Origin: Nitrosospira briensis C-128 | Lineage (GTDB): Bacteria; Pseudomonadota; Gammaproteobacteria; Burkholderiales; Nitrosomonadaceae | Assembly (NCBI RefSeq): GCF_000619905.2 | Contig: NZ_CP012371.1 | Span: 2,542,001 to 2,606,000, forward strand | DNA length: 64,000 nt | Direction: 5' to 3' | Shown here: positions 1-64,000 of the stretch, piece after piece | Numbering within the stretch: the stretch's first letter is position 1 | Layout of the letters: each line of letters starts with the position of its first letter | Made by a program: the position numbers and the translations under genes | The notes under the pieces: model-generated | The model's database searches: none | What the model was told of the DNA's origin: nothing | Seen by the model: only the letters and a program-made list of their open reading frames with translations

Positions 1-163
1 ACCCGACTGCGGCAATTGCTTGAGCCAATCCTTTACGTTCGATAGTGGACCCGCTCACCCCCTTGATCGGTAAATATCCGTTCGCACCCTACCTTGTTCA
101 AAGCGTCCATCTGCAGTCAAGATTCCGGTCATCAGTGGATACTCGCGCATAGCCAATTTTCAT
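1..163 (-). pseudogene. Serine recombinase (resolvase family), frameshifted N-terminal fragment
   Basis: Read leftward from an ATG at 163, the sequence encodes MKIGYARVSTDDRNLD, the classic N-terminus of Tn3-type resolvases and invertases with the catalytic serine in YARVST. After that the frame breaks. A second frame gives LQMDALNKVGCERIFTDQG, and a third gives VSGSTIERKGLAQAIAA. All three match consecutive parts of the resolvase catalytic domain, so two single-base shifts have destroyed the gene. The rest lies outside the window. It is a remnant of a transposon or integrated element. Family assignment rests on these motifs and is strong; the element type is unknown. Confidence 0.8.
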
Positions 164-178
164 GGATTTCCTCTCTCT

Positions 179-214
179 GTTTTGGCTCCCTTTTGCAACA
201 AAGGGAGCCAAAAC
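179..214. repeat. Perfect 15-bp inverted repeat (hairpin)
   Basis: The arms GTTTTGGCTCCCTTT (179-193) and AAAGGGAGCCAAAAC (200-214) are perfectly complementary around a 6-base loop. It lies 16 bases upstream of the decayed recombinase start. It could be a terminator for transcription entering from the right, or part of the element end or recombination site. No long T-run follows on either side. Confidence 0.7.
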
Positions 215-376
215 AATGTCTTGAGTGGTCCATTCTAGTGTAGAAAAAAGGGAGGCCTTATACCACAAATATTACCTCGACAGAGTACTGGAAGAAAGCT
301 GAGGGCTGATATACCTCTGCAATGTCAACGATGCGCCGTTTGAATTAGCTTGATCGAGAATAAATTCTGACATAAA

Positions 377-440
377 CTTCACAAAAACTTCACACAAATT
401 TCACAAAAACCTCACATTACTATTGTGAATTTGTGTGAGC
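377..440. promoter_or_regulatory. Phased TTCAC repeats upstream of the 491 gene
   Basis: TTCAC-type units begin at 378, 389, 400 and 411 (the last is CTCAC), exactly 11 bp apart and separated by A-rich spacers. Two inverted copies, GTGAA at 425 and GTGAG at 435, follow. Direct repeats of about 11 bp are the usual binding layout of OmpR/PhoB-type response regulators, so this is a plausible activator or repressor site for the gene starting at 491. The regulator is unknown. Confidence 0.55.
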
Positions 441-490
441 TAATAGTCGAATTAAGCTTCTAGTTATTCATTATTGGATAGGAGGGCACT

Positions 491-892
491 ATGGAAAAGG
501 GAAGATTTGTCGGAACGTTATATATGTTTGCTATGGCGACAGCGCTGATTTCATCCGCTGAAGCGATGGCGGATATGTCTGCTCGTGTCACAAACCAAAG
601 TGTCATGACGCCATGCTGTCATGAGGAACTGGTAAAATATTATGAAAATGCTGCCAGCGATCTGCAGACCAAAGCGCAGAAAAAAACGCAGTTGCTCGAG
701 CAGTATCAAAGCAAGAGCTATCTATATGGCAGGCAAGCACAGGATCTGCAGGCCCAAACCCATGCGTTGATTCGCAAGTACGACCGAGCTGCGAAGGTAA
801 AAATGGGAAAAGCGGCAGAGCACCGACAAATGGCAGCCGAGCTTGAGGAAAACACCTATTGTGTTTCGCCCAAAAGGGTCGTGAATTGCTGA
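491..892 (+). CDS. Small secreted helical protein, unknown function
   Basis: A 133-residue protein with GGAGG five bases before the ATG. The N-terminus (about residues 1-27) is a signal peptide ending in an AEAMA-type cleavage site, so the product should be periplasmic or exported. The mature part starts with a CCH motif (Cys42, Cys43). It continues as a charged, Gln- and Lys-rich helix likely to form a coiled coil (about residues 45-118), and ends with two further cysteines, one of them the last residue. I do not recognise a named family. It stands alone behind the phased TTCAC repeats and is followed by inverted repeats near 908-949 and 1004-1026. Confidence 0.7.
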   Translation: MEKGRFVGTLYMFAMATALISSAEAMADMSARVTNQSVMTPCCHEELVKYYENAASDLQTKAQKKTQLLEQYQSKSYLYGRQAQDLQAQTHALIRKYDRAAKVKMGKAAEHRQMAAELEENTYCVSPKRVVNC

Positions 893-1003
893 TAAGATTC
901 GGCATCATTCAAGGATGGAATCTTACGGACAGCGATCCGCATCCTTGAAACGGCTAAAATCGTCATCGGTGATTTTTTTTACACGGAAAATTAGTCCCAA
1001 TTC

Positions 1004-1030
1004 AGGCTCATCTCACGCATGAGCCTTTTT
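1004..1030 (+). terminator. Rho-independent terminator candidate
   Basis: AGGCTCAT (1004-1011) pairs perfectly with ATGAGCCT (1019-1026) around a 7-base loop and is followed by a run of T on the plus strand. It would end transcription of the secreted protein gene at 491-892. A further inverted repeat, TTCAAGGATG / CATCCTTGAA (908-949), precedes it. Confidence 0.6.
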
Positions 1031-1307
1031 GCATCTCCCTACTGAGCTCAATGCTCGACCGCATCCGGTCCAAGACGACGGGCCTTACCTCTCTTAGCAA
1101 TCGGTTGAAGTTATCTATGGCTTTACGCAGTGATTCTGATAGCGCCTGCCAGCGGACGCCCGCATCGTCATAGCCAAATGCCTTCATTTCACGCTTGAGT
1201 GCAAGCATCTTAAAAACTGTCAGCACACTATAGAACTCGTGAGTCTGCCATCGTTCCGCCAGTTCCTGCATGGTTTTCTGTCGTTCAAGTCGCTCAAGCT
1301 CATCCAT
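1008..1307 (-). CDS. Hypothetical helical protein, doubtful
   Basis: A 99-residue frame starting at an ATG, rich in Glu, Arg, Lys and Leu and predicted wholly helical, with no signal peptide or recognised domain. Its stop codon lies inside the plus-strand terminator hairpin, and its start borders an IS3-type transposase remnant. It may be a real small cargo gene or a chance frame. I see no clear ribosome binding site. Confidence 0.35.
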   Translation of the reverse strand: MDELERLERQKTMQELAERWQTHEFYSVLTVFKMLALKREMKAFGYDDAGVRWQALSESLRKAIDNFNRLLREVRPVVLDRMRSSIELSREMQKGSCVR

Positions 1308-1372
1308 ATATTCCCTGAGAGGCGCTTGCTCTTTCGTAATGCGCGCCTGAACCGGCGTTCCATCGCCATGGC

Positions 1373-1693
1373 AAGCCGGAGATTATGAATACCGATCAAG
1401 GCAGCCAGTTTGCCGCCCATGAGTTCGTGCAGGCCGTTAGGGAACAGGGGTGCAACCTCAGCATAGACGGGTGCGGAGTCTAGCAAGATAATGTATTCGT
1501 CGAGCGCCTGTGGAAATCGGTGAAATACGAGCGGGTGTACTTGCATGCCTATGACTCGATCGCTGAAGCCAGAGTATCAATTATGCAATACATGGATTGG
1601 TACAACTGATCCCGGCCACATTCGAGCCTGGGCAAGAAAACGCCTGATGAGGCTTATGTCGTGATGCTGCCGACGGTTGAACTGGCAGCGTGA
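1373..1693 (+). pseudogene. IS3-family transposase (orfB) C-terminal remnant
   Basis: The plus-strand translation gives KPEIMNTDQGSQF, then SIDG, an in-frame TAG, DNVFVERLWKSVKYERVY and HAYDSIAEARVSIMQY. These are the hallmark blocks of the IS3-group DDE (rve) integrase domain, including the second catalytic Asp in NTDQGSQF and the final Glu in FVERLW. After WYN and a stop, the last block HSSLGKKTPDEAY continues in a shifted frame. The N-terminal two thirds are missing. This is a dead insertion-sequence tail with an internal stop and a frameshift. Confidence 0.85.
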
Positions 1694-1813
1694 GAACCAG
1701 CAGAGATTCCACTTAAAATGTTCAGGTCGTTGTTCAAGCAAATGGAAGAGAAATTTAGATTCCTCAGTTGATCGCTCGTTCTGACATCAACATCCCGCAT
1801 ATTTTAACTTCAA

Positions 1814-2497
1814 TCATCGGCGTAGAATCGCCAACCAACGCGCCATATTGAGTAGTGTCATCAGCGAAGCCGCGACATAAGTCCATGCCGCGGCAGTGAG
1901 CAATCGTCGGGCATGCGGCATGTCTCCATCGATCAGATAACGCTCTCGCTCCAAAATTGGCAGGGCCCGGGCAAAACTCGCATTCAATTCCATCGGTAAG
2001 GTCAGCGCGTGCACAAGCGTCGCGCTTCCCAGTGTCAGGATACCCCCGACAAGAAATAACAATCCTGCCGCGGGAGAGCGCAGTAGCGCCATAATCACGG
2101 GAGACAACATCAGGATACCGGCGCCTAGCTTCTCTGCGGGCGCAGCCCATTGCACCAACCTGGTACGTAAGGCAAGAGGCGGGTAGTTATCCTGATGCTG
2201 GATCGCATGGCCGACTTCATGCGCTGCAACGGTGATCGCGGTCAGCGAGCGGCCGTTGAATTTATCCGGTGTGAGACGGACCACTTTTTTCAACGGATCA
2301 TAGTGGTCGCCCGATTCGGTTACCTCCACCGCGATATGTTGTAAATTGGCCTTATCCAGCAACTCGCGAGCCAGTTGTGCTCCCGTGAATGAATAGCGAT
2401 CAGTCGGTTCACTATATTTTTCCATGGTATGTTTGACCCAGTAGGAAGGTCCGACAACCAGAAGAGCGATAAAACAGACCAATATCAGATAAAGCAT
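1814..2497 (-). CDS. Membrane zinc metallopeptidase, YugP family
   Basis: A 227-residue integral membrane protein of the Zn_peptidase_2 (YugP/DUF2268-like neutral peptidase) type. An N-terminal membrane helix (about 1-20) is followed by the zinc-binding HEVGH at residues 93-97. Hydrophobic helices lie at about 123-168 and 203-222. LPMELNASFARA (Glu170) probably supplies the third zinc ligand, as in this family. Length matches the family. It is monocistronic and transcribed leftward; the start sits just after the membrane-helix codons begin. The substrate is unknown. Confidence 0.85.
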   Translation of the reverse strand: MLYLILVCFIALLVVGPSYWVKHTMEKYSEPTDRYSFTGAQLARELLDKANLQHIAVEVTESGDHYDPLKKVVRLTPDKFNGRSLTAITVAAHEVGHAIQHQDNYPPLALRTRLVQWAAPAEKLGAGILMLSPVIMALLRSPAAGLLFLVGGILTLGSATLVHALTLPMELNASFARALPILERERYLIDGDMPHARRLLTAAAWTYVAASLMTLLNMARWLAILRR

Positions 2498-2590
2498 AGC
2501 GGGAAGTATCAGTAAAAGAACAACTTTAATGGTAACAGTTTAACGGCGGCTTATCCGCAGCGCAGGTTGGTCATGCGCTTACCCTAACGT

Positions 2591-2827
2591 TTGATCAATA
2601 ATATTCAAAATAATTTCTTCATCTTGAATTCCGGTAACAAGATCAAGCGGGTGGAGCGCTTGATCGGCAACGCCAGTCTCTATCAGGACCCATTAGCGAA
2701 AACTGGACAAAAGCAGAAAGTGAGTTTGCTTTTGTTTGACTTATTGCATCTGACTGGTCCATACGCGGAATTGAATGCTGATGAATTCATAATCGAAACC
2801 ATCAATTGTATTGACGATGCCGCATAA
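2591..2827 (+). CDS. Hypothetical protein upstream of the P450 gene
   Basis: A 78-residue frame starting at a TTG with no good ribosome binding site. The sequence is plausible protein (charged N-half, a LLLFDLLHL segment, acidic end). Its stop overlaps the start of the cytochrome P450 gene, which suggests co-translation. No family recognised. The true start may be another codon, or this may be the tail of a lost gene. Confidence 0.4.
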   Translation: MINNIQNNFFILNSGNKIKRVERLIGNASLYQDPLAKTGQKQKVSLLLFDLLHLTGPYAELNADEFIIETINCIDDAA

Positions 2828-4163
2828 CAAAACAGTTCCACAGGTCAAAGGCAACTTTTTGCTGGGCAATTTAAGCCAGATGATTGCGAATCCGTTTCAA
2901 GCCCTTTGTGACTGGCAGCGAGATTATGGTGACCTGGTTAGCTTCAGATTAGCTGCCCGCCAAATTTATCTATTCGGTCACCCGAAGCTGTTTGAACAAG
3001 CCTTGATCAAGCAAAGCGATGTTTTTGTAAAAATACACGGTGACGGAAAACCAACCGGCCTGGAATTGGTTCTGGGGCAGGGATTAGTAACAAGCCAGGG
3101 CGATTTATGGCAAAGGCAACGGCGATTGATGCAGCCGGTTTTCCAGCGAAGCAATATAACCACGCTGTTGCCGCAAATCGCCACCGCAGGCAGTAATATG
3201 CTGGATAGATGGCGGAAGCTGGGTGAAGGTGCGAAGATCAACCTGTCCAGGGAAATGACGCAGTTGACGCTGGAGGGGATCACCCAGACCATGTTCAGCA
3301 CCAGCGTCCTCGACAAGATAGAACAGATATCTCCATCTCTGGATACCTTACTCAGGTATGCCGCTAAAACCATCGTGAATCCTTTGATGCTCCCGTTGTA
3401 TGTACCCACCCCGGCCAATCAGAAATTCAAACAGGCATTGGGGATAATCGATAGTGTCATTTACGGAATCATCGATCAACGCCGCACTACGCTATCCACG
3501 CACAACGACTTGCTGGATATGCTGTTAAAAGCAAGCGATGACAACACCGGTGAAAAGATGACTGACAGGCAACTTCGGGATGAAGTCATTACCATTTTTG
3601 GTGCAGGCCATGAAACCACCGCGAACTTGTTGAGCTGGACCTTATATTTACTAGCCCGGCATCCAGAAGTACTCGCTAAGCTGCGCCAGGAACTTGAAGG
3701 CTTGCTGCAAGGAAAAATGCCGGACGCGGCAGATCTGCAGCAGCTTGTTTATACCAAAGCGGTACTCAATGAATCGATGCGCTTCCGTCCACCTGCTGGC
3801 ATTATGCTGCGTAGAGTCAATAAGGATACCGAGGTTGATGGCTATTTCTTGAAGGCAGGCAGACTTGCGATATTCAGCATTTTCAATCTTCATCATCACA
3901 CTGACTTTTGGCCGCAACCGGAGCAGTTCGACCCTGAACGGTTTTTAATACCTGAGAATCGCAGGTTTTCGTTTATGCCTTTCGGGATAGGCGAGCGCAT
4001 CTGCATCGGTAGTCATTTTGCATTATTGGAAAGCCAGCTTTTGCTCAGCATGATCGTTCAGCACTGTGATTTACAGTTGCTTGACACGGACGAAGTCGAG
4101 ATTGAGATGGCGGTAACCCTGCGCCCGAAAGGTGGAGTTCCAGTCCGGGTGAAGTGGCGATAA
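2817..4163 (+). CDS. Cytochrome P450
   Basis: A 448-residue soluble P450 monooxygenase, full length for a bacterial class. I see the I-helix oxygen-activation motif AGHETT (residues 263-268), the K-helix ExxR (Glu319-Arg322), and the heme-binding loop FGIGERICIG with the thiolate Cys396. It has no N-terminal membrane anchor. The CYP102/CYP4-like heme loop and AGHETT suggest a fatty-acid or hydrocarbon-type hydroxylase, but the substrate cannot be read from sequence. No ferredoxin or reductase gene lies nearby, so electrons must come from elsewhere. An ATG at 2817 was preferred to the TTG at 2811. Confidence 0.93.
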   Translation: MPHNKTVPQVKGNFLLGNLSQMIANPFQALCDWQRDYGDLVSFRLAARQIYLFGHPKLFEQALIKQSDVFVKIHGDGKPTGLELVLGQGLVTSQGDLWQRQRRLMQPVFQRSNITTLLPQIATAGSNMLDRWRKLGEGAKINLSREMTQLTLEGITQTMFSTSVLDKIEQISPSLDTLLRYAAKTIVNPLMLPLYVPTPANQKFKQALGIIDSVIYGIIDQRRTTLSTHNDLLDMLLKASDDNTGEKMTDRQLRDEVITIFGAGHETTANLLSWTLYLLARHPEVLAKLRQELEGLLQGKMPDAADLQQLVYTKAVLNESMRFRPPAGIMLRRVNKDTEVDGYFLKAGRLAIFSIFNLHHHTDFWPQPEQFDPERFLIPENRRFSFMPFGIGERICIGSHFALLESQLLLSMIVQHCDLQLLDTDEVEIEMAVTLRPKGGVPVRVKWR

Positions 4164-4269
4164 AATCGATCTTCAGTTCTTGGTTCTGTTATCCACAAAA
4201 GCTGTCCGGAAGTGTTGGGGAAATTGCCTTTTGGCTGACCTCTTTGCGCTGACTGTAGGCGGCTTGGTT

Positions 4270-5319
4270 TTATCGAGTACCTTGTGAGTTGGATATGGAT
4301 ACTGCTCTATCGTCGTCGGCGAACATGCCCACCCGCACAATGCCGTCGCTGCCGATAGAGCCACGGAACATGCCCCTGGTGTTGAAACGCATTGCATAAT
4401 TACCTTTTGCATCCAGCACGATCAAACCGCCATCACCGCCGATGGCAGCGATTTCCGCCAGCGTATTTTCCGCCGCCTCGATAATCGGAATGTGCTGCAA
4501 CCGTACCTGTGCTGCCGTGTTGAATGCAGCAACGGTGCGAATGAATATTTCTCCGGTGCCAGTCGCGGATACCGCAACCGAGCGATTGTCCGCGTAGGTT
4601 CCGGCGCCGATGACGGGCGAATCCCCGACGCGCCCGAAGCGCTTGTTGGTAATCCCACCGGTTGATGTGCCGGCGGCGAGATTGCCGTGACGATCCAGCG
4701 CTACGGCGCCCACCGTTCCCCGCTTTTCATCCGCCTTTTCGCCCGTCTTTTCGTCTGTCTGGGGCCGCGGCGTATCGGGAACCACGTCATGGTCCTGCAT
4801 CAGGCGTTCTTCGGCAATGGCTTTTTGCAACTGATTCCAGCGGAATTGGGTGTGGAAATAGGAAGGATCAACGATCTCCAGGCCCATCTCGGCGGCAAAG
4901 GCATCGGCGCCCTGGCCCATCAGCATCACATGCGCGCTTTTCGTCATCACGGCGTGCGCGGCACAGATGGGGTTGCGTATGGTCGTCACCGCGGCGACAG
5001 AACCTGCCATGCGCGTGGAACCATCCATGATGGATGCATCCAGTTCAATGCGGCCGGCATTACTGAACACGGCGCCCTTGCCGGCATTGAATAAAGGTGA
5101 ATCTTCCATCACCACGATCGCTGCAATCACGGCATCGATGCTGCTGCCGCCTGCGTCAAGTACTGCGTAGCCAGCGATCAGCGATTGCGCAAGCACCTGC
5201 GTATAAGCCTGCTCGAGTTCCTTTGTCAGCTTGCTGCGCGTGATGGTACCGGCGCCCCCGTGAATCACCAGTCGGATCGGTGAAGTATCCACCCCAGCGG
5301 TGTTTGTTCGTACTTTCAC
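4270..5319 (-). CDS. iaaA: Isoaspartyl peptidase / L-asparaginase (Ntn-hydrolase)
   Basis: A 349-residue precursor of the plant-type asparaginase family. It cleaves itself to expose an N-terminal threonine and then hydrolyses beta-aspartyl (isoaspartyl) peptides and asparagine. The conserved opening IHGGAG lies at about residues 19-24. FNAGKGAVF and ELDASIMDG follow, and the autocleavage site GTVGAVALD has catalytic Thr202. GDSPVIGAGTYAD and ATGTGE complete the substrate site. A charged linker rich in Glu, Asp and Lys precedes the cleavage site, as is usual. No signal peptide, so probably cytoplasmic. It is a single gene pointing away from the ABC exporter operon. Confidence 0.93.
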   Translation of the reverse strand: MKVRTNTAGVDTSPIRLVIHGGAGTITRSKLTKELEQAYTQVLAQSLIAGYAVLDAGGSSIDAVIAAIVVMEDSPLFNAGKGAVFSNAGRIELDASIMDGSTRMAGSVAAVTTIRNPICAAHAVMTKSAHVMLMGQGADAFAAEMGLEIVDPSYFHTQFRWNQLQKAIAEERLMQDHDVVPDTPRPQTDEKTGEKADEKRGTVGAVALDRHGNLAAGTSTGGITNKRFGRVGDSPVIGAGTYADNRSVAVSATGTGEIFIRTVAAFNTAAQVRLQHIPIIEAAENTLAEIAAIGGDGGLIVLDAKGNYAMRFNTRGMFRGSIGSDGIVRVGMFADDDRAVSISNSQGTR

Positions 5320-5538
5320 GCTTGCATACCTTTGGCCTGTAGCTTCGCCTGGCGTCTGAAGACCCTGAAGGACCTCACGCCTTACGAAAATATATCCGCA
5401 AAATATGGTCTAAAAATCCAGGCAAACTTATCATCAACCTGCACCATCATACCGTGGGGCTAAACACTACATTGTTTCTGGACTAAGATGAAGCGTGGAG
5501 CCGTTCCTAAGTAGGTCTTCTTCAGGAGGCCATCATCA

Positions 5539-5583
5539 ATGCGGAAGTTCGAAGGATACGTAAATGCGCTCCAGACCAGGTAG
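5539..5583 (+). CDS. Possible 14-codon leader peptide before the ABC exporter
   Basis: A strong AGGAGG (about 5524) precedes an ATG at 5539 that opens a frame MRKFEGYVNALQTR ending in TAG. The permease ATG follows 11 bases later and has no comparable ribosome binding site of its own. It may be a leader that couples translation into the operon, or a relic of a lost first gene. Confidence 0.35.
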   Translation: MRKFEGYVNALQTR

Positions 5584-5594
5584 TTACGTGCGCA

Positions 5595-6731
5595 ATGAAA
5601 GGGATTCTAAAGATCGCTTTTAAACTTCTCGTGAACGACAAAGGCAAATATGCTGCCTTGTTGGTAGGAATTACTTTTGCCGTGTTTTTGATGGTGCAGA
5701 TGACATCCATCTTTTTTGGCATTCTGCACAAATCTTCATCTACTGTCATTAATGTGGGGGCTAAAGTCTGGGTGATGGATCCGGCGGTGAATAACGTAGC
5801 AAACAGTATCCCCCTGCCGGACTATGTCCTGGATGCCGTTCGAAGCATCAATGGCGTCAAATATGCTGTCCCGCTATATTCGGGAGGCGCGCTCGTCAAG
5901 CTTAGAAGCGGGGTGTTTCAATCCGTGACTGTTATGGGCCTGGATGATAACAGCCTGTTCGGCCGCCCCGAGCTTGTTGAGGGCAAGATCGAGGACATCT
6001 ATGCGGAAAATGCCTTTATCGTCGTTCAGGATGAAGAAATTCGCAAGCTGGGGAATCCGCGTTTAGGCACAGACTTCGAGCTCAACGATCATCGCGGGGT
6101 CATCGTGGGGATTGCCAAGGTAACGGCCAGCGGACTGTTCGGGATTCCCACCCTCTATACGACATACAGCAGAGCGATTCAATACATCCCGTCAATGCGG
6201 TTTACGATTTCCTACATTCTTGTTGAGCCGAAAAGCAGCGACGCAATCCTGCATATCCAAGAGCAGGTCAGGCTCTTGGGTTACCAGGCGCTTACACAAG
6301 AAGAACTCATGCAGAAAATCTCCAATTACTATAAATATCAAACCGGATTGGGGACCAACATTCTAATCATGACCGTCGTAAGCTTTCTGGTTGGTTTATC
6401 AATCTCAGGACAGACATTTTATACCTTCATACTGGAAAATCTTGAAAAATTCGGTGCATTGAAAGCGATTGGCGCCAAAGGACGTGAGCTGGTTTATATG
6501 ATCCTTTTTCAGGCCATGTTTACGTCACTGGTAGGATATGGTTTAGGAGTGGGTCTCTGCACTCTCATCATCGCGATCGCGAAGCTCAGAATCCCCGACT
6601 ATTCCGCCAATATAACCTATACCACCCTGGCGTTTGCGTTCTTCATGGTTCTGATTATCGCTGGAATCTCAAGCTATATCGGGATAAGAAAGGTGCTGAA
6701 GATTGAGCCTTTTGATATCTTCAGAGGCTAG
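5595..6731 (+). CDS. ABC exporter permease, DevC/MacB-like FtsX domain
   Basis: A 378-residue permease with one N-terminal membrane helix (about 20-42), a large periplasmic domain (about 45-255) and three C-terminal helices (about 260-285, 310-335, 345-370). This is the topology of MacB/DevC-type mechanotransmission transporters. The FtsX-type motif LEKFGALKAIGAKGRELVYM lies between helices 2 and 3. It would work with the ATPase four bases downstream and the adaptor after that, driving export across both membranes rather than moving substrate through a channel of its own. Substrate unknown; in cyanobacteria DevBCA exports glycolipids. Confidence 0.88.
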   Translation: MKGILKIAFKLLVNDKGKYAALLVGITFAVFLMVQMTSIFFGILHKSSSTVINVGAKVWVMDPAVNNVANSIPLPDYVLDAVRSINGVKYAVPLYSGGALVKLRSGVFQSVTVMGLDDNSLFGRPELVEGKIEDIYAENAFIVVQDEEIRKLGNPRLGTDFELNDHRGVIVGIAKVTASGLFGIPTLYTTYSRAIQYIPSMRFTISYILVEPKSSDAILHIQEQVRLLGYQALTQEELMQKISNYYKYQTGLGTNILIMTVVSFLVGLSISGQTFYTFILENLEKFGALKAIGAKGRELVYMILFQAMFTSLVGYGLGVGLCTLIIAIAKLRIPDYSANITYTTLAFAFFMVLIIAGISSYIGIRKVLKIEPFDIFRG

Positions 6732-6734
6732 GAT

Positions 6735-7430
6735 GTGAATCCTGCAATTTCAGCCAGTGAATTGGCCAAGTGGTTTGGGGAGAGCGATCTCAAAACTTAT
6801 GCGGTAAAGGATGTGAGTTTCGAAGCCTATTTCGGTGAGATATTTTTTATCGTAGGCCCTTCCGGGAGTGGGAAAACAACCTTATTAAGCATGATTTCCG
6901 GCATCCTGCGCCCAAATTCAGGGACTGTAACCGTAGACAATATCGATATATGGAAACTGGAATCCGATCAGATCGCTGAATTCCGGTTAAATAAGGTTGG
7001 TTTCGTATTCCAGGATTATCATCTTTTTCCGCGCCTGACCACAGCTGAGAATGTCGCCATTCCACTCATCCTGAAGAAGCGGGATTGGGACGATTCCATT
7101 CGAGAAGCAACGCATTATCTAGAGATAGTAGGACTCAAAAATAAGGTCGAGCTTCCGCCGATGAAATTGAGTGGCGGAGAGCAACAACGGGTTGCCATTG
7201 CGAGAGCACTGGTGAGTCAACCGGATATCCTGATCTTTGATGAGCCTACCGCGTCGCTGGATGGGGATACCGGGCGACGCATCATGGATTTCGTTAAAAC
7301 CAGCATACTCAGCGACAAGCGCTGTATTTTGATTGTTACCCACGATAGCCGCATCTTCGAGTATGCCCACAGGATCATGAAAATGGAGGATGGCAAGATA
7401 GTCGGTATTGAAAAGGGGGCTGGTCATTGA
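6735..7430 (+). CDS. ABC exporter ATPase, DevA/MacB-like
   Basis: A 231-residue ATP-binding protein with Walker A GPSGSGKT (41-48), Q-loop Gln93, signature LSGGEQQR (145-152), Walker B ILIFDE (165-170) and H-loop His203. It belongs to the LolD/MacB subfamily. It starts at a GTG three bases after the permease stop, and its stop overlaps the TTG start of the adaptor gene by four bases, so all three are translationally linked. Confidence 0.93.
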   Translation: MNPAISASELAKWFGESDLKTYAVKDVSFEAYFGEIFFIVGPSGSGKTTLLSMISGILRPNSGTVTVDNIDIWKLESDQIAEFRLNKVGFVFQDYHLFPRLTTAENVAIPLILKKRDWDDSIREATHYLEIVGLKNKVELPPMKLSGGEQQRVAIARALVSQPDILIFDEPTASLDGDTGRRIMDFVKTSILSDKRCILIVTHDSRIFEYAHRIMKMEDGKIVGIEKGAGH

Positions 7431-8527
7431 GAAACCAGATCATGATCGCCGTTGCCATCGTCGGCATTATTACCGGTTTGGCAAGCGCCTACCTGTCAGG
7501 GCAGCAAAAGAAGCCTCAGCCGCCTGTTTTCAATCCAGCACCAAATCCTTATGCGCAGGGTATCTATTCGAACGGCATTATTGAAAGCTATCAACCGACA
7601 GGAGAAAACATCAACATCTATCCGGAAGTAGCAGGAGTGATTATCCAGATTCTGGTGACTGAAGGACAGGCAGTCAAGCAGGGAACACCTTTGCTCAAAA
7701 TGGATGACTCGGTTCAACGCGCGACGGTAGAACAGCAGCGTTCGCAATCCGAAGCAGCGCATGCGTTACTGGAAGAACTGAAGGCCCAACCGAGAAAAGA
7801 GGTTCTGGCTGTTGCCAAAGCGCAACTGGATTATGCGAGGGCCAATCTCAAAACCGTCGAGGTTCAGCTGGAAAAGCTGCAAAACTCTTATGACGCTGAT
7901 CCCAAGTCCGTGAGCAAGGATAGCCTGGATAATGCGATCAATGCTGTCAAGGCGGCGGAAGCCAATCTCGAGGTTGCTTTGAGCAACTACAATCTGACGA
8001 AAGCTGGAGCCTGGAAATACGATATCCAAAACCAGGAGCGGCAATATACCGCATTGTCCAACACTTATATGGCTGGAAGCGCCTTACTGGCAAAATATGT
8101 CATCAGGGCGCCGGCCGATGGTGTCATATTGTCCGTAAAAGCGACGGTGGGCAGTTATATTTCATCGCAGGGCGTTTATGGTACTTATACGGAGGATTTC
8201 AATCCGATTGTCGTGATGGGAAATCCGGAAAATAATCTCGCCGTAAGATGCTATGTTGATGAGATCCTGATTCATCGGATTCCTGATATTTCAAAAATAC
8301 ATGCACAAATGTTCATTCGCGGCACAAACATTCGTATTCCATTGGAATATGTTCGATTGCAACCCTATGTTTCGCCCAAGATACAGTTATCGAACCAGCG
8401 AACGGAACGAGTAGATGTAAGGGTACTCCCGGTACTCTTCCGCTTTGAGAAGCCGAAGGATGTGCAGGTGTATCCTGGCCAGCTAGTGGACGTTTATATC
8501 GGTGAGAAGGAGGATGTCTCTGAATAG
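7427..8527 (+). CDS. HlyD-family periplasmic adaptor, DevB-like
   Basis: A 366-residue membrane-fusion protein. A single N-terminal membrane anchor (about 5-23) is followed by the first half of a biotinyl-lipoyl-like domain (NIYPEVAGVI, about 60-90). A long coiled-coil hairpin (about 95-215) follows, then the returning lipoyl half (IRAPADGVIL) and a beta-barrel domain. It should link the ABC pair to an outer-membrane channel. It starts at a TTG overlapping the ATPase stop. The partner channel gene lies 370 bases downstream, separated by a small repeat element. Confidence 0.9.
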   Translation: MRNQIMIAVAIVGIITGLASAYLSGQQKKPQPPVFNPAPNPYAQGIYSNGIIESYQPTGENINIYPEVAGVIIQILVTEGQAVKQGTPLLKMDDSVQRATVEQQRSQSEAAHALLEELKAQPRKEVLAVAKAQLDYARANLKTVEVQLEKLQNSYDADPKSVSKDSLDNAINAVKAAEANLEVALSNYNLTKAGAWKYDIQNQERQYTALSNTYMAGSALLAKYVIRAPADGVILSVKATVGSYISSQGVYGTYTEDFNPIVVMGNPENNLAVRCYVDEILIHRIPDISKIHAQMFIRGTNIRIPLEYVRLQPYVSPKIQLSNQRTERVDVRVLPVLFRFEKPKDVQVYPGQLVDVYIGEKEDVSE

Positions 8528-8760
8528 GTCCGTCCAGTTTTGCTCAGTAGGGACAGACTGTGGCTGCAGCGGCATCAGAGGAAAGGACGCAACGATGTGA
8601 ATAGTCGATTCTTTTCGACAGCAACCCAACCAGGCAAGATTGCCTGGGCTGCCTTTGAAGGATGCCTTATAGGTAAGCGGTACATTGGGTGCGCTCATTA
8701 CGTTAAATTTCTGACCTCATGGTCAAGCATCATTATCAGGCTGCAGCCTGTTACTGATCG

Positions 8761-8838
8761 TAAATCCGGTAGTTGACCGCTCATTTGATAAATCAATGAT
8801 TAATAATAATATTTCACCCGGTCCAACTACCGAATTTA
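8761..8838. mobile_element. Short MITE-like element (copy 1 of the AAATCCGGTA repeat family)
   Basis: A 78-bp element with terminal inverted repeats: TAAATCCGGTAGTTGACCG on the left, and TAAATTCGGTAGTTGGACCG read inward from the right. The centre is AT-rich (GATTAATAATAATATTTCA). Both ends and the AT-rich stretch match the two ends of the 382-bp element at 53644-54025, so this is an internally deleted form. It lies in the 373-bp gap (8528-8900) between the adaptor and outer-membrane factor genes, where I see no other gene. Confidence 0.75.
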
Positions 8839-8900
8839 GGATGATTTGCATCTGGCAAAATATCGCCGAGTCATTTCCGATGCATCGAGGATGACGAAAA

Positions 8901-10502
8901 ATGATGGAGTCCGGAAGGAAGGCGCGCACGTTATGGAATCGCCGAACGGAGGTCGATTCTGCGAACGTATGTTGGCTATTTTCTTTCTGGGGGAAGCGCA
9001 CGTTGGGCGGACTTTGCACAATCTGGCTACTGGCGTCGGCGGGTTGCGCCGTTGGACCTGATTTTGTCCGCCCGAAACCACCGGCGACTGAACGTTACGT
9101 ACCCGACGCGCAACCGGACGTGACCGTTTCTGTAGAGGACCAGGCGCAACATTTTGAACAAGGTGCGAAGGTTGCGGCAAATTGGTGGCATCTGTTCAAA
9201 TCCCCCAAGCTGGATGCCCTCGTGAAGGAAGCAATCGTCAACAATGCAAGCCTGCAAGCGGCACAGGCCGGCTTGCGGCAAAGTCAAGAGAATTTGCGGG
9301 CTGGTTACGGGGTATTTTATCCACAGGTAGATCTTGCTGGAGGTTTTGCTCGTCAGCGGTTCTCGGCCGCTCGTTTCGGCGCCAATACCAGCACCATCTT
9401 CAATCTCTTTACAATATCGACCACGGTGAGTTATGCACTTGACGTATTTGGTGGCCAGAGGCGGGCGGTAGAGGGCTTGGGTGCCCAGAGAGATATTCAA
9501 CGTTATACGGTTCTGGGCACGTATCTGGCCTTGTCCGGCAATATCGTGAATACTGTGATTGCCCGAGCGGGCTATGAGGCTCAGATTCAGGCGACGCGGC
9601 AGCTGATCGATTTACAGCAGGAACAAATCAAGATTACCGAAACGCAAACACGGGCAGGCACGGTTGCATATGTGAATCTGGTCAGCCTTAAAACCCAGTT
9701 GGCGGCGCTTGAAGCCACGCTTCCTCCGCTTGAGCAGAAGCGCAGCCAGGCTGAGCACCTGCTTGCCACATTGACTGGCCATGCTCCGGAACGAATAGCT
9801 TCAGAGATCGATCTGGCTGATCTCTCGCTGCCAATGGACCTGCCAGTGACCTTGCCTTCCGAATTGGTGCGCCAGCGTCCCGATATTCTGTCGGCCGAGG
9901 CTCAGGTGCATGAATACAGCGCCAATATCGGCGTTGCAACAGCGGAAATGTTTCCCAGCTTCACGCTGAGCGGCACCTATGGTCAGAATAGCCGGACTCT
10001 CCTGGATGTTTTCATGAGGAGCGGCAATTTCTGGAGTGCAGGCGCCAACTTCGTTGCACCGTTATTTCATGGCGGGACGCTGTGGTTGCATCGGAAGGCG
10101 GCAATCGACGCCTATAAGCAATCCCTTGCGAACTATCGGCAGACTGCCCTTGATGCCTTGGCTCAAGTGGCCGATATCCTGCTGGCGCTGGAGCATGATG
10201 CCGAGGCGTTGCGAAGTCAGTCGCAAGAACTCGAATTGGCACAGGAAACGATGCATTTGATACAGACCAACTACCAGGCAGGTCTGGTTAATTATCTGCA
10301 GGTTCTGATTGCCAACAGTCAATACTTTCAGGCGAGGATAAGCTATCTTCAGACACTGACTCAGCGTTTCCAGGATACCTCAGCCCTCTTCGTCGCTCTG
10401 GGTGGCGGCTGGTGGAATGCCGGCGGAAAGGAGCAATTGCCACGAAGCGGCGATGTATTATTCAATCTCGAGCCAACGCAAGAAGCGGATAAAGCACGTT
10501 AG
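8901..10502 (+). CDS. NodT-family outer-membrane efflux lipoprotein
   Basis: A 533-residue TolC-like channel of the NodT/OprM lipoprotein group. The lipobox LLASAGC is followed by AVGPDFVRP, the standard mature start of this family, and by two outer-membrane efflux (OEP) repeats. A duplicated block of long helices is visible (about 110-300 and 320-510), including LPVTLPSELVRQRPDI. The ATG at 8901 gives an unusually long leader (about 48 residues), so a later TTG near 9003 is possible. It probably serves the ABC exporter upstream. Confidence 0.9.
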   Translation: MMESGRKARTLWNRRTEVDSANVCWLFSFWGKRTLGGLCTIWLLASAGCAVGPDFVRPKPPATERYVPDAQPDVTVSVEDQAQHFEQGAKVAANWWHLFKSPKLDALVKEAIVNNASLQAAQAGLRQSQENLRAGYGVFYPQVDLAGGFARQRFSAARFGANTSTIFNLFTISTTVSYALDVFGGQRRAVEGLGAQRDIQRYTVLGTYLALSGNIVNTVIARAGYEAQIQATRQLIDLQQEQIKITETQTRAGTVAYVNLVSLKTQLAALEATLPPLEQKRSQAEHLLATLTGHAPERIASEIDLADLSLPMDLPVTLPSELVRQRPDILSAEAQVHEYSANIGVATAEMFPSFTLSGTYGQNSRTLLDVFMRSGNFWSAGANFVAPLFHGGTLWLHRKAAIDAYKQSLANYRQTALDALAQVADILLALEHDAEALRSQSQELELAQETMHLIQTNYQAGLVNYLQVLIANSQYFQARISYLQTLTQRFQDTSALFVALGGGWWNAGGKEQLPRSGDVLFNLEPTQEADKAR

Positions 10503-10544
10503 TGCGCCGGGAGGCCAACCAGGGGTAGGGGGATGAGAGACACA

Positions 10545-11250
10545 TACTTCGCAAAGAATGAAAGATAGCCATGAATCGTTGGTAGATGGCATTACCTCAA
10601 TCATAAGGAGGCAGCATATGTCATATGTATACAAGATCGTGGACTCGCCCATCGGCAAATTAAAGCTTGTCTCAAACGGATCAAAGCTCTCCGCAATCTT
10701 GTGGGAACACGATAAACCAAATCGGGTACGGCTTGGCCCGATGCGCGAAGAGAAAGACAGTCCGATTTTGGCAGAGACGGAACGGCAACTGAATGAGTAT
10801 TTTGCAGGGAAAAGAAACTGTTTTGAGCTTGAGCTCGACTTCGTCGGAACCGAATTTCAAAGAAAGGTTTGGGAGGCGCTGCTGACTATTCCTTTTGGAG
10901 AAACCCGCAGTTACCGCGAAATCGCAATACAGATCGGCAACGCAAAGGCAGTTCGAGCAGTTGGTGCTGCAAGTGGAAAAAACCCGATCTCAATTATTGC
11001 TCCCTGTCATCGCGTAATAGGTACATCTGGCGATCTCACGGGATTTGCCGGAGGACTCGGAACAAAAAAGCTGCTACTCACTTTGGAAAGTGGTGATACG
11101 TTGCAAACCGTAGCTTGAATGTGTCGCCCAGCTACACCACGAGCTGGAGGAATATGCCGATAGCGCATGTTCGCGCTGGCTTAAGTAGGTGGTCAGAGCA
11201 ATTCGGGATCAATCGAGTTCGACCCCATAGATTCCCATCCATAGATTCCC
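10545..11250. repeat. Roughly 700-bp direct duplication, left copy (ogt plus REP-like tail)
   Basis: This stretch recurs at 13605-14327 in the same orientation, offset by 3060 bases over the coding part. Similarity begins before the ogt ribosome binding site (TGAATCG-TGGTA-ATGGCA) and continues past its stop through a shared non-coding tail (TGTGTCGCCCAGCTACA, AGTAGGTGGTCAGAGCAATT). It ends in REP-like CGACCCCATAGATTC units. Confidence 0.9.
10618..11118 (+). CDS. ogt: O6-alkylguanine-DNA alkyltransferase, copy 1
   Basis: A 166-residue suicide repair protein that transfers alkyl groups from O6-alkylguanine (and O4-alkylthymine) to its own cysteine. The active site PCHRVIG has nucleophile Cys130 and His131. 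The helix-turn-helix region FGETRSYREIA and the recognition-helix arginine region (AVRAVGAA) are intact. The ATG at 10618 follows AAGGAGG and matches the start of copy 2. By manual count the coding region differs from copy 2 at about 18 positions, only two of which change an amino acid, apart from the last residues. Confidence 0.95.
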   Translation: MSYVYKIVDSPIGKLKLVSNGSKLSAILWEHDKPNRVRLGPMREEKDSPILAETERQLNEYFAGKRNCFELELDFVGTEFQRKVWEALLTIPFGETRSYREIAIQIGNAKAVRAVGAASGKNPISIIAPCHRVIGTSGDLTGFAGGLGTKKLLLTLESGDTLQTVA

Positions 11251-11399
11251 CTTTTTTCCGGTTGTATTTGATCTGGTGCGATTCGGCGCATCAGCTTTCC
11301 TGGCATTTTCAATGAGATGATCTATATTAAAAATAGCCAGTTCATGTGACGTGTTGGGTTTTTGATCTGGTTTGGAACTCATATTTGCGAGGGGGAAAA

Positions 11400-11663
11400 A
11401 TGGCGGAGCAACGTGAAAACTATAAGGGCCGGGAGATTATCCTTCGAACCGGAGCGGAAGCTTCTACCGCGAGAGCTACGGCAGGGATCAGAGAAGACGA
11501 AGCGGGCGCCGAGGGGACTGAACTATACATCGATGGGGAGCGAATCTTCACGGTGCGTGATGCAGGTGGAAAATATATTGCATCCGGCTTTGCCTTCGAC
11601 CCCCAACCTTCGCCAGTCGATTTAGCCAGGAAGATTATCGACTACAGGGAAACGGGGGAATAA
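11400..11663 (+). CDS. Small conserved-looking protein preceding tyrosinase
   Basis: An 87-residue cytoplasmic-type protein starting at the ATG after GCGAGGGGGA. It contains a beta-rich segment (ELYIDGERIFTVRDAGGKYI) and ends two bases before the tyrosinase ATG, so the two are co-transcribed. Many bacterial tyrosinases need a small helper for copper loading (MelC1 in Streptomyces). This protein has no obvious copper-binding His or Cys cluster and no similarity to MelC1 that I can see, so a helper role is inference from position alone. Confidence 0.7.
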   Translation: MAEQRENYKGREIILRTGAEASTARATAGIREDEAGAEGTELYIDGERIFTVRDAGGKYIASGFAFDPQPSPVDLARKIIDYRETGE

Positions 11664-11664
11664 C

Positions 11665-13152
11665 ATGGGGATCCGAAAAAACCAGTCCAGCCTGACAGCC
11701 GCCGAGAAAGCAGCATTCGTTGCTGCGGTGAAAGCGCTGAAGGCAAACGGCGACTACGACATGTTCGTTGCTCAACATCGCGCCGCCTTTATGGCTAGCC
11801 CCAATGATCCTGCGCACCGCGGCCCAGCATTTTTGCCGTGGCACCGGGAGTATCTTCGCAGGTTCGAGCTTGCTCTCCAGCAGATCGATTCAAGTGTTTC
11901 CATACCCTACTGGGACTGGACAGTCGACAGGACGGCGGGAGCTTCGCTTTGGGCCTCGAATTTCATGGGCGGCAATGGAACGGGCGCCAGCCGGCAGGTT
12001 ACCACCGGCCCCTTTGCTTTTTCGACCGGAGAATGGACGCTTACGGTCCGTGATCCCGGCGATACAACTACTTTTCTTACGCGCGCTTTTGGCGCAATGG
12101 GATCGCTGCCGACTCAGCAGGGTGTCAGTGCCACCCTGAATGTGGTTCCGTATGATTCCGCACCCTGGAACTCCAATAGCAGCACTAACACAAGTTTTCG
12201 TAATCGATTGGAATCGGTCATTCACAATCCGGGGCACATGTGGGTTGGCGGGTCGATGATGGCTATGTCATCTCCCAATGACCCGGTGTTCTGGCTGCAC
12301 CATTGCAATATCGATCGGCTATGGGCGGAATGGCAAAGGGAAAATCCTGCGGCAATTTATTTGCCGCCCAGCGGTACTCCCAATGTGGTGGCGGGTCACG
12401 GCAGGGACGATCCCATGCCGCCGTGGGACAATGAGGCGTCACCGCCTACGCCGCTAAGCGTTCTCGATCATCATGCGCTCGGCTATACGTATGACGATGA
12501 GGGGGTGGTGTCTCCAGAGGTCGTGCCCCTTACCGTGGGCGCGCCGGCTACCTCGGCCTCGATAGGGCAGGCAGGAGAAATTGATATATATAGTTTCGTC
12601 GTGACTACGCCAGGAAGCCATGTCATTGGAACGCAAGGTTCAACCGATGTGGTGACGGCCCTGTATGGCCCCAACGACATGGTGGCAATCATTGCTGAGG
12701 ATGACGACAGCGGACCAGGCGCGAATTCGCGGATTGAAAGAAATCTGTCGGCGGGTACGTATTATATACGCGTGCGACACTACAGCGGCTCATCAGTCGG
12801 GAGCTATAGTATCTCAGTAAGCGGATCGGCACCCCAGCCCGGTATCCCAACCATTCAGGTAAACGGTCCGGCAGTGCAGGGAACGATCTCTGCTGCGAAT
12901 GAGCGGGATATGTATGCATTCACGATAATGAATCCCGGCACCTATACAATCGAGACCGCCAGCAGCACCGACTGCTTCCTTACATTATTTGGTCCCGATA
13001 ATCCGGCCACATTCATCAGCCAGGATGATGATAGCGGTCCCGGAACCAATTCAAGGATTGCCGTCAACCTTGCGTCTGGCGTTTACTATGCCCAGGTCAG
13101 GCACTACAGCCCAACCGGCACGGGTTCTTACAGCATTTCGGTGAGAGACTGA
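11665..13152 (+). CDS. Tyrosinase-family copper oxidase with two C-terminal PPC-like domains
   Basis: A 495-residue type-3 copper enzyme expected to oxidise phenols or catechols to quinones. The CuA histidines are His38, His51 and His60 (HRGPAFLPWH at 51-60). The CuB histidines are His187, His191 and His213 (FWLHHCNIDRLW). PYWDWT lies between them. After about residue 285 come two tandem beta-sandwich repeats of about 105 residues, each with a DDDSGPG-NSRI block and a Y(Y)xxVRHYS...GSYSISV ending. They resemble bacterial pre-peptidase C-terminal (PPC) domains. No signal peptide is visible although such repeats are usually extracellular. It is flanked by the duplicated ogt genes. Confidence 0.93.
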   Translation: MGIRKNQSSLTAAEKAAFVAAVKALKANGDYDMFVAQHRAAFMASPNDPAHRGPAFLPWHREYLRRFELALQQIDSSVSIPYWDWTVDRTAGASLWASNFMGGNGTGASRQVTTGPFAFSTGEWTLTVRDPGDTTTFLTRAFGAMGSLPTQQGVSATLNVVPYDSAPWNSNSSTNTSFRNRLESVIHNPGHMWVGGSMMAMSSPNDPVFWLHHCNIDRLWAEWQRENPAAIYLPPSGTPNVVAGHGRDDPMPPWDNEASPPTPLSVLDHHALGYTYDDEGVVSPEVVPLTVGAPATSASIGQAGEIDIYSFVVTTPGSHVIGTQGSTDVVTALYGPNDMVAIIAEDDDSGPGANSRIERNLSAGTYYIRVRHYSGSSVGSYSISVSGSAPQPGIPTIQVNGPAVQGTISAANERDMYAFTIMNPGTYTIETASSTDCFLTLFGPDNPATFISQDDDSGPGTNSRIAVNLASGVYYAQVRHYSPTGTGSYSISVRD

Positions 13153-13284
13153 TCCTGCATTCCGCATTATCCTGGATAGAGCTCATCTGTTCTGTGTTTG
13201 CAGCGGGCAGCACAGGCTAAGTTCGGCCGTCAGCCGAGGAGAAATCGACGCCCTCTGAATGCATCTCCATAAGAGAAATAACTG

Positions 13285-13490
13285 ACGAGACGGCACGGCG
13301 CTACATTGTAACTCCTTGGAATGAAATGGCCCCCGAAAAGCGTCGCACGAGGGACCCGGCATCCCGTTTCGTGGTCGCACCTATCCCGCAGAAGGCACTG
13401 CTCCGCCCTGCGCGGTCGCATTCGGCGTCGTTGCGCCTCACCCCGCACTCCAAAAACCGCTCACTCCATCCGTCAAACTGCCGGCGTCGG
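13285..13490 (+). mobile_element. GC-rich dispersed repeat (copy 2 of the AAATCCGGTA family, one end eroded)
   Basis: In the 525-bp gap after tyrosinase. The run from the TTGTAACTCCTTGGAATG block through GCATCCCGTTTCG, GAAGGCACTGCTCCGCCC and CCAAAAACCGCTCACTCCATC to CGTCAAACTGCCGG matches the 53.6-kb element read on its minus strand. About 65 bases are missing in the middle. The AT-rich left terminus is not convincing here. I see no gene in this gap. Confidence 0.75.
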
Positions 13491-13604
13491 CCAGCGCGTG
13501 AGATAGGTGAGGCTGAAAATCATGGTACTTTGGCTGCTTTGCACAATAAAAATTCAAAAGCAAGAAACGCGTTTCTTGCTTTTGAACATGGATATATAGT
13601 GAAT

Positions 13605-14327
13605 GCGTATCTTGCAAAGGACGAAAAATCGTCATGAATCGCTGGTAAATGGCACTTTTTCAATAAGGAGGCGGTATATGTCATATGTATACAAGATCGT
13701 GGACTCGCCCATTGGCAAATTAAAGCTTGTCTCCAACGGATCAAAGCTTTCCGCAATCTTGTGGGAACACGATAAACCAAATCGAGTACGGCTTGGTCCG
13801 ATGCACGAAGAGAAAGATAGTCCGATTCTGGCAGAGACGGAACGGCAACTGAATGAGTATTTCGCAGGGAAAAGAAACTGTTTTGAGCTTGAGCTCGACT
13901 TCGTCGGGACCGAATTTCAAAGAAAGGTTTGGGAGGCGCTGCTGACTATTCCCTTTGGAGAAACCCGTAGTTACCGCGAAATTGCGATACAAATCGGCAA
14001 CGCAAAGGCAGCTCGAGCAGTTGGTGCTGCAAGTGGAAAAAACCCGATCTCAATTATTGCGCCCTGTCATCGCGTAATAGGTACATCTGGCGATCTCACG
14101 GGATTTGCCGGAGGACTCGGAACAAAAAAGCTGCTGCTCACTTTGGAAAGTGGTGATACGTTGCAACCGTAGTTTGAATGTGTCGCCCAGCTACAACACG
14201 AACTGGGGAACTGGGGCGGTAGCGCATGTCCGCACTGGCTAAAGTAGGTGGTCAGAGCAATTCCGGAATCAATCGAGTCCGACCTAGTCCGACCCCATAG
14301 ATTCGGAGTCCCACCCCATAGATTCCC
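13605..14327. repeat. Roughly 700-bp direct duplication, right copy (ogt plus REP-like tail)
   Basis: Same orientation as 10545-11250 and about 96% identical over the coding part by manual count. The tail after the ogt stop carries the same AGTAGGTGGTCAGAGCAATT block and ends in an expanded set of GTCCGACC / CCCCATAGATTC units. Confidence 0.9.
13678..14172 (+). CDS. ogt: O6-alkylguanine-DNA alkyltransferase, copy 2
   Basis: A 164-residue alkyltransferase, intact in all catalytic parts (PCHRVIG with Cys130). It differs from copy 1 by Arg43 to His and Val112 to Ala. A one-base deletion at the very end changes the C-terminus from LQTVA to LQP. It starts at an ATG after AAGGAGG. The great excess of silent over replacement changes between copies suggests both have been kept functional since duplication, or that gene conversion maintains them. 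Confidence 0.95.
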   Translation: MSYVYKIVDSPIGKLKLVSNGSKLSAILWEHDKPNRVRLGPMHEEKDSPILAETERQLNEYFAGKRNCFELELDFVGTEFQRKVWEALLTIPFGETRSYREIAIQIGNAKAARAVGAASGKNPISIIAPCHRVIGTSGDLTGFAGGLGTKKLLLTLESGDTLQP

Positions 14328-14457
14328 TGAAGCTAAGTTTGTACGGTTGGGAAGTGAATTCACCAATAGTGCGGTCGAAATTAGAATCCACCATCAGTGG
14401 TCGGTGGCCGAAGGTATCAAGGGGAAATTTCAACGTCCTGCCAAGAAGGAGTCGATT

Positions 14458-16023
14458 ATGAGTGTCATTCTTACTGATTTGATTAACGCGCGCAATAACA
14501 TAAAAACCCGCCGGGATACAGACGAACTGCTGCGTCGTACCGTTCGTCTCGCGGTCGCAATCTGGAATGATTGTGGTGGTGCTGACAATTTCACACACGG
14601 GGTCGAAGCCTTAAAGTACTTTCGTAACTCGTGCGATACTTGCGGAATCCGCGGACTGGAAGAATTCGAAAAAATTGGCGTTAGCGAGCGTGCTCGCATT
14701 AATGCACTGTGCACCATCGTAACGAACCCAGGGCCCGTGCTTGTGGAGTCTATCGATCTTGTTCTGAAGCATGCAGAAGCGTCGCGCACGGGAAAATTCT
14801 CGCATAAAAACGTTCAGCAACTGGATGCGGTTCAGGCGAAAGCGCTACAGAGCTATGAACACCAGCGGGGCCGTGTTTTTGTCTGTTCGGATATTCATTT
14901 GGGCACAGGAGAAGCAGGTCACGCGCAACTGCTGGAGGTGATGGGACTGTGCCAGGAAGGTGATACCTTAATCCTATTGGGCGATGTTCTAGATGCGTGG
15001 ATCTACGATTCCCCAGAGTCATCATTGAAAGCGGTAATCGAATGGTGGCAGTGGCTCTATTGGCGGCTCAAGGATTTAGCAGAGAACAACGTCATCATTC
15101 ACTACGTCATGGGAAATCACGATGCGTTTGTGTTTCCCTTGCATGCCAAAAACTCAGTTAAGCTTTGTAAGCGCTTGGTGGAAAAGAGTAATTTCCTCCA
15201 GTGCCTGGAGAATACTGTCGATAACTACAATCTTCAGAGTGTGGCCACGTTACATAGTGTGTTCATGTGGTGTCCAAAACCGCTTTTATCGCCAACGGCA
15301 TCTCAATCGGGCACGTGTGTTAACGAACCGATTCTCTTAACGCACGGTCACATGACCGAGTGGTGGTGGGCATGGAGTGCGGGAAGCGCAGAGGTGAACG
15401 TCTTCGCAGAGCGGCCCCTTGCAATGACTTCTATCGCAATGATTTCGTCAGCACTTCTACTCGACGCTCGTGAGACGGTGAGAGGTGTGTGGAAGTATCT
15501 TTCGGAGGGTATTCCGAAGGGTCGCCGCATGACTGATGTGGCTGCCCTTGTAACCTTGGAGACTCTTGAAGAGTACATCTTGACGAAAGGCATGCCGGAT
15601 GAAGAGTTCGTGGACTTTGTCGATGGCGCCTGGACGTATCTGCCGATGATGGCCGATCGCGTTATTCAGAGCAGCCGCATTGGGAAAGGAATAGAGCAAC
15701 TCGACCGGTGGTATAACAAACGCGATCTCGAAGACATACGCGTAGCACACGAAGTATATCTTGCACGTAATCAATACCAACAGCATTTCACGTTAAAAAA
15801 GGGAGAGATGAGGCGCACGCCTCTGACATCAACATACGGGTCGTACCGGAATTTCTGTCATTTAATATTTGGTCACTACCACCAACCGCAATTGATCGAG
15901 GAAGCAAGCGGTGCGAAGACAATTGATGACGGTGCGCTTCTGGATGGTAGGCCAGGGGTTATTACCGCACTACAGATCAATCCAAATGGGTCAATCGGAT
16001 TCTTACCAGGATTGAGTTCATAG
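14458..16023 (+). CDS. Calcineurin-like metallophosphoesterase with uncharacterised N-terminal region
   Basis: A 521-residue protein. From residue 140 it shows all blocks of the binuclear metallophosphoesterase fold: DIHLG (Asp145, His147), GDVLDAW (Asp176), GNHD (Asn220, His221), THGH (His296, His298) and GHYH (His473, His475). The layout recalls LpxH-type hydrolases but is over twice their length, with a long insert between the THGH and GHYH blocks. Residues 1-135 are helical and unlike anything I recognise. The ATG at 14458 follows AAGGAG; a longer frame upstream lies in repeat DNA. No signal peptide. Substrate unknown. Confidence 0.85.
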   Translation: MSVILTDLINARNNIKTRRDTDELLRRTVRLAVAIWNDCGGADNFTHGVEALKYFRNSCDTCGIRGLEEFEKIGVSERARINALCTIVTNPGPVLVESIDLVLKHAEASRTGKFSHKNVQQLDAVQAKALQSYEHQRGRVFVCSDIHLGTGEAGHAQLLEVMGLCQEGDTLILLGDVLDAWIYDSPESSLKAVIEWWQWLYWRLKDLAENNVIIHYVMGNHDAFVFPLHAKNSVKLCKRLVEKSNFLQCLENTVDNYNLQSVATLHSVFMWCPKPLLSPTASQSGTCVNEPILLTHGHMTEWWWAWSAGSAEVNVFAERPLAMTSIAMISSALLLDARETVRGVWKYLSEGIPKGRRMTDVAALVTLETLEEYILTKGMPDEEFVDFVDGAWTYLPMMADRVIQSSRIGKGIEQLDRWYNKRDLEDIRVAHEVYLARNQYQQHFTLKKGEMRRTPLTSTYGSYRNFCHLIFGHYHQPQLIEEASGAKTIDDGALLDGRPGVITALQINPNGSIGFLPGLSS

Positions 16024-16546
16024 ACAAGAATTCGGCAACTGCTCAGTCGGCAGCAATCGATTAGCTATGGAGACAACGAAATGATTGAAGCCTTCAGTCA
16101 ATAGGGTCACCCATTAGCCGCCTCCATATAAGTCTATAGGGTCAGACTCTGAGCTATCCCCACAAATTTAGGCAGATAATAAGCTTTTGATATAAGGATT
16201 GATGTGTTAGCGATTGCCATATGTGGCAGGGTGATAATCGAAACACCGGTTGTCGCAGGAGCAAACGCGCGAGAAAGATTAACGAATAAGGCTCGCGTTT
16301 GCTGGACGAATTGGTGAATCCACCATTCACGCGGGATAGCTCAGGGTCAGACTCCATTGACCATAAGATAACGGACTTGTCTGGCATTTTTATACTCCGC
16401 CCGCTGCGCGAACTTCCCGCATCCCTCATACATGCTTCTCTTTCGCCTGCCGCTCGGGCGATACCATAGTTAGCTCTGTGCTGACGCTATCGGCATTCTT
16501 CTTGACCTGCGTTAGAATAAAAAGGAGGCCCTTACAGAGAAACACG
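16024..16546. other. Gene-free stretch with REP-like GGGTCAGACTC units
   Basis: No convincing gene. GGGTCAGACTC occurs at about 16139 and again at about 16345, with a related TAGGGTCACCC near 16104. The reverse complement resembles the GAGTC-GACCCCATAGA units after both ogt copies. Such units commonly flank REP-associated transposase genes, but no transposase is readable here, so these look like orphan REP sequences. Confidence 0.5.
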
Positions 16547-16750
16547 ATGACAACAAATGATAAAAAAAATGAGATTACCGATCAATCTTTTAAAAATGTC
16601 GGCAAGCTCTTATCCAATCAATCGGTTCTCGGGGAACCTGAACCTTGGGAAAAGTGGGAAACCCAGCTGTGCTTGTGGAGCATAGGTATCGGTATCGCGG
16701 GACTTGTAATCCTGGGTGTTTTAGTAGACTTGTTCCTGCTTCCCGGATAA
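16547..16750 (+). CDS. Small single-pass membrane protein upstream of YeiH
   Basis: A 67-residue protein with a polar, charged N-terminal half and one membrane helix (about residues 42-64, from LCLWSIGIGIAGLVI onward). AAAGGAGG lies upstream, though farther from the ATG than usual (about 19 bases). It is followed three bases later by the next gene and belongs to the YeiH operon. Family unknown; an accessory subunit role is inference. Confidence 0.65.
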   Translation: MTTNDKKNEITDQSFKNVGKLLSNQSVLGEPEPWEKWETQLCLWSIGIGIAGLVILGVLVDLFLLPG

Positions 16751-16753
16751 CGG

Positions 16754-17053
16754 ATGAAAGCCGATCTGGAGGTCCGGTTGGTACATGATGGCGTCAACTG
16801 GATCGCATACCATCAAAGTTTCGAAGCTTGTGGCGAGACTTTGCTCAAACTGGACCAGGAACTGATCCGCTGTCTGCTGGATAGGCAATTATTCCCCGAG
16901 AATATTCACGTTACCGTATTCATGGTTTTTGACTATAACTGCATCCCGACCTGGATACGGCAGTACGCCTCTCATTACTTCAACCGCTACATCCGGTTGG
17001 ATTTGAAATCACCCATACTGAAAGTGCAGCAAACCGGAGCTGGAAATAAGTGA
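16754..17053 (+). CDS. Small hypothetical protein in the YeiH operon (DUF5395-like)
   Basis: A 99-residue soluble protein (HDGVNWIAYHQ near the start, then an alpha/beta pattern) lying between the small membrane protein and the YeiH transporter with almost no spacing. From memory it resembles proteins annotated DUF5395, but I cannot confirm this. No catalytic motif is evident. Confidence 0.65.
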   Translation: MKADLEVRLVHDGVNWIAYHQSFEACGETLLKLDQELIRCLLDRQLFPENIHVTVFMVFDYNCIPTWIRQYASHYFNRYIRLDLKSPILKVQQTGAGNK

Positions 17054-17054
17054 A

Positions 17055-18509
17055 ATGAATAGAAAATGGTATTCCGGCATGGCGAGAACAGAAGACTGGT
17101 GGGCAGTCTGGCTGGGGCTCACCATGTTCCTCGCCAGCGTCAGTTCACTCTGGGGACTGGACCTGACCGGCTGGATGGCGAAACCCAACACCTGGGTATG
17201 GGGAGAATTTTCTCTTGAGGGTGTATTGAAACCCAGCGGCAAGCTGGGTTGGCATCCGACACTCTCATGGCTGGTAACCTATCTGGTGTTTACCACGTTG
17301 ACTTGTGTGGCGGCATGGGCGATGAAATTCGATCTAAAACGGTTCCTTGCCGGATGGACCGTGCTTTTTGTAATGACCTGGATAATATGGATCATTGGAC
17401 AGGAAGCACATTTCAAGGTGTCTGTTAATGAGTTCGCCAAATTTGGCTTATCCTGGGGATTGTCTCTTGGCGGTGGATTCTCTTACTTGCTGGCCCTCTT
17501 GATTGGGCTGATTATCGGAAATTTTTTCAAGGGTACTGCCGGGTTTCTCAGTGAAGCTGCGAAACCGGAATGGTTTATCAAAACAGCAATCGTGTTTCTG
17601 GGTATTAAAATTGGTGTCATGTCCATCGAGGCGGCCGGTTTCATTACCGAGTTGGTCATGACCGGTGTTGCGGCTACCTTTGTTGCGTACATGTTGTTCT
17701 GGCCCATTGTGTATGCTCTCGGCCGCAGGGTGTTCCACCTATCACGTGATGCTTCGGCCGTACTCGCTTCCGGTATTTCCATTTGCGGCGTATCGGCTGC
17801 CATTGCCACTGCCGGCGCCATCCGCGCCCGCCCGGTCATTCCGGTCGTCGTCTCGATACTGGTTGTGATCTTCGCCATGTTCGAGCTCATCGTCCTGCCA
17901 GGTCTTTATACCGCAATAGCCCCAAACCAGCCTATCGTCAATGGGTCTGCTCTGGGATTGACGGTCAAAACAGATGGTGCCGATGCAGCCGCCGGGGCGA
18001 TGCTCGATGAATTGATGCGGGCAAATGCCGAGGCTAATCTGGGTGTGAGATGGAAAGAAGGCTGGATTTTAATGGCTTCGCTGACCACTAAAATCTGGAT
18101 CGATATGTTTATTGGCGTTTGGGCTTTTGTATTGGCGCTTGTATGGGTATACAAAGTGGAGCGTCAACCCGGGCAATCCAAAGTTGGACTCATGGAAATC
18201 TGGCACCGGTTTCCCAAATTTGTGCTGGGCTATCTCCTGGTGTGGTTTTCATATATCGCCATTGCTTCCACCGGGCCGGAAATTGCCAAAACTTTGCATG
18301 AAGCTGCGACCCCGGTGGAAGGATCCATGCGTACCATGATGTTCATGCTGACTTTCCTCAGCATCGGCGTCATAACCGATTTCAGCAAACTCAGGGGAAT
18401 GGGTAAACTGGCGTTACTTTATGCAATTGCCTTGTTCGGGATCATCGCCCCGATCGCTTATGGTGTTGCGTGGATATTTCATCGCGGCATGATGCCGCCT
18501 ACTCTTTGA
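17055..18509 (+). CDS. yeiH: YeiH-family putative sulfate exporter / anion transporter
   Basis: A 484-residue polytopic membrane protein of the UPF0324 (Cons_hypoth698) family with 10 or more hydrophobic helices. The family blocks GVMSIEAAGF, ASGISICGVSAAIATAGAIRARP and FLSIGVITDFSKLR are visible. It is longer than the typical 340-350 residues because of an N-terminal extension with two additional helices and a larger central loop. The family is proposed to export sulfate or take part in sulfur-compound transport; the substrate is not proven. It is the last gene of a three-gene operon. Confidence 0.85.
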   Translation: MNRKWYSGMARTEDWWAVWLGLTMFLASVSSLWGLDLTGWMAKPNTWVWGEFSLEGVLKPSGKLGWHPTLSWLVTYLVFTTLTCVAAWAMKFDLKRFLAGWTVLFVMTWIIWIIGQEAHFKVSVNEFAKFGLSWGLSLGGGFSYLLALLIGLIIGNFFKGTAGFLSEAAKPEWFIKTAIVFLGIKIGVMSIEAAGFITELVMTGVAATFVAYMLFWPIVYALGRRVFHLSRDASAVLASGISICGVSAAIATAGAIRARPVIPVVVSILVVIFAMFELIVLPGLYTAIAPNQPIVNGSALGLTVKTDGADAAAGAMLDELMRANAEANLGVRWKEGWILMASLTTKIWIDMFIGVWAFVLALVWVYKVERQPGQSKVGLMEIWHRFPKFVLGYLLVWFSYIAIASTGPEIAKTLHEAATPVEGSMRTMMFMLTFLSIGVITDFSKLRGMGKLALLYAIALFGIIAPIAYGVAWIFHRGMMPPTL

Positions 18510-18604
18510 CAACGCTTCGGGGGAGCGAGCATCTGACGCCATTTTTCGGGTGGCTGGTCGGCAGGAACGCCTGTTGGTTGATGAAGCTTGAAGCGCCAGT
18601 CGCG

Positions 18605-19041
18605 TTATTCCGCGATGCTGACACCTGAGCCACCCATTTCCTTCGGGAGGTCCTTCATCTTCGGTAACCCGTCCTCGATGCGTAGTACCTTCTCCTGGTA
18701 GTGCACATGAACGCCGGGGCGGTACGGAAAGTCCGGAATGACTGCTGCATACACATCCGTAAGTCCCATGCCTGGGTGCTCTGTGAAGATGTGACCCCCG
18801 CAGGTCTTACACCATTTGCGATAACTGCGCGGTGTCTTGTTGTAAATGCCGATATTTTCTGCTCCGAGCATGATCTGCACCGCTTCGGGTTCCCATAAAG
18901 TGAAGGCATTGACAGGACCTGCCGACCAGGTTCGACACGACTCGCAATGGCAATAACCATTGCAATCGATTCACCGCTGACCGTGAACTGGACCGCGCCG
19001 CAAAAACAACTGCCTTTATAAGCTTTTCCGTTGTTCATCAT
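18605..19041 (-). pseudogene. GFA-family (glutathione-dependent formaldehyde-activating-like) protein, frameshifted
   Basis: The start frame from 19041 reads MMNNGKAYKGSCFCGAVQF (first zinc motif CxCGA). It then loses phase near 18960, just before the second zinc motif GYCHCESCRTWSAG. That motif and the rest, including RKWCKTCGGHIFTEHPG (third motif CxxC) and a normal C-terminus, continue in the next frame. All zinc cysteines survive across the two frames, so the break is a single-base indel. It is either recent inactivation or a sequence error. The intact family member would be a small zinc enzyme of the Mss4-like fold acting on thiol adducts. Confidence 0.8.
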
Positions 19042-19070
19042 AATGTACTTACCAATTTTGTAAGAATAGG

Positions 19071-19661
19071 TCAGACAAGAATGAAAGGAACGGTGTTGCG
19101 AATTGCGTCACCGAGTTCGTTCGCATCTAATAATGCAATTGGTGTACTGCTCGGGAATATCCGAACATGCGGTTTGGCACGCTCAAATAATACCATCGCC
19201 AAGGCATCATCATCGAAACGCGAGCGGTATACCATTCCATGCGGCTCACTCGCGTGATCATGGATGGCTTTCGCTAACGCCTGCGGGTAAGTGTAATCGG
19301 CGCCTGCAAGCTCCGCCAGGTTGAGTCGAAGTATTTGAGCCCCGTCACCGTGAATGGCAACGAGCTTTAGCTTAAGGGTGTCCAGTAGCAGTTGTACCGC
19401 TGATCGATTGTTGTAGTCAGCGGCGGGGATTTTTAGATCGGGACGATCGCGAACAATCGTCTCAAAAAAACACGTTTTAAAGTTGCGAGCACAATAGAGG
19501 GTGCCGAAGCTCTGATCCGGCGAATCAAAACGATAAGTACCTGCTGCACGAAACCCAGGTTCGCTGCTCGAATACATACTTTTACAGATCCGAAAAAAAG
19601 CCGCCTCTGTTAAAGTATGTAGCGGCAACGTGACAGGAAAAGATGCTGGCAGGGCCTTCAT
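19071..19661 (-). CDS. RES-domain toxin (probable NAD+-degrading)
   Basis: A 196-residue RES-family protein. The family-defining polar residues are visible: Arg in FFRICK, the tyrosine in GTYRFDSP, the glutamate in CFFETIVRD, and the serine block GMVYRSRFDDDALAMVLFER. Characterised members phosphorolyse or hydrolyse NAD+ and arrest growth. Its ATG shares one base with the antitoxin stop (TGATG), the tight coupling typical of toxin-antitoxin pairs. Length is at the high end for the family. Confidence 0.9.
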   Translation of the reverse strand: MKALPASFPVTLPLHTLTEAAFFRICKSMYSSSEPGFRAAGTYRFDSPDQSFGTLYCARNFKTCFFETIVRDRPDLKIPAADYNNRSAVQLLLDTLKLKLVAIHGDGAQILRLNLAELAGADYTYPQALAKAIHDHASEPHGMVYRSRFDDDALAMVLFERAKPHVRIFPSSTPIALLDANELGDAIRNTVPFILV

Positions 19662-20314
19662 CAATCCGCTTCCGCCGCCAGAAGGCGAGCCACTCGCGTC
19701 ACCTCATCCAGCTTTCCTTTACGAAGCAAATTCAACGGCACTTCACCTTTCAGCAAAGGCTCCGGTTGCTTGAAAAACAGATATTGCGCCCAGGGATCAA
19801 GAGGCGACAGCGCTTTCAAGATATCGGGCATGGCCGGGATAAGCGCATCTTCGAACTGCCACGAAGGATAGCGATAGCCACGCTTCCCCGCCTCAAGCGC
19901 TAAAGCCCGCCCTGATTTCCGCCGGTTGTTAAGTGCTTCACGGCTCATGCTCATCCGGCTCGCTGCTTCATCAGACGTCAGCATTTCATCGCTCGACCAG
20001 GTTTCCTGCTTGAAACGACTGCCTTCCTCCTCGGCTGCAGCAACACCTCCACCTACGGGCCGGAGTGTTGTCCAGTCAATCGTTGTGCCGGGATCGAACG
20101 TATGTGTCTGATGCCCGGGCAATGAAAACTTTTCAGTGACGGCGGCTCCTGTACGTTGAAGCGTGTCAGTTACGACCTCCTGAACTATTTCATTGACCAG
20201 GTTAACCATGTGATCATTCAGCGCGCGCGAGAATTTTGTCGCTTCCTTAGGGAACAAATCGCTCACTATCTGATCGAGGCTTTCCTGTCCTTGTTGCATG
20301 GTTTTGGTCGACAT
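19661..20314 (-). CDS. RES-partner antitoxin with ParS/MbcA-like C-terminus
   Basis: A 217-residue protein. The C-terminal half has the DUF2384 toxin-binding signature: a helical region ending in EPLLKGEVPLNLLRKG and VARLLAAE. The middle (about 112-140, LTSDEAASRMSMSREALNNR) is a helix-turn-helix-like segment. The N-terminal 100 residues are longer than in usual Xre-type partners and unrecognised. It would neutralise the RES toxin and repress the operon. Four TCAAG repeats lie about 40 bases upstream. Confidence 0.85.
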   Translation of the reverse strand: MSTKTMQQGQESLDQIVSDLFPKEATKFSRALNDHMVNLVNEIVQEVVTDTLQRTGAAVTEKFSLPGHQTHTFDPGTTIDWTTLRPVGGGVAAAEEEGSRFKQETWSSDEMLTSDEAASRMSMSREALNNRRKSGRALALEAGKRGYRYPSWQFEDALIPAMPDILKALSPLDPWAQYLFFKQPEPLLKGEVPLNLLRKGKLDEVTRVARLLAAEAD

Positions 20315-20354
20315 GTTGATTTCCTCCTGACGAAATATCAGTTTACACTACCGA

Positions 20355-20386
20355 TCAAGTTCGTCAAGCTCGTCAAGTTCGTCAAG
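20355..20386. promoter_or_regulatory. TCAAG direct repeats, candidate toxin-antitoxin operator
   Basis: TCAAG begins at 20355, 20364, 20373 and 20382, an exact 9-bp period with TTCG/CTCG spacers, 41-72 bases upstream of the antitoxin start. Tandem short repeats at the promoter of a toxin-antitoxin operon fit autoregulation by the antitoxin or the complex. Confidence 0.55.
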
Positions 20387-20432
20387 AAATTTTCAATTGC
20401 GCTTGACAATTGTGCCGCCACAATCCGCTACC

Positions 20433-20446
20433 GTGCGGTAGCGTAC
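20433..20446. promoter_or_regulatory. GTRCG-NTAN-CGYAC near-palindrome, site 1
   Basis: GTGCGGTAGCGTAC, 104 bases upstream of the small secreted protein ATG at 20551 and in the divergent gap with the toxin-antitoxin operon. It is one of four such sites in the window. Confidence 0.5.
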
Positions 20447-20550
20447 CGATAACACCGAGGGGTATGCGTATTGTTTGTAATTGTTTCTATACAGGCATGT
20501 TGAAGCACATATTTTTATCTACCATCGCAACTACCTCTTGGGAGCTTGAA

Positions 20551-20823
20551 ATGAAAAAACTTATATCGACCGTTATTCTCACCGCCTTCACGGCCGTTTG
20601 CAGCTTCAGCGCAGTCGCTGGATCGGATGGATCTGACAAGAACAAGGAAACAATGGCTAAACCAAGCTCTTCTCAAGATAAGAGGGGTGGAGACAAGTAT
20701 GGGAAGCAGCCAAGCTCAACCTCTGAGGTCATGAAAGATCAGTTTCCCAAGGATTTATCGCCGGGAGAGAAATACGAATACAGAGATCAGGAAGTAATGG
20801 ACAAGAAGCCATATAAGCAATAA
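20551..20823 (+). CDS. Small secreted, disordered charged protein (1)
   Basis: A 90-residue protein. Residues 1-23 are a clear signal peptide (MKKLISTVILTAF...SAVA). The mature 67 residues are almost entirely Lys, Asp, Glu, Ser, Gly and Pro, with no hydrophobic core, and so are predicted disordered. The end reads PGEKYEYRDQEVMDKKPYKQ. The composition resembles hydrophilin-type stress proteins, but no family is recognised. GGGAGCTTGAA precedes the ATG. Related in style to the proteins at 23067 and 23503. Confidence 0.75.
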   Translation: MKKLISTVILTAFTAVCSFSAVAGSDGSDKNKETMAKPSSSQDKRGGDKYGKQPSSTSEVMKDQFPKDLSPGEKYEYRDQEVMDKKPYKQ

Positions 20824-20901
20824 TAGTGCCCACGGTTTCTTGATGAGTTTTTAAGATCGGGAATCGCAACAGGAAACCTTCGGGGGGAGCTTAACCCATC
20901 A

Positions 20902-20936
20902 GGCGAGACGGGGTTAGTCACTACACCGGTCTCGCC
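20902..20936 (+). terminator. Hairpin downstream of the small secreted gene
   Basis: GGCGAGAC (20902-20909) pairs with GTCTCGCC (20929-20936). It lies 80 bases after the stop of the gene at 20551 and lacks a long T-run, so termination is only probable. Confidence 0.4.
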
Positions 20937-21141
20937 TTCATAACAGGCTGAAGGAGTGCCGATGGTTTGCTCGATAAGCCGTAATGGGATTGTCGGGATA
21001 ACGCCCTGACAGAGTATGCTTGGCTATTCCACAATCGTAAACGGCGACGTTCGGCTCAAATTCCCGATGCGGGTTCCCTGCTGACCAGCTTGGTAGCGTG
21101 CGGCACGTCCGTGGAAGACGAAAAATCGAGGTAGGTCAGCA

Positions 21142-21999
21142 CTATTTTGACATCGCCCTCTCTTGCAGAAACCGAAGCCGCGTCTCCTCTTCCTTTTTAA
21201 CCTGCTCGATCTCTCGCAAGACTTCGCGAACGTCCGCAGGCTGATTATCAACCTCGATACGGCCCGTCAGTGGCGTGTCGGGGCGAAGCAACCCGGACTG
21301 ATACAGGGCCCAGATTTCCTTGCCGTACTGGGTAGTGGCAAGCTGAGGCGCAAAGGTGCTAAAAAATGTCGTCAGGTTGGCGACGTCGCGCTCAAGCATC
21401 GCGCTGGCATTATTATTACCTGCTGCATCAACAGCCTGAGGCAGGTCGATAATGACGGGTCCGTCGCGGTCGATCAGGATATTATATTCAGACAGGTCGC
21501 CATGAATGACCCCGGCACACAGCATGAGAACAACCTGGTAGAGCAGTTTTGCATGATAGTCCAGCGCCAATTCTTCATTGAGCTCCACATCGTGGAGGCG
21601 GGGTGCCGCGTTACCTTCCACGTCCGTCACCAGTTCCATTAGCAGCACGCCTTCAAAACAGCCATAAGGCTGTGGCACCCGCACGCCGGCGGCGCCAAGA
21701 CGGTATAACGCATCGACCTCGGCGTTTTGCCACACTTCTTCCTGCATTTTGCGCCCGTATCGCGAACCTTTCTCCATGGCACGCGCTTGCCGGCTATTCT
21801 TCACCTTGCGGCCTTCCTTGTAGGAAGCGGCTTGCCGGAAGCTGCGTTGATGCGCCTCCTTGTATACCTTTGCACAGCGTATATCTCCACCACATTTAAC
21901 CACGTAGATGATGGCCTCTTTGCCGCTCATGAGCTGGCAGACTACCATGTCCACCAGCCCCTCTTCAACGAGTGGCTTGATTCTGTTCGGGGTCTTCAT
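21142..21999 (-). CDS. RIO1-family serine protein kinase
   Basis: A 285-residue bacterial RIO-type kinase, similar in layout to the Pseudomonas PA4780-type proteins. The nucleotide lysine is Lys44 (CAKVYKEA). The catalytic loop is HGDLSEYN (His156, Asp158, Asn163), and the metal-binding aspartate is Asp175 in IIDLPQAVD, replacing the usual DFG. The C-terminal 60 residues are charged and helical. The MKTPNRIKPL start at 21999 matches the family better than an upstream ATG at 22032. Substrates are unknown. It is a single gene. Confidence 0.9.
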   Translation of the reverse strand: MKTPNRIKPLVEEGLVDMVVCQLMSGKEAIIYVVKCGGDIRCAKVYKEAHQRSFRQAASYKEGRKVKNSRQARAMEKGSRYGRKMQEEVWQNAEVDALYRLGAAGVRVPQPYGCFEGVLLMELVTDVEGNAAPRLHDVELNEELALDYHAKLLYQVVLMLCAGVIHGDLSEYNILIDRDGPVIIDLPQAVDAAGNNNASAMLERDVANLTTFFSTFAPQLATTQYGKEIWALYQSGLLRPDTPLTGRIEVDNQPADVREVLREIEQVKKEEETRLRFLQERAMSK

Positions 22000-22103
22000 A
22001 GGTGTACTGGCTCGGTTGGAGAAAGATTCCACGTCTCATGTCGGTGCGAATGAAACCACGGGTTATTTTCTTATTATCCCAAATGCGAAATAAAAAACCC
22101 CAA

Positions 22104-22521
22104 TTATTTGATGGTTATCTTCGGTTTGATGTCATAAGAACGTTTCTTATCAGATGAATTCGCTAACATTTCATCCAGCACTTCATGAACAAAAATCCTG
22201 ATCCATTCACGCCCCTCGTGACAGCGATAAACATGCAAGCATGGCCGATCAATTTTCTGGGCCCATTCCTGTGTGAACTGTGATCCACTGGCCAGCTCTG
22301 CCGCTGGCGTGTGGCATCGCTGTCGCGCACGTTCCATTGGGCACGCTGCTGGTAGTTGCGCTCCGGCGTTTCGCGCAGGCAATACAAACTGGGGGACTGC
22401 CCCATCTTCTGCGCCGCCCCGCCGGGCGCCAGCCGCCATGTCGTATACCGTTCGCTATAGCCCAATCCAACGCGGTCCGGTCGACTCCGGTCTGCCCACC
22501 TGATATGATTTTCTGAATCAC
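22104..22521 (-). pseudogene. YpsA/molybdenum-carrier-like (LOG-fold) protein, frameshifted
   Basis: From an ATG at 22521 the frame reads [15 protein letters not shown] and [15 protein letters not shown], the start of the putative molybdenum carrier family with its SGGQTGVDR nucleotide loop. The following conserved block [20 protein letters not shown] lies in a second frame. The C-terminal block [17 protein letters not shown], running to the end at 22104, lies in a third. At least two indels break the gene, and the loop before FTQEW is also altered. It is a decaying gene; family assignment from the blocks is firm. Confidence 0.8.
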
Positions 22522-22666
22522 TGCACTTCAACCCGTCTTGAGCTTAACCGAAAAATTTGCAATCGCGTTCTCATTTGAATAGTCCATTTGGCCTATTGCA
22601 TATCCTGGGTCCAGAAGCCTATGTTGCATAAGTGGGAAATATAAATAACCTCCAATACTCTCAATT

Positions 22667-22999
22667 TTGAACCCACTGAAAATCTTCCTGTTCCTGGTTC
22701 CTGCTCTGGCTGGTTGCGCTTCGACAGCAGGCGATCACGAACCTGTCAGAACCGAAGACGGTTCAAGCGTTTATTCCCTTACAAGCTTATATGACGGCAA
22801 TCCGGAATCAAGGCAGCGGGCTGCCGAATGGCTGGATATCGATGCCAAGAATCTGTGCCTGTCGGAATATACGCTTATCTCTGAAGAATCGGTTCCCACC
22901 TTCAACCAGATTGGGGCGGTAATATCCTCGCGCCTCGTGTGGAAAATAAAATGCCAGGGTACGGGCGAGGAGCCCCCCTCCCGTGCGGTAGCGCACTGA
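22667..22999 (+). CDS. Small lipoprotein, unknown function
   Basis: A 110-residue protein starting at a TTG. A short signal sequence ends in the lipobox LAGC (cysteine at residue 17), so it should be membrane-anchored. The mature part has two more cysteines (NLCLSEY and KIKCQG) that could pair. No family recognised. Its last codons overlap regulatory near-palindrome site 2. The TTG start and lack of a strong ribosome binding site lower confidence. Confidence 0.55.
   Translation: MNPLKIFLFLVPALAGCASTAGDHEPVRTEDGSSVYSLTSLYDGNPESRQRAAEWLDIDAKNLCLSEYTLISEESVPTFNQIGAVISSRLVWKIKCQGTGEEPPSRAVAH
22983..22996. promoter_or_regulatory. GTRCG-NTAN-CGYAC near-palindrome, site 2
   Basis: GTGCGGTAGCGCAC, 70 bases upstream of the secreted protein ATG at 23067. 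Ten of fourteen positions form perfect inverted arms (GTGCG / CGCAC). Confidence 0.5.
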
Positions 23000-23066
23000 A
23001 TAGACGGGGGAACATGACGTATCGTTGGCACACAGTAATATTGCTGGAGAGATCAAGGAGCAAGTC

Positions 23067-23411
23067 ATGAACTATCGTTCAACATCAGAAAAGGCGTCGC
23101 CGCATTCTCGACCTTTGGCTGGGCTGACATTAAGCATTGTCGGGTTGATGCTGGCCTTTTCCGCACCGAATTTAGTTCATGCCCAGCAGGGGCCAATGGA
23201 TAGCCCCGTGCCTGGGCAATCTTCGGGTGATCAATACAAGCGTGGGGAAACGCCAACAGGGCAGGAATACGGCATTATCAAAAAGGGTGAGCCCCATAAA
23301 AGCGACCCCGCAACAAAAAAAGGGGATCGCAGAGGAAGCAGGGGCGACATGAAAAACGAGGCCAAACCCGGCACGGACTCAACCAATGATGGAGACAAAA
23401 GGGAGTATTAA
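23067..23411 (+). CDS. Small secreted, disordered charged protein (2)
   Basis: A 114-residue protein with AAGGAG six bases before the ATG. A basic N-region is followed by a hydrophobic stretch (about 19-35) ending in LVHAQ, a signal peptide. The mature part is Gly-, Lys-, Asp- and Pro-rich (PMDSPVPGQSSGDQYKRGE and onward) and should be unfolded. No known family. It probably shares a promoter with the next gene, 91 bases downstream. Confidence 0.7.
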   Translation: MNYRSTSEKASPHSRPLAGLTLSIVGLMLAFSAPNLVHAQQGPMDSPVPGQSSGDQYKRGETPTGQEYGIIKKGEPHKSDPATKKGDRRGSRGDMKNEAKPGTDSTNDGDKREY

Positions 23412-23502
23412 GAAGGCGCTGCTCCTCTGACGCCTGCTCCGCCCCTTTTAATTCATGGCCGTTATAAACCTGAGGTTTAAGGTCAGAATAGGAGATATAA
23501 AA

Positions 23503-23772
23503 ATGATCAAAGCTATTTCAGTTTCCATTATTGCCTGTTTCATGGCTGTTTCCAGCTTTGGCGTTGCGGCGGACGAGAAAGTGCCGGTCTCGGACAAGGA
23601 TCGTGAGATGCGCGAACAGGTGCCGGCCAAGCTGGATGGCGGTCAGGATAAGAGACAACAAAAAATGGATGATAAATACCGCGACAAAACTGGCCCCGCC
23701 TTTAAAAAAGATCGTGAAATCAGGCGCGCGGAAGTACCTGCCAGCTCCAGCCATGGACAAGGGGTGGGCTGA
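23503..23772 (+). CDS. Small secreted, disordered charged protein (3)
   Basis: An 89-residue protein with AGGAGA before the ATG. The signal peptide MIKAISVSIIACFMAVSSF...GVAA ends near residue 23. The mature part alternates Lys/Arg with Asp/Glu (DKDREMREQ, KDREIRRAE) and should be extended and highly charged. Its build matches the protein at 20551, whose SSQDKRGGDKYGK resembles GGQDKRQQKMDDK here, suggesting distant paralogy. Confidence 0.7.
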   Translation: MIKAISVSIIACFMAVSSFGVAADEKVPVSDKDREMREQVPAKLDGGQDKRQQKMDDKYRDKTGPAFKKDREIRRAEVPASSSHGQGVG

Positions 23773-24177
23773 AGTACAATGCTGCCTATGAAAATTGCTC
23801 CTGGCATATAGCTTCATGCGGGTGCAATCGGTGTCGTCTGGTTTTCTCTTTCGAAAGTAAAAAATCCGGGATGCCGGTTATCACCCAATTCGGATAACGT
23901 GGGTAACCACGCACATCGCCTGGCGCTTGCTGAGCTAAGCGCCGCTTAATTTTCTTGACGTCTTCCCGCTTTCCGAAAATCTTTCGGAACCTTTCTGAAG
24001 AATATGACATAGACATTATCTAGCCAAGATTGCGCCGCGACCGGAGGCTTGCTGCATAACATTTTGCAAAAACCCCTCAGCGGACGGGCAAGGGCGGAGC
24101 AGGATGGGGATGAGCAAGGATAAAAATATGCAATAATAATTGTCTGTTTTCCCCCAGTCTTGGGTCGGTAGACATCA

Positions 24178-25731
24178 ATGTTTAGCAAGCATCAAGGAAG
24201 CAGGCACAAAATACTTCAAGCATCGTCAATACTGGCTCTTTCCAGTTTTGTCGTATTTGCTCTCTTCTTATGGCAGGGGCATAAGGGCTTCAGCCTGTGG
24301 GATGAAGGTTATCTTTGGTACGGCGCTCAGCGCGTAATGTTGGGCGAGGTGCCCCTCCGGGATTTCATGTCCTACGATCCGGGCCGCTATTACTGGTCTG
24401 CCGTTCTCATGAGCTTGTGGGGCGACAGCGGCATTATGGCTTTGCGTGGCGCGGTGGCGGTTTTTCAAGTGGTTGGATTATTCGCCGGCCTGCTTCTGAT
24501 CGCTAGAAGTACCAAAAACCAGAGCTTCGCCTACCTGTTGCTTGCAGCAGCCACGCTGGCGCTATGGATGTTTCCGCGCCATAAGCTGTTCGATATTTCG
24601 CTGTCCATTCTGCTGATCGGTGTATTGGTCTTCCTGGTTCGCCATCCAACAAGCATGCGTTATTTTTTGGCTGGCATGTGTATAGGGCTGGTAGCTGTCT
24701 TTGGCCGCAATCACGGTGTATATGGCGTTTTTGGCAGTCTCGGCGTCATGGCCTGGCTAACAATCAAACGAGTGGATCAGCCCGGGTTTATCAGGGGGCT
24801 TATGCTCTGGGCTGCTGGCGTAATCGTCGGCTTTGTCCCTGTGCTTCTCATGGTGCTGCTGGTGCCCGGTTTCGCCATGGCCTTTTGGGAAAGCATCTGC
24901 TTTCTGTTCGAAGTCAAGGCCACTAATCTTCCTTTGCCGGTTCCCTGGCCCTGGACAGTGCCATTCGGCTCAGCATCTGTCGGTGAAGAGATTCGTGGAG
25001 TACTGGTCGGTCTGTTTTTTATCGGGACAATCGCGTTTGGTATCCTTGCAATCGCATGGGTGGTCTGGCAAAAATTCCGTCAAAAACCGGTTGCGCCAGT
25101 GCTGGTTGCAACCGCATTTCTGGCGCTGCCTTACGCACATTATGCTTATTCCCGCGCTGATGTCGGTCATCTTGCGCAAGGTATTTTTCCATTATTGATA
25201 GGCTGTCTGGCGCTGCTGGCTGCACAGCCCGCCAGGACCAAGTGGCCTTCGGTATTCTTGCTGGGTGGAGCAAGCCTGTGGGTGATGCTTGTCCTTCATC
25301 CAGGCTGGCAATGTGGCGCCAGCAAGCACTGCGTGAATATTGAAGTTTCCGGCAGCGAGTTGAACGTCGCTCCAGACACAGCGAGCAATGTCCACCTGCT
25401 TCGAAAGCTGGCTGACGAATATGCGCCACATGGCCGGAGCTTTGTTGCTGCCCCTTTCTGGCCGGGAGCCTATCCATTGCTGGCAAGCAAATCTCCTATG
25501 TGGGAGATCTATGCCCTGTTTCCGCGAAATGAAGTTTTTCAGCAGCTGGAGATCGAACGCATCCGGGCCGCTAATCCCGGCTTTATTTTAATATACGATC
25601 TGCCGCTCGATGGGCGAGAGGAATTGCGTTTCCGTAATACACATCCGCTAATCCATCAGTACATCCTGGATAACTTCGAGCTAGTGCCCGGCTCGCCTAA
25701 TCCTGCCTACCAGATATACAAATCGGCGTAA
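24178..25731 (+). CDS. Polytopic membrane glycosyltransferase-like protein (GT-C type)
   Basis: A 517-residue protein with about 10 to 11 hydrophobic helices and a C-terminal soluble domain (about 390-517). The first periplasmic loop contains SLWDEGYLWYGAQRVM, with an Asp-Glu pair placed like the catalytic acidic residues of GT-C glycosyltransferases such as ArnT and PMT. The loop continues with DFMSYDPGRYYW. It would use a lipid-linked sugar on the periplasmic side. The donor and acceptor are unknown. A separate glycosyltransferase gene converges from the other side. Confidence 0.75.
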   Translation: MFSKHQGSRHKILQASSILALSSFVVFALFLWQGHKGFSLWDEGYLWYGAQRVMLGEVPLRDFMSYDPGRYYWSAVLMSLWGDSGIMALRGAVAVFQVVGLFAGLLLIARSTKNQSFAYLLLAAATLALWMFPRHKLFDISLSILLIGVLVFLVRHPTSMRYFLAGMCIGLVAVFGRNHGVYGVFGSLGVMAWLTIKRVDQPGFIRGLMLWAAGVIVGFVPVLLMVLLVPGFAMAFWESICFLFEVKATNLPLPVPWPWTVPFGSASVGEEIRGVLVGLFFIGTIAFGILAIAWVVWQKFRQKPVAPVLVATAFLALPYAHYAYSRADVGHLAQGIFPLLIGCLALLAAQPARTKWPSVFLLGGASLWVMLVLHPGWQCGASKHCVNIEVSGSELNVAPDTASNVHLLRKLADEYAPHGRSFVAAPFWPGAYPLLASKSPMWEIYALFPRNEVFQQLEIERIRAANPGFILIYDLPLDGREELRFRNTHPLIHQYILDNFELVPGSPNPAYQIYKSA

Positions 25732-25901
25732 TCAAACAAGGAGGCGAAAGCTGCTGGTGCAATCCTTCGCAGAGCTGTCGGAGCCCATGCAGCGACCCTC
25801 AGCAGCCTGTGTAAATGTGTACATATAAACCAGAAGAACCGCTTATTTCGATAAACATCAGTATTGTCCGATGCTTCGCCCGCTAGAATACCCAAGTTGG
25901 G

Positions 25902-27092
25902 CTACGCGCTTTTTATTTGCCAGCGCTGGTTGAACTGCCCGCCTAAGGGACAGGCCCGGTTCAGGCTGTGGCGGTTAGCGCTGCTTGACTCTTCTTTTTG
26001 CTCGCGCGTGAGCTGCACCAGCTCGTGCATTTTTTCTACCGTAGTGCTCCACGAGGTTTCCGATACCGTTTCTCTCATCTTGACGATATCCTGGTTATGT
26101 TCTTCCGGGGTTGTCAGTAATGCAGTTTCGCATGCCTTGATAAAAGCGCGCGAGGAGTGCGCAATAGACACCACATTTCCATAAAGATCTACAATATCAA
26201 CAACAGGCGTACTTACGATGGGCAACTCGGCCGCCATGTATTCGAGCGTATTCGTGGGATTGATAAAGTGACTCGATTCGGTTATTGCGAATGGCAGCAA
26301 ACACACGTTCCAGCCAGCCAGAAATTGTGGTAGCGCCTTATAAGGCTGTTGTCCCAGATAATGAATGTTATGCCGCCGCGGTAATGTAGCCGGATCTATT
26401 TTTACCACCGGTCCAGCAAGGACGATCTGCCATTGCGGATGCGCATCGGCGATGCGGCCGATGAGTTCCGTATCAATTCGCTCATCAATTACCCCATAAT
26501 AGCCAAGTCTCGGTCCCGGAATATCTTCATGTGCGGGGTGCACGTGGGTGCGATCAAGAGCCTGTTTGAAATGTACCAAATCAACGCTGTTAGGAAAGTA
26601 ATGAACATTTGCATGACGCCCCTGCTTTGCCCGATGAAGACTGGGGCCTGCGGTGAAAACAAGATCGGCTACTTTCAGTAATGCATTTTCCCGCTGAAGC
26701 ATCTGTTTTGGGGGATTTTTGAAAGCGGCGAGTTCATCCATGCAGTCATAGACCACGAGAGAAGGGTTTAGCTCCTGCAGTAGCGGTAATGCCATTGGCG
26801 TATAAAACCAGGCCAAGTGTTCTTCGTCGATGCCGACAAATTGACGCATCAGTTTGATTAAATGTGGCAATTGCTCATCATGAAAACCAGATGCCGCGAC
26901 CGGCGTATGAGGTTTGAGTACGATTATGTTTGGTCCGGGAATGGATGTTTCAAGGAAGCTGTCATGCTCATGGAAAACCGGTTCTTCAATAAAAACTATC
27001 TTGTAATTTTCCGCTAATCCTGACAGAAGATGTTGGGGCCGTTGATACGCAGAGTCCCAGCGGAGGTGGGAAAAAAAAATAATAGTCGTCAT
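25902..27092 (-). CDS. Glycosyltransferase family 1-like protein
   Basis: A 396-residue GT-B glycosyltransferase. The N-terminal domain opens FFSHLRWDSAYQRPQHLLS, typical of a group of GT4-type enzymes and UDP-galactopyranose-mutase fusion partners. The linker region has YFPNSVDLVHF. The C-terminal nucleotide-sugar site includes RLGYYGVIDERID and FINPTNTLEYMAAELPIV, with the EYMA glutamate as donor ligand. No membrane segment. It converges on the GT-C gene; both may serve one surface glycan. Confidence 0.85.
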   Translation of the reverse strand: MTTIIFFSHLRWDSAYQRPQHLLSGLAENYKIVFIEEPVFHEHDSFLETSIPGPNIIVLKPHTPVAASGFHDEQLPHLIKLMRQFVGIDEEHLAWFYTPMALPLLQELNPSLVVYDCMDELAAFKNPPKQMLQRENALLKVADLVFTAGPSLHRAKQGRHANVHYFPNSVDLVHFKQALDRTHVHPAHEDIPGPRLGYYGVIDERIDTELIGRIADAHPQWQIVLAGPVVKIDPATLPRRHNIHYLGQQPYKALPQFLAGWNVCLLPFAITESSHFINPTNTLEYMAAELPIVSTPVVDIVDLYGNVVSIAHSSRAFIKACETALLTTPEEHNQDIVKMRETVSETSWSTTVEKMHELVQLTREQKEESSSANRHSLNRACPLGGQFNQRWQIKSA

Positions 27093-27550
27093 TTACGGCT
27101 CCTTGAGTGAACGGGGCTTGAGTTGCCCTGCGCCATTGATGTGGTCCAGACTTGCATAGCCTGATTAGCCAATAAGAACGTGATGTTTCATTATCAGGTC
27201 GCGTTCATTGAATACACTGCATAAGCTTCGCGGTTGAGGCGCCGATCAAGATTCGATTCAGCTGGTGTCCGATATCGGCATCGTTCTTATGTATATCGGC
27301 TATGCGTACTCAACAGTGCAATGATCAAGGTTTTTAGAGAGCGCTACTGTGCGATAACGTACATTTGCCCTTTCGATGTGGCGGCATTTATAGAGCCACA
27401 GCAAAGCCCATGCTCTTGAGCGCGGATACAGCCGTGTTTATGTACATCGTTTGAGCGGGGCTATGTAGAGCTGCGGAATGGTAGAAGCGCTAACTGGGGG
27501 TGGTGATGCCTGTGGGAGCGTGAAACCGGGTGGTGTTTGGTTGATATCTG
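27093..27550. other. Gene-free stretch between glycosyltransferase and alcohol dehydrogenase genes
   Basis: I see no credible coding frame on either strand. The notable content is near-palindrome site 3 at 27349-27362, in the upstream region of the leftward glycosyltransferase gene. Confidence 0.5.
27349..27362. promoter_or_regulatory. GTRCG-NTAN-CGYAC near-palindrome, site 3
   Basis: GTGCGATAACGTAC followed by ATTTG, 257 bases upstream of the leftward glycosyltransferase start at 27092. Site 4 shares the ATT extension after the motif. Confidence 0.45.
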
Positions 27551-28711
27551 TTAGGGCGTGAGAACAACCTTGCGGCAGTCGTCCTGTTTCTTGTCGAAAA
27601 TCTTATAAGCAGCGGCCGCTTCCGTAAGGCGCATACGGTGACTGATGATGACGTCGGGGTGTAATTTCCCCGATTCAATATGGTCTAGCAGTTCGGGCAG
27701 GAAACGCTGTACGTGAGTCTGGCCCATCTTGAATATCAAGCCTTTCTCAAAAGCGTCGCCAAACAGAAATCCATGTATGAAACCGGTATAAACCCCGGGC
27801 ACGCTGACCGTACCCCCACGGCGTACGGCTGCAATACATTGGCGTAGTGCGACTCCACTGCTGCCTTCAAGCTTGAGATTGGTCATTACGGTTTCGAGCG
27901 CACTGCCTTTTGCTTCAAAACCTATTGCATCGATAGCGGCATCGACACCCCTGAATGAGGTATTCTCGATAATGACTTCAGCAGGGTCGACTTCATCAAA
28001 ATCGATGGGAAAAATGCCATATGTTTCACGGGCAAATTCGAGCCGGTACGGGTGATGGTCGACCATGAAAATTTTGTCCGCACCCAACATGCGAGCGCAG
28101 GCGGCTGCCATCAAACCGACAGGACCGGCGCCAAAGATAGCAACACTTGATCCCGGGCCGATATCGGCGTTAAGTACGGCTTGATAACCGGTCGGCAGAA
28201 TATCGCTCAAGAACAGGACTTGTTCGTCGGCCAGCGTTTGGGGAACTTTGATCGGGCCGACGTTGGCCTTTGGTACGCGCACATATTCCGCCTGACCGCC
28301 GGGTACACCTCCATACAGATGAGTATAACCAAAGAGCGCCGCACCTGAGCGCACGTTCTTCTTGTTCATGATTGCGCTGCGATCCGGATTGGTTGTCTCG
28401 CATGCTGAAAATAACTGTTTCTCGCAGAAGAAACATTCGCCACAGGCGATGACAAACGGCACAACTACCCGATCACCTTTCTGTAGCGCCGCCACCTCGG
28501 ATCCGGCATCGACAACCACCCCCATAAATTCGTGGCCCAGGATGTCGCCATCCTTGAGCTCAGGTATTTTTCCTCGATACAGATGTAAATCCGAGCCGCA
28601 GATTGCGGTCGCCGTAATTTTGAGAACGACATCGTCCGGTTCCTGAAGTATCGGATCAGGTACGGTATCCACACGAACGTTATAACTTCCGTGATAGGTA
28701 AGCGCATGCAT
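27551..28711 (-). CDS. Zinc-dependent alcohol dehydrogenase (glutathione-independent formaldehyde-dehydrogenase-like)
   Basis: A 386-residue medium-chain dehydrogenase. Catalytic zinc ligands appear as Cys38 (AICGSDLH) and GHE (about 59-61). The structural zinc loop [15 protein letters not shown] is complete. The Rossmann nucleotide site [14 protein letters not shown] is intact, and [10 protein letters not shown] supplies the NAD-type acidic residue. The long insert and C-terminal layout match the tandem formaldehyde/alcohol dehydrogenase subgroup. It may detoxify aldehydes; a broken GFA-family gene lies 9 kb away. Single leftward gene. Confidence 0.92.
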
Positions 28712-28780
28712 CCGAATTCTCCTTCATAACGTTTTCCGGGAAAAAAACGGGTGACCAGTTAATAAACGCTGGCAGGCGGC

Positions 28781-29134
28781 CTATTTGATCACGGGAGTAC
28801 CGGGTGGGATCCTTGAAGCTTCCTCCGGACTTATCCTGCCGTCCCGATCTATATCGGCGGCTTCTCTATTCGCCCGATTCAATTTGTCCTTCACTGGATT
28901 AGTGCCCGTAATTATCCTTGAGTCAGGTTGACTGCCTAACACGGGTGGATATGGAGGGGGACTACTCTGACCCGGAACTGGCTGTCCGATAATATTGTTG
29001 TTTTGTCCGGGCGGTTGCCCAACGATGGAACCCCCTGGTCCCGGTGTAACCTGAGCATAAACAAACCCCGGTGCCAGGAAAAACGCACTGGCGAGTACCA
29101 GGGGCCGAGCCATAAATATTGAATAGCGTTTCAT
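28781..29134 (-). CDS. Secreted Pro/Gly-rich protein with one EF-hand-like motif
   Basis: A 117-residue protein with signal peptide (about 1-26, ending VYAQ). A low-complexity Gly-, Pro-, Gln- and Asn-rich region (PGPGGSIVGQPPGQNNN and so on) follows. The C-terminus has a single EF-hand-type calcium loop DIDRDGRISPEE followed by PPGTPVIK. The ATG at 29134 is the proper start: the frame runs further upstream but there carries an unrelated phosphatase remnant. Function unknown; one EF-hand suggests calcium-dependent dimerisation or a structural role. Confidence 0.75.
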   Translation of the reverse strand: MKRYSIFMARPLVLASAFFLAPGFVYAQVTPGPGGSIVGQPPGQNNNIIGQPVPGQSSPPPYPPVLGSQPDSRIITGTNPVKDKLNRANREAADIDRDGRISPEEASRIPPGTPVIK

Positions 29135-29394
29135 GATTGCTCCTGATGTTGAGCTAAATAACAATAAGACATTACGCCCGGGCTTTCTCGTTTTCGGTGC
29201 GGCATCGCACTTAGGGGAAGCATATGAACGTTGGGGGCAGCAGGAGGAAATGATCCTCTGGAAAAGAGAAATAGAAACCGGTTTCCGGGATATTACAAGC
29301 ACATCAATGAGTTGACGGCTGCACCCGATGGGAGTTTGTTCGCCGCTGCAACGATGCGTCCATCTGAATTCAAACCGGGCGGGCGACCATTCCA

Positions 29395-29671
29395 ATCGGT
29401 TAGGGTCGAGAATCCAGCTGTCATTGCTACCCGGCATCTTCCCGTATTTTTCGCTGATAATGGCATAGTGAGGATCTTGCTCATTAATCACCTGGCAAAG
29501 GGCGCTTTCGATTTCATGATCCGCCGCTGTGACCGGGCTCTTGTCAGCCTTGCACATAATATCCAGAGGAGCGCGAAAATACCAAAGCGCGATTGGACGC
29601 GCGATATCAGCCAGAAGTTGAGCGAACGCTAACGCCTGTCTGCTTTGTAAATTTTTTGGGTTTCTCGTCAT
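29395..29671 (-). pseudogene. Inositol-monophosphatase-family (HisN-like) N-terminal remnant
   Basis: About 92 residues match the N-terminus of histidinol-phosphatase or inositol monophosphatase enzymes: ADIARPIALWYFR, DKSPVTAADHEIE with the conserved TxAD, and YAIISEKYGK in place of the usual GEE motif. The sequence stops at WILDPNR, exactly where the metal-binding WILDPIDGT should continue. Nothing recognisable follows, so the gene has lost its catalytic core. Its start overlaps the end of the CHAD gene. Confidence 0.7.
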
Positions 29672-30533
29672 AGAGCTTCTTTCCCAATCTGAACGCGCGC
29701 TTTTGCAGTTTCGCGCGACGAGGCGCTATGAGTGCGTCCAATCGCTTTATCAAATCGCCATCAATTGAGGCGTAGGTGCTGCGTGCGGTTTCCTGCGCCA
29801 GCATGGCGAGCTCGTGATCGTCCCCTAGATAGTCAGCAAGCCGGTCAGCTCGTTTCAGGATTTTTACCACTTTGCCTCTTTCCAGGTCTCTTTTTGAAGA
29901 ATGAAGTCCATCCATCGCGTTAAGCAGATACTTGACTTGCTTTCGCCATTCATGAAGCGCTTCTGTAGTGGGGACGGTTTTCGCTTCAGCATACGCTTTG
30001 CGGCCCTTTCCATAGATGCGCTGCAATCCTGGGCCGATGGTCGAGGAATTGATGGATGAGAAGTCTCTCTGTTCTGCCAGGTCGAGGCTGTCCTTAAGTA
30101 AACGTATGCAGTTTTCCAGATCGGCTGATTTGCCCTGGGGGTGAAGATGGCGTCGCGCCTTGGCCAAGTTTCCACGTAATTTTTTTTGGAGCGGAGCAAG
30201 ATCAACCCCTTGCAATTCGTCAATATATCGATCATGGAGTGAATCGAAGGCCTCGATCAATGATCTGGCATCACGCAACGGCGATAGAAAACGCCCTGCA
30301 TCCCGCAGGCCGGAGTTTTCCGCTTGGTAAGTCGCTTTGCTCATTCCGTCCTGCAGCAGCCGAAGATCGGCTCGTGCCTTTTTTAAAGCTTTCCGTGCGT
30401 CATGAATGGCTTCGTCCGAGATCGGTTGAGGTGCTTGCAGGCGCTCCAGCGCTTCGCCTATTGATGTGCGCAGCAGTTTGGCGGCTGGATGACCTGCTGT
30501 CTCGGAGGGGATGGACCGATTTGCGGATTTCAT
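29607..30533 (-). CDS. CHAD-domain protein (polyphosphate-binding type)
   Basis: A 308-residue protein of the conserved histidine alpha-helical domain. Two four-helix repeats carry the conserved basic and histidine pattern: EAIHDARKALKKARADLRLL, RDARSLIEAF, and EALHEWRKQVKYLLN in the second half. CHAD proteins bind inorganic polyphosphate and often accompany polyphosphate enzymes. Its ATG overlaps the stop of the pyrophosphatase gene (ATGA), so the two are translationally coupled. The C-terminus is lysine-rich. No thiamine-triphosphatase (CYTH) domain is fused here. Confidence 0.88.
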   Translation of the reverse strand: MKSANRSIPSETAGHPAAKLLRTSIGEALERLQAPQPISDEAIHDARKALKKARADLRLLQDGMSKATYQAENSGLRDAGRFLSPLRDARSLIEAFDSLHDRYIDELQGVDLAPLQKKLRGNLAKARRHLHPQGKSADLENCIRLLKDSLDLAEQRDFSSINSSTIGPGLQRIYGKGRKAYAEAKTVPTTEALHEWRKQVKYLLNAMDGLHSSKRDLERGKVVKILKRADRLADYLGDDHELAMLAQETARSTYASIDGDLIKRLDALIAPRRAKLQKRAFRLGKKLYDEKPKKFTKQTGVSVRSTSG

Positions 30534-31071
30534 TGTTTCTGCTCGCGCTTGTAGCGCTGCTCGGCGTTGGTTAATGTTTCTTCTGCCACTTTCGGGCCGC
30601 CGCGTTTAATGGGCTTGTATTCACGCCCCTGCACACGGTTATACGATATGAAAAAATGCTCTATTTCAGTTATCCAGGCGCTGGGCAAATCATCAATGTG
30701 CTCGAACAGGGGGGATTTGCCGGGGTGACCGGCACGGCGAGAAGCCGATCATTGCGTATCGTTTTCTTTTTTTCCGTCTGCTCACCGGATATCGTGCCGA
30801 TCAGTTTGCCTGTCAGGAGGCATCCCGGAAAGCTTGGGGCGTCGCCGATCACAAGCACGTCGAGCGCGTCGCCATCTTCGGCGCTTGTCATTGGAATAGA
30901 GCCAAAATCAAAAGGGAAAAAGGCGCCAACCGGTAGAATTCGGCTCAAGCGGAAGCACCGCGTTTTCTCGTCATACTTGAATTTGTTGCGGCTGCCTTTC
31001 GGCGTATCGACAATGATGTTGACAAGGCCTGCCTCAGCTCTTGGCTCCAGGGTAATCAAAGAGTCATTCAT
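30530..31071 (-). pseudogene. ppa: Inorganic pyrophosphatase, one-base frameshift in a C6 tract
   Basis: The first 121 residues match family I pyrophosphatase: NIIVDTPKGSRNKFKYDE, FPFDFGSIP and the metal site EDGDALDVLV (Asp66, Asp68, Asp71). At a run of six C (30709-30714 on the plus strand as G) the frame is lost. The normal C-terminus, LFEHIDDLPSAW through EIEHFF and YNRVQGREYKP, lies in the adjacent frame and ends at the CHAD start. One extra C would restore a 180-residue enzyme. This is a sequencing or assembly error, a phase-variable tract, ribosomal slippage or true inactivation. Confidence 0.85.
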
Positions 31072-31947
31072 GTGATGCTCCTTTCCCGTTTCGGGTTTTC
31101 AACGCTGAATCGATAAGGGCGCGCAACATCACATCTGTTATGGCAATAGCGCCGATGTGCGATGAAGCAGGAATAAATGGCAGTTGTGTACACAAAGATT
31201 TCGACCGGATTTACCGAGAAGCAAAAGAGTTCGGAGCAATCGATCATTCGAATTGGCGGAAGGATTGCCACCGCGCTTGCTGTCAATATCCAGTTCAATC
31301 CTGAAAGTTTGAATAAATGTCAGGGTCTATTATTGTCGGCAGCAGGCGGACGCGTGCCGCCACTTCTGCACTCCGTTAGCGCCTGGCTGAACCTCTTCCA
31401 ATTTTGATGCCCACCCTCAACAATAGGGATTTGGCAAAAATCGCTCAGTACGATAACGCACATTCTGCATGCTTATCTTTAGGCACGACAATTATTATTC
31501 AACCCGTCACGGGTCCTATCTCGTTTACCTGGCAGACATTCCTCTCACCAGTCGGTGGATAATGTAGTCGATAGGCTTATACCCGCTTGCAAATAAATAT
31601 GAAGCGTTTGGCGGTTGATGCCAGCAAGGGAAAAATCGATTTTCTCCAGGTCGACTTCGAACAGTTATTCCTGAAAAATAATTCTCATGAAGGGCAGGGG
31701 AGTGATAAGTGAGTGTTCATCCCGAGTAAGCGGCTTAGCGGCGCCAAAACCGCTACCGCTACTTTGGCTATAAGGCCGTACTCCGCCGTGCGCGACAAGG
31801 CTACCCCGCCTCTCTCCATATCTGCGGCAACCCGCACCAAGACTGAACAATTCCTTGACTAAATGCCCATTTAGTTTTAAATTGCCGTATCCTTTCTCCC
31901 CGTAATATCCATTCTTTTCAGCAGTTATCTTAAAAGGTCACACATCT
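31072..31947. other. 876-bp stretch without a recognisable gene
   Basis: Short frames exist on both strands but none has credible composition, start signals or family motifs. It contains near-palindrome site 4 (31448-31461). The stretch 31700-31850 has a biased GC-rich composition that may be a degraded coding remnant, which I could not identify. Confidence 0.45.
31448..31461. promoter_or_regulatory. GTRCG-NTAN-CGYAC near-palindrome, site 4
   Basis: GTACGATAACGCAC followed by ATT, in the divergent gap between the pyrophosphatase-CHAD pair (leftward) and the desaturase gene (rightward). Distances to both starts are several hundred bases. Confidence 0.45.
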
Positions 31948-33120
31948 ATGACTTTAGGTCTTATCGACTTGCCGTGGTGGGGGTATATCGCGGTCATCCT
32001 GGGTCTTACCCACATTACGATTGCCGGTATCACGATATATCTACACCGCCATCAGGCGCACCGTTCGCTTGAGTTGCATCCGCTGCCCAGCCATTTCTTT
32101 CGCTTCTGGTTGTGGCTTACCACCGGCATGGTGACCAAGGAGTGGACGGCAATACACCGCAAGCATCACGCCAAGTGCGAGACCGCAGCCGACCCCCACA
32201 GTCCGCAAGTGCTCGGTATCAGTAAAGTGCTGAGAGAAGGATCCGAGCTCTATCGGAAAGAAGCAAAGAATCTGGAAACCCTGGAAAGATATGGCCATGG
32301 TACGCCGGACGACTGGCTGGAGCGTAATGTCTACTCCAAGCATAGCGCCAAGGGTATTGCACTGATGCTGATCATCAATCTTATTCTATTCGGTCCCATC
32401 GGGCTGACGATCTGGGCGATACAGATGGCATGGGCTCCCATTATGGCTGCTGGCATCATCAATGGTGTGGGGCACTACTGGGGTTATCGCACCTTCCAGG
32501 CGGAAGATGCCAGCCGTAATATCGTACCTTGGGGGATTCTCATTGGCGGAGAGGAGTTGCATAATAATCATCACGCCTATGCCACTTCTGCGCGTTTATC
32601 CAACAAGTGGTATGAGTTCGACATCGGCTGGATGTATATATGCATTTTGAAATCGATGGGGCTGGCTCAGGTGAAGAAGGTTGCACCCAAATTACGCCTG
32701 GATGCCGCCAAGACAACTTGCGATCTTGATACGCTGCAAGCTGTTATTTCTCATCGTTACGAAGTGCTGGCAAAATATGCTCAGTTCCTCAAGCATACAT
32801 TGGCAAAAGAAACTGATCACCTGAAGGACGGGACTGCAAACCTCGGCGTAGATCGCTCTACCCTTAAACGCTGGGTTCTTGCTGACTCCAAGACTCTACA
32901 GGAAGACGAACGGGTCAAGCTGAACCTGGTGCTGAGCAAGACCAGCACGCTGGACAAGGTTTATAAAATGCGTGAGGAGCTTATGGCAGTGTGGCAGCGC
33001 TCGACCTCCTCCAAGGATGAGTTGGTCAAGCAGCTTGAAGATTGGTGCCATCGCGCCGAAGAAAGCGGTATTGAAGTGCTGGAAAATTTCTCCCGCAGGC
33101 TACGTTGCTACGCTGCTTAA
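31948..33120 (+). CDS. Membrane fatty acid (acyl-CoA) desaturase
   Basis: A 390-residue di-iron desaturase. The three histidine boxes are HRHQAH (33-38), HRKHH (70-74) and HNNHH (205-209). Two pairs of membrane helices surround boxes 1-2 and precede box 3. It introduces a double bond, probably delta-9, into saturated acyl chains to adjust membrane fluidity. The C-terminal 140 residues are a soluble helical extension (DTLQAVISHRYEVLAKYAQF and onward) longer than in plain delta-9 enzymes but seen in proteobacterial relatives. A strong terminator follows. Confidence 0.93.
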   Translation: MTLGLIDLPWWGYIAVILGLTHITIAGITIYLHRHQAHRSLELHPLPSHFFRFWLWLTTGMVTKEWTAIHRKHHAKCETAADPHSPQVLGISKVLREGSELYRKEAKNLETLERYGHGTPDDWLERNVYSKHSAKGIALMLIINLILFGPIGLTIWAIQMAWAPIMAAGIINGVGHYWGYRTFQAEDASRNIVPWGILIGGEELHNNHHAYATSARLSNKWYEFDIGWMYICILKSMGLAQVKKVAPKLRLDAAKTTCDLDTLQAVISHRYEVLAKYAQFLKHTLAKETDHLKDGTANLGVDRSTLKRWVLADSKTLQEDERVKLNLVLSKTSTLDKVYKMREELMAVWQRSTSSKDELVKQLEDWCHRAEESGIEVLENFSRRLRCYAA

Positions 33121-33157
33121 GCCAAATGTGACAAGCGCTGCAAACATATAGCAAAAA

Positions 33158-33190
33158 CAAAAAACCCGCTGCTGGCGGGTTTTTTGTTTT
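33158..33190 (+). terminator. Rho-independent terminator after the desaturase gene
   Basis: AAAACCCGC-tgctg-GCGGGTTTT with a following T-run. The A-run before the stem lets it act in both directions, serving the desaturase gene and the converging rpmG. Confidence 0.9.
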
Positions 33191-33243
33191 AGTGCGTTTT
33201 TAATATATCCTGGAAGATTTGCGGCACAACCTTCGCGATAATA

Positions 33244-33399
33244 TTACTTGAGTTTGGTTTCTTTGTATTTGACGTGCTTGCGTACGACCGGGTCAAATTT
33301 TGAAATTTCGATTTTCTCTGGCTTGGTGCGCTTATTCTTGGTGGTGGTGTAGAAATGACCGGTTCCGGCCGAAGATTCGAGCTTTATTTTTTCTCTCAT
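33244..33399 (-). CDS. rpmG: 50S ribosomal protein L33
   Basis: A 51-residue basic protein read from ATG at 33399: [20 protein letters not shown], then [17 protein letters not shown] and [14 protein letters not shown]. This is the standard L33 length and pattern. It lacks the zinc-binding cysteines, so it is the Cys-free form. It follows rpmB in the usual rpmB-rpmG order. Confidence 0.97.
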
Positions 33400-33444
33400 G
33401 ATAATGTCCTTATATTCCCAAGCCTAAATGCCGTTTCCCGACTT

Positions 33445-33681
33445 TTAAATGTTGTCCCCGCGTGCGCGCATTCCAGCTAGCACTGCGTCAATGCCATTCT
33501 TGTCTATTGTACGGAGCGCTACATTAGACAGGCGCAGGCTGATCCAGCGATGCTCGCTCTCAACCCAGAACCGGCGGCGCTGCAAATTGGGCAAAAAGCG
33601 CCGTTTGGTCTTATTGTTCGCATGGGAAACGTGGTGGCCGGTCATAGGCTTCTTTCCGGTGACTTCACATACTTGTGCCAT
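33445..33681 (-). CDS. rpmB: 50S ribosomal protein L28
   Basis: A 78-residue ribosomal protein with [38 protein letters not shown] and [16 protein letters not shown], the full L28 signature. Length is standard. It is first of the rpmB-rpmG pair. Confidence 0.98.
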
Positions 33682-33744
33682 GGTGATCCACTCCCAAAAT
33701 CAGAAAAACCGATATTATATCCCGATTTCAAGAATTTCCTCAAA

Positions 33745-34419
33745 TCATATCAATCCGCGCTCAGCAAACGACATGGCCGTGCCCGCGCCAACGATAAAAT
33801 GATCGAGGACCTTCACGTCTATCAAAGCAAGCGCCTGTTTTAGAGATTGAGTCAGGATTTCGTCGGCTTGGCTCGGCTCTGCAACACCGGAAGGATGATT
33901 GTGGGCGAAGATAATGGCGGCTGAGTTATGATACAGCGCCCGTTTTACCACCTCGCGCGGGTATACGCTGGTTTGGGTGAGGGTTCCCTTGAACAACTCT
34001 TCGGTCGCAATGGTGCGATTCTGAGCATCGAGAAAAATAGCCACGAAGACCTCGTGCTTTTTACCCTGAAGACTGAGGCGCAAATAATCGCGTACTGATT
34101 TTGGCGAGCTCATGGCATCGCCGCTCTTCAGTTTTTCTTCCAGCGCACGTCGCGCCATTTCCATCACTGCCTGTAATTGCGAATACTTGGCCGGGCCCAT
34201 TCCTCTTACCTGGCAAAAAGTGTTCTGATCCGCGGCAAACAGCCCTGTCAGCCCGTTGAAGCACTGGAGCAGTTCTCGCGCCAGATCCACTGCGCTTTTT
34301 CCGGCCATACCCGTGCGCAGGAATATCGCCAGGAGTTCCGCATCGGAAAGATGTGCGGGTCCATTTTTCAGAAGTTTTTCGCGTGGACGCTCGGATTCAG
34401 GCCAGTCGGAAATTGCCAT
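33745..34419 (-). CDS. radC: RadC-family JAB-domain protein
   Basis: A 224-residue protein with an N-terminal helix-hairpin-helix part ([28 protein letters not shown]). The C-terminal JAB/MPN fold has metal motif HNHPSG (His173, His175), with Glu123 and Asp186 completing the site. Named for DNA repair, but its biochemical role is unsettled. The [16 protein letters not shown] start at 34419 matches the family; an upstream ATG adds nine unconserved residues. Divergent from coaBC, as in many proteobacteria. Confidence 0.93.
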
Positions 34420-34553
34420 GGTAGTGGGTGCCAAATAAAAGTGCAAAGGTCAGGTAAGAAATCCAAAATCATCGTAGCGGTGAGAGCCGTCCTCTGCAAT
34501 GAGATGCTGTTTTTAGGTTAAACTTCTTTCCTGCTAAAAATGATCCTGTGATT

Positions 34554-35759
34554 ATGACTGACACGTCCTTACAAAGAACCAGGCACCTGCTTTTGGGGTT
34601 GACCGGCGGGGTGGCCGCATACAAGGCTGCGGAGCTGGCGCGTCTCCTGATACATGACGGCGTAGACGTGCAGGCGGTAATGACCCAATCCGCCTGTCAT
34701 TTCGTCGGTACGGCAACATTGCAGGCATTAACCGGTAAGCCGGTGTTTACTGAACTGTGGGACGCGAGCATTGCCAACAGCATGGCTCATATTGATCTTT
34801 CGCGCAATGTGGATGCGATACTCGTCGCGCCTGCCAGCGCCGATTTTATCGCCAAACTCGCCAATGGTCTTGCTGATGACCTGTTATCGACATTGTGCCT
34901 TGCGCGCGATTGCCCCTTGCTGATTGCGCCGGCCATGAACCGGCAAATGTGGGAAAATCCTGCAACGCAACGGAACCTGGCTACGCTGCGGCAGGATAAT
35001 GTAACAATACTCGGTCCCGCCAGTGGTGCCCAGGCATGTGGGGAGACCGGCATGGGTCGTATGCTTGAAGCGCGCGAACTCGCTGAAACACTGCATTCTT
35101 TTTTTCAGCCCAGGCTGTTGCAAGGCAAGCGCGTGCTCATCACTGCCGGGCCCACATATGAGGCTATTGATGCGGTCAGGGGAATCACCAATTTAAGTTC
35201 CGGAAAAATGGGCTATGCAATCGCGCGCGCAGCACTTGAAGCCGGGGCGGAGGTCATTCTCATTTCCGGTCCTGTTTGTCTTGATGCACCTCCGGCGGCA
35301 AAGGTCACCCGGGTGACGAGCGCGCAAGACATGCTTGGGGCCGTGGAAAATGAAATTTCAGGTGTCGATATTTTTATAAGTGTCGCGGCAGTAGCCGACT
35401 ATCGCGCCAAAAGCACCAGTAAGCAGAAGACAAAGAAAACCAGCAATAGCATCACGCTCGAACTGATACCCAATCCTGATATTCTTGAATATGCAGCAGG
35501 GCTTGCCGATCCGCCTTTCTGTGTAGGTTTTGCTGCCGAGACGGAAAATCTTGAGGAGAATGCTGAAATCAAGCGATGCAAGAAAAAGCTGCCGCTTCTC
35601 GCCGCAAACCTGGTTCAGGAAACGATTGGCTCTGAGGATTGTACATTGACTCTATTTGACGGCGCAGGCAGGCATCATTTACCGCGAGCGCAGAAAATAG
35701 AGCAGGCACGACGCTTGATCAAACATATTTCATTGCTGCAGGAAAAACAAAAAGCGTGA
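34554..35759 (+). CDS. coaBC: Bifunctional phosphopantothenoylcysteine decarboxylase / synthetase
   Basis: A 401-residue two-domain enzyme of coenzyme A synthesis. The N-terminal flavoprotein (CoaC, about 1-185) has [17 protein letters not shown], the active-site His in [16 protein letters not shown], and [12 protein letters not shown]. The C-terminal synthetase (CoaB) has [19 protein letters not shown] and SSGKMG and then the dimerisation region. It forms 4'-phosphopantothenoylcysteine and decarboxylates it. An ATG at 34554 was chosen over one six bases earlier. dut follows 19 bases after, a common pairing. Confidence 0.97.
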
Positions 35760-35778
35760 AAAAAATCCCGAGATTGCC

Positions 35779-36228
35779 ATGCTAAAGATAGACATCAAGA
35801 TTCTCGACTTACGTCTGAAGCACCAGTTGCCGGCTTATGCTACTCCCGGCTCCGCTGGGCTTGATCTGCGGGCCTGCACGGAACATGTGATGACGATCGC
35901 ACCAGGCGAGGCCCACCTCATCCCCACCGGTATTGCTATTCATCTTGCGGATCCAGGACTTGCCGCTATGGTGCTTCCCCGTTCGGGGCTAGGCCACAAG
36001 CATGGCATAGTGATGGGGAACCTGGTTGGGCTGATCGATTCCGATTACCAGGGTCAGATATTCGTTTCATGCTGGAACCGTGGACAGGTGCCTTTTCTAT
36101 TGAATCCGCTGGAGCGGATCGCGCAACTGGTCGTGGTGCCGGTGGTACAAGTCGATTTCAATGTGGTAGATGATTTTACGCAGAGTCATCGGGGAACAAA
36201 CGGGTTTGGCAGTACCGGCAAACATTAA
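35779..36228 (+). CDS. dut: Deoxyuridine 5'-triphosphate nucleotidohydrolase (dUTPase)
   Basis: A 149-residue trimeric dUTPase with all five motifs. These include [35 protein letters not shown] (catalytic Asp), and the glycine-rich [10 protein letters not shown] tail that closes on the substrate. It removes dUTP and makes dUMP. A repeat element begins two bases after its stop. Confidence 0.98.
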
Positions 36229-36229
36229 A

Positions 36230-36470
36230 CCTGATTCAGCAGTTGACTCCTCATTTTTCAGCTTGGTGCCATGCTTAACAAACAATTTTTGCTCCACTCG
36301 ATTTTCACTTTCCTGGCGAGTTCGCTACGGGGAGAGGGAGGATTACGCGGTTTTTATGACGAACGGCCGTGTTGCAACTCTTTGGAATGCAGCCACCGCC
36401 CCGCGTCGTTGCGCCTTGCCCTGCACCCTAAAAACCGCAAACTCCACCCTATCCAATTGCCGGGTTCCGG
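36230..36470 (+). mobile_element. Degenerate AAATCCGGTA-family repeat (copy 3), abutting dut
   Basis: The left end CCTGATTCAGCAGTTGAC plus CCTCATTT parallels CCTAAATCCGGTAGTTGAC-GCTCATTT of copy 1. The interior has GTTCGCTACGGGG, GTGTTGCAACTCTTTGG and GCGTCGTTGCGCCTTGCC, then CACCCTAAAAACCGCAAACT. The right end CCTATCCAATTGCCGGGTT parallels the 53.6-kb copy. About 170 bases of the long form are missing in the centre. It forms the whole gap between dut and the DUF192 gene, and its right end supplies the probable start of the latter. Confidence 0.7.
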
Positions 36471-36903
36471 TTGGCGCATTCTTGCGATTTTTTTTGTTTT
36501 TCTTCTATCGGCACCAGTCAATGCGGAAATGCCGGTACGCCAGCTCAAGATTTCCGGTCATACGCTTCGCGTCGAGGTCGCGCACACTCAAATCACCCGC
36601 TCACAGGGGTTGATGTCCCGGCAATCGATGGATGGCAATGACGGGATGTTGTTTATATTCCCCGAGGCCGGGCACCACAGCATGTGGATGATGAACACGG
36701 ATATTCCGCTGAGTGTCGCTTTTCTGGATGAAAAAGGGGTGATACTCAACATCGAGGACATGACGCCCCGCACGGCAACGGCGCACGGTTCCGCTGGTGC
36801 CGCGAAATATGCTATCGAAACGAATCTTGGCTGGTTTTCGACGAGGAATATAAAGGCAGGTGAGCGGGTCATGGGCCTCGGTAAAATGCCGGTAGCCGAA
36901 TAA
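36457..36903 (+). CDS. Secreted DUF192-family protein
   Basis: A DUF192 (UPF0127) protein of about 148 residues. From a TTG at 36457 it reads MPGSGWRILAIFFVFLLSAP with cleavage after VNAE, a normal signal peptide. The domain follows: RSQGLMSRQSMDGNDGMLFI, then HHSMWMMNTDIPLSVAFLDE and the GWFSTRNIKAGERVMG end. A longer frame opens at 36271, but its first 62 residues are translated repeat DNA. The ancestral start may have been lost to the repeat insertion, leaving the TTG. Function unknown. Confidence 0.85.
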   Translation: MPGSGWRILAIFFVFLLSAPVNAEMPVRQLKISGHTLRVEVAHTQITRSQGLMSRQSMDGNDGMLFIFPEAGHHSMWMMNTDIPLSVAFLDEKGVILNIEDMTPRTATAHGSAGAAKYAIETNLGWFSTRNIKAGERVMGLGKMPVAE

Positions 36904-36947
36904 ACCGATCTCGGTTGCCGGATTCTACACCTGCACCTGACTTGCTT

Positions 36948-38297
36948 TTAACGCATGCCTGGAAGCATTCCTTTCATGCTTCTAAGCATTTTTGTCATCC
37001 CCCCTTTGCTCATCATTTTCATCATTTTCTGCGCCTGCTCGAATTGAGACAGCAAGCGGTTCACTTCCTGTACGGTAACGCCCGCTCCCGCTGCGATCCG
37101 GCGTTTGCGTGATGCTTTCAGGATTTCAGGTTTGACCCGTTCCTGGGGTGTCATGGCATTAATGATGCCTTCGGTGCGGCCCATGGTTTTATCGTCAATT
37201 TTTACGTTTTGGGCGGCCTGACTCAATTGAGCAGGTAGTTTATCCATGACTGCACCCATGCCACCCATATTTCTCATTTGTTGAAATTGCATCTTGAAAT
37301 CGTTCAGATCGAAGCTTTTGCCCGATTTCATTTTTTTAGCGAGTTTTTCGGCTTCGTGCTGATCCACGCCGCGCTGGGCTTCCTCGATCAATCCCAGCAC
37401 ATCGCCCATGCCGAGAATGCGTGAAGCCATGCGATCAGGGTGGAATGCCTCCAGCCCCGTTAATTTTTCGCCTACGCCGGCAAATTTGATTGGCTTTCCA
37501 GTAACATGAAGCACCGACAGTGCCGCGCCTCCGCGGGCATCGCCATCGAGTTTCGTAAGGATCACGCCGGTCAGCGGCAACGCCTCGGCAAATGCCCTGG
37601 CTGTGTTGACCGCGTCCTGGCCCTGCATTGCATCCACTACGAACAACGTTTCGATGGGATTCAGCAACGTTTCCAATCCGCGAATTTCTTCCATCATTGC
37701 TTCGTCGATGGCTAACCGACCGGCGGTATCCACAATCATCACATCGTGGAAGTGCCTGCGGGCAAAATCCAGCGCGGCAGCAGCGATTTCTTTCGGCTGT
37801 TGTCCCGCTTGAACCGGGAAGAACGCTGCGCCCGTCTGCCGGGCCAGCAACTCCAATTGATGAATGGCGGCGGGGCGGTACGTGTCACACGAAACAAGCA
37901 ATACCTTTTTCTTTTTCTGCTCCATCAACCACTTTGCCAATTTGCCGCTACTGGTGGTCTTGCCTGCGCCTTGCAGCCCGGCCATGAGGATGACCGCCGG
38001 CGGCACGGTAGATAGATTGATATCGGCGGTTTCGCCTCCCATGAGAGCGATCAATTCCTGATGCACTACCCCCACCAGTGCCTGCCCTGGCGAAAGGCTG
38101 CCTACTACCTCCTTGCCGACCGCCTTTTCCTTGACGCGTGCAATGAACTCCTTGATCACCGGCAAGGCTACGTCGGCCTCCAGCAATGCCATGCGCACTT
38201 CACGCAACGCTTCCTGTATATTGGTTTCGGTCAGTCGCGCTTCACCCCGCAGGGTCTTGATGACTCCGGAAAGCCGGCTGGTAAGATTGTCGAACAT
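36948..38297 (-). CDS. ffh: Signal recognition particle protein (SRP54 homologue)
   Basis: A 449-residue GTPase of the NG-M architecture. The N domain covers about 1-85. The G domain has Walker A GLQGAGKTT, DTYRPAAIHQLE, VDTAGR and TKLDGDARGG. The methionine-rich M domain (about 300-449) binds 4.5S RNA and signal peptides and has a Met-rich C-terminus (QKMMKMMSKGGMTKMLRSMK). It is needed for co-translational membrane insertion. Divergent from the CcsA-type gene. Confidence 0.98.
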   Translation of the reverse strand: MFDNLTSRLSGVIKTLRGEARLTETNIQEALREVRMALLEADVALPVIKEFIARVKEKAVGKEVVGSLSPGQALVGVVHQELIALMGGETADINLSTVPPAVILMAGLQGAGKTTSSGKLAKWLMEQKKKKVLLVSCDTYRPAAIHQLELLARQTGAAFFPVQAGQQPKEIAAAALDFARRHFHDVMIVDTAGRLAIDEAMMEEIRGLETLLNPIETLFVVDAMQGQDAVNTARAFAEALPLTGVILTKLDGDARGGAALSVLHVTGKPIKFAGVGEKLTGLEAFHPDRMASRILGMGDVLGLIEEAQRGVDQHEAEKLAKKMKSGKSFDLNDFKMQFQQMRNMGGMGAVMDKLPAQLSQAAQNVKIDDKTMGRTEGIINAMTPQERVKPEILKASRKRRIAAGAGVTVQEVNRLLSQFEQAQKMMKMMSKGGMTKMLRSMKGMLPGMR

Positions 38298-38363
38298 GCA
38301 AAATGCCTCTCAAGAAAATTTGGTGTAGACTAACTGGCAGTCCCAATTTAATCCGCTATATAA

Positions 38364-39191
38364 ATGTCAGGTATTCTAGCCTATCTCGTCGCCTCCCTGC
38401 TGTATGGACTGATCGGTTGGCACTTCTGGCGCACCAGGTGGAATGCGCCCGCAAAATCCGGAGGCGGCGATATCATAGCGCCGGGATGGGAGCGCTATGC
38501 CATTCTCGCACCGCTGGTGCTGCACGGCTATACGCTTTATGAATCCGTGTTTGCAGGCATCGGGTTGAGCTTCGGGGTGGGCAGCGCAGTTTCCGCCATC
38601 GTTTGGCTTACCGCCATGATCTACTGGGTATCCGGCTTTTTCAACCGCCTTGAAGGATTGCAAACCTTGATCGCGCCGGTGGCTGCGGTGGCGGTACTGC
38701 TCCCGCTGGTTTTTCCTTCCCTGCGCCCTTTGGCCAATACTGAACTACCCGCTTTCAAGGCGCACATTTCCATTGCAATGCTGGCATACAGCCTTCTTAC
38801 CATTGCCGCGCTCCATGCGTTGTTGATGGCAGTGGTAGAGCGTCGCCTCCACCAACCGGCCATGCCTTCGGTGCTGACGAACCTACCCCCGCTCCTTACG
38901 ATGGAAACGTTGCTGTTCCGTGTCATCTGGGTAGGATTCATACTGCTCACGCTGACCCTCATCAGCGGTGTCGTATTTTCAGAGGAGATATTCAGCCAGC
39001 CAGTCAAATTCACCCACAAGAATCTGTTTGGTTTTATTTCCTGGGGGGTGTTCGCGGCCCTGCTGGCGGGCAGGCAGTTTTATGGCTGGCGCGGGCGCAT
39101 CGCGATTCGCTGGACGCTGGCGGGATTCATTATTCTGCTGCTGGCCTATCTCGGCAGCAAATTTGTACTGGAAGTGATATTGCAGCGCTAA
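38364..39191 (+). CDS. CcsA/YpjD-type inner-membrane protein (cytochrome c assembly family)
   Basis: A 275-residue protein with eight predicted membrane helices of the CytC_asm family. It shows the usual block with conserved histidine, FTHKNLFGFISWGVFAALL, near residue 213. The short form next to ffh and a CorC-type gene matches YpjD, whose role is unclear. Full CcsA would be part of the heme delivery complex, but the WGxxxxD tryptophan-rich loop is not obvious here. Confidence 0.85.
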   Translation: MSGILAYLVASLLYGLIGWHFWRTRWNAPAKSGGGDIIAPGWERYAILAPLVLHGYTLYESVFAGIGLSFGVGSAVSAIVWLTAMIYWVSGFFNRLEGLQTLIAPVAAVAVLLPLVFPSLRPLANTELPAFKAHISIAMLAYSLLTIAALHALLMAVVERRLHQPAMPSVLTNLPPLLTMETLLFRVIWVGFILLTLTLISGVVFSEEIFSQPVKFTHKNLFGFISWGVFAALLAGRQFYGWRGRIAIRWTLAGFIILLLAYLGSKFVLEVILQR

Positions 39192-39336
39192 CGGTACTAA
39201 TATGCAGAAAGCGTATGCCGTTGGCGGTAAACGTGCCGATCTGGAAGTCGTCAAAAGCCGCCCGAAGTTGTGGCTGGCTGCTTTCTTCCGCATCTGAATT
39301 TTATCAACTTGCATAAAGGCGTTTCTCTTGGAAGAC

Positions 39337-40632
39337 ATGCCGTTGTATGTGCTACTGATAGCACTGGCTGTTCTATTGATTTTATCTGCATTTTTTTCCC
39401 TTTCCGAAACCAGCATGATGGCGATCAACCGTTACCGGTTGAAGCATCTCGCGAAACAGGGACATCGGGGCGCGCGCCTGACCACCCAGCTACTATTGAA
39501 TACCGACAGGTTGCTGGGGGTAATCCTGCTTGGCAACAACCTGTTGAATGCCGCTGCTGCGACTGTGGTGGCTGTGATTGTTTCCGCTTCCTTTGGTCAC
39601 AGCGATCTGGCCCTGCTTCTGGGAACGGTAGGCGTCACTTTTGCCATCCTGGTATTCAGCGAGATTACGCCCAAGGTCATCGCGGCTGCTCATCCGGAGC
39701 GTATCGCGCTGGCTTCGAGCTACGTGCTGACGCCGTTGCTGAAGCTATTTTATCCTGTGGTCTGGTTCGTCAATCTGTTCGTGCAGACGCTGCTGACTAT
39801 CCTGCGCATAAAACCCAGGGCAGATAACGCGACACAGAAACTCAGCCTGGAAGAGCTCAAAACGCTGGTGCTGGAAGCGGGACACTTCATCCGGAAGAAG
39901 CACCAGAGCGTGTTGCTTAACCTGTTCGATCTCGAAACCGTAACCGTGGACGATGTCATGGTGCCTCGCGGCCAGATCGAGGCGATAGACCTCGACGCGG
40001 ACGATGAGATCATTCACGATCAGTTACTCACCTGTTATCACACCCGTTTGCCGGTATACAGGGGCACGCTGGATAACGTTGCCGGTATCATTCACGTGCG
40101 CAAGGTGCTGAATCAGATGAGAAGTGACGAAATCTCCGCCGCAACACTCGAAAAAATCATGCGTGAGCCTTACTTCATCCCATCCGGCACACCCCTGTTT
40201 TCGCAACTGCAGCTATTCCAGGAAAACCGGGAACGGGTCGGTCTCATTGTGGACGAGTACGGCGAATGGATGGGGTTGGTGACGTTGGAAGACATCATCG
40301 AAGAAATCATTGGCGAATTTACTACGCACTCACCTTCGCAAGTAGGTGCATTCCTGAAACAGGAAGATGGCAGTGTAATAGTGGAAGGAAGCAGCCTGCT
40401 GCGTGATCTCAACCGCAAGCTTGGGCTCACGCTGCCGCTGGGAGGGCCGAAAACACTCAATGGCCTCATTCTGGAACACTTCCAGGATATTCCCGAAGCA
40501 GGTACCAGCCTTAAAATCGCCGGTTATCCGATGGAAATCATCCAGACTCAGGATCGCGTGGTCAAGGTAGTGCGGATATTCCTTACTGTGGCGCCAATTG
40601 AGCGGGAATCGCCAGATCTTTATACAGGATAG
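39337..40632 (+). CDS. HlyC/CorC-family (CNNM-like) membrane protein
   Basis: A 431-residue protein. Four N-terminal membrane helices form the DUF21/CNNM domain (about 1-190) with SLSETSMMAINRYRLKHLA. A tandem CBS pair follows (about 205-335) with VMVPRGQIEAIDLDADD and VGLIVDEYGEWMGLVTLEDI. The C-terminal CorC_HlyC domain (about 345-425) is present. Relatives take part in magnesium or cobalt efflux or resistance. The ATG at 39337 was taken; a TTG three codons upstream is possible. Confidence 0.9.
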   Translation: MPLYVLLIALAVLLILSAFFSLSETSMMAINRYRLKHLAKQGHRGARLTTQLLLNTDRLLGVILLGNNLLNAAAATVVAVIVSASFGHSDLALLLGTVGVTFAILVFSEITPKVIAAAHPERIALASSYVLTPLLKLFYPVVWFVNLFVQTLLTILRIKPRADNATQKLSLEELKTLVLEAGHFIRKKHQSVLLNLFDLETVTVDDVMVPRGQIEAIDLDADDEIIHDQLLTCYHTRLPVYRGTLDNVAGIIHVRKVLNQMRSDEISAATLEKIMREPYFIPSGTPLFSQLQLFQENRERVGLIVDEYGEWMGLVTLEDIIEEIIGEFTTHSPSQVGAFLKQEDGSVIVEGSSLLRDLNRKLGLTLPLGGPKTLNGLILEHFQDIPEAGTSLKIAGYPMEIIQTQDRVVKVVRIFLTVAPIERESPDLYTG

Positions 40633-40647
40633 TATTCTGTCGCCTGA

Positions 40648-41523
40648 ATGTCATTTCTTTACCTGTTGCAAAACTCACCCGCTTTTTTCATATCATGCTG
40701 CTCCATCGTTGGCCTGGCAATGGGCAGTTTTTTGAATGTGGTCATTTACCGACTCCCTAAAATGCTGGAGCTCGAATGGCGGCAGCACTGTGCCCAACTG
40801 GGCGGGCATCTGCGTGAGGAAGGGGAGGGTGAGGCGCTGCCGCCTTTTAATATTGTCGTGCCTCGTTCCGCCTGCCCTGATTGCGGGCATAAAATCACGG
40901 TACTCGAAAATATTCCGTTGATAAGTTATCTGGTGTTGAGAGGGCGTTGCTCCCAATGCCGGGCTTCCATTTCGGGACGCTATCCCGCTGTCGAAGTATT
41001 CACCGGCTTTATCAGTGGCTTTATTGCCTGGCATTTCGGTTATGGTTTTACCGCTTTTACCGCGTTGATGTTCGCTTGGGCGATGATCGCACTGACGTTT
41101 ATCGACATGGATACTCAATTGCTTCCGGACGCCATTACCTCGCCGCTTTTATGGGGAGGGTTGCTGGTCAATCTGGGCAATGGCTTCACCGATATTTATT
41201 CCGCGGTTATCGGTGCGGTTGCCGGTTATCTCGTGTTGTGGCTGGTATATTGGGGTTATAAACTCATCACCGGTAAGGAAGGCATGGGTTATGGTGATTT
41301 CAAGCTGCTTGCCGTCATTGGGGCGTGGTTCGGGTGGCAAATGCTGCCGCTGGTGATTCTGTTTTCTTCAATTGTGGGTACCATAGCCAGTGTCGGGTTG
41401 ATACTGCTGGCAAAGCAGGAGCGTCATGCTCGCATTCCGTTTGGCCCTTATCTGGCTAGTGCAGGTTTCGTGGCTATGTTCTGGGGTAACCAGCTTAATC
41501 ATATCTATTTAGACCTATTTTAG
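40648..41523 (+). CDS. pilD: Type IV prepilin peptidase / N-methyltransferase
   Basis: A 291-residue bifunctional aspartic protease and methylase for type IV pilins and type II secretion pseudopilins. It has the N-terminal zinc site with Cys76, Cys79, Cys101 and Cys104 (CPDCGHK and CSQCR). FNVVIYRLP-type family start GSFLNVVIYRLP, catalytic Asp in FIDMDTQLLPD and GYGDFKLLA complete it. Eight membrane helices. It heads a tight cluster with coaE and zapD; the usual pilB and pilC partners are not adjacent here. Confidence 0.96.
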   Translation: MSFLYLLQNSPAFFISCCSIVGLAMGSFLNVVIYRLPKMLELEWRQHCAQLGGHLREEGEGEALPPFNIVVPRSACPDCGHKITVLENIPLISYLVLRGRCSQCRASISGRYPAVEVFTGFISGFIAWHFGYGFTAFTALMFAWAMIALTFIDMDTQLLPDAITSPLLWGGLLVNLGNGFTDIYSAVIGAVAGYLVLWLVYWGYKLITGKEGMGYGDFKLLAVIGAWFGWQMLPLVILFSSIVGTIASVGLILLAKQERHARIPFGPYLASAGFVAMFWGNQLNHIYLDLF

Positions 41524-41526
41524 TCC

Positions 41527-42132
41527 ATGTCCTTGATCATCGGCTTAACCGGCGGTATCGGCAGTGGTAAAACGAGCGCTGCGAAATTCTTTACCGCCCT
41601 GGGTATTGATGTGGTCGATACCGATGCGATTGCGCGTGAGCTTACCCAACCGCGGGGTGCGGCAATTGCTGATATTCGGCACGCCTTTACGGAAGAATTC
41701 ATCACTGCGGACGGCGCACTCAAACGGGAAGAAATGCGCAATCTGGTATTCTCGGACGGCAACGCACGTCACACGCTTGAGGCTATCCTCCATCCACTTA
41801 TACGTGTCGAGGTAGTTCGCCGTATCGCGCATTGCTGTGCCCCATACGCAATGATAGTGGTCCCGCTGCTGCTTGAAACCGGCGCATACCACGAGTTGAT
41901 CCGGCGCATCCTGGTGGTGGATTGCAGTGAGCATGATCAGATCGTCCGCGCGACTACTCGAACCGGGCTCGACGAGCGTGCTATACGCGCAATCATGTCC
42001 GCGCAGCTTTCACGTAAGGAAAGATTACAACAAGCGGATGATGTAATCATCAACGATGCGGATATGGCGCATTTGGAGCGACAGGTAAACGCGTTACACC
42101 GAAAATATCTCGCTTTGGCAAATAAAAGTTGA
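41527..42132 (+). CDS. coaE: Dephospho-CoA kinase
   Basis: A 201-residue kinase for the last step of coenzyme A synthesis. It has P-loop TGGIGSGKT, DTDAIAREL in the substrate site, HPLIRVEVVRRI, VPLLLETGAY and the C-terminal QADDVIINDAD motif. It starts three bases after pilD stops. Confidence 0.97.
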   Translation: MSLIIGLTGGIGSGKTSAAKFFTALGIDVVDTDAIARELTQPRGAAIADIRHAFTEEFITADGALKREEMRNLVFSDGNARHTLEAILHPLIRVEVVRRIAHCCAPYAMIVVPLLLETGAYHELIRRILVVDCSEHDQIVRATTRTGLDERAIRAIMSAQLSRKERLQQADDVIINDADMAHLERQVNALHRKYLALANKS

Positions 42133-42240
42133 GTTCTACCGGCATTTTACGTTTATTGCACGCTATTTGATTTAGAATTCTGTTTTACAGCACGATATCA
42201 AGTACCCTGTCCGTTCCATTTCCCCTCTCAGACCATCGTC

Positions 42241-42996
42241 GTGATTTGTTACGAGCAACCTCTTAACGAGCGCATCCGCACCTTGCTGCGGCTTGAGGAC
42301 CTGTTTGACAAGGTGGCCTTCTTTTCCGCAAAAAAGGACGCTTTTCAGCACCACTCCGCGCTTGTTACCCTGTTTGAAATACTGGACGTAACGAGCCGTG
42401 CCGATATGAAATCGGATCTGCTGCAGGAATTGGAGCGGCAGAAGCACGCGTTGGAGGTGCTGCGCAGAAGACCGGACATTTCAGAAGGCGCGCTGAATCA
42501 AGTGTTGACCAATATACAGGCCGCCTCTCAAAGCATGCTGGGCATGTCAGGGAAAATCGGCGAACACATGCGGGATAATGAGTGGCTGATGAGCATCAAG
42601 CAGCGTGTCGGAATACCAGGAGGCGCATGCGAATTCGACTTGCCTTCTTATCACTATTGGCTGCATCAGGACCCTGCGGTGCGGCGCAACGATCTCAACG
42701 AATGGCTTGCACCGATGTTGCCGCTGGAAAATGGCTTCAGCATCGTATTGCACCTGTTGCGAAACAGCGGCAAGACAATTCGACACACCGCTAACCGGGG
42801 TGTATATCAACAGATGGGCTCGGCGCGAGTAGCGCATATGCTGTGCCTGAAGGTAGATGAGAGTCTACCGTGCGTACCCGAGATCAGCGCTAATAAGTAT
42901 GCGCTTAACATCCGTTTCGTTATCTCGGGTTCAAGGCAGAAAACCAGAATATATGAAGAAGATGTAGAGTTTGAGTTGACATTCTGTAACTTGTAA
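42241..42996 (+). CDS. zapD: Cell division protein ZapD
   Basis: A 251-residue FtsZ-associated protein (YacF/DUF1342) that bundles FtsZ filaments at the division ring. It shows CYEQPLNERIRTLLRLEDLF at the start, LLQELERQKHALEVLR in the helical domain, and FDLPSYHYWLH in the beta domain. It starts at GTG. It lies in the conserved pilD-coaE-zapD order; yacG, which often follows, is absent. Confidence 0.95.
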   Translation: MICYEQPLNERIRTLLRLEDLFDKVAFFSAKKDAFQHHSALVTLFEILDVTSRADMKSDLLQELERQKHALEVLRRRPDISEGALNQVLTNIQAASQSMLGMSGKIGEHMRDNEWLMSIKQRVGIPGGACEFDLPSYHYWLHQDPAVRRNDLNEWLAPMLPLENGFSIVLHLLRNSGKTIRHTANRGVYQQMGSARVAHMLCLKVDESLPCVPEISANKYALNIRFVISGSRQKTRIYEEDVEFELTFCNL

Positions 42997-43169
42997 GAGA
43001 TTTCCAACGGGTTGTACAGGGTCGACAAGCGCATCTAATCCCTTGCTATTGCCGGGCCGATCTGCTGAAAAGAGTTGACAATGAGAATTGTCGACATCCA
43101 ACGCTTGATCCATATACTTTATCTTCCATCACACCCATTAGATCAGCCTGAGCTGTTTCCATTACAAGA

Positions 43170-43865
43170 ATGACAAATTTTTTTGCGCTAATTCCCGCGG
43201 CAGGTTCCGGTTCACGCATGGGTGATGAGCTTCCCAAACAGTATTTGCGGTTGGCAGGCAAACCGATGATCTATCACACATTGAAGACGTTATGCGGGTC
43301 TTCGCGAATCACTTCCGTGTTTGTGATCCTTGCACCCGCCGATAGAGAATGGATGCGGCATGACTGGTCGGAATTTTTCGACAAATTGGTCGTGCTCAAG
43401 TGCGGCGGCACGACCCGTGCGGAAACCGTGCTGAATGGTTTGAAAGCGGCACGGGGGGTCTCTACCATCGAAAATGACGATTGGGTGTTGGTGCACGATG
43501 CGGCACGGCCTTGTTTAAGCAATGCGCAACTCGACAAATTGATGGATGAACTGGCTGACGATGAGGTAGGAGGGTTACTTGCGGTTCCGGTGGCGGACAC
43601 GCTGAAGCGCAGCGATGGCAGTGGCCGGGTTGAGCGTACCGAATCGAGAGAGAATCTATGGCAGGCCCAAACACCACAGATGTTTCGTCACGGTCTATTG
43701 GTGGAAGCCTTGAGCAGAGCAGGCGGCATGACCATGACCGACGATGCGGGCGCGGTTGAAGCGCTTGGCCTGAAGCCCAAGTTGGTCCTGAGCGATGCGC
43801 GCAATCTGAAAGTGACTTATCCGCAGGATCTGGCGTTGGCGGAACTGATACTGAAAAATTTTTGA
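43170..43865 (+). CDS. ispD: 2-C-methyl-D-erythritol 4-phosphate cytidylyltransferase
   Basis: A 231-residue MEP-pathway enzyme forming CDP-methylerythritol. The nucleotide site [18 protein letters not shown] is followed by [18 protein letters not shown] and [12 protein letters not shown], and [11 protein letters not shown] is near the end. It is directly followed by ispF (isoprenoid operon). Confidence 0.97.
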
Positions 43866-43889
43866 ATGGGAAGATCGGAGGGCAAAAGG

Positions 43890-44384
43890 GTGAAGAAGTT
43901 AAGAATCGGGCAAGGATTCGATGTACATCAATTGGTTGACGGCCGCAAGCTTATCATCGGCGGTGTGACCATCCCGTACGAGAAGGGCCTTCTCGGACAT
44001 TCGGACGCAGACGTGCTGCTGCATGCGATATGTGACGCGCTCCTGGGCGCGGCAGGGTTGGGCGACATCGGCAGGCATTTCTCGGATACCGACCCGCGTT
44101 ACAAAAACATCGATAGCCGCGTGCTATTGCATAACGTCTATGGTTTGCTGACGGAACGCGGTTACAAGGTCGTGAATATTGATGCCACCATCATAGCTCA
44201 GGCACCCAGGATGGCGCCGTATATTCCGGCTATGTTGAGCAACATTGCACATGACCTTCGGATGCAACCAGAGGATATCAACGTCAAGGCTAAAACCGCC
44301 GAGCGCTTGGGCCCGGTTGGAAGGGGTGAGGGAATAGAGGCGGAGGCAGTATGCCTGATCGCCTTGGACAATGCCGATAGTTGA
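43890..44384 (+). CDS. ispF: 2-C-methyl-D-erythritol 2,4-cyclodiphosphate synthase
   Basis: A 164-residue MEP-pathway cyclase. The zinc ligands are Asp11, His13 (GQGFDVHQL) and His45 ([17 protein letters not shown]), with [11 protein letters not shown] and the [16 protein letters not shown] end. The GTG at 43890 has GGAGGG upstream and best fits the family; an ATG at 43866 directly after the ispD stop would add eight residues. Confidence 0.96.
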
Positions 44385-44946
44385 AGAGAATACTAGGAGC
44401 GCGGGAAAAGCCCATCGCATTTTTTTTGCAGTATGGCCGGACAACGATACGCAAAAGCAATTGGCTGGGCTGGCAAAACAACTGCGGCTGGAATCGCTCT
44501 GCGGCGGAAGGAAAATAAAAGCGGAAAACATTCATCTCACGCTGTTATTTGTGGGAAAAGTATACCCCGACAGACTGGAAGTGCTACGCGATGTGGCGGA
44601 TAGCATCAAGCAATCCGTGTTGCCCGCTTTTGATTTGGTCATTGATGAGGTTCGCTACTGGAAACACAACCACATCGTTTACGCGGCGCCCAGCAAGGTT
44701 CCCCAGGAACTTGTCAAGCTGGAGGGCGCGCTACGGGATGCAATCTCCACAGCCGGGTTTCCATTGGAGCAGCAAGCTTATGCGCCACACATAACCCTGA
44801 TGACGAATGCCTTCTGTCCGACATTGCCTGAATTGGCCGCGCCGATAGCCTGGCGGGTGCGGGAATGGACGCTGGTTAAATCGGAACAGGCCAGTAACGG
44901 CTCGGTTTATACGCCGATTGGTTGCTGGCCTTTGGGAGATTTCTGA
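44371..44946 (+). CDS. thpR: RNA 2',3'-cyclic phosphodiesterase (2H family)
   Basis: A 191-residue LigT/ThpR-type enzyme with the two catalytic HxTx motifs, HLTL at His55 and HITL at His140, typical spacing for this family. It opens 2',3'-cyclic phosphates on RNA and can join tRNA halves in vitro. It overlaps the end of ispF by 14 bases. Confidence 0.92.
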
Positions 44947-45155
44947 ATAAGCCCTGATTTTGGCAGCACATCAAGCATGGTATTACTGTTGAAGAAATTC
45001 ATGCGGTGAAATGTACTTTGCTTATTGGACTTTACTTTCAGTAGAGTTTCTTTATCAGGCTGGAAACTATCGAATATGTCAGCGGAGTGGTAAGAAGAGC
45101 GGATCGGGTTAGCAGCATCGCGTAACCCGACGCCAGGATTCCTCCAGTTCCTCTA

Positions 45156-45596
45156 TTAAAGATAAATGCAGCTTTCCAGATGTCTTGTCAGATATTTCTC
45201 GCTAGCCCGGGTGTAATCCTTTTCAAAAGTATCGCTTACCAAATTTCGTACGTGGCTTCCCAGATTGCTGTTGATCAGGCCCATGAACGGAGTTGACACA
45301 ACCAGGATCAAGCGCTGATAACTGTTGGTGGTGCGGCCATGCTCCAGTTCTCTGGCTAGTTGGCAGGCAAAGGTCCGCGCTTCATGCTGTTTTGGATGGG
45401 TGGAGGAGATATAGGAGCCGCAGCCGTTGCCGTGGCTCTTGTTGTGTCCGGGGCGGTCGGAAACCAGATGCTGCCCCTTTTCCCTGCTGGCATCATGTCT
45501 GAATTCCTTGAGTTTCTGTAGTCCTTTTTTAGGTCCGTAATTTGCGTAAAGATATGCGGCGCTTGCGTTTGCGACCAAAATCCACGTGATGCTCAT
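45156..45596 (-). CDS. Host attachment-family protein (baeRF-like)
   Basis: A 146-residue protein of Pfam Host_attach type: TWILVANASAAYLYA at the start, LVSDRPGHNKSH in the middle, and LILVVSTPFMGLINSNL. The family name comes from plant-associated bacteria, but the fold resembles release-factor-like and Pelota-type domains, so a ribosome-linked role has been proposed. The ATG at 45596 with GGAG upstream was chosen. Single gene, divergent from tsaB. Confidence 0.88.
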   Translation of the reverse strand: MSITWILVANASAAYLYANYGPKKGLQKLKEFRHDASREKGQHLVSDRPGHNKSHGNGCGSYISSTHPKQHEARTFACQLARELEHGRTTNSYQRLILVVSTPFMGLINSNLGSHVRNLVSDTFEKDYTRASEKYLTRHLESCIYL

Positions 45597-45740
45597 GACT
45601 CCTCCGTGCGATGGTGGTAAAGTAAAACCAAGTACAACCAAGTAAAGGGTTGCTCATCAATTGACAACCCGATTTCAACAGAAGTTTCCGTCGGCAGAAT
45701 CTTGCATTCATATAATACTTAATATTCGTTCAATTTTATC

Positions 45741-46424
45741 TTGAAAATTCTCGCTCTCGATACATCTACCGAATATTGCTCGGTTGCGCTATTGCGGGAT
45801 AGCGAGATCCTGAACCAGGAGATTCTTGCGGAACAGCGTCACTCCGAGCTGATTCTACCCATGGTGAGGCGCACGCTGGACGAGGCCGGGTTGACGCTGA
45901 GGCAACTGGACGGTATTGCTTTCGGCTCGGGACCGGGGTCTTTCACCGGTTTGCGCATTGCGTGCGGTGTAACCCAAGGGCTGGCTCTTGGTGCAGACCT
46001 GCCGGTAATCGGTGTATGCACATTGGAAGCATTGGCGCAGGACGCCGGGGAAAAAGGAACAGTTGCCGGCGTAATTGCTGCGCTCGACGCCCGCATGAGC
46101 GAGATATATCATGCCGCGTATAAGAGAACAGCAGACGGATGGCTACCGGTGAGCGAACCAGCGCTGTGCTTGCCGCACAATGCGCCCATTGTTTCAGGAG
46201 ACGACTGGACAGGTTGTGGCAGCGGTTTTGATATGTATGGGGAAATACTGCGTGACCATTACCATGGATCTATCGGTCACGTTATCAGTGGCCTCAGGCC
46301 GAATGCCCGCGCCATAGCTCAGCTGGCTGCAGCAGGATTCAGAAAGGGATGGGGTATCGACCCTGCTGGTGCTGCGCCACTATACATCCGCAATAAAGTA
46401 GCTCTGAAGGAGAAGGAGCGATGA
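45741..46424 (+). CDS. tsaB: tRNA threonylcarbamoyladenosine biosynthesis protein TsaB
   Basis: A 227-residue inactive ASKHA-fold partner of TsaD in t6A37 tRNA modification. Starts at TTG with KILALDTSTEYCSVALL, then HSELILPMV, IAFGSGPGSFTGLRIA and ALDARMSEIYHA. It overlaps rimI by four bases. Confidence 0.96.
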   Translation: MKILALDTSTEYCSVALLRDSEILNQEILAEQRHSELILPMVRRTLDEAGLTLRQLDGIAFGSGPGSFTGLRIACGVTQGLALGADLPVIGVCTLEALAQDAGEKGTVAGVIAALDARMSEIYHAAYKRTADGWLPVSEPALCLPHNAPIVSGDDWTGCGSGFDMYGEILRDHYHGSIGHVISGLRPNARAIAQLAAAGFRKGWGIDPAGAAPLYIRNKVALKEKER

Positions 46425-46882
46425 GTGCTCAGTTCCAGGAGATGCCGCAGATAAGACGGATGGTTCCGGCAGATCTGGATATGGTGGTAGCACTCGAACG
46501 TGAGGTTTTTCTTTTTCCCTGGACACGCGGTAATTTCAGTGATTCGCTCCAGTCCGGTTACCATGCCCTTGTTTTAGAGCAGGATGGAGACGTCTTTGGA
46601 TACGGTGTGATGACAATTGGAGCGCAGGAAGCGCATCTGCTGACCCTTAGCATTGCTGCAGGCGCGCAAGGGAAGGGCTGGGGCGAAAGACTACTGCGGC
46701 ATTTCATCCATATCGCCAGGGAACAGCGTGCGTTGACGATGTTCCTCGATGTACGGGAATCCAATCATATCGCTGCCCGGCTATATAAACGGATCGGGTT
46801 TACGCAGATCGCCAAACGCAAGGACTATTACCCTGCGATGGGTGGGCGTGAAGATTCATTAGTCATGGAACTGGTGTTATGA
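46421..46882 (+). CDS. rimI: Ribosomal protein S18-alanine N-acetyltransferase (GNAT)
   Basis: A 153-residue GNAT acetyltransferase with the acetyl-CoA loop QGKGWGERLLRHFI and the RimI-type blocks FPWTRGNFSDSLQSGY, DVRESNHIAARLYKRIGF and RKDYYPA. It acetylates the N-terminus of ribosomal protein S18. It sits between tsaB and a uracil-DNA glycosylase, overlapping both by four bases, an arrangement common in proteobacteria. Confidence 0.95.
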   Translation: MSAQFQEMPQIRRMVPADLDMVVALEREVFLFPWTRGNFSDSLQSGYHALVLEQDGDVFGYGVMTIGAQEAHLLTLSIAAGAQGKGWGERLLRHFIHIAREQRALTMFLDVRESNHIAARLYKRIGFTQIAKRKDYYPAMGGREDSLVMELVL

Positions 46883-47616
46883 CTGTTGCCAGGCGAACCA
46901 GGCGCAAGGACATATTCAAAGAGCTGGGTTTGACGCCACTGTGGCGTGCCAGGACCGAGGGGCATGGTGAGAAAGCCGAGGCCGCCGTTGAGCCGGTTCC
47001 CGGTTCCCATGTTGGCGCAAGGGAAGACAGGCGCACGCGAATTCTGCGGATGGGCTGGGATGAACTTAAGGCCAGCGTTGAGGGTTGTGTCGCCTGCCCG
47101 CTGTTTCAGTCCCGCACGCGCACCGTATTCGGCATAGGTGACAGAAACGCCGACTGGCTTTATGTGGGTGAAGGGCCTGGTGCGCAGGAGGATGCCACCG
47201 GAGAGCCCTTTGTCGGGCAGGCCGGCAAGTTGCTGGATAACATGTTGGCGGCAATTGATCTGAAGCGCGGCCAAAATGTTTACATCGCCAATATCGTAAA
47301 ATGCCGTCCACCTGAAAACAGAACCCCCACCTCCCATGAAGCGCATCAATGCGAGCCGTATCTCGCGCGGCAAATTGAATTGATGAAGCCAAAGCTTATT
47401 ATTGCGCTGGGAAAAGTCGCGGCGGAGAATCTGCTGCATACTGATGCCAGTCTCGGCAGCCTTCGCGGCAGATTGCATCAGCATTCGGGTATTCCCGTTA
47501 TTGTCACCTATCACCCCGCCTATCTGCTGAGGACATTGCCCGCCAAAGCGAAAGCCTGGGAGGATTTATGTTTTGCCAGACACACGATGCAAACCCTATT
47601 GCATTCGGAAAATTAA
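46879..47616 (+). CDS. Uracil-DNA glycosylase, family 4 (iron-sulfur)
   Basis: A 245-residue glycosylase that removes uracil from DNA. The uracil pocket GEGPGAQEDATGEPFVGQAG and the ending VTYHPAYLLR are intact. The four cluster cysteines appear in GCVACPL, IVKCRPPENR and HQCEPYL. The N-terminal 50 residues are a variable extension. Last gene of the tsaB-rimI operon. Confidence 0.94.
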   Translation: MTVARRTRRKDIFKELGLTPLWRARTEGHGEKAEAAVEPVPGSHVGAREDRRTRILRMGWDELKASVEGCVACPLFQSRTRTVFGIGDRNADWLYVGEGPGAQEDATGEPFVGQAGKLLDNMLAAIDLKRGQNVYIANIVKCRPPENRTPTSHEAHQCEPYLARQIELMKPKLIIALGKVAAENLLHTDASLGSLRGRLHQHSGIPVIVTYHPAYLLRTLPAKAKAWEDLCFARHTMQTLLHSEN

Positions 47617-47693
47617 ACCCCATTTCTGATACTGATTTAACTATTTACGGTTAGTTATTTACGGCACGGCAACACTTTTTTGGGAACAATTTC

Positions 47694-48287
47694 ATGAATA
47701 ATCTGCTGCGATCCCTGGCGTTGCTTATTACCCTCTCCTTGAGCGGTTGTGGCTATAACACGTTACAGTCTACCGATGAGCAAATCAAGGCGAGCTGGGC
47801 GGAAGTTCTGAATCAGTATCAACGTCGCACTGACTTGGTACCCAATCTTGTAAACGTCGTGAAGGGTTTCGCCGCACAGGAAAAAGACGTGCTGTTGGGC
47901 GTAACGAATGCCCGCTCCAAGGTCGGAAGCATCCAGGCTACACCGGAGCTTATCAACGACCCGGAGGCGTTTGCGAAGTTTCAGAGTGTCCAGGGGGAAC
48001 TGACAAGCGCCCTGTCGCGCTTGCTTGTGGTAGCGGAGAACTATCCGCAACTTAAATCGGACGCCAATTTTCGTGAATTGCAGGCACAGCTGGAAGGCAC
48101 CGAGAATCGTATCACCGTGGCTCGTAGCCGCTACATCAAGGCAGTTCAGGAGTACAACATCACCGTGCGTTCGTTCCCCAGCAATCTTACGGCAATGGTA
48201 TTCGGGTTCAAAGTGAAGCCTAGCTTCGCCGTTGAAAACGAGAAAGCAATCTCGGTTGCGCCCAAGGTGGATTTCAGCAAGCCATAA
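47694..48287 (+). CDS. LemA-family protein
   Basis: A 197-residue protein with an N-terminal signal and lipobox-like LSLSGCGYN, so probably a lipoprotein. The LemA helical domain follows with SWAEVLNQYQRRTDLVPNLV, TNARSKVG and VARSRYIKAVQEYN. LemA proteins commonly travel with TPM-domain proteins, as here. Function is poorly defined, linked to the cell envelope. Confidence 0.93.
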   Translation: MNNLLRSLALLITLSLSGCGYNTLQSTDEQIKASWAEVLNQYQRRTDLVPNLVNVVKGFAAQEKDVLLGVTNARSKVGSIQATPELINDPEAFAKFQSVQGELTSALSRLLVVAENYPQLKSDANFRELQAQLEGTENRITVARSRYIKAVQEYNITVRSFPSNLTAMVFGFKVKPSFAVENEKAISVAPKVDFSKP

Positions 48288-48360
48288 CGGGAAAACAGAT
48301 TTTTCGCGGGAATCCATAAACCCGACCCTGGAACTTGGAACCACGCCTCAACTTTTCTTT

Positions 48361-49242
48361 ATGAGACAAACCGGAAAAAAAGCTCTTGTATTCTTCGCGC
48401 TGCTCTTTTCCGTTTCTTTGTCGATGGCGGAAGTGGCCGTTCCCGCGCTTAAATCCCGCGTTACCGATCTGACCGGTACGCTGGCGGCGAATGAGACCGC
48501 GCAACTGGAACAGAGGCTGGCTGCGTTTGAAGCCAGAAAAGGTAGTCAGATTGCGGTGTTGATCGTTCCCACCACTCAGCCTGAAACTATCGAGCAATAT
48601 TCGATTCGCGTTGCCGAGGCGTGGAAACTCGGACGAAAAGGTATCGATGACGGCGCACTCCTGCTGATCGCCAAACAGGACAGGACGGTGCGTATAGAAG
48701 TGGGCTATGGCCTGGAAGGCGTGCTGCCGGACGCGCTGGCAAAGCGCATAGTCGACGAGGTGATTGTTCCTGAATTCAGGCGGGGCAATTTTGTCGGCGG
48801 TATCGATGCCGGTATCGAGCAAATGATGAGCGTGGTCGAAGGAGAACCGTTACCGCCGCCGCAAGCCAGAGGCGGCGAACGTGCTCCCTCGGGGAATGCC
48901 GTGATGGATAACATTATTCCCCTTTTTATCATGCTCATCGTCGTCGCAAAAGTATTGCAATCCTTCTTTGGGCGCTTCATCGGCGCCGGCATCGTAAGCG
49001 CTTCGGCAGGATTTTTGGGCTGGCTGCTTTTTTCTTCGATAGCCATCGGCATCATTGCGGCTATCTTTGCATTTTTCGTAAGCTTGTTCGGCAGCGGCCC
49101 TGGCGGGGGAGTCTTCAGAGGAGGCCGCGGCGGCTGGCCGGGCGGCGGCATGGGAGGCAGGGGTGGCGGTGGGTTTGGGGGCGGCGGCTTTGGTGGTGGC
49201 GGGGGCGGTTTTGGCGGTGGTGGCGCATCAGGGAGATGGTAG
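48361..49242 (+). CDS. TPM-domain membrane protein with glycine-rich tail (YgcG-like)
   Basis: A 293-residue protein with signal peptide (about 1-22) and a TPM domain (about 28-155) showing RVTDLTGTLAANETAQLEQR, DDGALLLIAKQDRTVRIEVG and GLEGVLPDA. One or two membrane helices follow (about 180-240), then a C-terminal tail almost wholly of glycine. The ATG at 48361 begins the signal peptide. Probably works with LemA and the next TPM protein. Relatives are implicated in photosystem repair or envelope stress. Confidence 0.9.
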   Translation: MRQTGKKALVFFALLFSVSLSMAEVAVPALKSRVTDLTGTLAANETAQLEQRLAAFEARKGSQIAVLIVPTTQPETIEQYSIRVAEAWKLGRKGIDDGALLLIAKQDRTVRIEVGYGLEGVLPDALAKRIVDEVIVPEFRRGNFVGGIDAGIEQMMSVVEGEPLPPPQARGGERAPSGNAVMDNIIPLFIMLIVVAKVLQSFFGRFIGAGIVSASAGFLGWLLFSSIAIGIIAAIFAFFVSLFGSGPGGGVFRGGRGGWPGGGMGGRGGGGFGGGGFGGGGGGFGGGGASGRW

Positions 49243-49743
49243 ATGAATCTTGCACGCATACTGCGGCATTGTTTTACCGGTTCTCTGGCAGTGCGGCGCA
49301 TATTTCCGGATGCTGCGCTGATCGCTATCGAACAGGCTATCAGCCGAACTGAAGTCAGTCATGACGGAGAGATACTTTTCGCGGTGGAGGCAGCATTGAA
49401 TACGTGGCCTCTGCTTAGAGAGCAATCGGCACGCGAACGAGCCGTAGAGGCATTTGCCCAACTTCGTGTCTGGGATACGGAGCATAACAATGGTGTGCTT
49501 ATTTATTTATTGCTCGCGGATCGCGATGTTGAAATCGTTGCGGACCGTGGAATCAGCAGCAAGGTCGATACTGAGGAGTGGGAAAAGATCTGTCGCGAAA
49601 TGGAAGATGCTTTTCGTCGAGGTCAATTCGAACCAGGGGTCATTGCGGGAATCCGGGCTATCGGCAATCACTTGCAGACGCATTTCCCTGCGAAGCGGAA
49701 GGGCGGAGAAAATGAACTGTCCGACAGGCCGGTTATTCTATAG
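49243..49743 (+). CDS. Second TPM-domain protein
   Basis: A 166-residue protein beginning immediately after the preceding stop. The central region HNNGVLIYLLLADRDVEIVA followed by DRGISSKV is the TPM core of the shorter, soluble type, and FRRGQFEPGVIAGI is near the end. No signal peptide. Completes the LemA-TPM-TPM operon, a common trio. Confidence 0.88.
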   Translation: MNLARILRHCFTGSLAVRRIFPDAALIAIEQAISRTEVSHDGEILFAVEAALNTWPLLREQSARERAVEAFAQLRVWDTEHNNGVLIYLLLADRDVEIVADRGISSKVDTEEWEKICREMEDAFRRGQFEPGVIAGIRAIGNHLQTHFPAKRKGGENELSDRPVIL

Positions 49744-49875
49744 CAAAAAACATTGATGCGCTGGGAAGCCCCTAGGCAAACCACTGCGGGCGCGTAGTAC
49801 CAGGTCGCGCCGATCACGGGGTAACGAAGCCGGTTATCGCTTTTTCAGCTGATTTCCTTCAAGTCCGGCAGGCTG

Positions 49876-51150
49876 CTAGTGCCCTTTATTTGCACCGATC
49901 AGATGTAATGAATCTTCAATGCTCTGGTTACGCAAATGCCACTGACGTATCAGAGTCATGATTACAGCCACCAGCAGGCCGAACAGAACAATAACGGTGT
50001 AAACATGGACGTCGAAACTCACCAGCATCGCATACACGGCCAGCATGGTGAGAATACTAAGGTTCTCGTTGAAATTCTGAACTGCTATGGAGTGGCCGGC
50101 ACCCATCAGGATATGCCCGCGGTGTTGCAACAGGGCATTCATCGGCACGACAAAAAACCCCGCAAGTCCGCCGATCAGCATTAAAAGTGGAACCGCAACC
50201 CACAGGTCGCGCGCCAGAACCATGGCTATTACGACGATTCCCATGGCGATGCCAAGAGGAATCACTTTTACCGACTGCCGGAGCGACACCAACCGTGCTG
50301 CGATGACAGCACCTACCGCGATCCCTACTGCGACCACGCCTTGTAATTGCGCGGCTTTGCTTAGCGGATAGCCGAGCGCAATATCGGCCCATTTCAACAC
50401 AATGAATTGCAGGGTTGCCCCCGCTCCCCAGAACAGCGTAGTGACAGCCAGCGAAATCTGTCCGAGCTTGTCTGTCCATAGCAGCTTCATGCAATGCCCG
50501 AACTCATGCATCAGGAATAGGGGGTTTTTCTTGAGAGCGCGGTGGTCAACTCCGGTATTGGGAATGTACAGATTGAAGATGGCGGCGGTGGTATAGAATA
50601 CGGCGATAAGAAGTATGGCAGCTTCCGCGACGGTATTCACACCTGTGTCTATGAATGGAAAGTCGAGCGTCAAAAATAGGGCGGAGATCGAGGGTGAGAT
50701 CAGCAGTCCGCCCAGTACCGTGCCTATTATGATCGAGGCAACGGTCAAACCTTCGATCCAGCCATTGGCGACGACCAGTTTTTCGGGGGGCAACAGTTCA
50801 GTGAGTATGCCGTATTTAGCGGGAGAGTAAGCAGCTGCGCCAAGCCCGACGACCGCGTAGGCAGCTAGAGCAAAATACTGATGCGATGCCAGAAAAAGCA
50901 GGCTGCAACCCACGATCTTGATGCTATTGCTAATGAACATCACCCACCCCTTGGCCATGGAATCGGCAAAAGCGCCAACGAACGGGGCAAGAATCACATA
51001 AAACAAAACGAACACAAACTTGAGCATCGGGGTGAGGTAAGCAGGCGCATGCAGTTCTACCAAAAGTGCAATGGCGACGACCAGCAGCGCATTGTCCGCC
51101 AGTGAAGAGAAAAACTGCGCTGCCATGATGGTATAGAATCCGCGTTTCAA
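49876..51150 (-). CDS. lplT: Lysophospholipid transporter LplT (major facilitator)
   Basis: A 424-residue major-facilitator protein of about 12 helices, starting MKRGFYTIMAAQFFSSLADN, the LplT signature. It continues with LTPMLKFVFVLFYVILAPFV and SPAKYGILTELLPPEKLVVA. It flips lysophospholipids inward for re-acylation. A TTG at 51150 with AGGAG eight bases upstream was preferred to a TTG at 51198. No acyltransferase (aas) gene is adjacent. Confidence 0.92.
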   Translation of the reverse strand: MKRGFYTIMAAQFFSSLADNALLVVAIALLVELHAPAYLTPMLKFVFVLFYVILAPFVGAFADSMAKGWVMFISNSIKIVGCSLLFLASHQYFALAAYAVVGLGAAAYSPAKYGILTELLPPEKLVVANGWIEGLTVASIIIGTVLGGLLISPSISALFLTLDFPFIDTGVNTVAEAAILLIAVFYTTAAIFNLYIPNTGVDHRALKKNPLFLMHEFGHCMKLLWTDKLGQISLAVTTLFWGAGATLQFIVLKWADIALGYPLSKAAQLQGVVAVGIAVGAVIAARLVSLRQSVKVIPLGIAMGIVVIAMVLARDLWVAVPLLMLIGGLAGFFVVPMNALLQHRGHILMGAGHSIAVQNFNENLSILTMLAVYAMLVSFDVHVYTVIVLFGLLVAVIMTLIRQWHLRNQSIEDSLHLIGANKGH

Positions 51151-51349
51151 GCTTTGCTCTCCTAAAACTTTCTCACCGTAAGGCGAGGAATTATACAATG
51201 CTCATCCGGGCAATATCACGAAACCGTTACGCTATAAAATTGGCACCATCTGATTCAGGATCACTTATGAAATTTTCGTTATCTCCCAAGAAACCTCTGC
51301 TTGAATCCGGAATGCTTTCCAGTGGATTTATGCAGAGGTTGCCCTGCTG

Positions 51350-52423
51350 ATGTCACGCCCCATCCAGGCACTGATCGATCTTTCCGCGCTCGAATATAAT
51401 CTGTCTGTCGTTCGCCGGCACGCCCCCAACTCGCGCGTGATGGCAGTGATCAAGGCTGACGCATATGGCCATGGGTTGCTGCGTGCCGCCGAAGCGCTAG
51501 CTCGAGCAGAGGGGTTCGCAATGCTCGAGCTGAACGCGGCCGTGCGTCTGCGCGAGGCAGGCTATCGCCAGACGATTTTGCTACTCGAAGGTTTTTTCGA
51601 TATAAGCGAACTAGGTTGGATCGAGCAATACCATTTAAGCACCGTAATCCATCACCGCGAGCAGCTCGCCATGCTGTCGGCATCCAGGCCACGCGGCAAG
51701 CTGGATGTATTCCTGAAGCTCAATACCGGCATGAATCGGCTGGGATTCACGCTTGATGAGTTTCCCGCTGCGCTGGAAACCCTCAAGGCGAATCCTGCCG
51801 TAGGTCAAATTACAGTGATGACGCATTTTGCCCGCGCAGACGAGTCATGCAGAAGCGAGAGCATCACTGCGCAGCTACAGCGTTTCAACACTGCCGCCGA
51901 AGGGCGGTATCTGCCCCGTTCAATGGCCAACTCCGCTGCTATCCTGCGTTTTCCCGAAACACATGCCGATTGGGTACGGCCCGGCATCATGCTTTATGGC
52001 GCCTCCCCATTCGCCGACACCGCGGCTGACGAGCTGGATTTGCACCCGGCAATGACGGTATTGAGCAAGATCATCGCGGTGCAAACGCTTGAACCGAGAG
52101 ATGGCGTCGGATATGGTCATACTTTTCGGGCGGGCAGGTCAATGCGCGTGGGAATTGTGGCGGGGGGTTATGCAGACGGCTACCCGCGTCATGCGCCTAC
52201 CGGCACCCCCATACTGGTGAACGGCAGGCGCACCCGCATTGTCGGGCGCGTGTCCATGGATATGCTGCATGTAGATCTGAGCGAAATAGAAAGCGCCGGA
52301 GTAGGCACCCCCGTAACGCTCTGGGGAAAGGGAATGCCCGTTGACGAGGTGGCGCAATCAGCCGGTACGGTAGGCTATGAGTTGTTGTGCGCGTTGGCGC
52401 CCCGCATGCAGATAGTAACCTGA
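51350..52423 (+). CDS. alr: Alanine racemase
   Basis: A 357-residue PLP enzyme making D-alanine for peptidoglycan. The PLP lysine is Lys35 in AVIKADAYGHG. KLNTGMNRLGF, the catalytic tyrosine region VGYGHTFRAG and GRVSMDMLHVDL are intact. Length is standard. A bidirectional terminator separates it from the converging parvulin gene. Confidence 0.97.
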   Translation: MSRPIQALIDLSALEYNLSVVRRHAPNSRVMAVIKADAYGHGLLRAAEALARAEGFAMLELNAAVRLREAGYRQTILLLEGFFDISELGWIEQYHLSTVIHHREQLAMLSASRPRGKLDVFLKLNTGMNRLGFTLDEFPAALETLKANPAVGQITVMTHFARADESCRSESITAQLQRFNTAAEGRYLPRSMANSAAILRFPETHADWVRPGIMLYGASPFADTAADELDLHPAMTVLSKIIAVQTLEPRDGVGYGHTFRAGRSMRVGIVAGGYADGYPRHAPTGTPILVNGRRTRIVGRVSMDMLHVDLSEIESAGVGTPVTLWGKGMPVDEVAQSAGTVGYELLCALAPRMQIVT

Positions 52424-52485
52424 TTCCGATTTGATTTGGCAGGTGAAAGCGCGGGCTTCTCCTTGGACCTGTTCAAACTGAGCCC

Positions 52486-52516
52486 AAAAAAAGGCGGTCA
52501 ACTGACCGCCTTTTTT
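52486..52516. terminator. Bidirectional rho-independent terminator
   Basis: An A-run, GGCGGTCA, AC, TGACCGCC, then TTTTTT. It ends transcription of alr on the plus strand and of the parvulin gene on the minus strand. Confidence 0.92.
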
Positions 52517-52540
52517 ATCCAGCAAGCAGGTGAACTTGGG

Positions 52541-53338
52541 TTATTCAACCTTCGCCTTGGATCGCAAATCGCCGACCGATGCCGCGAACTGACGTTGCAA
52601 TACGCGCTGGGCCAGGTTTTGCTTTATTTCTTCGAATGGTGGAACTTTCAGGGGCCGCACGTCGTCCAGTCGTATGACATGCCAGCCGAAAGGGCTTTTC
52701 ACCGGCTGTTCGGTAAGGTGGCCCTTGGTCAATTTGGTCAACGCTTCTGCAAAGGGCTGAACATAGCTTGCAGCGGGACTCCAGTCGAGTTCGCCACCCT
52801 TATTCTTGCTACCGCTATCCAGGGATTTTTCCTCGGCAATCTTCTCAAGCTTGGTACCTTTTTTGATACGGGCGATAATATCTTTAGCTTCTGCTTCAGT
52901 GGCGACTAAAATATGATGTGCCTTGTATTCCTTGTCACCCATCTGAGTTTTGACCGTTTCATATTCTTTGCGCAGCTCTTCATCGCTCACCGGGTGGTTC
53001 TTTATGTAATCGACCTGGTAGGCCCTAACCAGAGCTGTTTGACGCGCCATCTCGAGTTGGGTTATGAAATCCGGGTCCTTGTCGAGCCCCTTCTTTTTCG
53101 CTTCCTGAGCTATGACTTCCTCGGTTATGAGGTCCTCACGCAAGGCTTTTCTGGCTTCAGGAGAATCCGGCTGATCCTGGGCAGCGCGCGCTTTCATTAT
53201 AAATTCGATACGCGACTGAGGAATGGCAACTCCGTTCACCTTGGCCATGGTTGACCCAGTTTGAGCCTGAGCAGCCGTCACGGCAATCAGTCCGGAAATA
53301 CCTAGCGCTGTGAGTTGAGAAAATTTAATAAAATACAT
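52541..53338 (-). CDS. Periplasmic peptidyl-prolyl isomerase (parvulin/PpiC type)
   Basis: A 265-residue folding factor. A signal peptide (about 1-25, ending AQAQ) is followed by a SurA-like N-terminal helical domain and a single parvulin domain (about 135-230) with EYKAHHILVATEAEAKDII, GGELDWSPAA and SPFGWHVIRLDD. It catalyses prolyl isomerisation in the periplasm. It lies downstream of bolA. Confidence 0.93.
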   Translation of the reverse strand: MYFIKFSQLTALGISGLIAVTAAQAQTGSTMAKVNGVAIPQSRIEFIMKARAAQDQPDSPEARKALREDLITEEVIAQEAKKKGLDKDPDFITQLEMARQTALVRAYQVDYIKNHPVSDEELRKEYETVKTQMGDKEYKAHHILVATEAEAKDIIARIKKGTKLEKIAEEKSLDSGSKNKGGELDWSPAASYVQPFAEALTKLTKGHLTEQPVKSPFGWHVIRLDDVRPLKVPPFEEIKQNLAQRVLQRQFAASVGDLRSKAKVE

Positions 53339-53364
53339 GGGGCTTCCTTGTCATGGGATCAAAA

Positions 53365-53628
53365 TCAAATTTCTTCGGGAGTATACGCTTTTACACTTAA
53401 TGCGTGAATATCCTTATGCATCATCTCTTGCAGCGCGGTATAGACCAGACGATGTCGCGCCAACGCGGATTTGCCGGAAAATTTACGGGAAACAATGGTA
53501 AGCAAGTAATGCCCGCCTCCGCTTTTAGCGCCTTCGTGTCCTGCATGCCTGGCGCTTTCATCCACGATTTCAATTTTTTCCGGTTCAAGAACAGAAAGCT
53601 TCTGCTTGATCAATTCGATGGTACTCAT
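53365..53628 (-). CDS. bolA: BolA-family protein
   Basis: An 87-residue BolA protein: KLSVLEPEKIEIVDESARHA with the conserved His, GGGHYLLTIVSRKFSGKSAL and RHRLVYTALQEMM with HALSVKAYTPEE. It pairs with monothiol glutaredoxins in iron-sulfur handling. Its start lies only 15 bases from the edge of the 382-bp repeat element, so its ribosome binding region borders the element and its promoter must be inside it or beyond. Confidence 0.95.
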   Translation of the reverse strand: MSTIELIKQKLSVLEPEKIEIVDESARHAGHEGAKSGGGHYLLTIVSRKFSGKSALARHRLVYTALQEMMHKDIHALSVKAYTPEEI

Positions 53629-53643
53629 CGGTTTTATCTAACC

Positions 53644-54025
53644 TAAATCCGGTAGTTGGACGGGGTGAAGTGTACGGTTTTTGGGGTGCAGGGCAAGGCG
53701 CAGCGACGCGGAATGCGACCGCGCAGGGCGCAGCAGTGCCTTCCGCAGGAAGGTGCGACCCCGAAGCGGGATGCGGGCGCCCCCTTGCGTGTGAAGCGCG
53801 ATCGCGGCATCCCCTGCGCTGCCCGATCCCCGCTGCGCGGGGTCCCCTCGGGCGACGCTTCGGGGCGCCGTTCCATTCCAAGAAGTTGCAACGCAGCCAT
53901 GTGCCGCAAAAACTGTGCAATTCACCCCGTAGCGCCCTCATCTGGAAGGTGAGCGTCAAATAATATGAAATATTGTTATTAATCATAATACTGATCTATT
54001 AGATGAGCGGTCAAATACCGGATTT
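53644..54025 (-). mobile_element. Full-length MITE-like element (copy 4 of the AAATCCGGTA family)
   Basis: 382 bp bounded by TAAATCCGGTAGTTGGAC at 53644 and, inverted at the right end, CAAATCCGGTATTTGACC (54025 inward). The right part is AT-rich (AATATTGTTATTAATCATAA) and matches the centre of the 78-bp copy. The rest is GC-rich, with internal hairpins such as CCTTCC-gca-GGAAGG, and matches copies 2 and 3. It carries no transposase; the frames through it are chance. It fills the gap between yciI and bolA. Confidence 0.8.
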
Positions 54026-54029
54026 GGGT

Positions 54030-54332
54030 TTAAGGCAAAACCTTTCTGAATGGCCTGACCGTCAATTTGCCATATACGCCGGAAGTGACATATGGATCGG
54101 CCTCCGCCCAGGTTCGCGCTGCTTCCAGCGATTCGAATTCGGCCACGATCAGGCTACCGGAAAATCCCGCGGGGCCGGGATCGGGGCTGTCAATTGCAGG
54201 ATAGGGTCCGGCTAGGATAAGACGCCCCTCTTCCTGTAATATCTTGATGCGTTCCAGATGTTCCGGACGGACCGCCAGCCGTTTTTCCAGGCTGTCGGGT
54301 ATATCTTCCCCGCTTATCGCATAGAACATCAC
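54030..54332 (-). CDS. yciI: YciI-family protein
   Basis: A 100-residue ferredoxin-like-fold protein of the YCII group. It has [20 protein letters not shown] with the conserved Asp, [20 protein letters not shown] with the conserved His, and [18 protein letters not shown]. Role unknown, possibly an enzyme related to muconolactone isomerase. It overlaps yciB by four bases. The repeat element begins a few bases after its stop. Confidence 0.94.
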
Positions 54333-54883
54333 GCTTCTTTATCCTCGCTGTCCTGTATGTATTTACCCAGCATTACACCTTGTAATAAGACAAAAGCTAC
54401 CATCAGGCCCATAAACCCGAACAACTTGAAGTTGACCCAGGTATCAGTATCATAATTGAAAGCCACGTAAAGATTCGCTCCGCCCATCAACGCGAAAAAT
54501 GCAGCCCAACTGGCGTTGAGGCGCCCCCACACGGGGTCTGGCAGCTTGATCTGTTCTTTCATCATGATACGGATCAAGTTCTTCTTGAAAACCAGCGGGG
54601 CTAACAGCAGCGCGGCGGCGAAAAACCAGTAAAGTACCGACGGCTTCCACTTGATGAATGTTTCATCTTGTAGAATCAATGTCGCACTGCCGAAAATAAC
54701 GATGATAACAAGGCTGACCCACAGCATGGTATCCACCTTGCGGTGGCGAAACCAGACCCAGCCGATTTGTGCAAAAGTGGCGCCAATGGCAACGGCAGTG
54801 GCTGCGTAGATGCCATAAATTTTGAAGGTGACGAAAAACAGGATTACCGGAAAGAGATCAAAAAGAAGCTTCATAATGTCCAA
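54329..54883 (-). CDS. yciB: Septation protein A / YciB inner-membrane protein
   Basis: A 184-residue protein with five membrane helices, matching YciB/Isp[21 protein letters not shown] at residues 4-23, [18 protein letters not shown], and the ends of helices 4-5. It affects cell-envelope synthesis and septation. The start MDIMKLL may be the fourth residue (second Met). It heads yciB-yciI. Confidence 0.95.
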
Positions 54884-55148
54884 CTGGGCCGGCAGGAGCC
54901 GTTGAAGAGTGATTATGGCCGCTAGCCACGGAAAAATCTATTCAAATTTTCCAGAAAGATGAGCGAATATAGACGCTTAAATTGCGGGAGATTTTAACCC
55001 CGGCAGATAATTCTCCACCCTGGCTTAAAAGGCTGAACGAATGAAGAGTGGTCGAACCAGGTTCCCGTTAAAACGCGCAGCATGTCTCTCAGCGTTATAA
55101 AAACGATATACCCCACTGATAAAGCGATCGAGTCAGCAATCGATCCGT

Positions 55149-55556
55149 TTATATACTGCCCGTTCCCCGATCGAGCTTGAGTGACCCGGAATTGATGCAA
55201 TAGCGTAAACCGGTTGGCTCAGGTCCGTCGTCGAATACATGCCCCAGGTGCGCGTCGCAACGAGCACACAATACCTCTGTCCGGTGCATGAAAAAGCTGT
55301 CATCTTCCTCGGCAGTGACATTGGCCGGGTCCACGGGTTGCCAGAAAGAAGGCCAGCCCGTGCCTGAATCGAACTTGGTATCCGAACTGAATAGCGCGGC
55401 GCCGCAGCATGCGCAACGGTATACGCCGTTGTCGTGGCAATTCCAGTATTCACCCGTGAAAGCGGGCTCGGTACCACCCTCGCGACAAACATGGTACTGC
55501 TGAGGCGTGAGCTGCTTTTGCCATTCCTGTTCAGACTTGACGATTTTTCGGTCCAT
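55149..55556 (-). CDS. msrB: Peptide-methionine (R)-S-oxide reductase
   Basis: A 135-residue MsrB that repairs methionine-R-sulfoxide. Two CxxC zinc pairs (CACCGA and CARCDAHLG), TGWPSFWQP, and the catalytic cysteine block [11 protein letters not shown] are all present. The ATG at 55556 was chosen. No signal peptide, so cytoplasmic. Confidence 0.96.
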
Positions 55557-55644
55557 GATTCCCTTCAGTCGATAATTTAGCGCCACCTGAAAAGTATCTC
55601 AGGGATATTTCAGGGATATATTTCAAGCGGACCAAGAATGTCTG

Positions 55645-56862
55645 TCAATGTAGATGTACCGGAGCCACTTCGCCTTCTTCCGGAAATTCAGCATGTACCA
55701 CTTCGCCTTCCGGGTTTGGAAACAATGGAGCGCCACACTCCTCGCAATAGTCCAGAAGAAAATGATTTTGCAGCAACATGGTATGGCCTATACCGCATTC
55801 CCGCAAGGTCGTTTCGATTTGGGTTACGATATCGCTGCTCTCATCTTCATCGCCAACCAATGCCCATACTATCCCATACAGCACCTCGTTGCGATCCTTG
55901 AGCGTGAAACCTATACGGTATTCTTCCAGCCACTGATCATAGAACGGTGCGATTACCGCACGCAGCCTGTTAGGTGAAATGTTCAGGGTAGTTTGCAGGA
56001 AATTAACGGTGGCATGCGTGGAATAGGGCCGAGCGAGGCGATCCGCCATGCGCCAGGCCGAAAAAAAGCCATCGGGTATCAGCAATTCAAACGCGCACCC
56101 CAGGAACAACTTCCGCAAAGCTTCACCACCGTGAGTCTGCCATGCAGGCACAATTTCGTCTTTTGATAACATCAGAGCCGGCAAGTTGCTGTTCCTGGTC
56201 TCGCCAGCCCCATCCGTTTGTTGCCAGCGGAACATGGCCTTTCCTTGCGGCACCGCGATACCCCCGAGAAGATAGCGTGTATCGGAGAGGAAACGGCCGG
56301 TTTCGGGCAGCCGGTTGGGGTTCATATGCAACTTGCGTTCTCCCGCCACCGCTGCTGCCCATAGCTTGCCGGCCAGCTCATGTGTAAGGTGATAGCCGCG
56401 TGGTAACTGGTCGGGACTGAACAGGCAATCCGCGAGCACGAACTGGACATTCGGCGCCAGCACATGGGTCTGCAACTGTAGGCGCAAATTGGCCAGCATT
56501 TCTTCGTCTACCGGACCCGAAGGAATCGAAAACCGCGACCAGGTCAGCACCGGCACGGCGAACATCAGAACATCATAGCGCCGATCTTCATGTGTCAATA
56601 TGCTGCATTCAATTGCCGCCTCTATGGCATAAATGAACTCGCTATAACCCGCCGGGTCGGTATCATAAAGCTGATCCAGCGCCGCTTCGAGATTCTGATC
56701 GTCGCTTGTCCGCAGCTGGGCATGTATCTTTGCCGCAAGCCGGTTTTCCCAGAATGCGTCTTCTATACGGCTGCCTGAAGCGGCAAGCCCCGCCGCCAGG
56801 CGGCAAAGCTCTTGCACTGCGCGCGGAGATTTGGTGCGATGGGGAGCGCGAGTTTTTTTCAT
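55645..56862 (-). CDS. DUF2863-family protein
   Basis: A 405-residue soluble protein. It matches the betaproteobacterial DUF2863 family in its blocks ELCRLAAGLAASGSRIED, YDVLMFAVPVLTWSRFSIPS and DYCEECGAPLFPNPEGEVVH. The last of these holds a CxxC that could bind metal. Function unknown. The ATG at 56862 is preferred to an upstream one at 56991 lying in non-conserved sequence. Confidence 0.88.
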   Translation of the reverse strand: MKKTRAPHRTKSPRAVQELCRLAAGLAASGSRIEDAFWENRLAAKIHAQLRTSDDQNLEAALDQLYDTDPAGYSEFIYAIEAAIECSILTHEDRRYDVLMFAVPVLTWSRFSIPSGPVDEEMLANLRLQLQTHVLAPNVQFVLADCLFSPDQLPRGYHLTHELAGKLWAAAVAGERKLHMNPNRLPETGRFLSDTRYLLGGIAVPQGKAMFRWQQTDGAGETRNSNLPALMLSKDEIVPAWQTHGGEALRKLFLGCAFELLIPDGFFSAWRMADRLARPYSTHATVNFLQTTLNISPNRLRAVIAPFYDQWLEEYRIGFTLKDRNEVLYGIVWALVGDEDESSDIVTQIETTLRECGIGHTMLLQNHFLLDYCEECGAPLFPNPEGEVVHAEFPEEGEVAPVHLH

Positions 56863-57018
56863 TAAAATTGATGTGCGCGTATGATCAAAAAAATATTTTA
56901 ACTTAAATCCCGGGGATGGAAGGAGGATACGCTTTAAGGGGATCGAACGATGCGAAGGAACGAGCGGATCATCTGCTCCGCTCCTCCGCACTACCCGGCT
57001 TTCTCGCCGCTGATGGCG

Positions 57019-57321
57019 TCAGAGTGGAAGCTTCGCGCCGAGTACGTCTATATACTCAATCTGCGGGGGTTCCGCCAGTAGATCGGCCGCGTTGGCGCTC
57101 AGTGCTTCTGCGATCGGACCGGATAAATGCGCCGACCGCCCCGCCTCATCGGCGAATGCATCGAAAACGCCGAAAGTGGATGGGCCCAGGCGAAGAGCGA
57201 ACCATACCGGCGTCTGGGCTTCCTGGTTCGCGAGTGTAAGTCCCTGCTCGAGAAAATTGCTTACATCGGTTTCCTTCCCCGGTTTGGCTTGTAATCGTAC
57301 GAATAGAGCGACTTTTAGCAT
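57019..57321 (-). CDS. Antibiotic biosynthesis monooxygenase-domain protein (putative quinol monooxygenase)
   Basis: A 100-residue ABM-fold protein with KVALFVRLQAKPGKETDVSN, a central PVWFALRLGPSTFGVFDAFA and the helix EAGRSAHLSGPIAEAL. Such proteins include small cofactor-free oxygenases and heme-degrading enzymes; the exact role cannot be read. The ATG at 57321 was chosen; a longer frame upstream is not conserved in character. Confidence 0.85.
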   Translation of the reverse strand: MLKVALFVRLQAKPGKETDVSNFLEQGLTLANQEAQTPVWFALRLGPSTFGVFDAFADEAGRSAHLSGPIAEALSANAADLLAEPPQIEYIDVLGAKLPL

Positions 57322-57861
57322 AATGGCTTTCCTTTCTGAAGTTGAACAACGAGGCACAACTCCAGGCATCATACCGTTTCCCGTAAATGGCGAGACTGGC
57401 AAATTAAATAAAGTTCTTTCACCCACCCTCATATCCTTGCATCGGTCGTCCATGCAGACGGCAGTGCTGCGAGCTTTTTTCGCGGTGGAATTGCCCGGTT
57501 AGAGTGAGCGACAGGCACTCCACTGAAGAATTGGATCAGGTCCTTGACCTGCTATCAATAATTAGCGAGTTGCCACTACCTCGCTCGATAAATTGATGCT
57601 TCCGAAGCGCTGATCGCCCCAAGGAGAAGAAGCATGGCTGGGTTTGGTGTGGCCTGGAATCATTGCCAGGTTGACTGAGTAACCCAAACTGGCGAGGCTG
57701 TGGAATCGGAACTCAACAGGCATTGCCAGGAAGTGGAGACCTGAAGCGTGCGACGGCCGCCCGACGGTAGTTGCTACATTGATGCCCTTATACAAGAAGG
57801 GAGCCGCAGCTCCCTTCTTGTATAAGGGCAGAGGATCAGTCCGCTGCCAAAATGATATATT
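57322..57861. other. 540-bp stretch without a recognised gene
   Basis: Frames run in both directions but none has recognisable motifs. The leftward frame 57562-57795 (HTKPSHASSPWGDQRFG, LSSEVVATR) has protein-like composition and may be a gene remnant, which I could not assign. A perfect 21-bp-arm hairpin lies at 57784-57829. Confidence 0.4.
57784..57829. repeat. Perfect 21-bp inverted repeat with 4-base loop
   Basis: The arm ATACAAGAAGGGAGC preceded by GCCCTT is exactly complementary to the other arm, with loop CGCA. It lies 33 bases after the stop of the TIGR04073-like gene on the minus strand, so it may terminate it, but no T-run follows. It could also be an RNA-stabilising structure. Confidence 0.75.
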
Positions 57862-58233
57862 CTACTTCCAGTTTGGCTGGAATCGAGTTTGCTGGGTCCG
57901 GTAATCCTGCCAGGCATAACCGGGAGAGACCAGCGGTTTGGCTGGGATGAAGAACGTACCCAGATCCGCAACCCCCGCCAGCGAACGGCCGACCCCATAG
58001 GTAATACCGGTCAGCAACCCTGTGGTAAGTCCATAACCCAAGCCTTTGTCATTAGTCTCCATCAGCATGCTCTTCGGAACTTCCGCGATGCCTGTTACGG
58101 TATTCGCGGCGCCGTGCGCGAGTTTGTTGCCTACGCCTAGGCCGTAGGTCGCATAACTGGCAGCCACTGCGGCTTCAGACGAGAAGAATATCAGAGTAGA
58201 TAGTATCAGTAACGGTTTCAGCGTACTTTTCAT
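57862..58233 (-). CDS. Exosortase system-associated protein, TIGR04073-like
   Basis: A 123-residue exported protein. The signal peptide (about 1-24, ending AVAA) is followed by YATYGLGVGNKLAHGAANTV, GIAEVPKSMLMETND, GYGLTTGLLTGITYGVGRSL and AGVADLGTFFIPAKPLVSP. This glycine-patterned block set is that of the TIGR04073 family, found in exosortase-bearing Gram-negatives. No exosortase or PEP-CTERM gene is in the window. Function unknown. Confidence 0.85.
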   Translation of the reverse strand: MKSTLKPLLILSTLIFFSSEAAVAASYATYGLGVGNKLAHGAANTVTGIAEVPKSMLMETNDKGLGYGLTTGLLTGITYGVGRSLAGVADLGTFFIPAKPLVSPGYAWQDYRTQQTRFQPNWK

Positions 58234-58518
58234 CGATACCTCCGAAAGGTGGATTGAATAAATCAAACCCGATTTAACACTAGCACGGATGAGATGCAAT
58301 GTCAAATGTATTACCCCTACCCCGCTTGGCGCATGGGTTGGCGAGAAGCGATAGACGCTATGAAAGTGATGGATGCATTGAACGGAGAATATGGAAGCCA
58401 CAGTTCCGACGCCTCTTCCGGACGTCGGAATAGGCTGGCAGAAGGAATCTGCAACATTTTTTCAGGCTCACCCCGTGATGAGTAATGGGCGATTAAGGGG
58501 TAAATAAGGGGTGAGTAT

Positions 58519-63286
<4,768 letters not shown>

Positions 63287-63290
<4 letters not shown>

Positions 63291-64000
63291 AATGTGCTCC
63301 TCGAATTCCCATTTGTGCCATTTGTATTGTTGCCGTTGATGGCAGCGGGATTTACGGCTCCATCAATGGGTGCTGCAATCACGCGTTCGATCTCATTGAC
63401 CAGGCGGTGGTAATTCGCGAGCGCGCGCACATAAAGAATTCTGTTCTGGAATAAAGTCCGCTGCGCATCCAGTACTTCAAGAAATCCGAATTTACCCAGC
63501 TCATAGCCTCTGTTGGTAACCTCGAACGCGCTTCTGGCCGCAGGTAGAATTTCGTCACGCAGTATTCCTACCTCGTTTTGTGCGCTCGACAAAGCCTCAT
63601 ACGCAAGCGTGAGCTCGGCTTTAAGCCGCAGGTCGATGGCTGCCTGCTCGTCGATGGCCTTATCTACACGTTGATGCGCTTCGCGGACATTGCCCTGATT
63701 ACGGTCGAAAAATGGTAACGGCATCACCAGGCTGACCACAGGCGTATTGCCCCCCAGCAGCGCGTGGTGAACGACACCCGCGTTCACGGTGAGATTCGGT
63801 ATCTGACGGGTCTGTTCCACCTCCAGCAGTGCTTTACGCTGTTCTATATTTTTCATGGCGCGAAGCGCTGCGGGGCTGCTGAGGACGCGTTCCGAGAGAA
63901 CTTCAAAGCTCGGCAGGGTGATCAATAATTCCAGATTTCCCAGCGCCCGGGTAAATCGGGGGGAAGCGTTACCCCATAGCAGCGTCAGCCGTTTGCGCGC
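63287..64000 (-). CDS. czcC: Outer-membrane efflux protein (CzcC/TolC family), 5' end outside window
   Basis: The C-terminal 237 or so residues of a TolC-like channel. The open frame continues to the window edge (RKRLTLLWGNASPRFTRALG), so the start lies beyond 64000. PNLTVNAGVVHHALLGGNTPVVSLVMPLPFFDRNQGN and GYELGKFGFLEVLDAQRTLF are typical of the CzcC group's second repeat. It is the first seen gene of the leftward metal-efflux operon. Confidence 0.92.

Follow-up and report, generated by a model that had tools for sequence, protein, structure and literature searches.

A MITE family of Nitrosospira briensis C-128, its probable IS1380-like partner transposase and the separate repeat at its apex

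The chromosome of Nitrosospira briensis C-128 harbors a family of MITEs, which are very probably moved in trans by an IS1380-like transposase at palindromic 5-bp sites, with a GC-rich core spreading along with them, as judged from comparison of their ends, flanks and relatives. This core, whose nature as a separate repeat was missed by the first-pass annotation of the same DNA, is found in frame in two conserved genes of other bacteria. The window, as the whole 64-kb stretch analyzed is called here (positions 2542001-2606000), belongs to the host chromosome, a single 3,210,113-bp contig. The subject matters for how gene-less small repeats spread and for how selfish DNA enters conserved proteins without destroying them, the latter being treated mainly for Rickettsia in the available text of PMC10969869 and PMC2229807. 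In the open-access literature, nothing was found that joined Nitrosospira with miniature inverted-repeat, searches on Nitrosospira genome, insertion sequence and repeat returned no title on this element, and IS1380 with miniature inverted repeat led to Paracoccus and dog E. coli only. Among the top entries listed for IS1380 with MITEs or ISEcp1 and for palindromic elements in genes, no title concerned such an element in this order, a statement about titles and the beginnings of abstracts and not about absence from print.

Copies, boundaries and insertion sites

The full-length copy of the window has the ends CCTAAATCCGGTAGTTG and CCCAAATCCGGTATTTG, and the 17-bp ends of the family were defined as CCTAAATCCGGYAGTTG. 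The elements terminate in CCT...AGG, and their ends begin with CCTAAATCCGG. Consequently, the limits first proposed for the long and the short element (53644-54025 and 8761-8838) had to be moved outward to those listed in Table 1. It had also been claimed that these two elements have both ends in common and that the short one is the long one without its interior; both points were borne out by alignment to the 386-bp consensus, of which the short copy retains only the two outer segments. Two further stretches had been described as GC-rich interiors. That at 13285-13490 does contain core sequence, within a truncated MITE copy of slightly different extent, but 36230-36470 represents the core-less form, in an old copy whose two ends have decayed. 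The repeat family noticed by the first-pass annotation is therefore real and its observation partly confirmed, the copy count, the boundaries and the reading of the 36-kb copy being wrong.

Table 1. Positions of the MITE copies, target-site duplications and related repeats (window coordinates unless a locus is named)
Feature	Position	Strand	Basis or context
Full-length MITE with core, 387 bp	53642..54028	+	97% identity with the consensus (386 bp) derived from 24 copies
Left target-site duplication TCTAA, differing from the right one at a single base	53637..53641		Flank reading
Right target-site duplication TTTAA; overlap with the YCII-domain stop codon	54029..54033		Flank reading
GC-rich core, separate repeat of ~150 bp at the MITE apex	53715..53868	+	Core-less copies; core without MITE elsewhere
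82-bp deletion derivative of the MITE, flanks CTGAT / ATGAT	8759..8840	-	Consensus 1-28 + 324-386
Truncated MITE copy, core partly retained	13291..13484	-	Consensus 8-148 + 196-264
Old diverged core-less MITE, both ends decayed	36230..36470	-	Consensus 5-70 + 232-374 detected
cycA-side MITE-like ends	L089 3381-3492 (112-bp old copy), L090 ~1352, L091 ~1877		Own genome
Second palindromic repeat family carrying the core	L233-L241 and L072 (G005), L228 (G016)		

The full-length copy separates two minus-strand genes: it is inserted at the stop codon of one with a YCII domain (PF03795), and 13 bp lie between it and the start of the other, a BolA gene (PF01722). Folded as DNA, the whole element reached -106.4 kcal/mol vs -72.8 kcal/mol in 100 shuffles (z -8.1), and the MITE body is able to form a single long hairpin. 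The 18-bp end pattern occurred four times in the window vs 0.49 expected, a number reached by none of 100 shuffles, and Rfam at gathering thresholds gave no match within the window.

Genome-wide, the count of four copies given at first turned out to be a large underestimate. With up to three mismatches, the 18-bp end pattern returned 93 + 93 matches in the genome (186 in all) vs 15 + 6 (21) for the reversed control, which suggests about 80 elements at two ends per element. The long element as query yielded at least 51 matches (40 of 93 candidates scored), and at least 10 core-less copies matched only its positions 1-76 and 230-391. These dozens of further copies refute the possibility, raised beforehand, that no others exist. 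From loci selected by match quality, 53 distinct copies were recovered, a sample that favors well-preserved ones. The sizes of the 51 end pairs listed, including two with a right end in common (L035) and the remnant next to the hao cluster, were distributed among 82-151 bp (8 pairs), 235-244 bp (13) and 327-388 bp (30); copies of 82-388 bp are too short for a transposase, which supports the non-autonomous nature proposed for them. Since the 24 full copies are only 83-96% identical (mean, 92%), nothing points to a burst in the very recent past.

Target-site duplications, which had been proposed as a check, are present. The 5-bp flanks of the 53 copies were identical in 34, differed by one mismatch in 12, the window copy included, and were worse in 7; when left and right flanks were re-paired (2000 trials), exact matches averaged 5.5 and reached 13 at most, vs the 34 observed. 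All 34 exact duplications, 20 of the type TTNAA and 14 of the type ATNAT, had T at position 2, A at position 4 and complementary outer bases, and no wider palindrome was seen over 20 positions on each side of the insertion sites. Among duplication lengths of 1-10, matches appeared only at 5 (34 copies) and at 2 (21 copies), and the latter can follow from the ATNAT type, which has AT on either side. Of the 24 end pairs listed for relatives, some of which are chance pairs, 7 had exact duplications, all 7 with complementary outer bases. Empty orthologous sites were also looked for, for the full-length window copy alone: all 22 other genus genomes (22 of 22) gave an alignment of its site, in each of them the flanks adjoined, and the closest empty site (G009, 93% over 798 bp) contained a single TTTAA. 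Exact duplications and a clean empty site are marks of transposition. The second possibility raised beforehand, copies always at orthologous positions and never an empty one in relatives, therefore does not hold for this copy. The element is a real MITE: it is short, ends in inverted repeats, shows target-site duplication and empty sites, and lacks a transposase gene.

Three hao/cycAB-type clusters exist in this genome, as described in the available text of PMC4964001, in whose main text, as far as available, words beginning with transpos-, insertion or mobile occur 0 times. In all three (664.9, 915.9 and 1890.4 kb), a MITE-like end precedes the cycA-like gene and thus probably predates the copying or homogenization of the clusters. 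End-like sequences 1.7 kb apart at 661.5-666.5 kb were considered as a possible autonomous element and proved to be a remnant beside a hao/cycAB cluster and no transposon. Neither the element nor the core matched the plasmid collection, and the element had no match in the phage collection.

The candidate partner transposase and the ends of the MITE

ISEcp1, a member of the IS1380 family with ends beginning in CC and 5-bp repeats, was the starting point of the partner search. PF13701 matches were found in 6 of 23 genomes of the genus, the own genome contributing fragments only (2695897-2696218), and no MITE ends flanked the PF13701 matches of these genomes. The degraded fragments of the own genome (L111) lack recognizable MITE-type ends, and a separate 144-bp MITE occurs at locus L114 of G002. 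Two candidates were discarded: the five 407-aa transposase genes of G021, whose elements have other ends (CACTGCTGTCCCA), and an intact PF13701 element of G016 (L109 27-1518, duplication TTAAT), whose ends CCCAGATTTTCCAT are unrelated.

The exact MITE end was present in 5 of 399 genomes of the order, the own genome included. A single one, of MITE type, lies near a contig end beside a 488-aa open frame in G186 (L151 103-119). In a Gallionellaceae genome (UBA2239, G058), two ends enclose a 1476-bp element with a decayed transposase, and one of these ends is 17/17 identical to the MITE variant CCTAAATCCGGCAGTTG. The transposase pieces matched IS1380 models weakly; one of them, used as query, led to 49 loci in named genomes and, in the plasmid collection, to one record, from Polaromonas. 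IS1380-like elements with similar ends, mostly of ~1650 bp, were thus found in Dechloromonas, Thauera and Accumulibacter. Both ends, CCTAAAAACCKCAGTT or variants, were identified in 24 of the 49 loci, and 13 of these 24 elements showed exact 5-bp duplications, all NTNAN, in which the outer bases were complementary in 4 of 13 cases vs 34 of 34 for the MITE. For five full transposases, all above the PF13701 cut-off, IS1380 was the best NCBIfam family with 131-156 bits; as these scores are below the cut-off of 180, the subgroup is termed IS1380-like and not a member of IS1380. The kind of ends and the 5-bp duplication that characterize these elements are also those of the MITE, whose 17-bp ends show 3 to 5 differences from those of the intact ISs.

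A profile built from 15 IS1380-like transposases found nothing in the own genome; elsewhere it matched G003 (a decayed member), G002 (a fragment) and G016 (the differently ended element). In the collections searched, there was no intact subgroup transposase with Nitrosospira ends. The partner is therefore lost or elsewhere, and the own-genome copies are probably either fossils or reliant on an intermittently present transposase. The suggestion that a partner exists elsewhere thus holds insofar as similar-ended IS1380-like elements do encode a transposase, but none of them is intact with exactly these ends.

The MITE body was also detected in two other families of the order, with the ends CCTAGAAACCGCGGTTG in G035 (flanks ATTAT) and CCTAGAAACCTTAGTTG in G038, both of which resemble the IS ends more closely than those of Nitrosospira do. 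The ends therefore differ between hosts while the body stays, a pattern that may indicate that MITE ends track the local transposase and could be re-tuned to another one. In a third family, G145 (L154 1501-1737) has a complete MITE that lacks the core, with the duplication ATGAT and an end of Nitrosospira type; this genome is 86% complete, and its MITE represents a transfer or a binning error.

In the proposed mechanism, a transposase of the IS1380-like subgroup would recognize the 17-bp MITE ends in trans and would promote insertion at TTNAA or ATNAT sites followed by their duplication, as the ends and the duplications suggest. The GC-rich repeat of ~150 bp at the hairpin apex would have spread with the MITE, core-less copies and internal deletions being the other forms.

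Two other explanations were weighed against this mechanism. The strong hairpin, together with the fact that rejoined insertion sites fell within an open frame of at least 200 aa in 3 of 53 copies and in none in the other 50, could befit a structural or regulatory repeat, such as a terminator or a protein-binding or REP-type site, spread by recombination. This reading is very improbable and largely refuted by the exact duplications in 34 of 53 copies and by the clean, single-copy target of G009. It is also improbable, to a lesser degree, that the transposase of a different IS family moves the MITE and that the likeness of its ends to those of the IS1380-like elements is convergence. The divergence of the ends noted above, the stricter symmetry of the MITE duplications and the lack of an IS1380-like partner in the own genome would agree with such convergence, but the NTNAN duplication of 5 bp, the CCT start and the AGTTG inner part all coincide, a decayed IS bears an exact MITE end, and the same MITE body is found with more IS-like ends in two other genomes.

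The IS1380-like partner favored here can be compared with described elements. According to the available part of PMC3281130, IS1247 of the IS1380 family has 1672 bp, inverted repeats of 16/13 and a 5-bp repeat. The similar-ended elements resemble this family in length, in duplication size and in a transposase assigned by PF13701 and by the best NCBIfam match; unlike it, the MITE has no transposase, the subgroup lies below the NCBIfam cut-off, and exact MITE duplications are strictly palindromic. With the bacterial MITEs covered in the accessible text of PMC10969869, the family shares short size, terminal inverted repeats, target duplications and a presumed partner IS elsewhere, whereas a second repeat at the apex, and ends that vary between hosts around a conserved body, set it apart.

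The GC-rich core as a separate repeat

Core matches were obtained in 15 of 200 genomes of the order, the own genome included; the order is that of the window's genome, which we take to be Burkholderiales in GTDB. Because E-values were calculated per genome, the weakest matches among the 14 other genomes (~1e-4 to 6e-4) may be due to chance. Within the genus, the core occurs without a MITE as head-to-tail units of ~149 and ~144 bp in G010 and of ~152 bp in G016. It is also found inside a second palindromic repeat family (Table 1), in which ten aligned G005 loci share the left end TAAGGAAGCGCTGAATAAATC or close variants, L236 and L239 gave the right end, and G016 contains a variant in which both ends are present. 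Outside the genus, the whole MITEs of G035, G038 and G145 are all devoid of the core, but the G168 locus described below speaks against a simple rule that confines the combination to the genus.

Full cores were identified within two conserved genes. In a UbiH/UbiF-family hydroxylase gene of G038 (L244), the core encodes residues 244-290, i.e., 47 residues vs 2 in solved homologues, and its alignment to the core consensus comprised 153 columns, 117 of them identical, with a score of 152 vs at most 39 in 200 shuffles. In rlmN of G068 (L249), it encodes residues 214-260, again 47 residues vs 0 in the best solved homologue, 3rf9, with 104 identities in 148 columns and a score of 111 vs at most 34 in 200 shuffles. 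Both cores lie on the same strand and in the same reading frame, and no MITE ends were seen at either. Thus, the core is a separate repeat, present in frame in two unrelated conserved genes. The sequence comparisons further suggest that the core may move by itself and that the MITEs may carry it.

The six reading frames were each open in 18 to 25 of 28 cores, vs 45% in base shuffles. The consensus fold of these 28 aligned cores predicted 15 pairs, 3 of them with two-sided change, which is weak, and the window core folded alone as DNA gave z -1.0, with 34 of 200 shuffles as good.

We lean towards the view that the core is an independently mobile element of ~140-154 bp, similar to the Rickettsia palindromic elements (RPE), which would enter conserved genes in frame, form tandems between genes and occupy the apex of at least two palindromic families that spread it. 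Alternatively, the core could once have been the interior of a MITE, later carried off and duplicated with no mobility of its own, which is possible but rather doubtful. Tandem arrays can arise by slippage or recombination, no target duplication was seen at the core edges, and a core of G168, a genome outside the genus, is flanked by sequences resembling the inner arms of the MITE, with no MITE ends seen, all of which would suit a former interior. Such an origin is harder to reconcile with full cores in the UbiH/UbiF-family gene and in rlmN of other families, devoid of visible MITE ends, with the presence of the core inside the second repeat family, and with the three whole MITEs outside the genus that have no core.

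For the independently mobile core, the closest parallel is the RPEs, with sizes of 105-146 bp and ~150 bp in the available text of PMC2229807 and PMC10969869. Like RPEs, as far as they are described there, the core has about the same size, has mostly open frames and is found both in frame in conserved genes and between genes; unlike them, it is seen in the order of the window's genome and also occurs inside MITEs and in tandem arrays. It therefore appears to behave like an RPE, a likeness in behavior by which membership among RPEs is not claimed. An RPE-like repeat, in size and behavior as given in those texts, is thus seen in other bacteria with a plausible vehicle, namely MITEs with an identifiable type of partner transposase. 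If the core is indeed mobile, it would represent protein-coding selfish DNA outside Rickettsiales whose vehicle is visible.

The in-frame case rests on the full cores of G038 and G068, and the matches of G071 and G115 are half-cores only. These occur in opposite orientation, in G071 within the open frame of a GGDEF/EAL protein and in G115 within that of an Mrp-type antiporter gene, there twice and with a spacing of 141 bp. In the latter genome, two 141-bp in-frame tandem units with half-cores are located between the MbhE and MnhB domains (L252, ~1500-1860).
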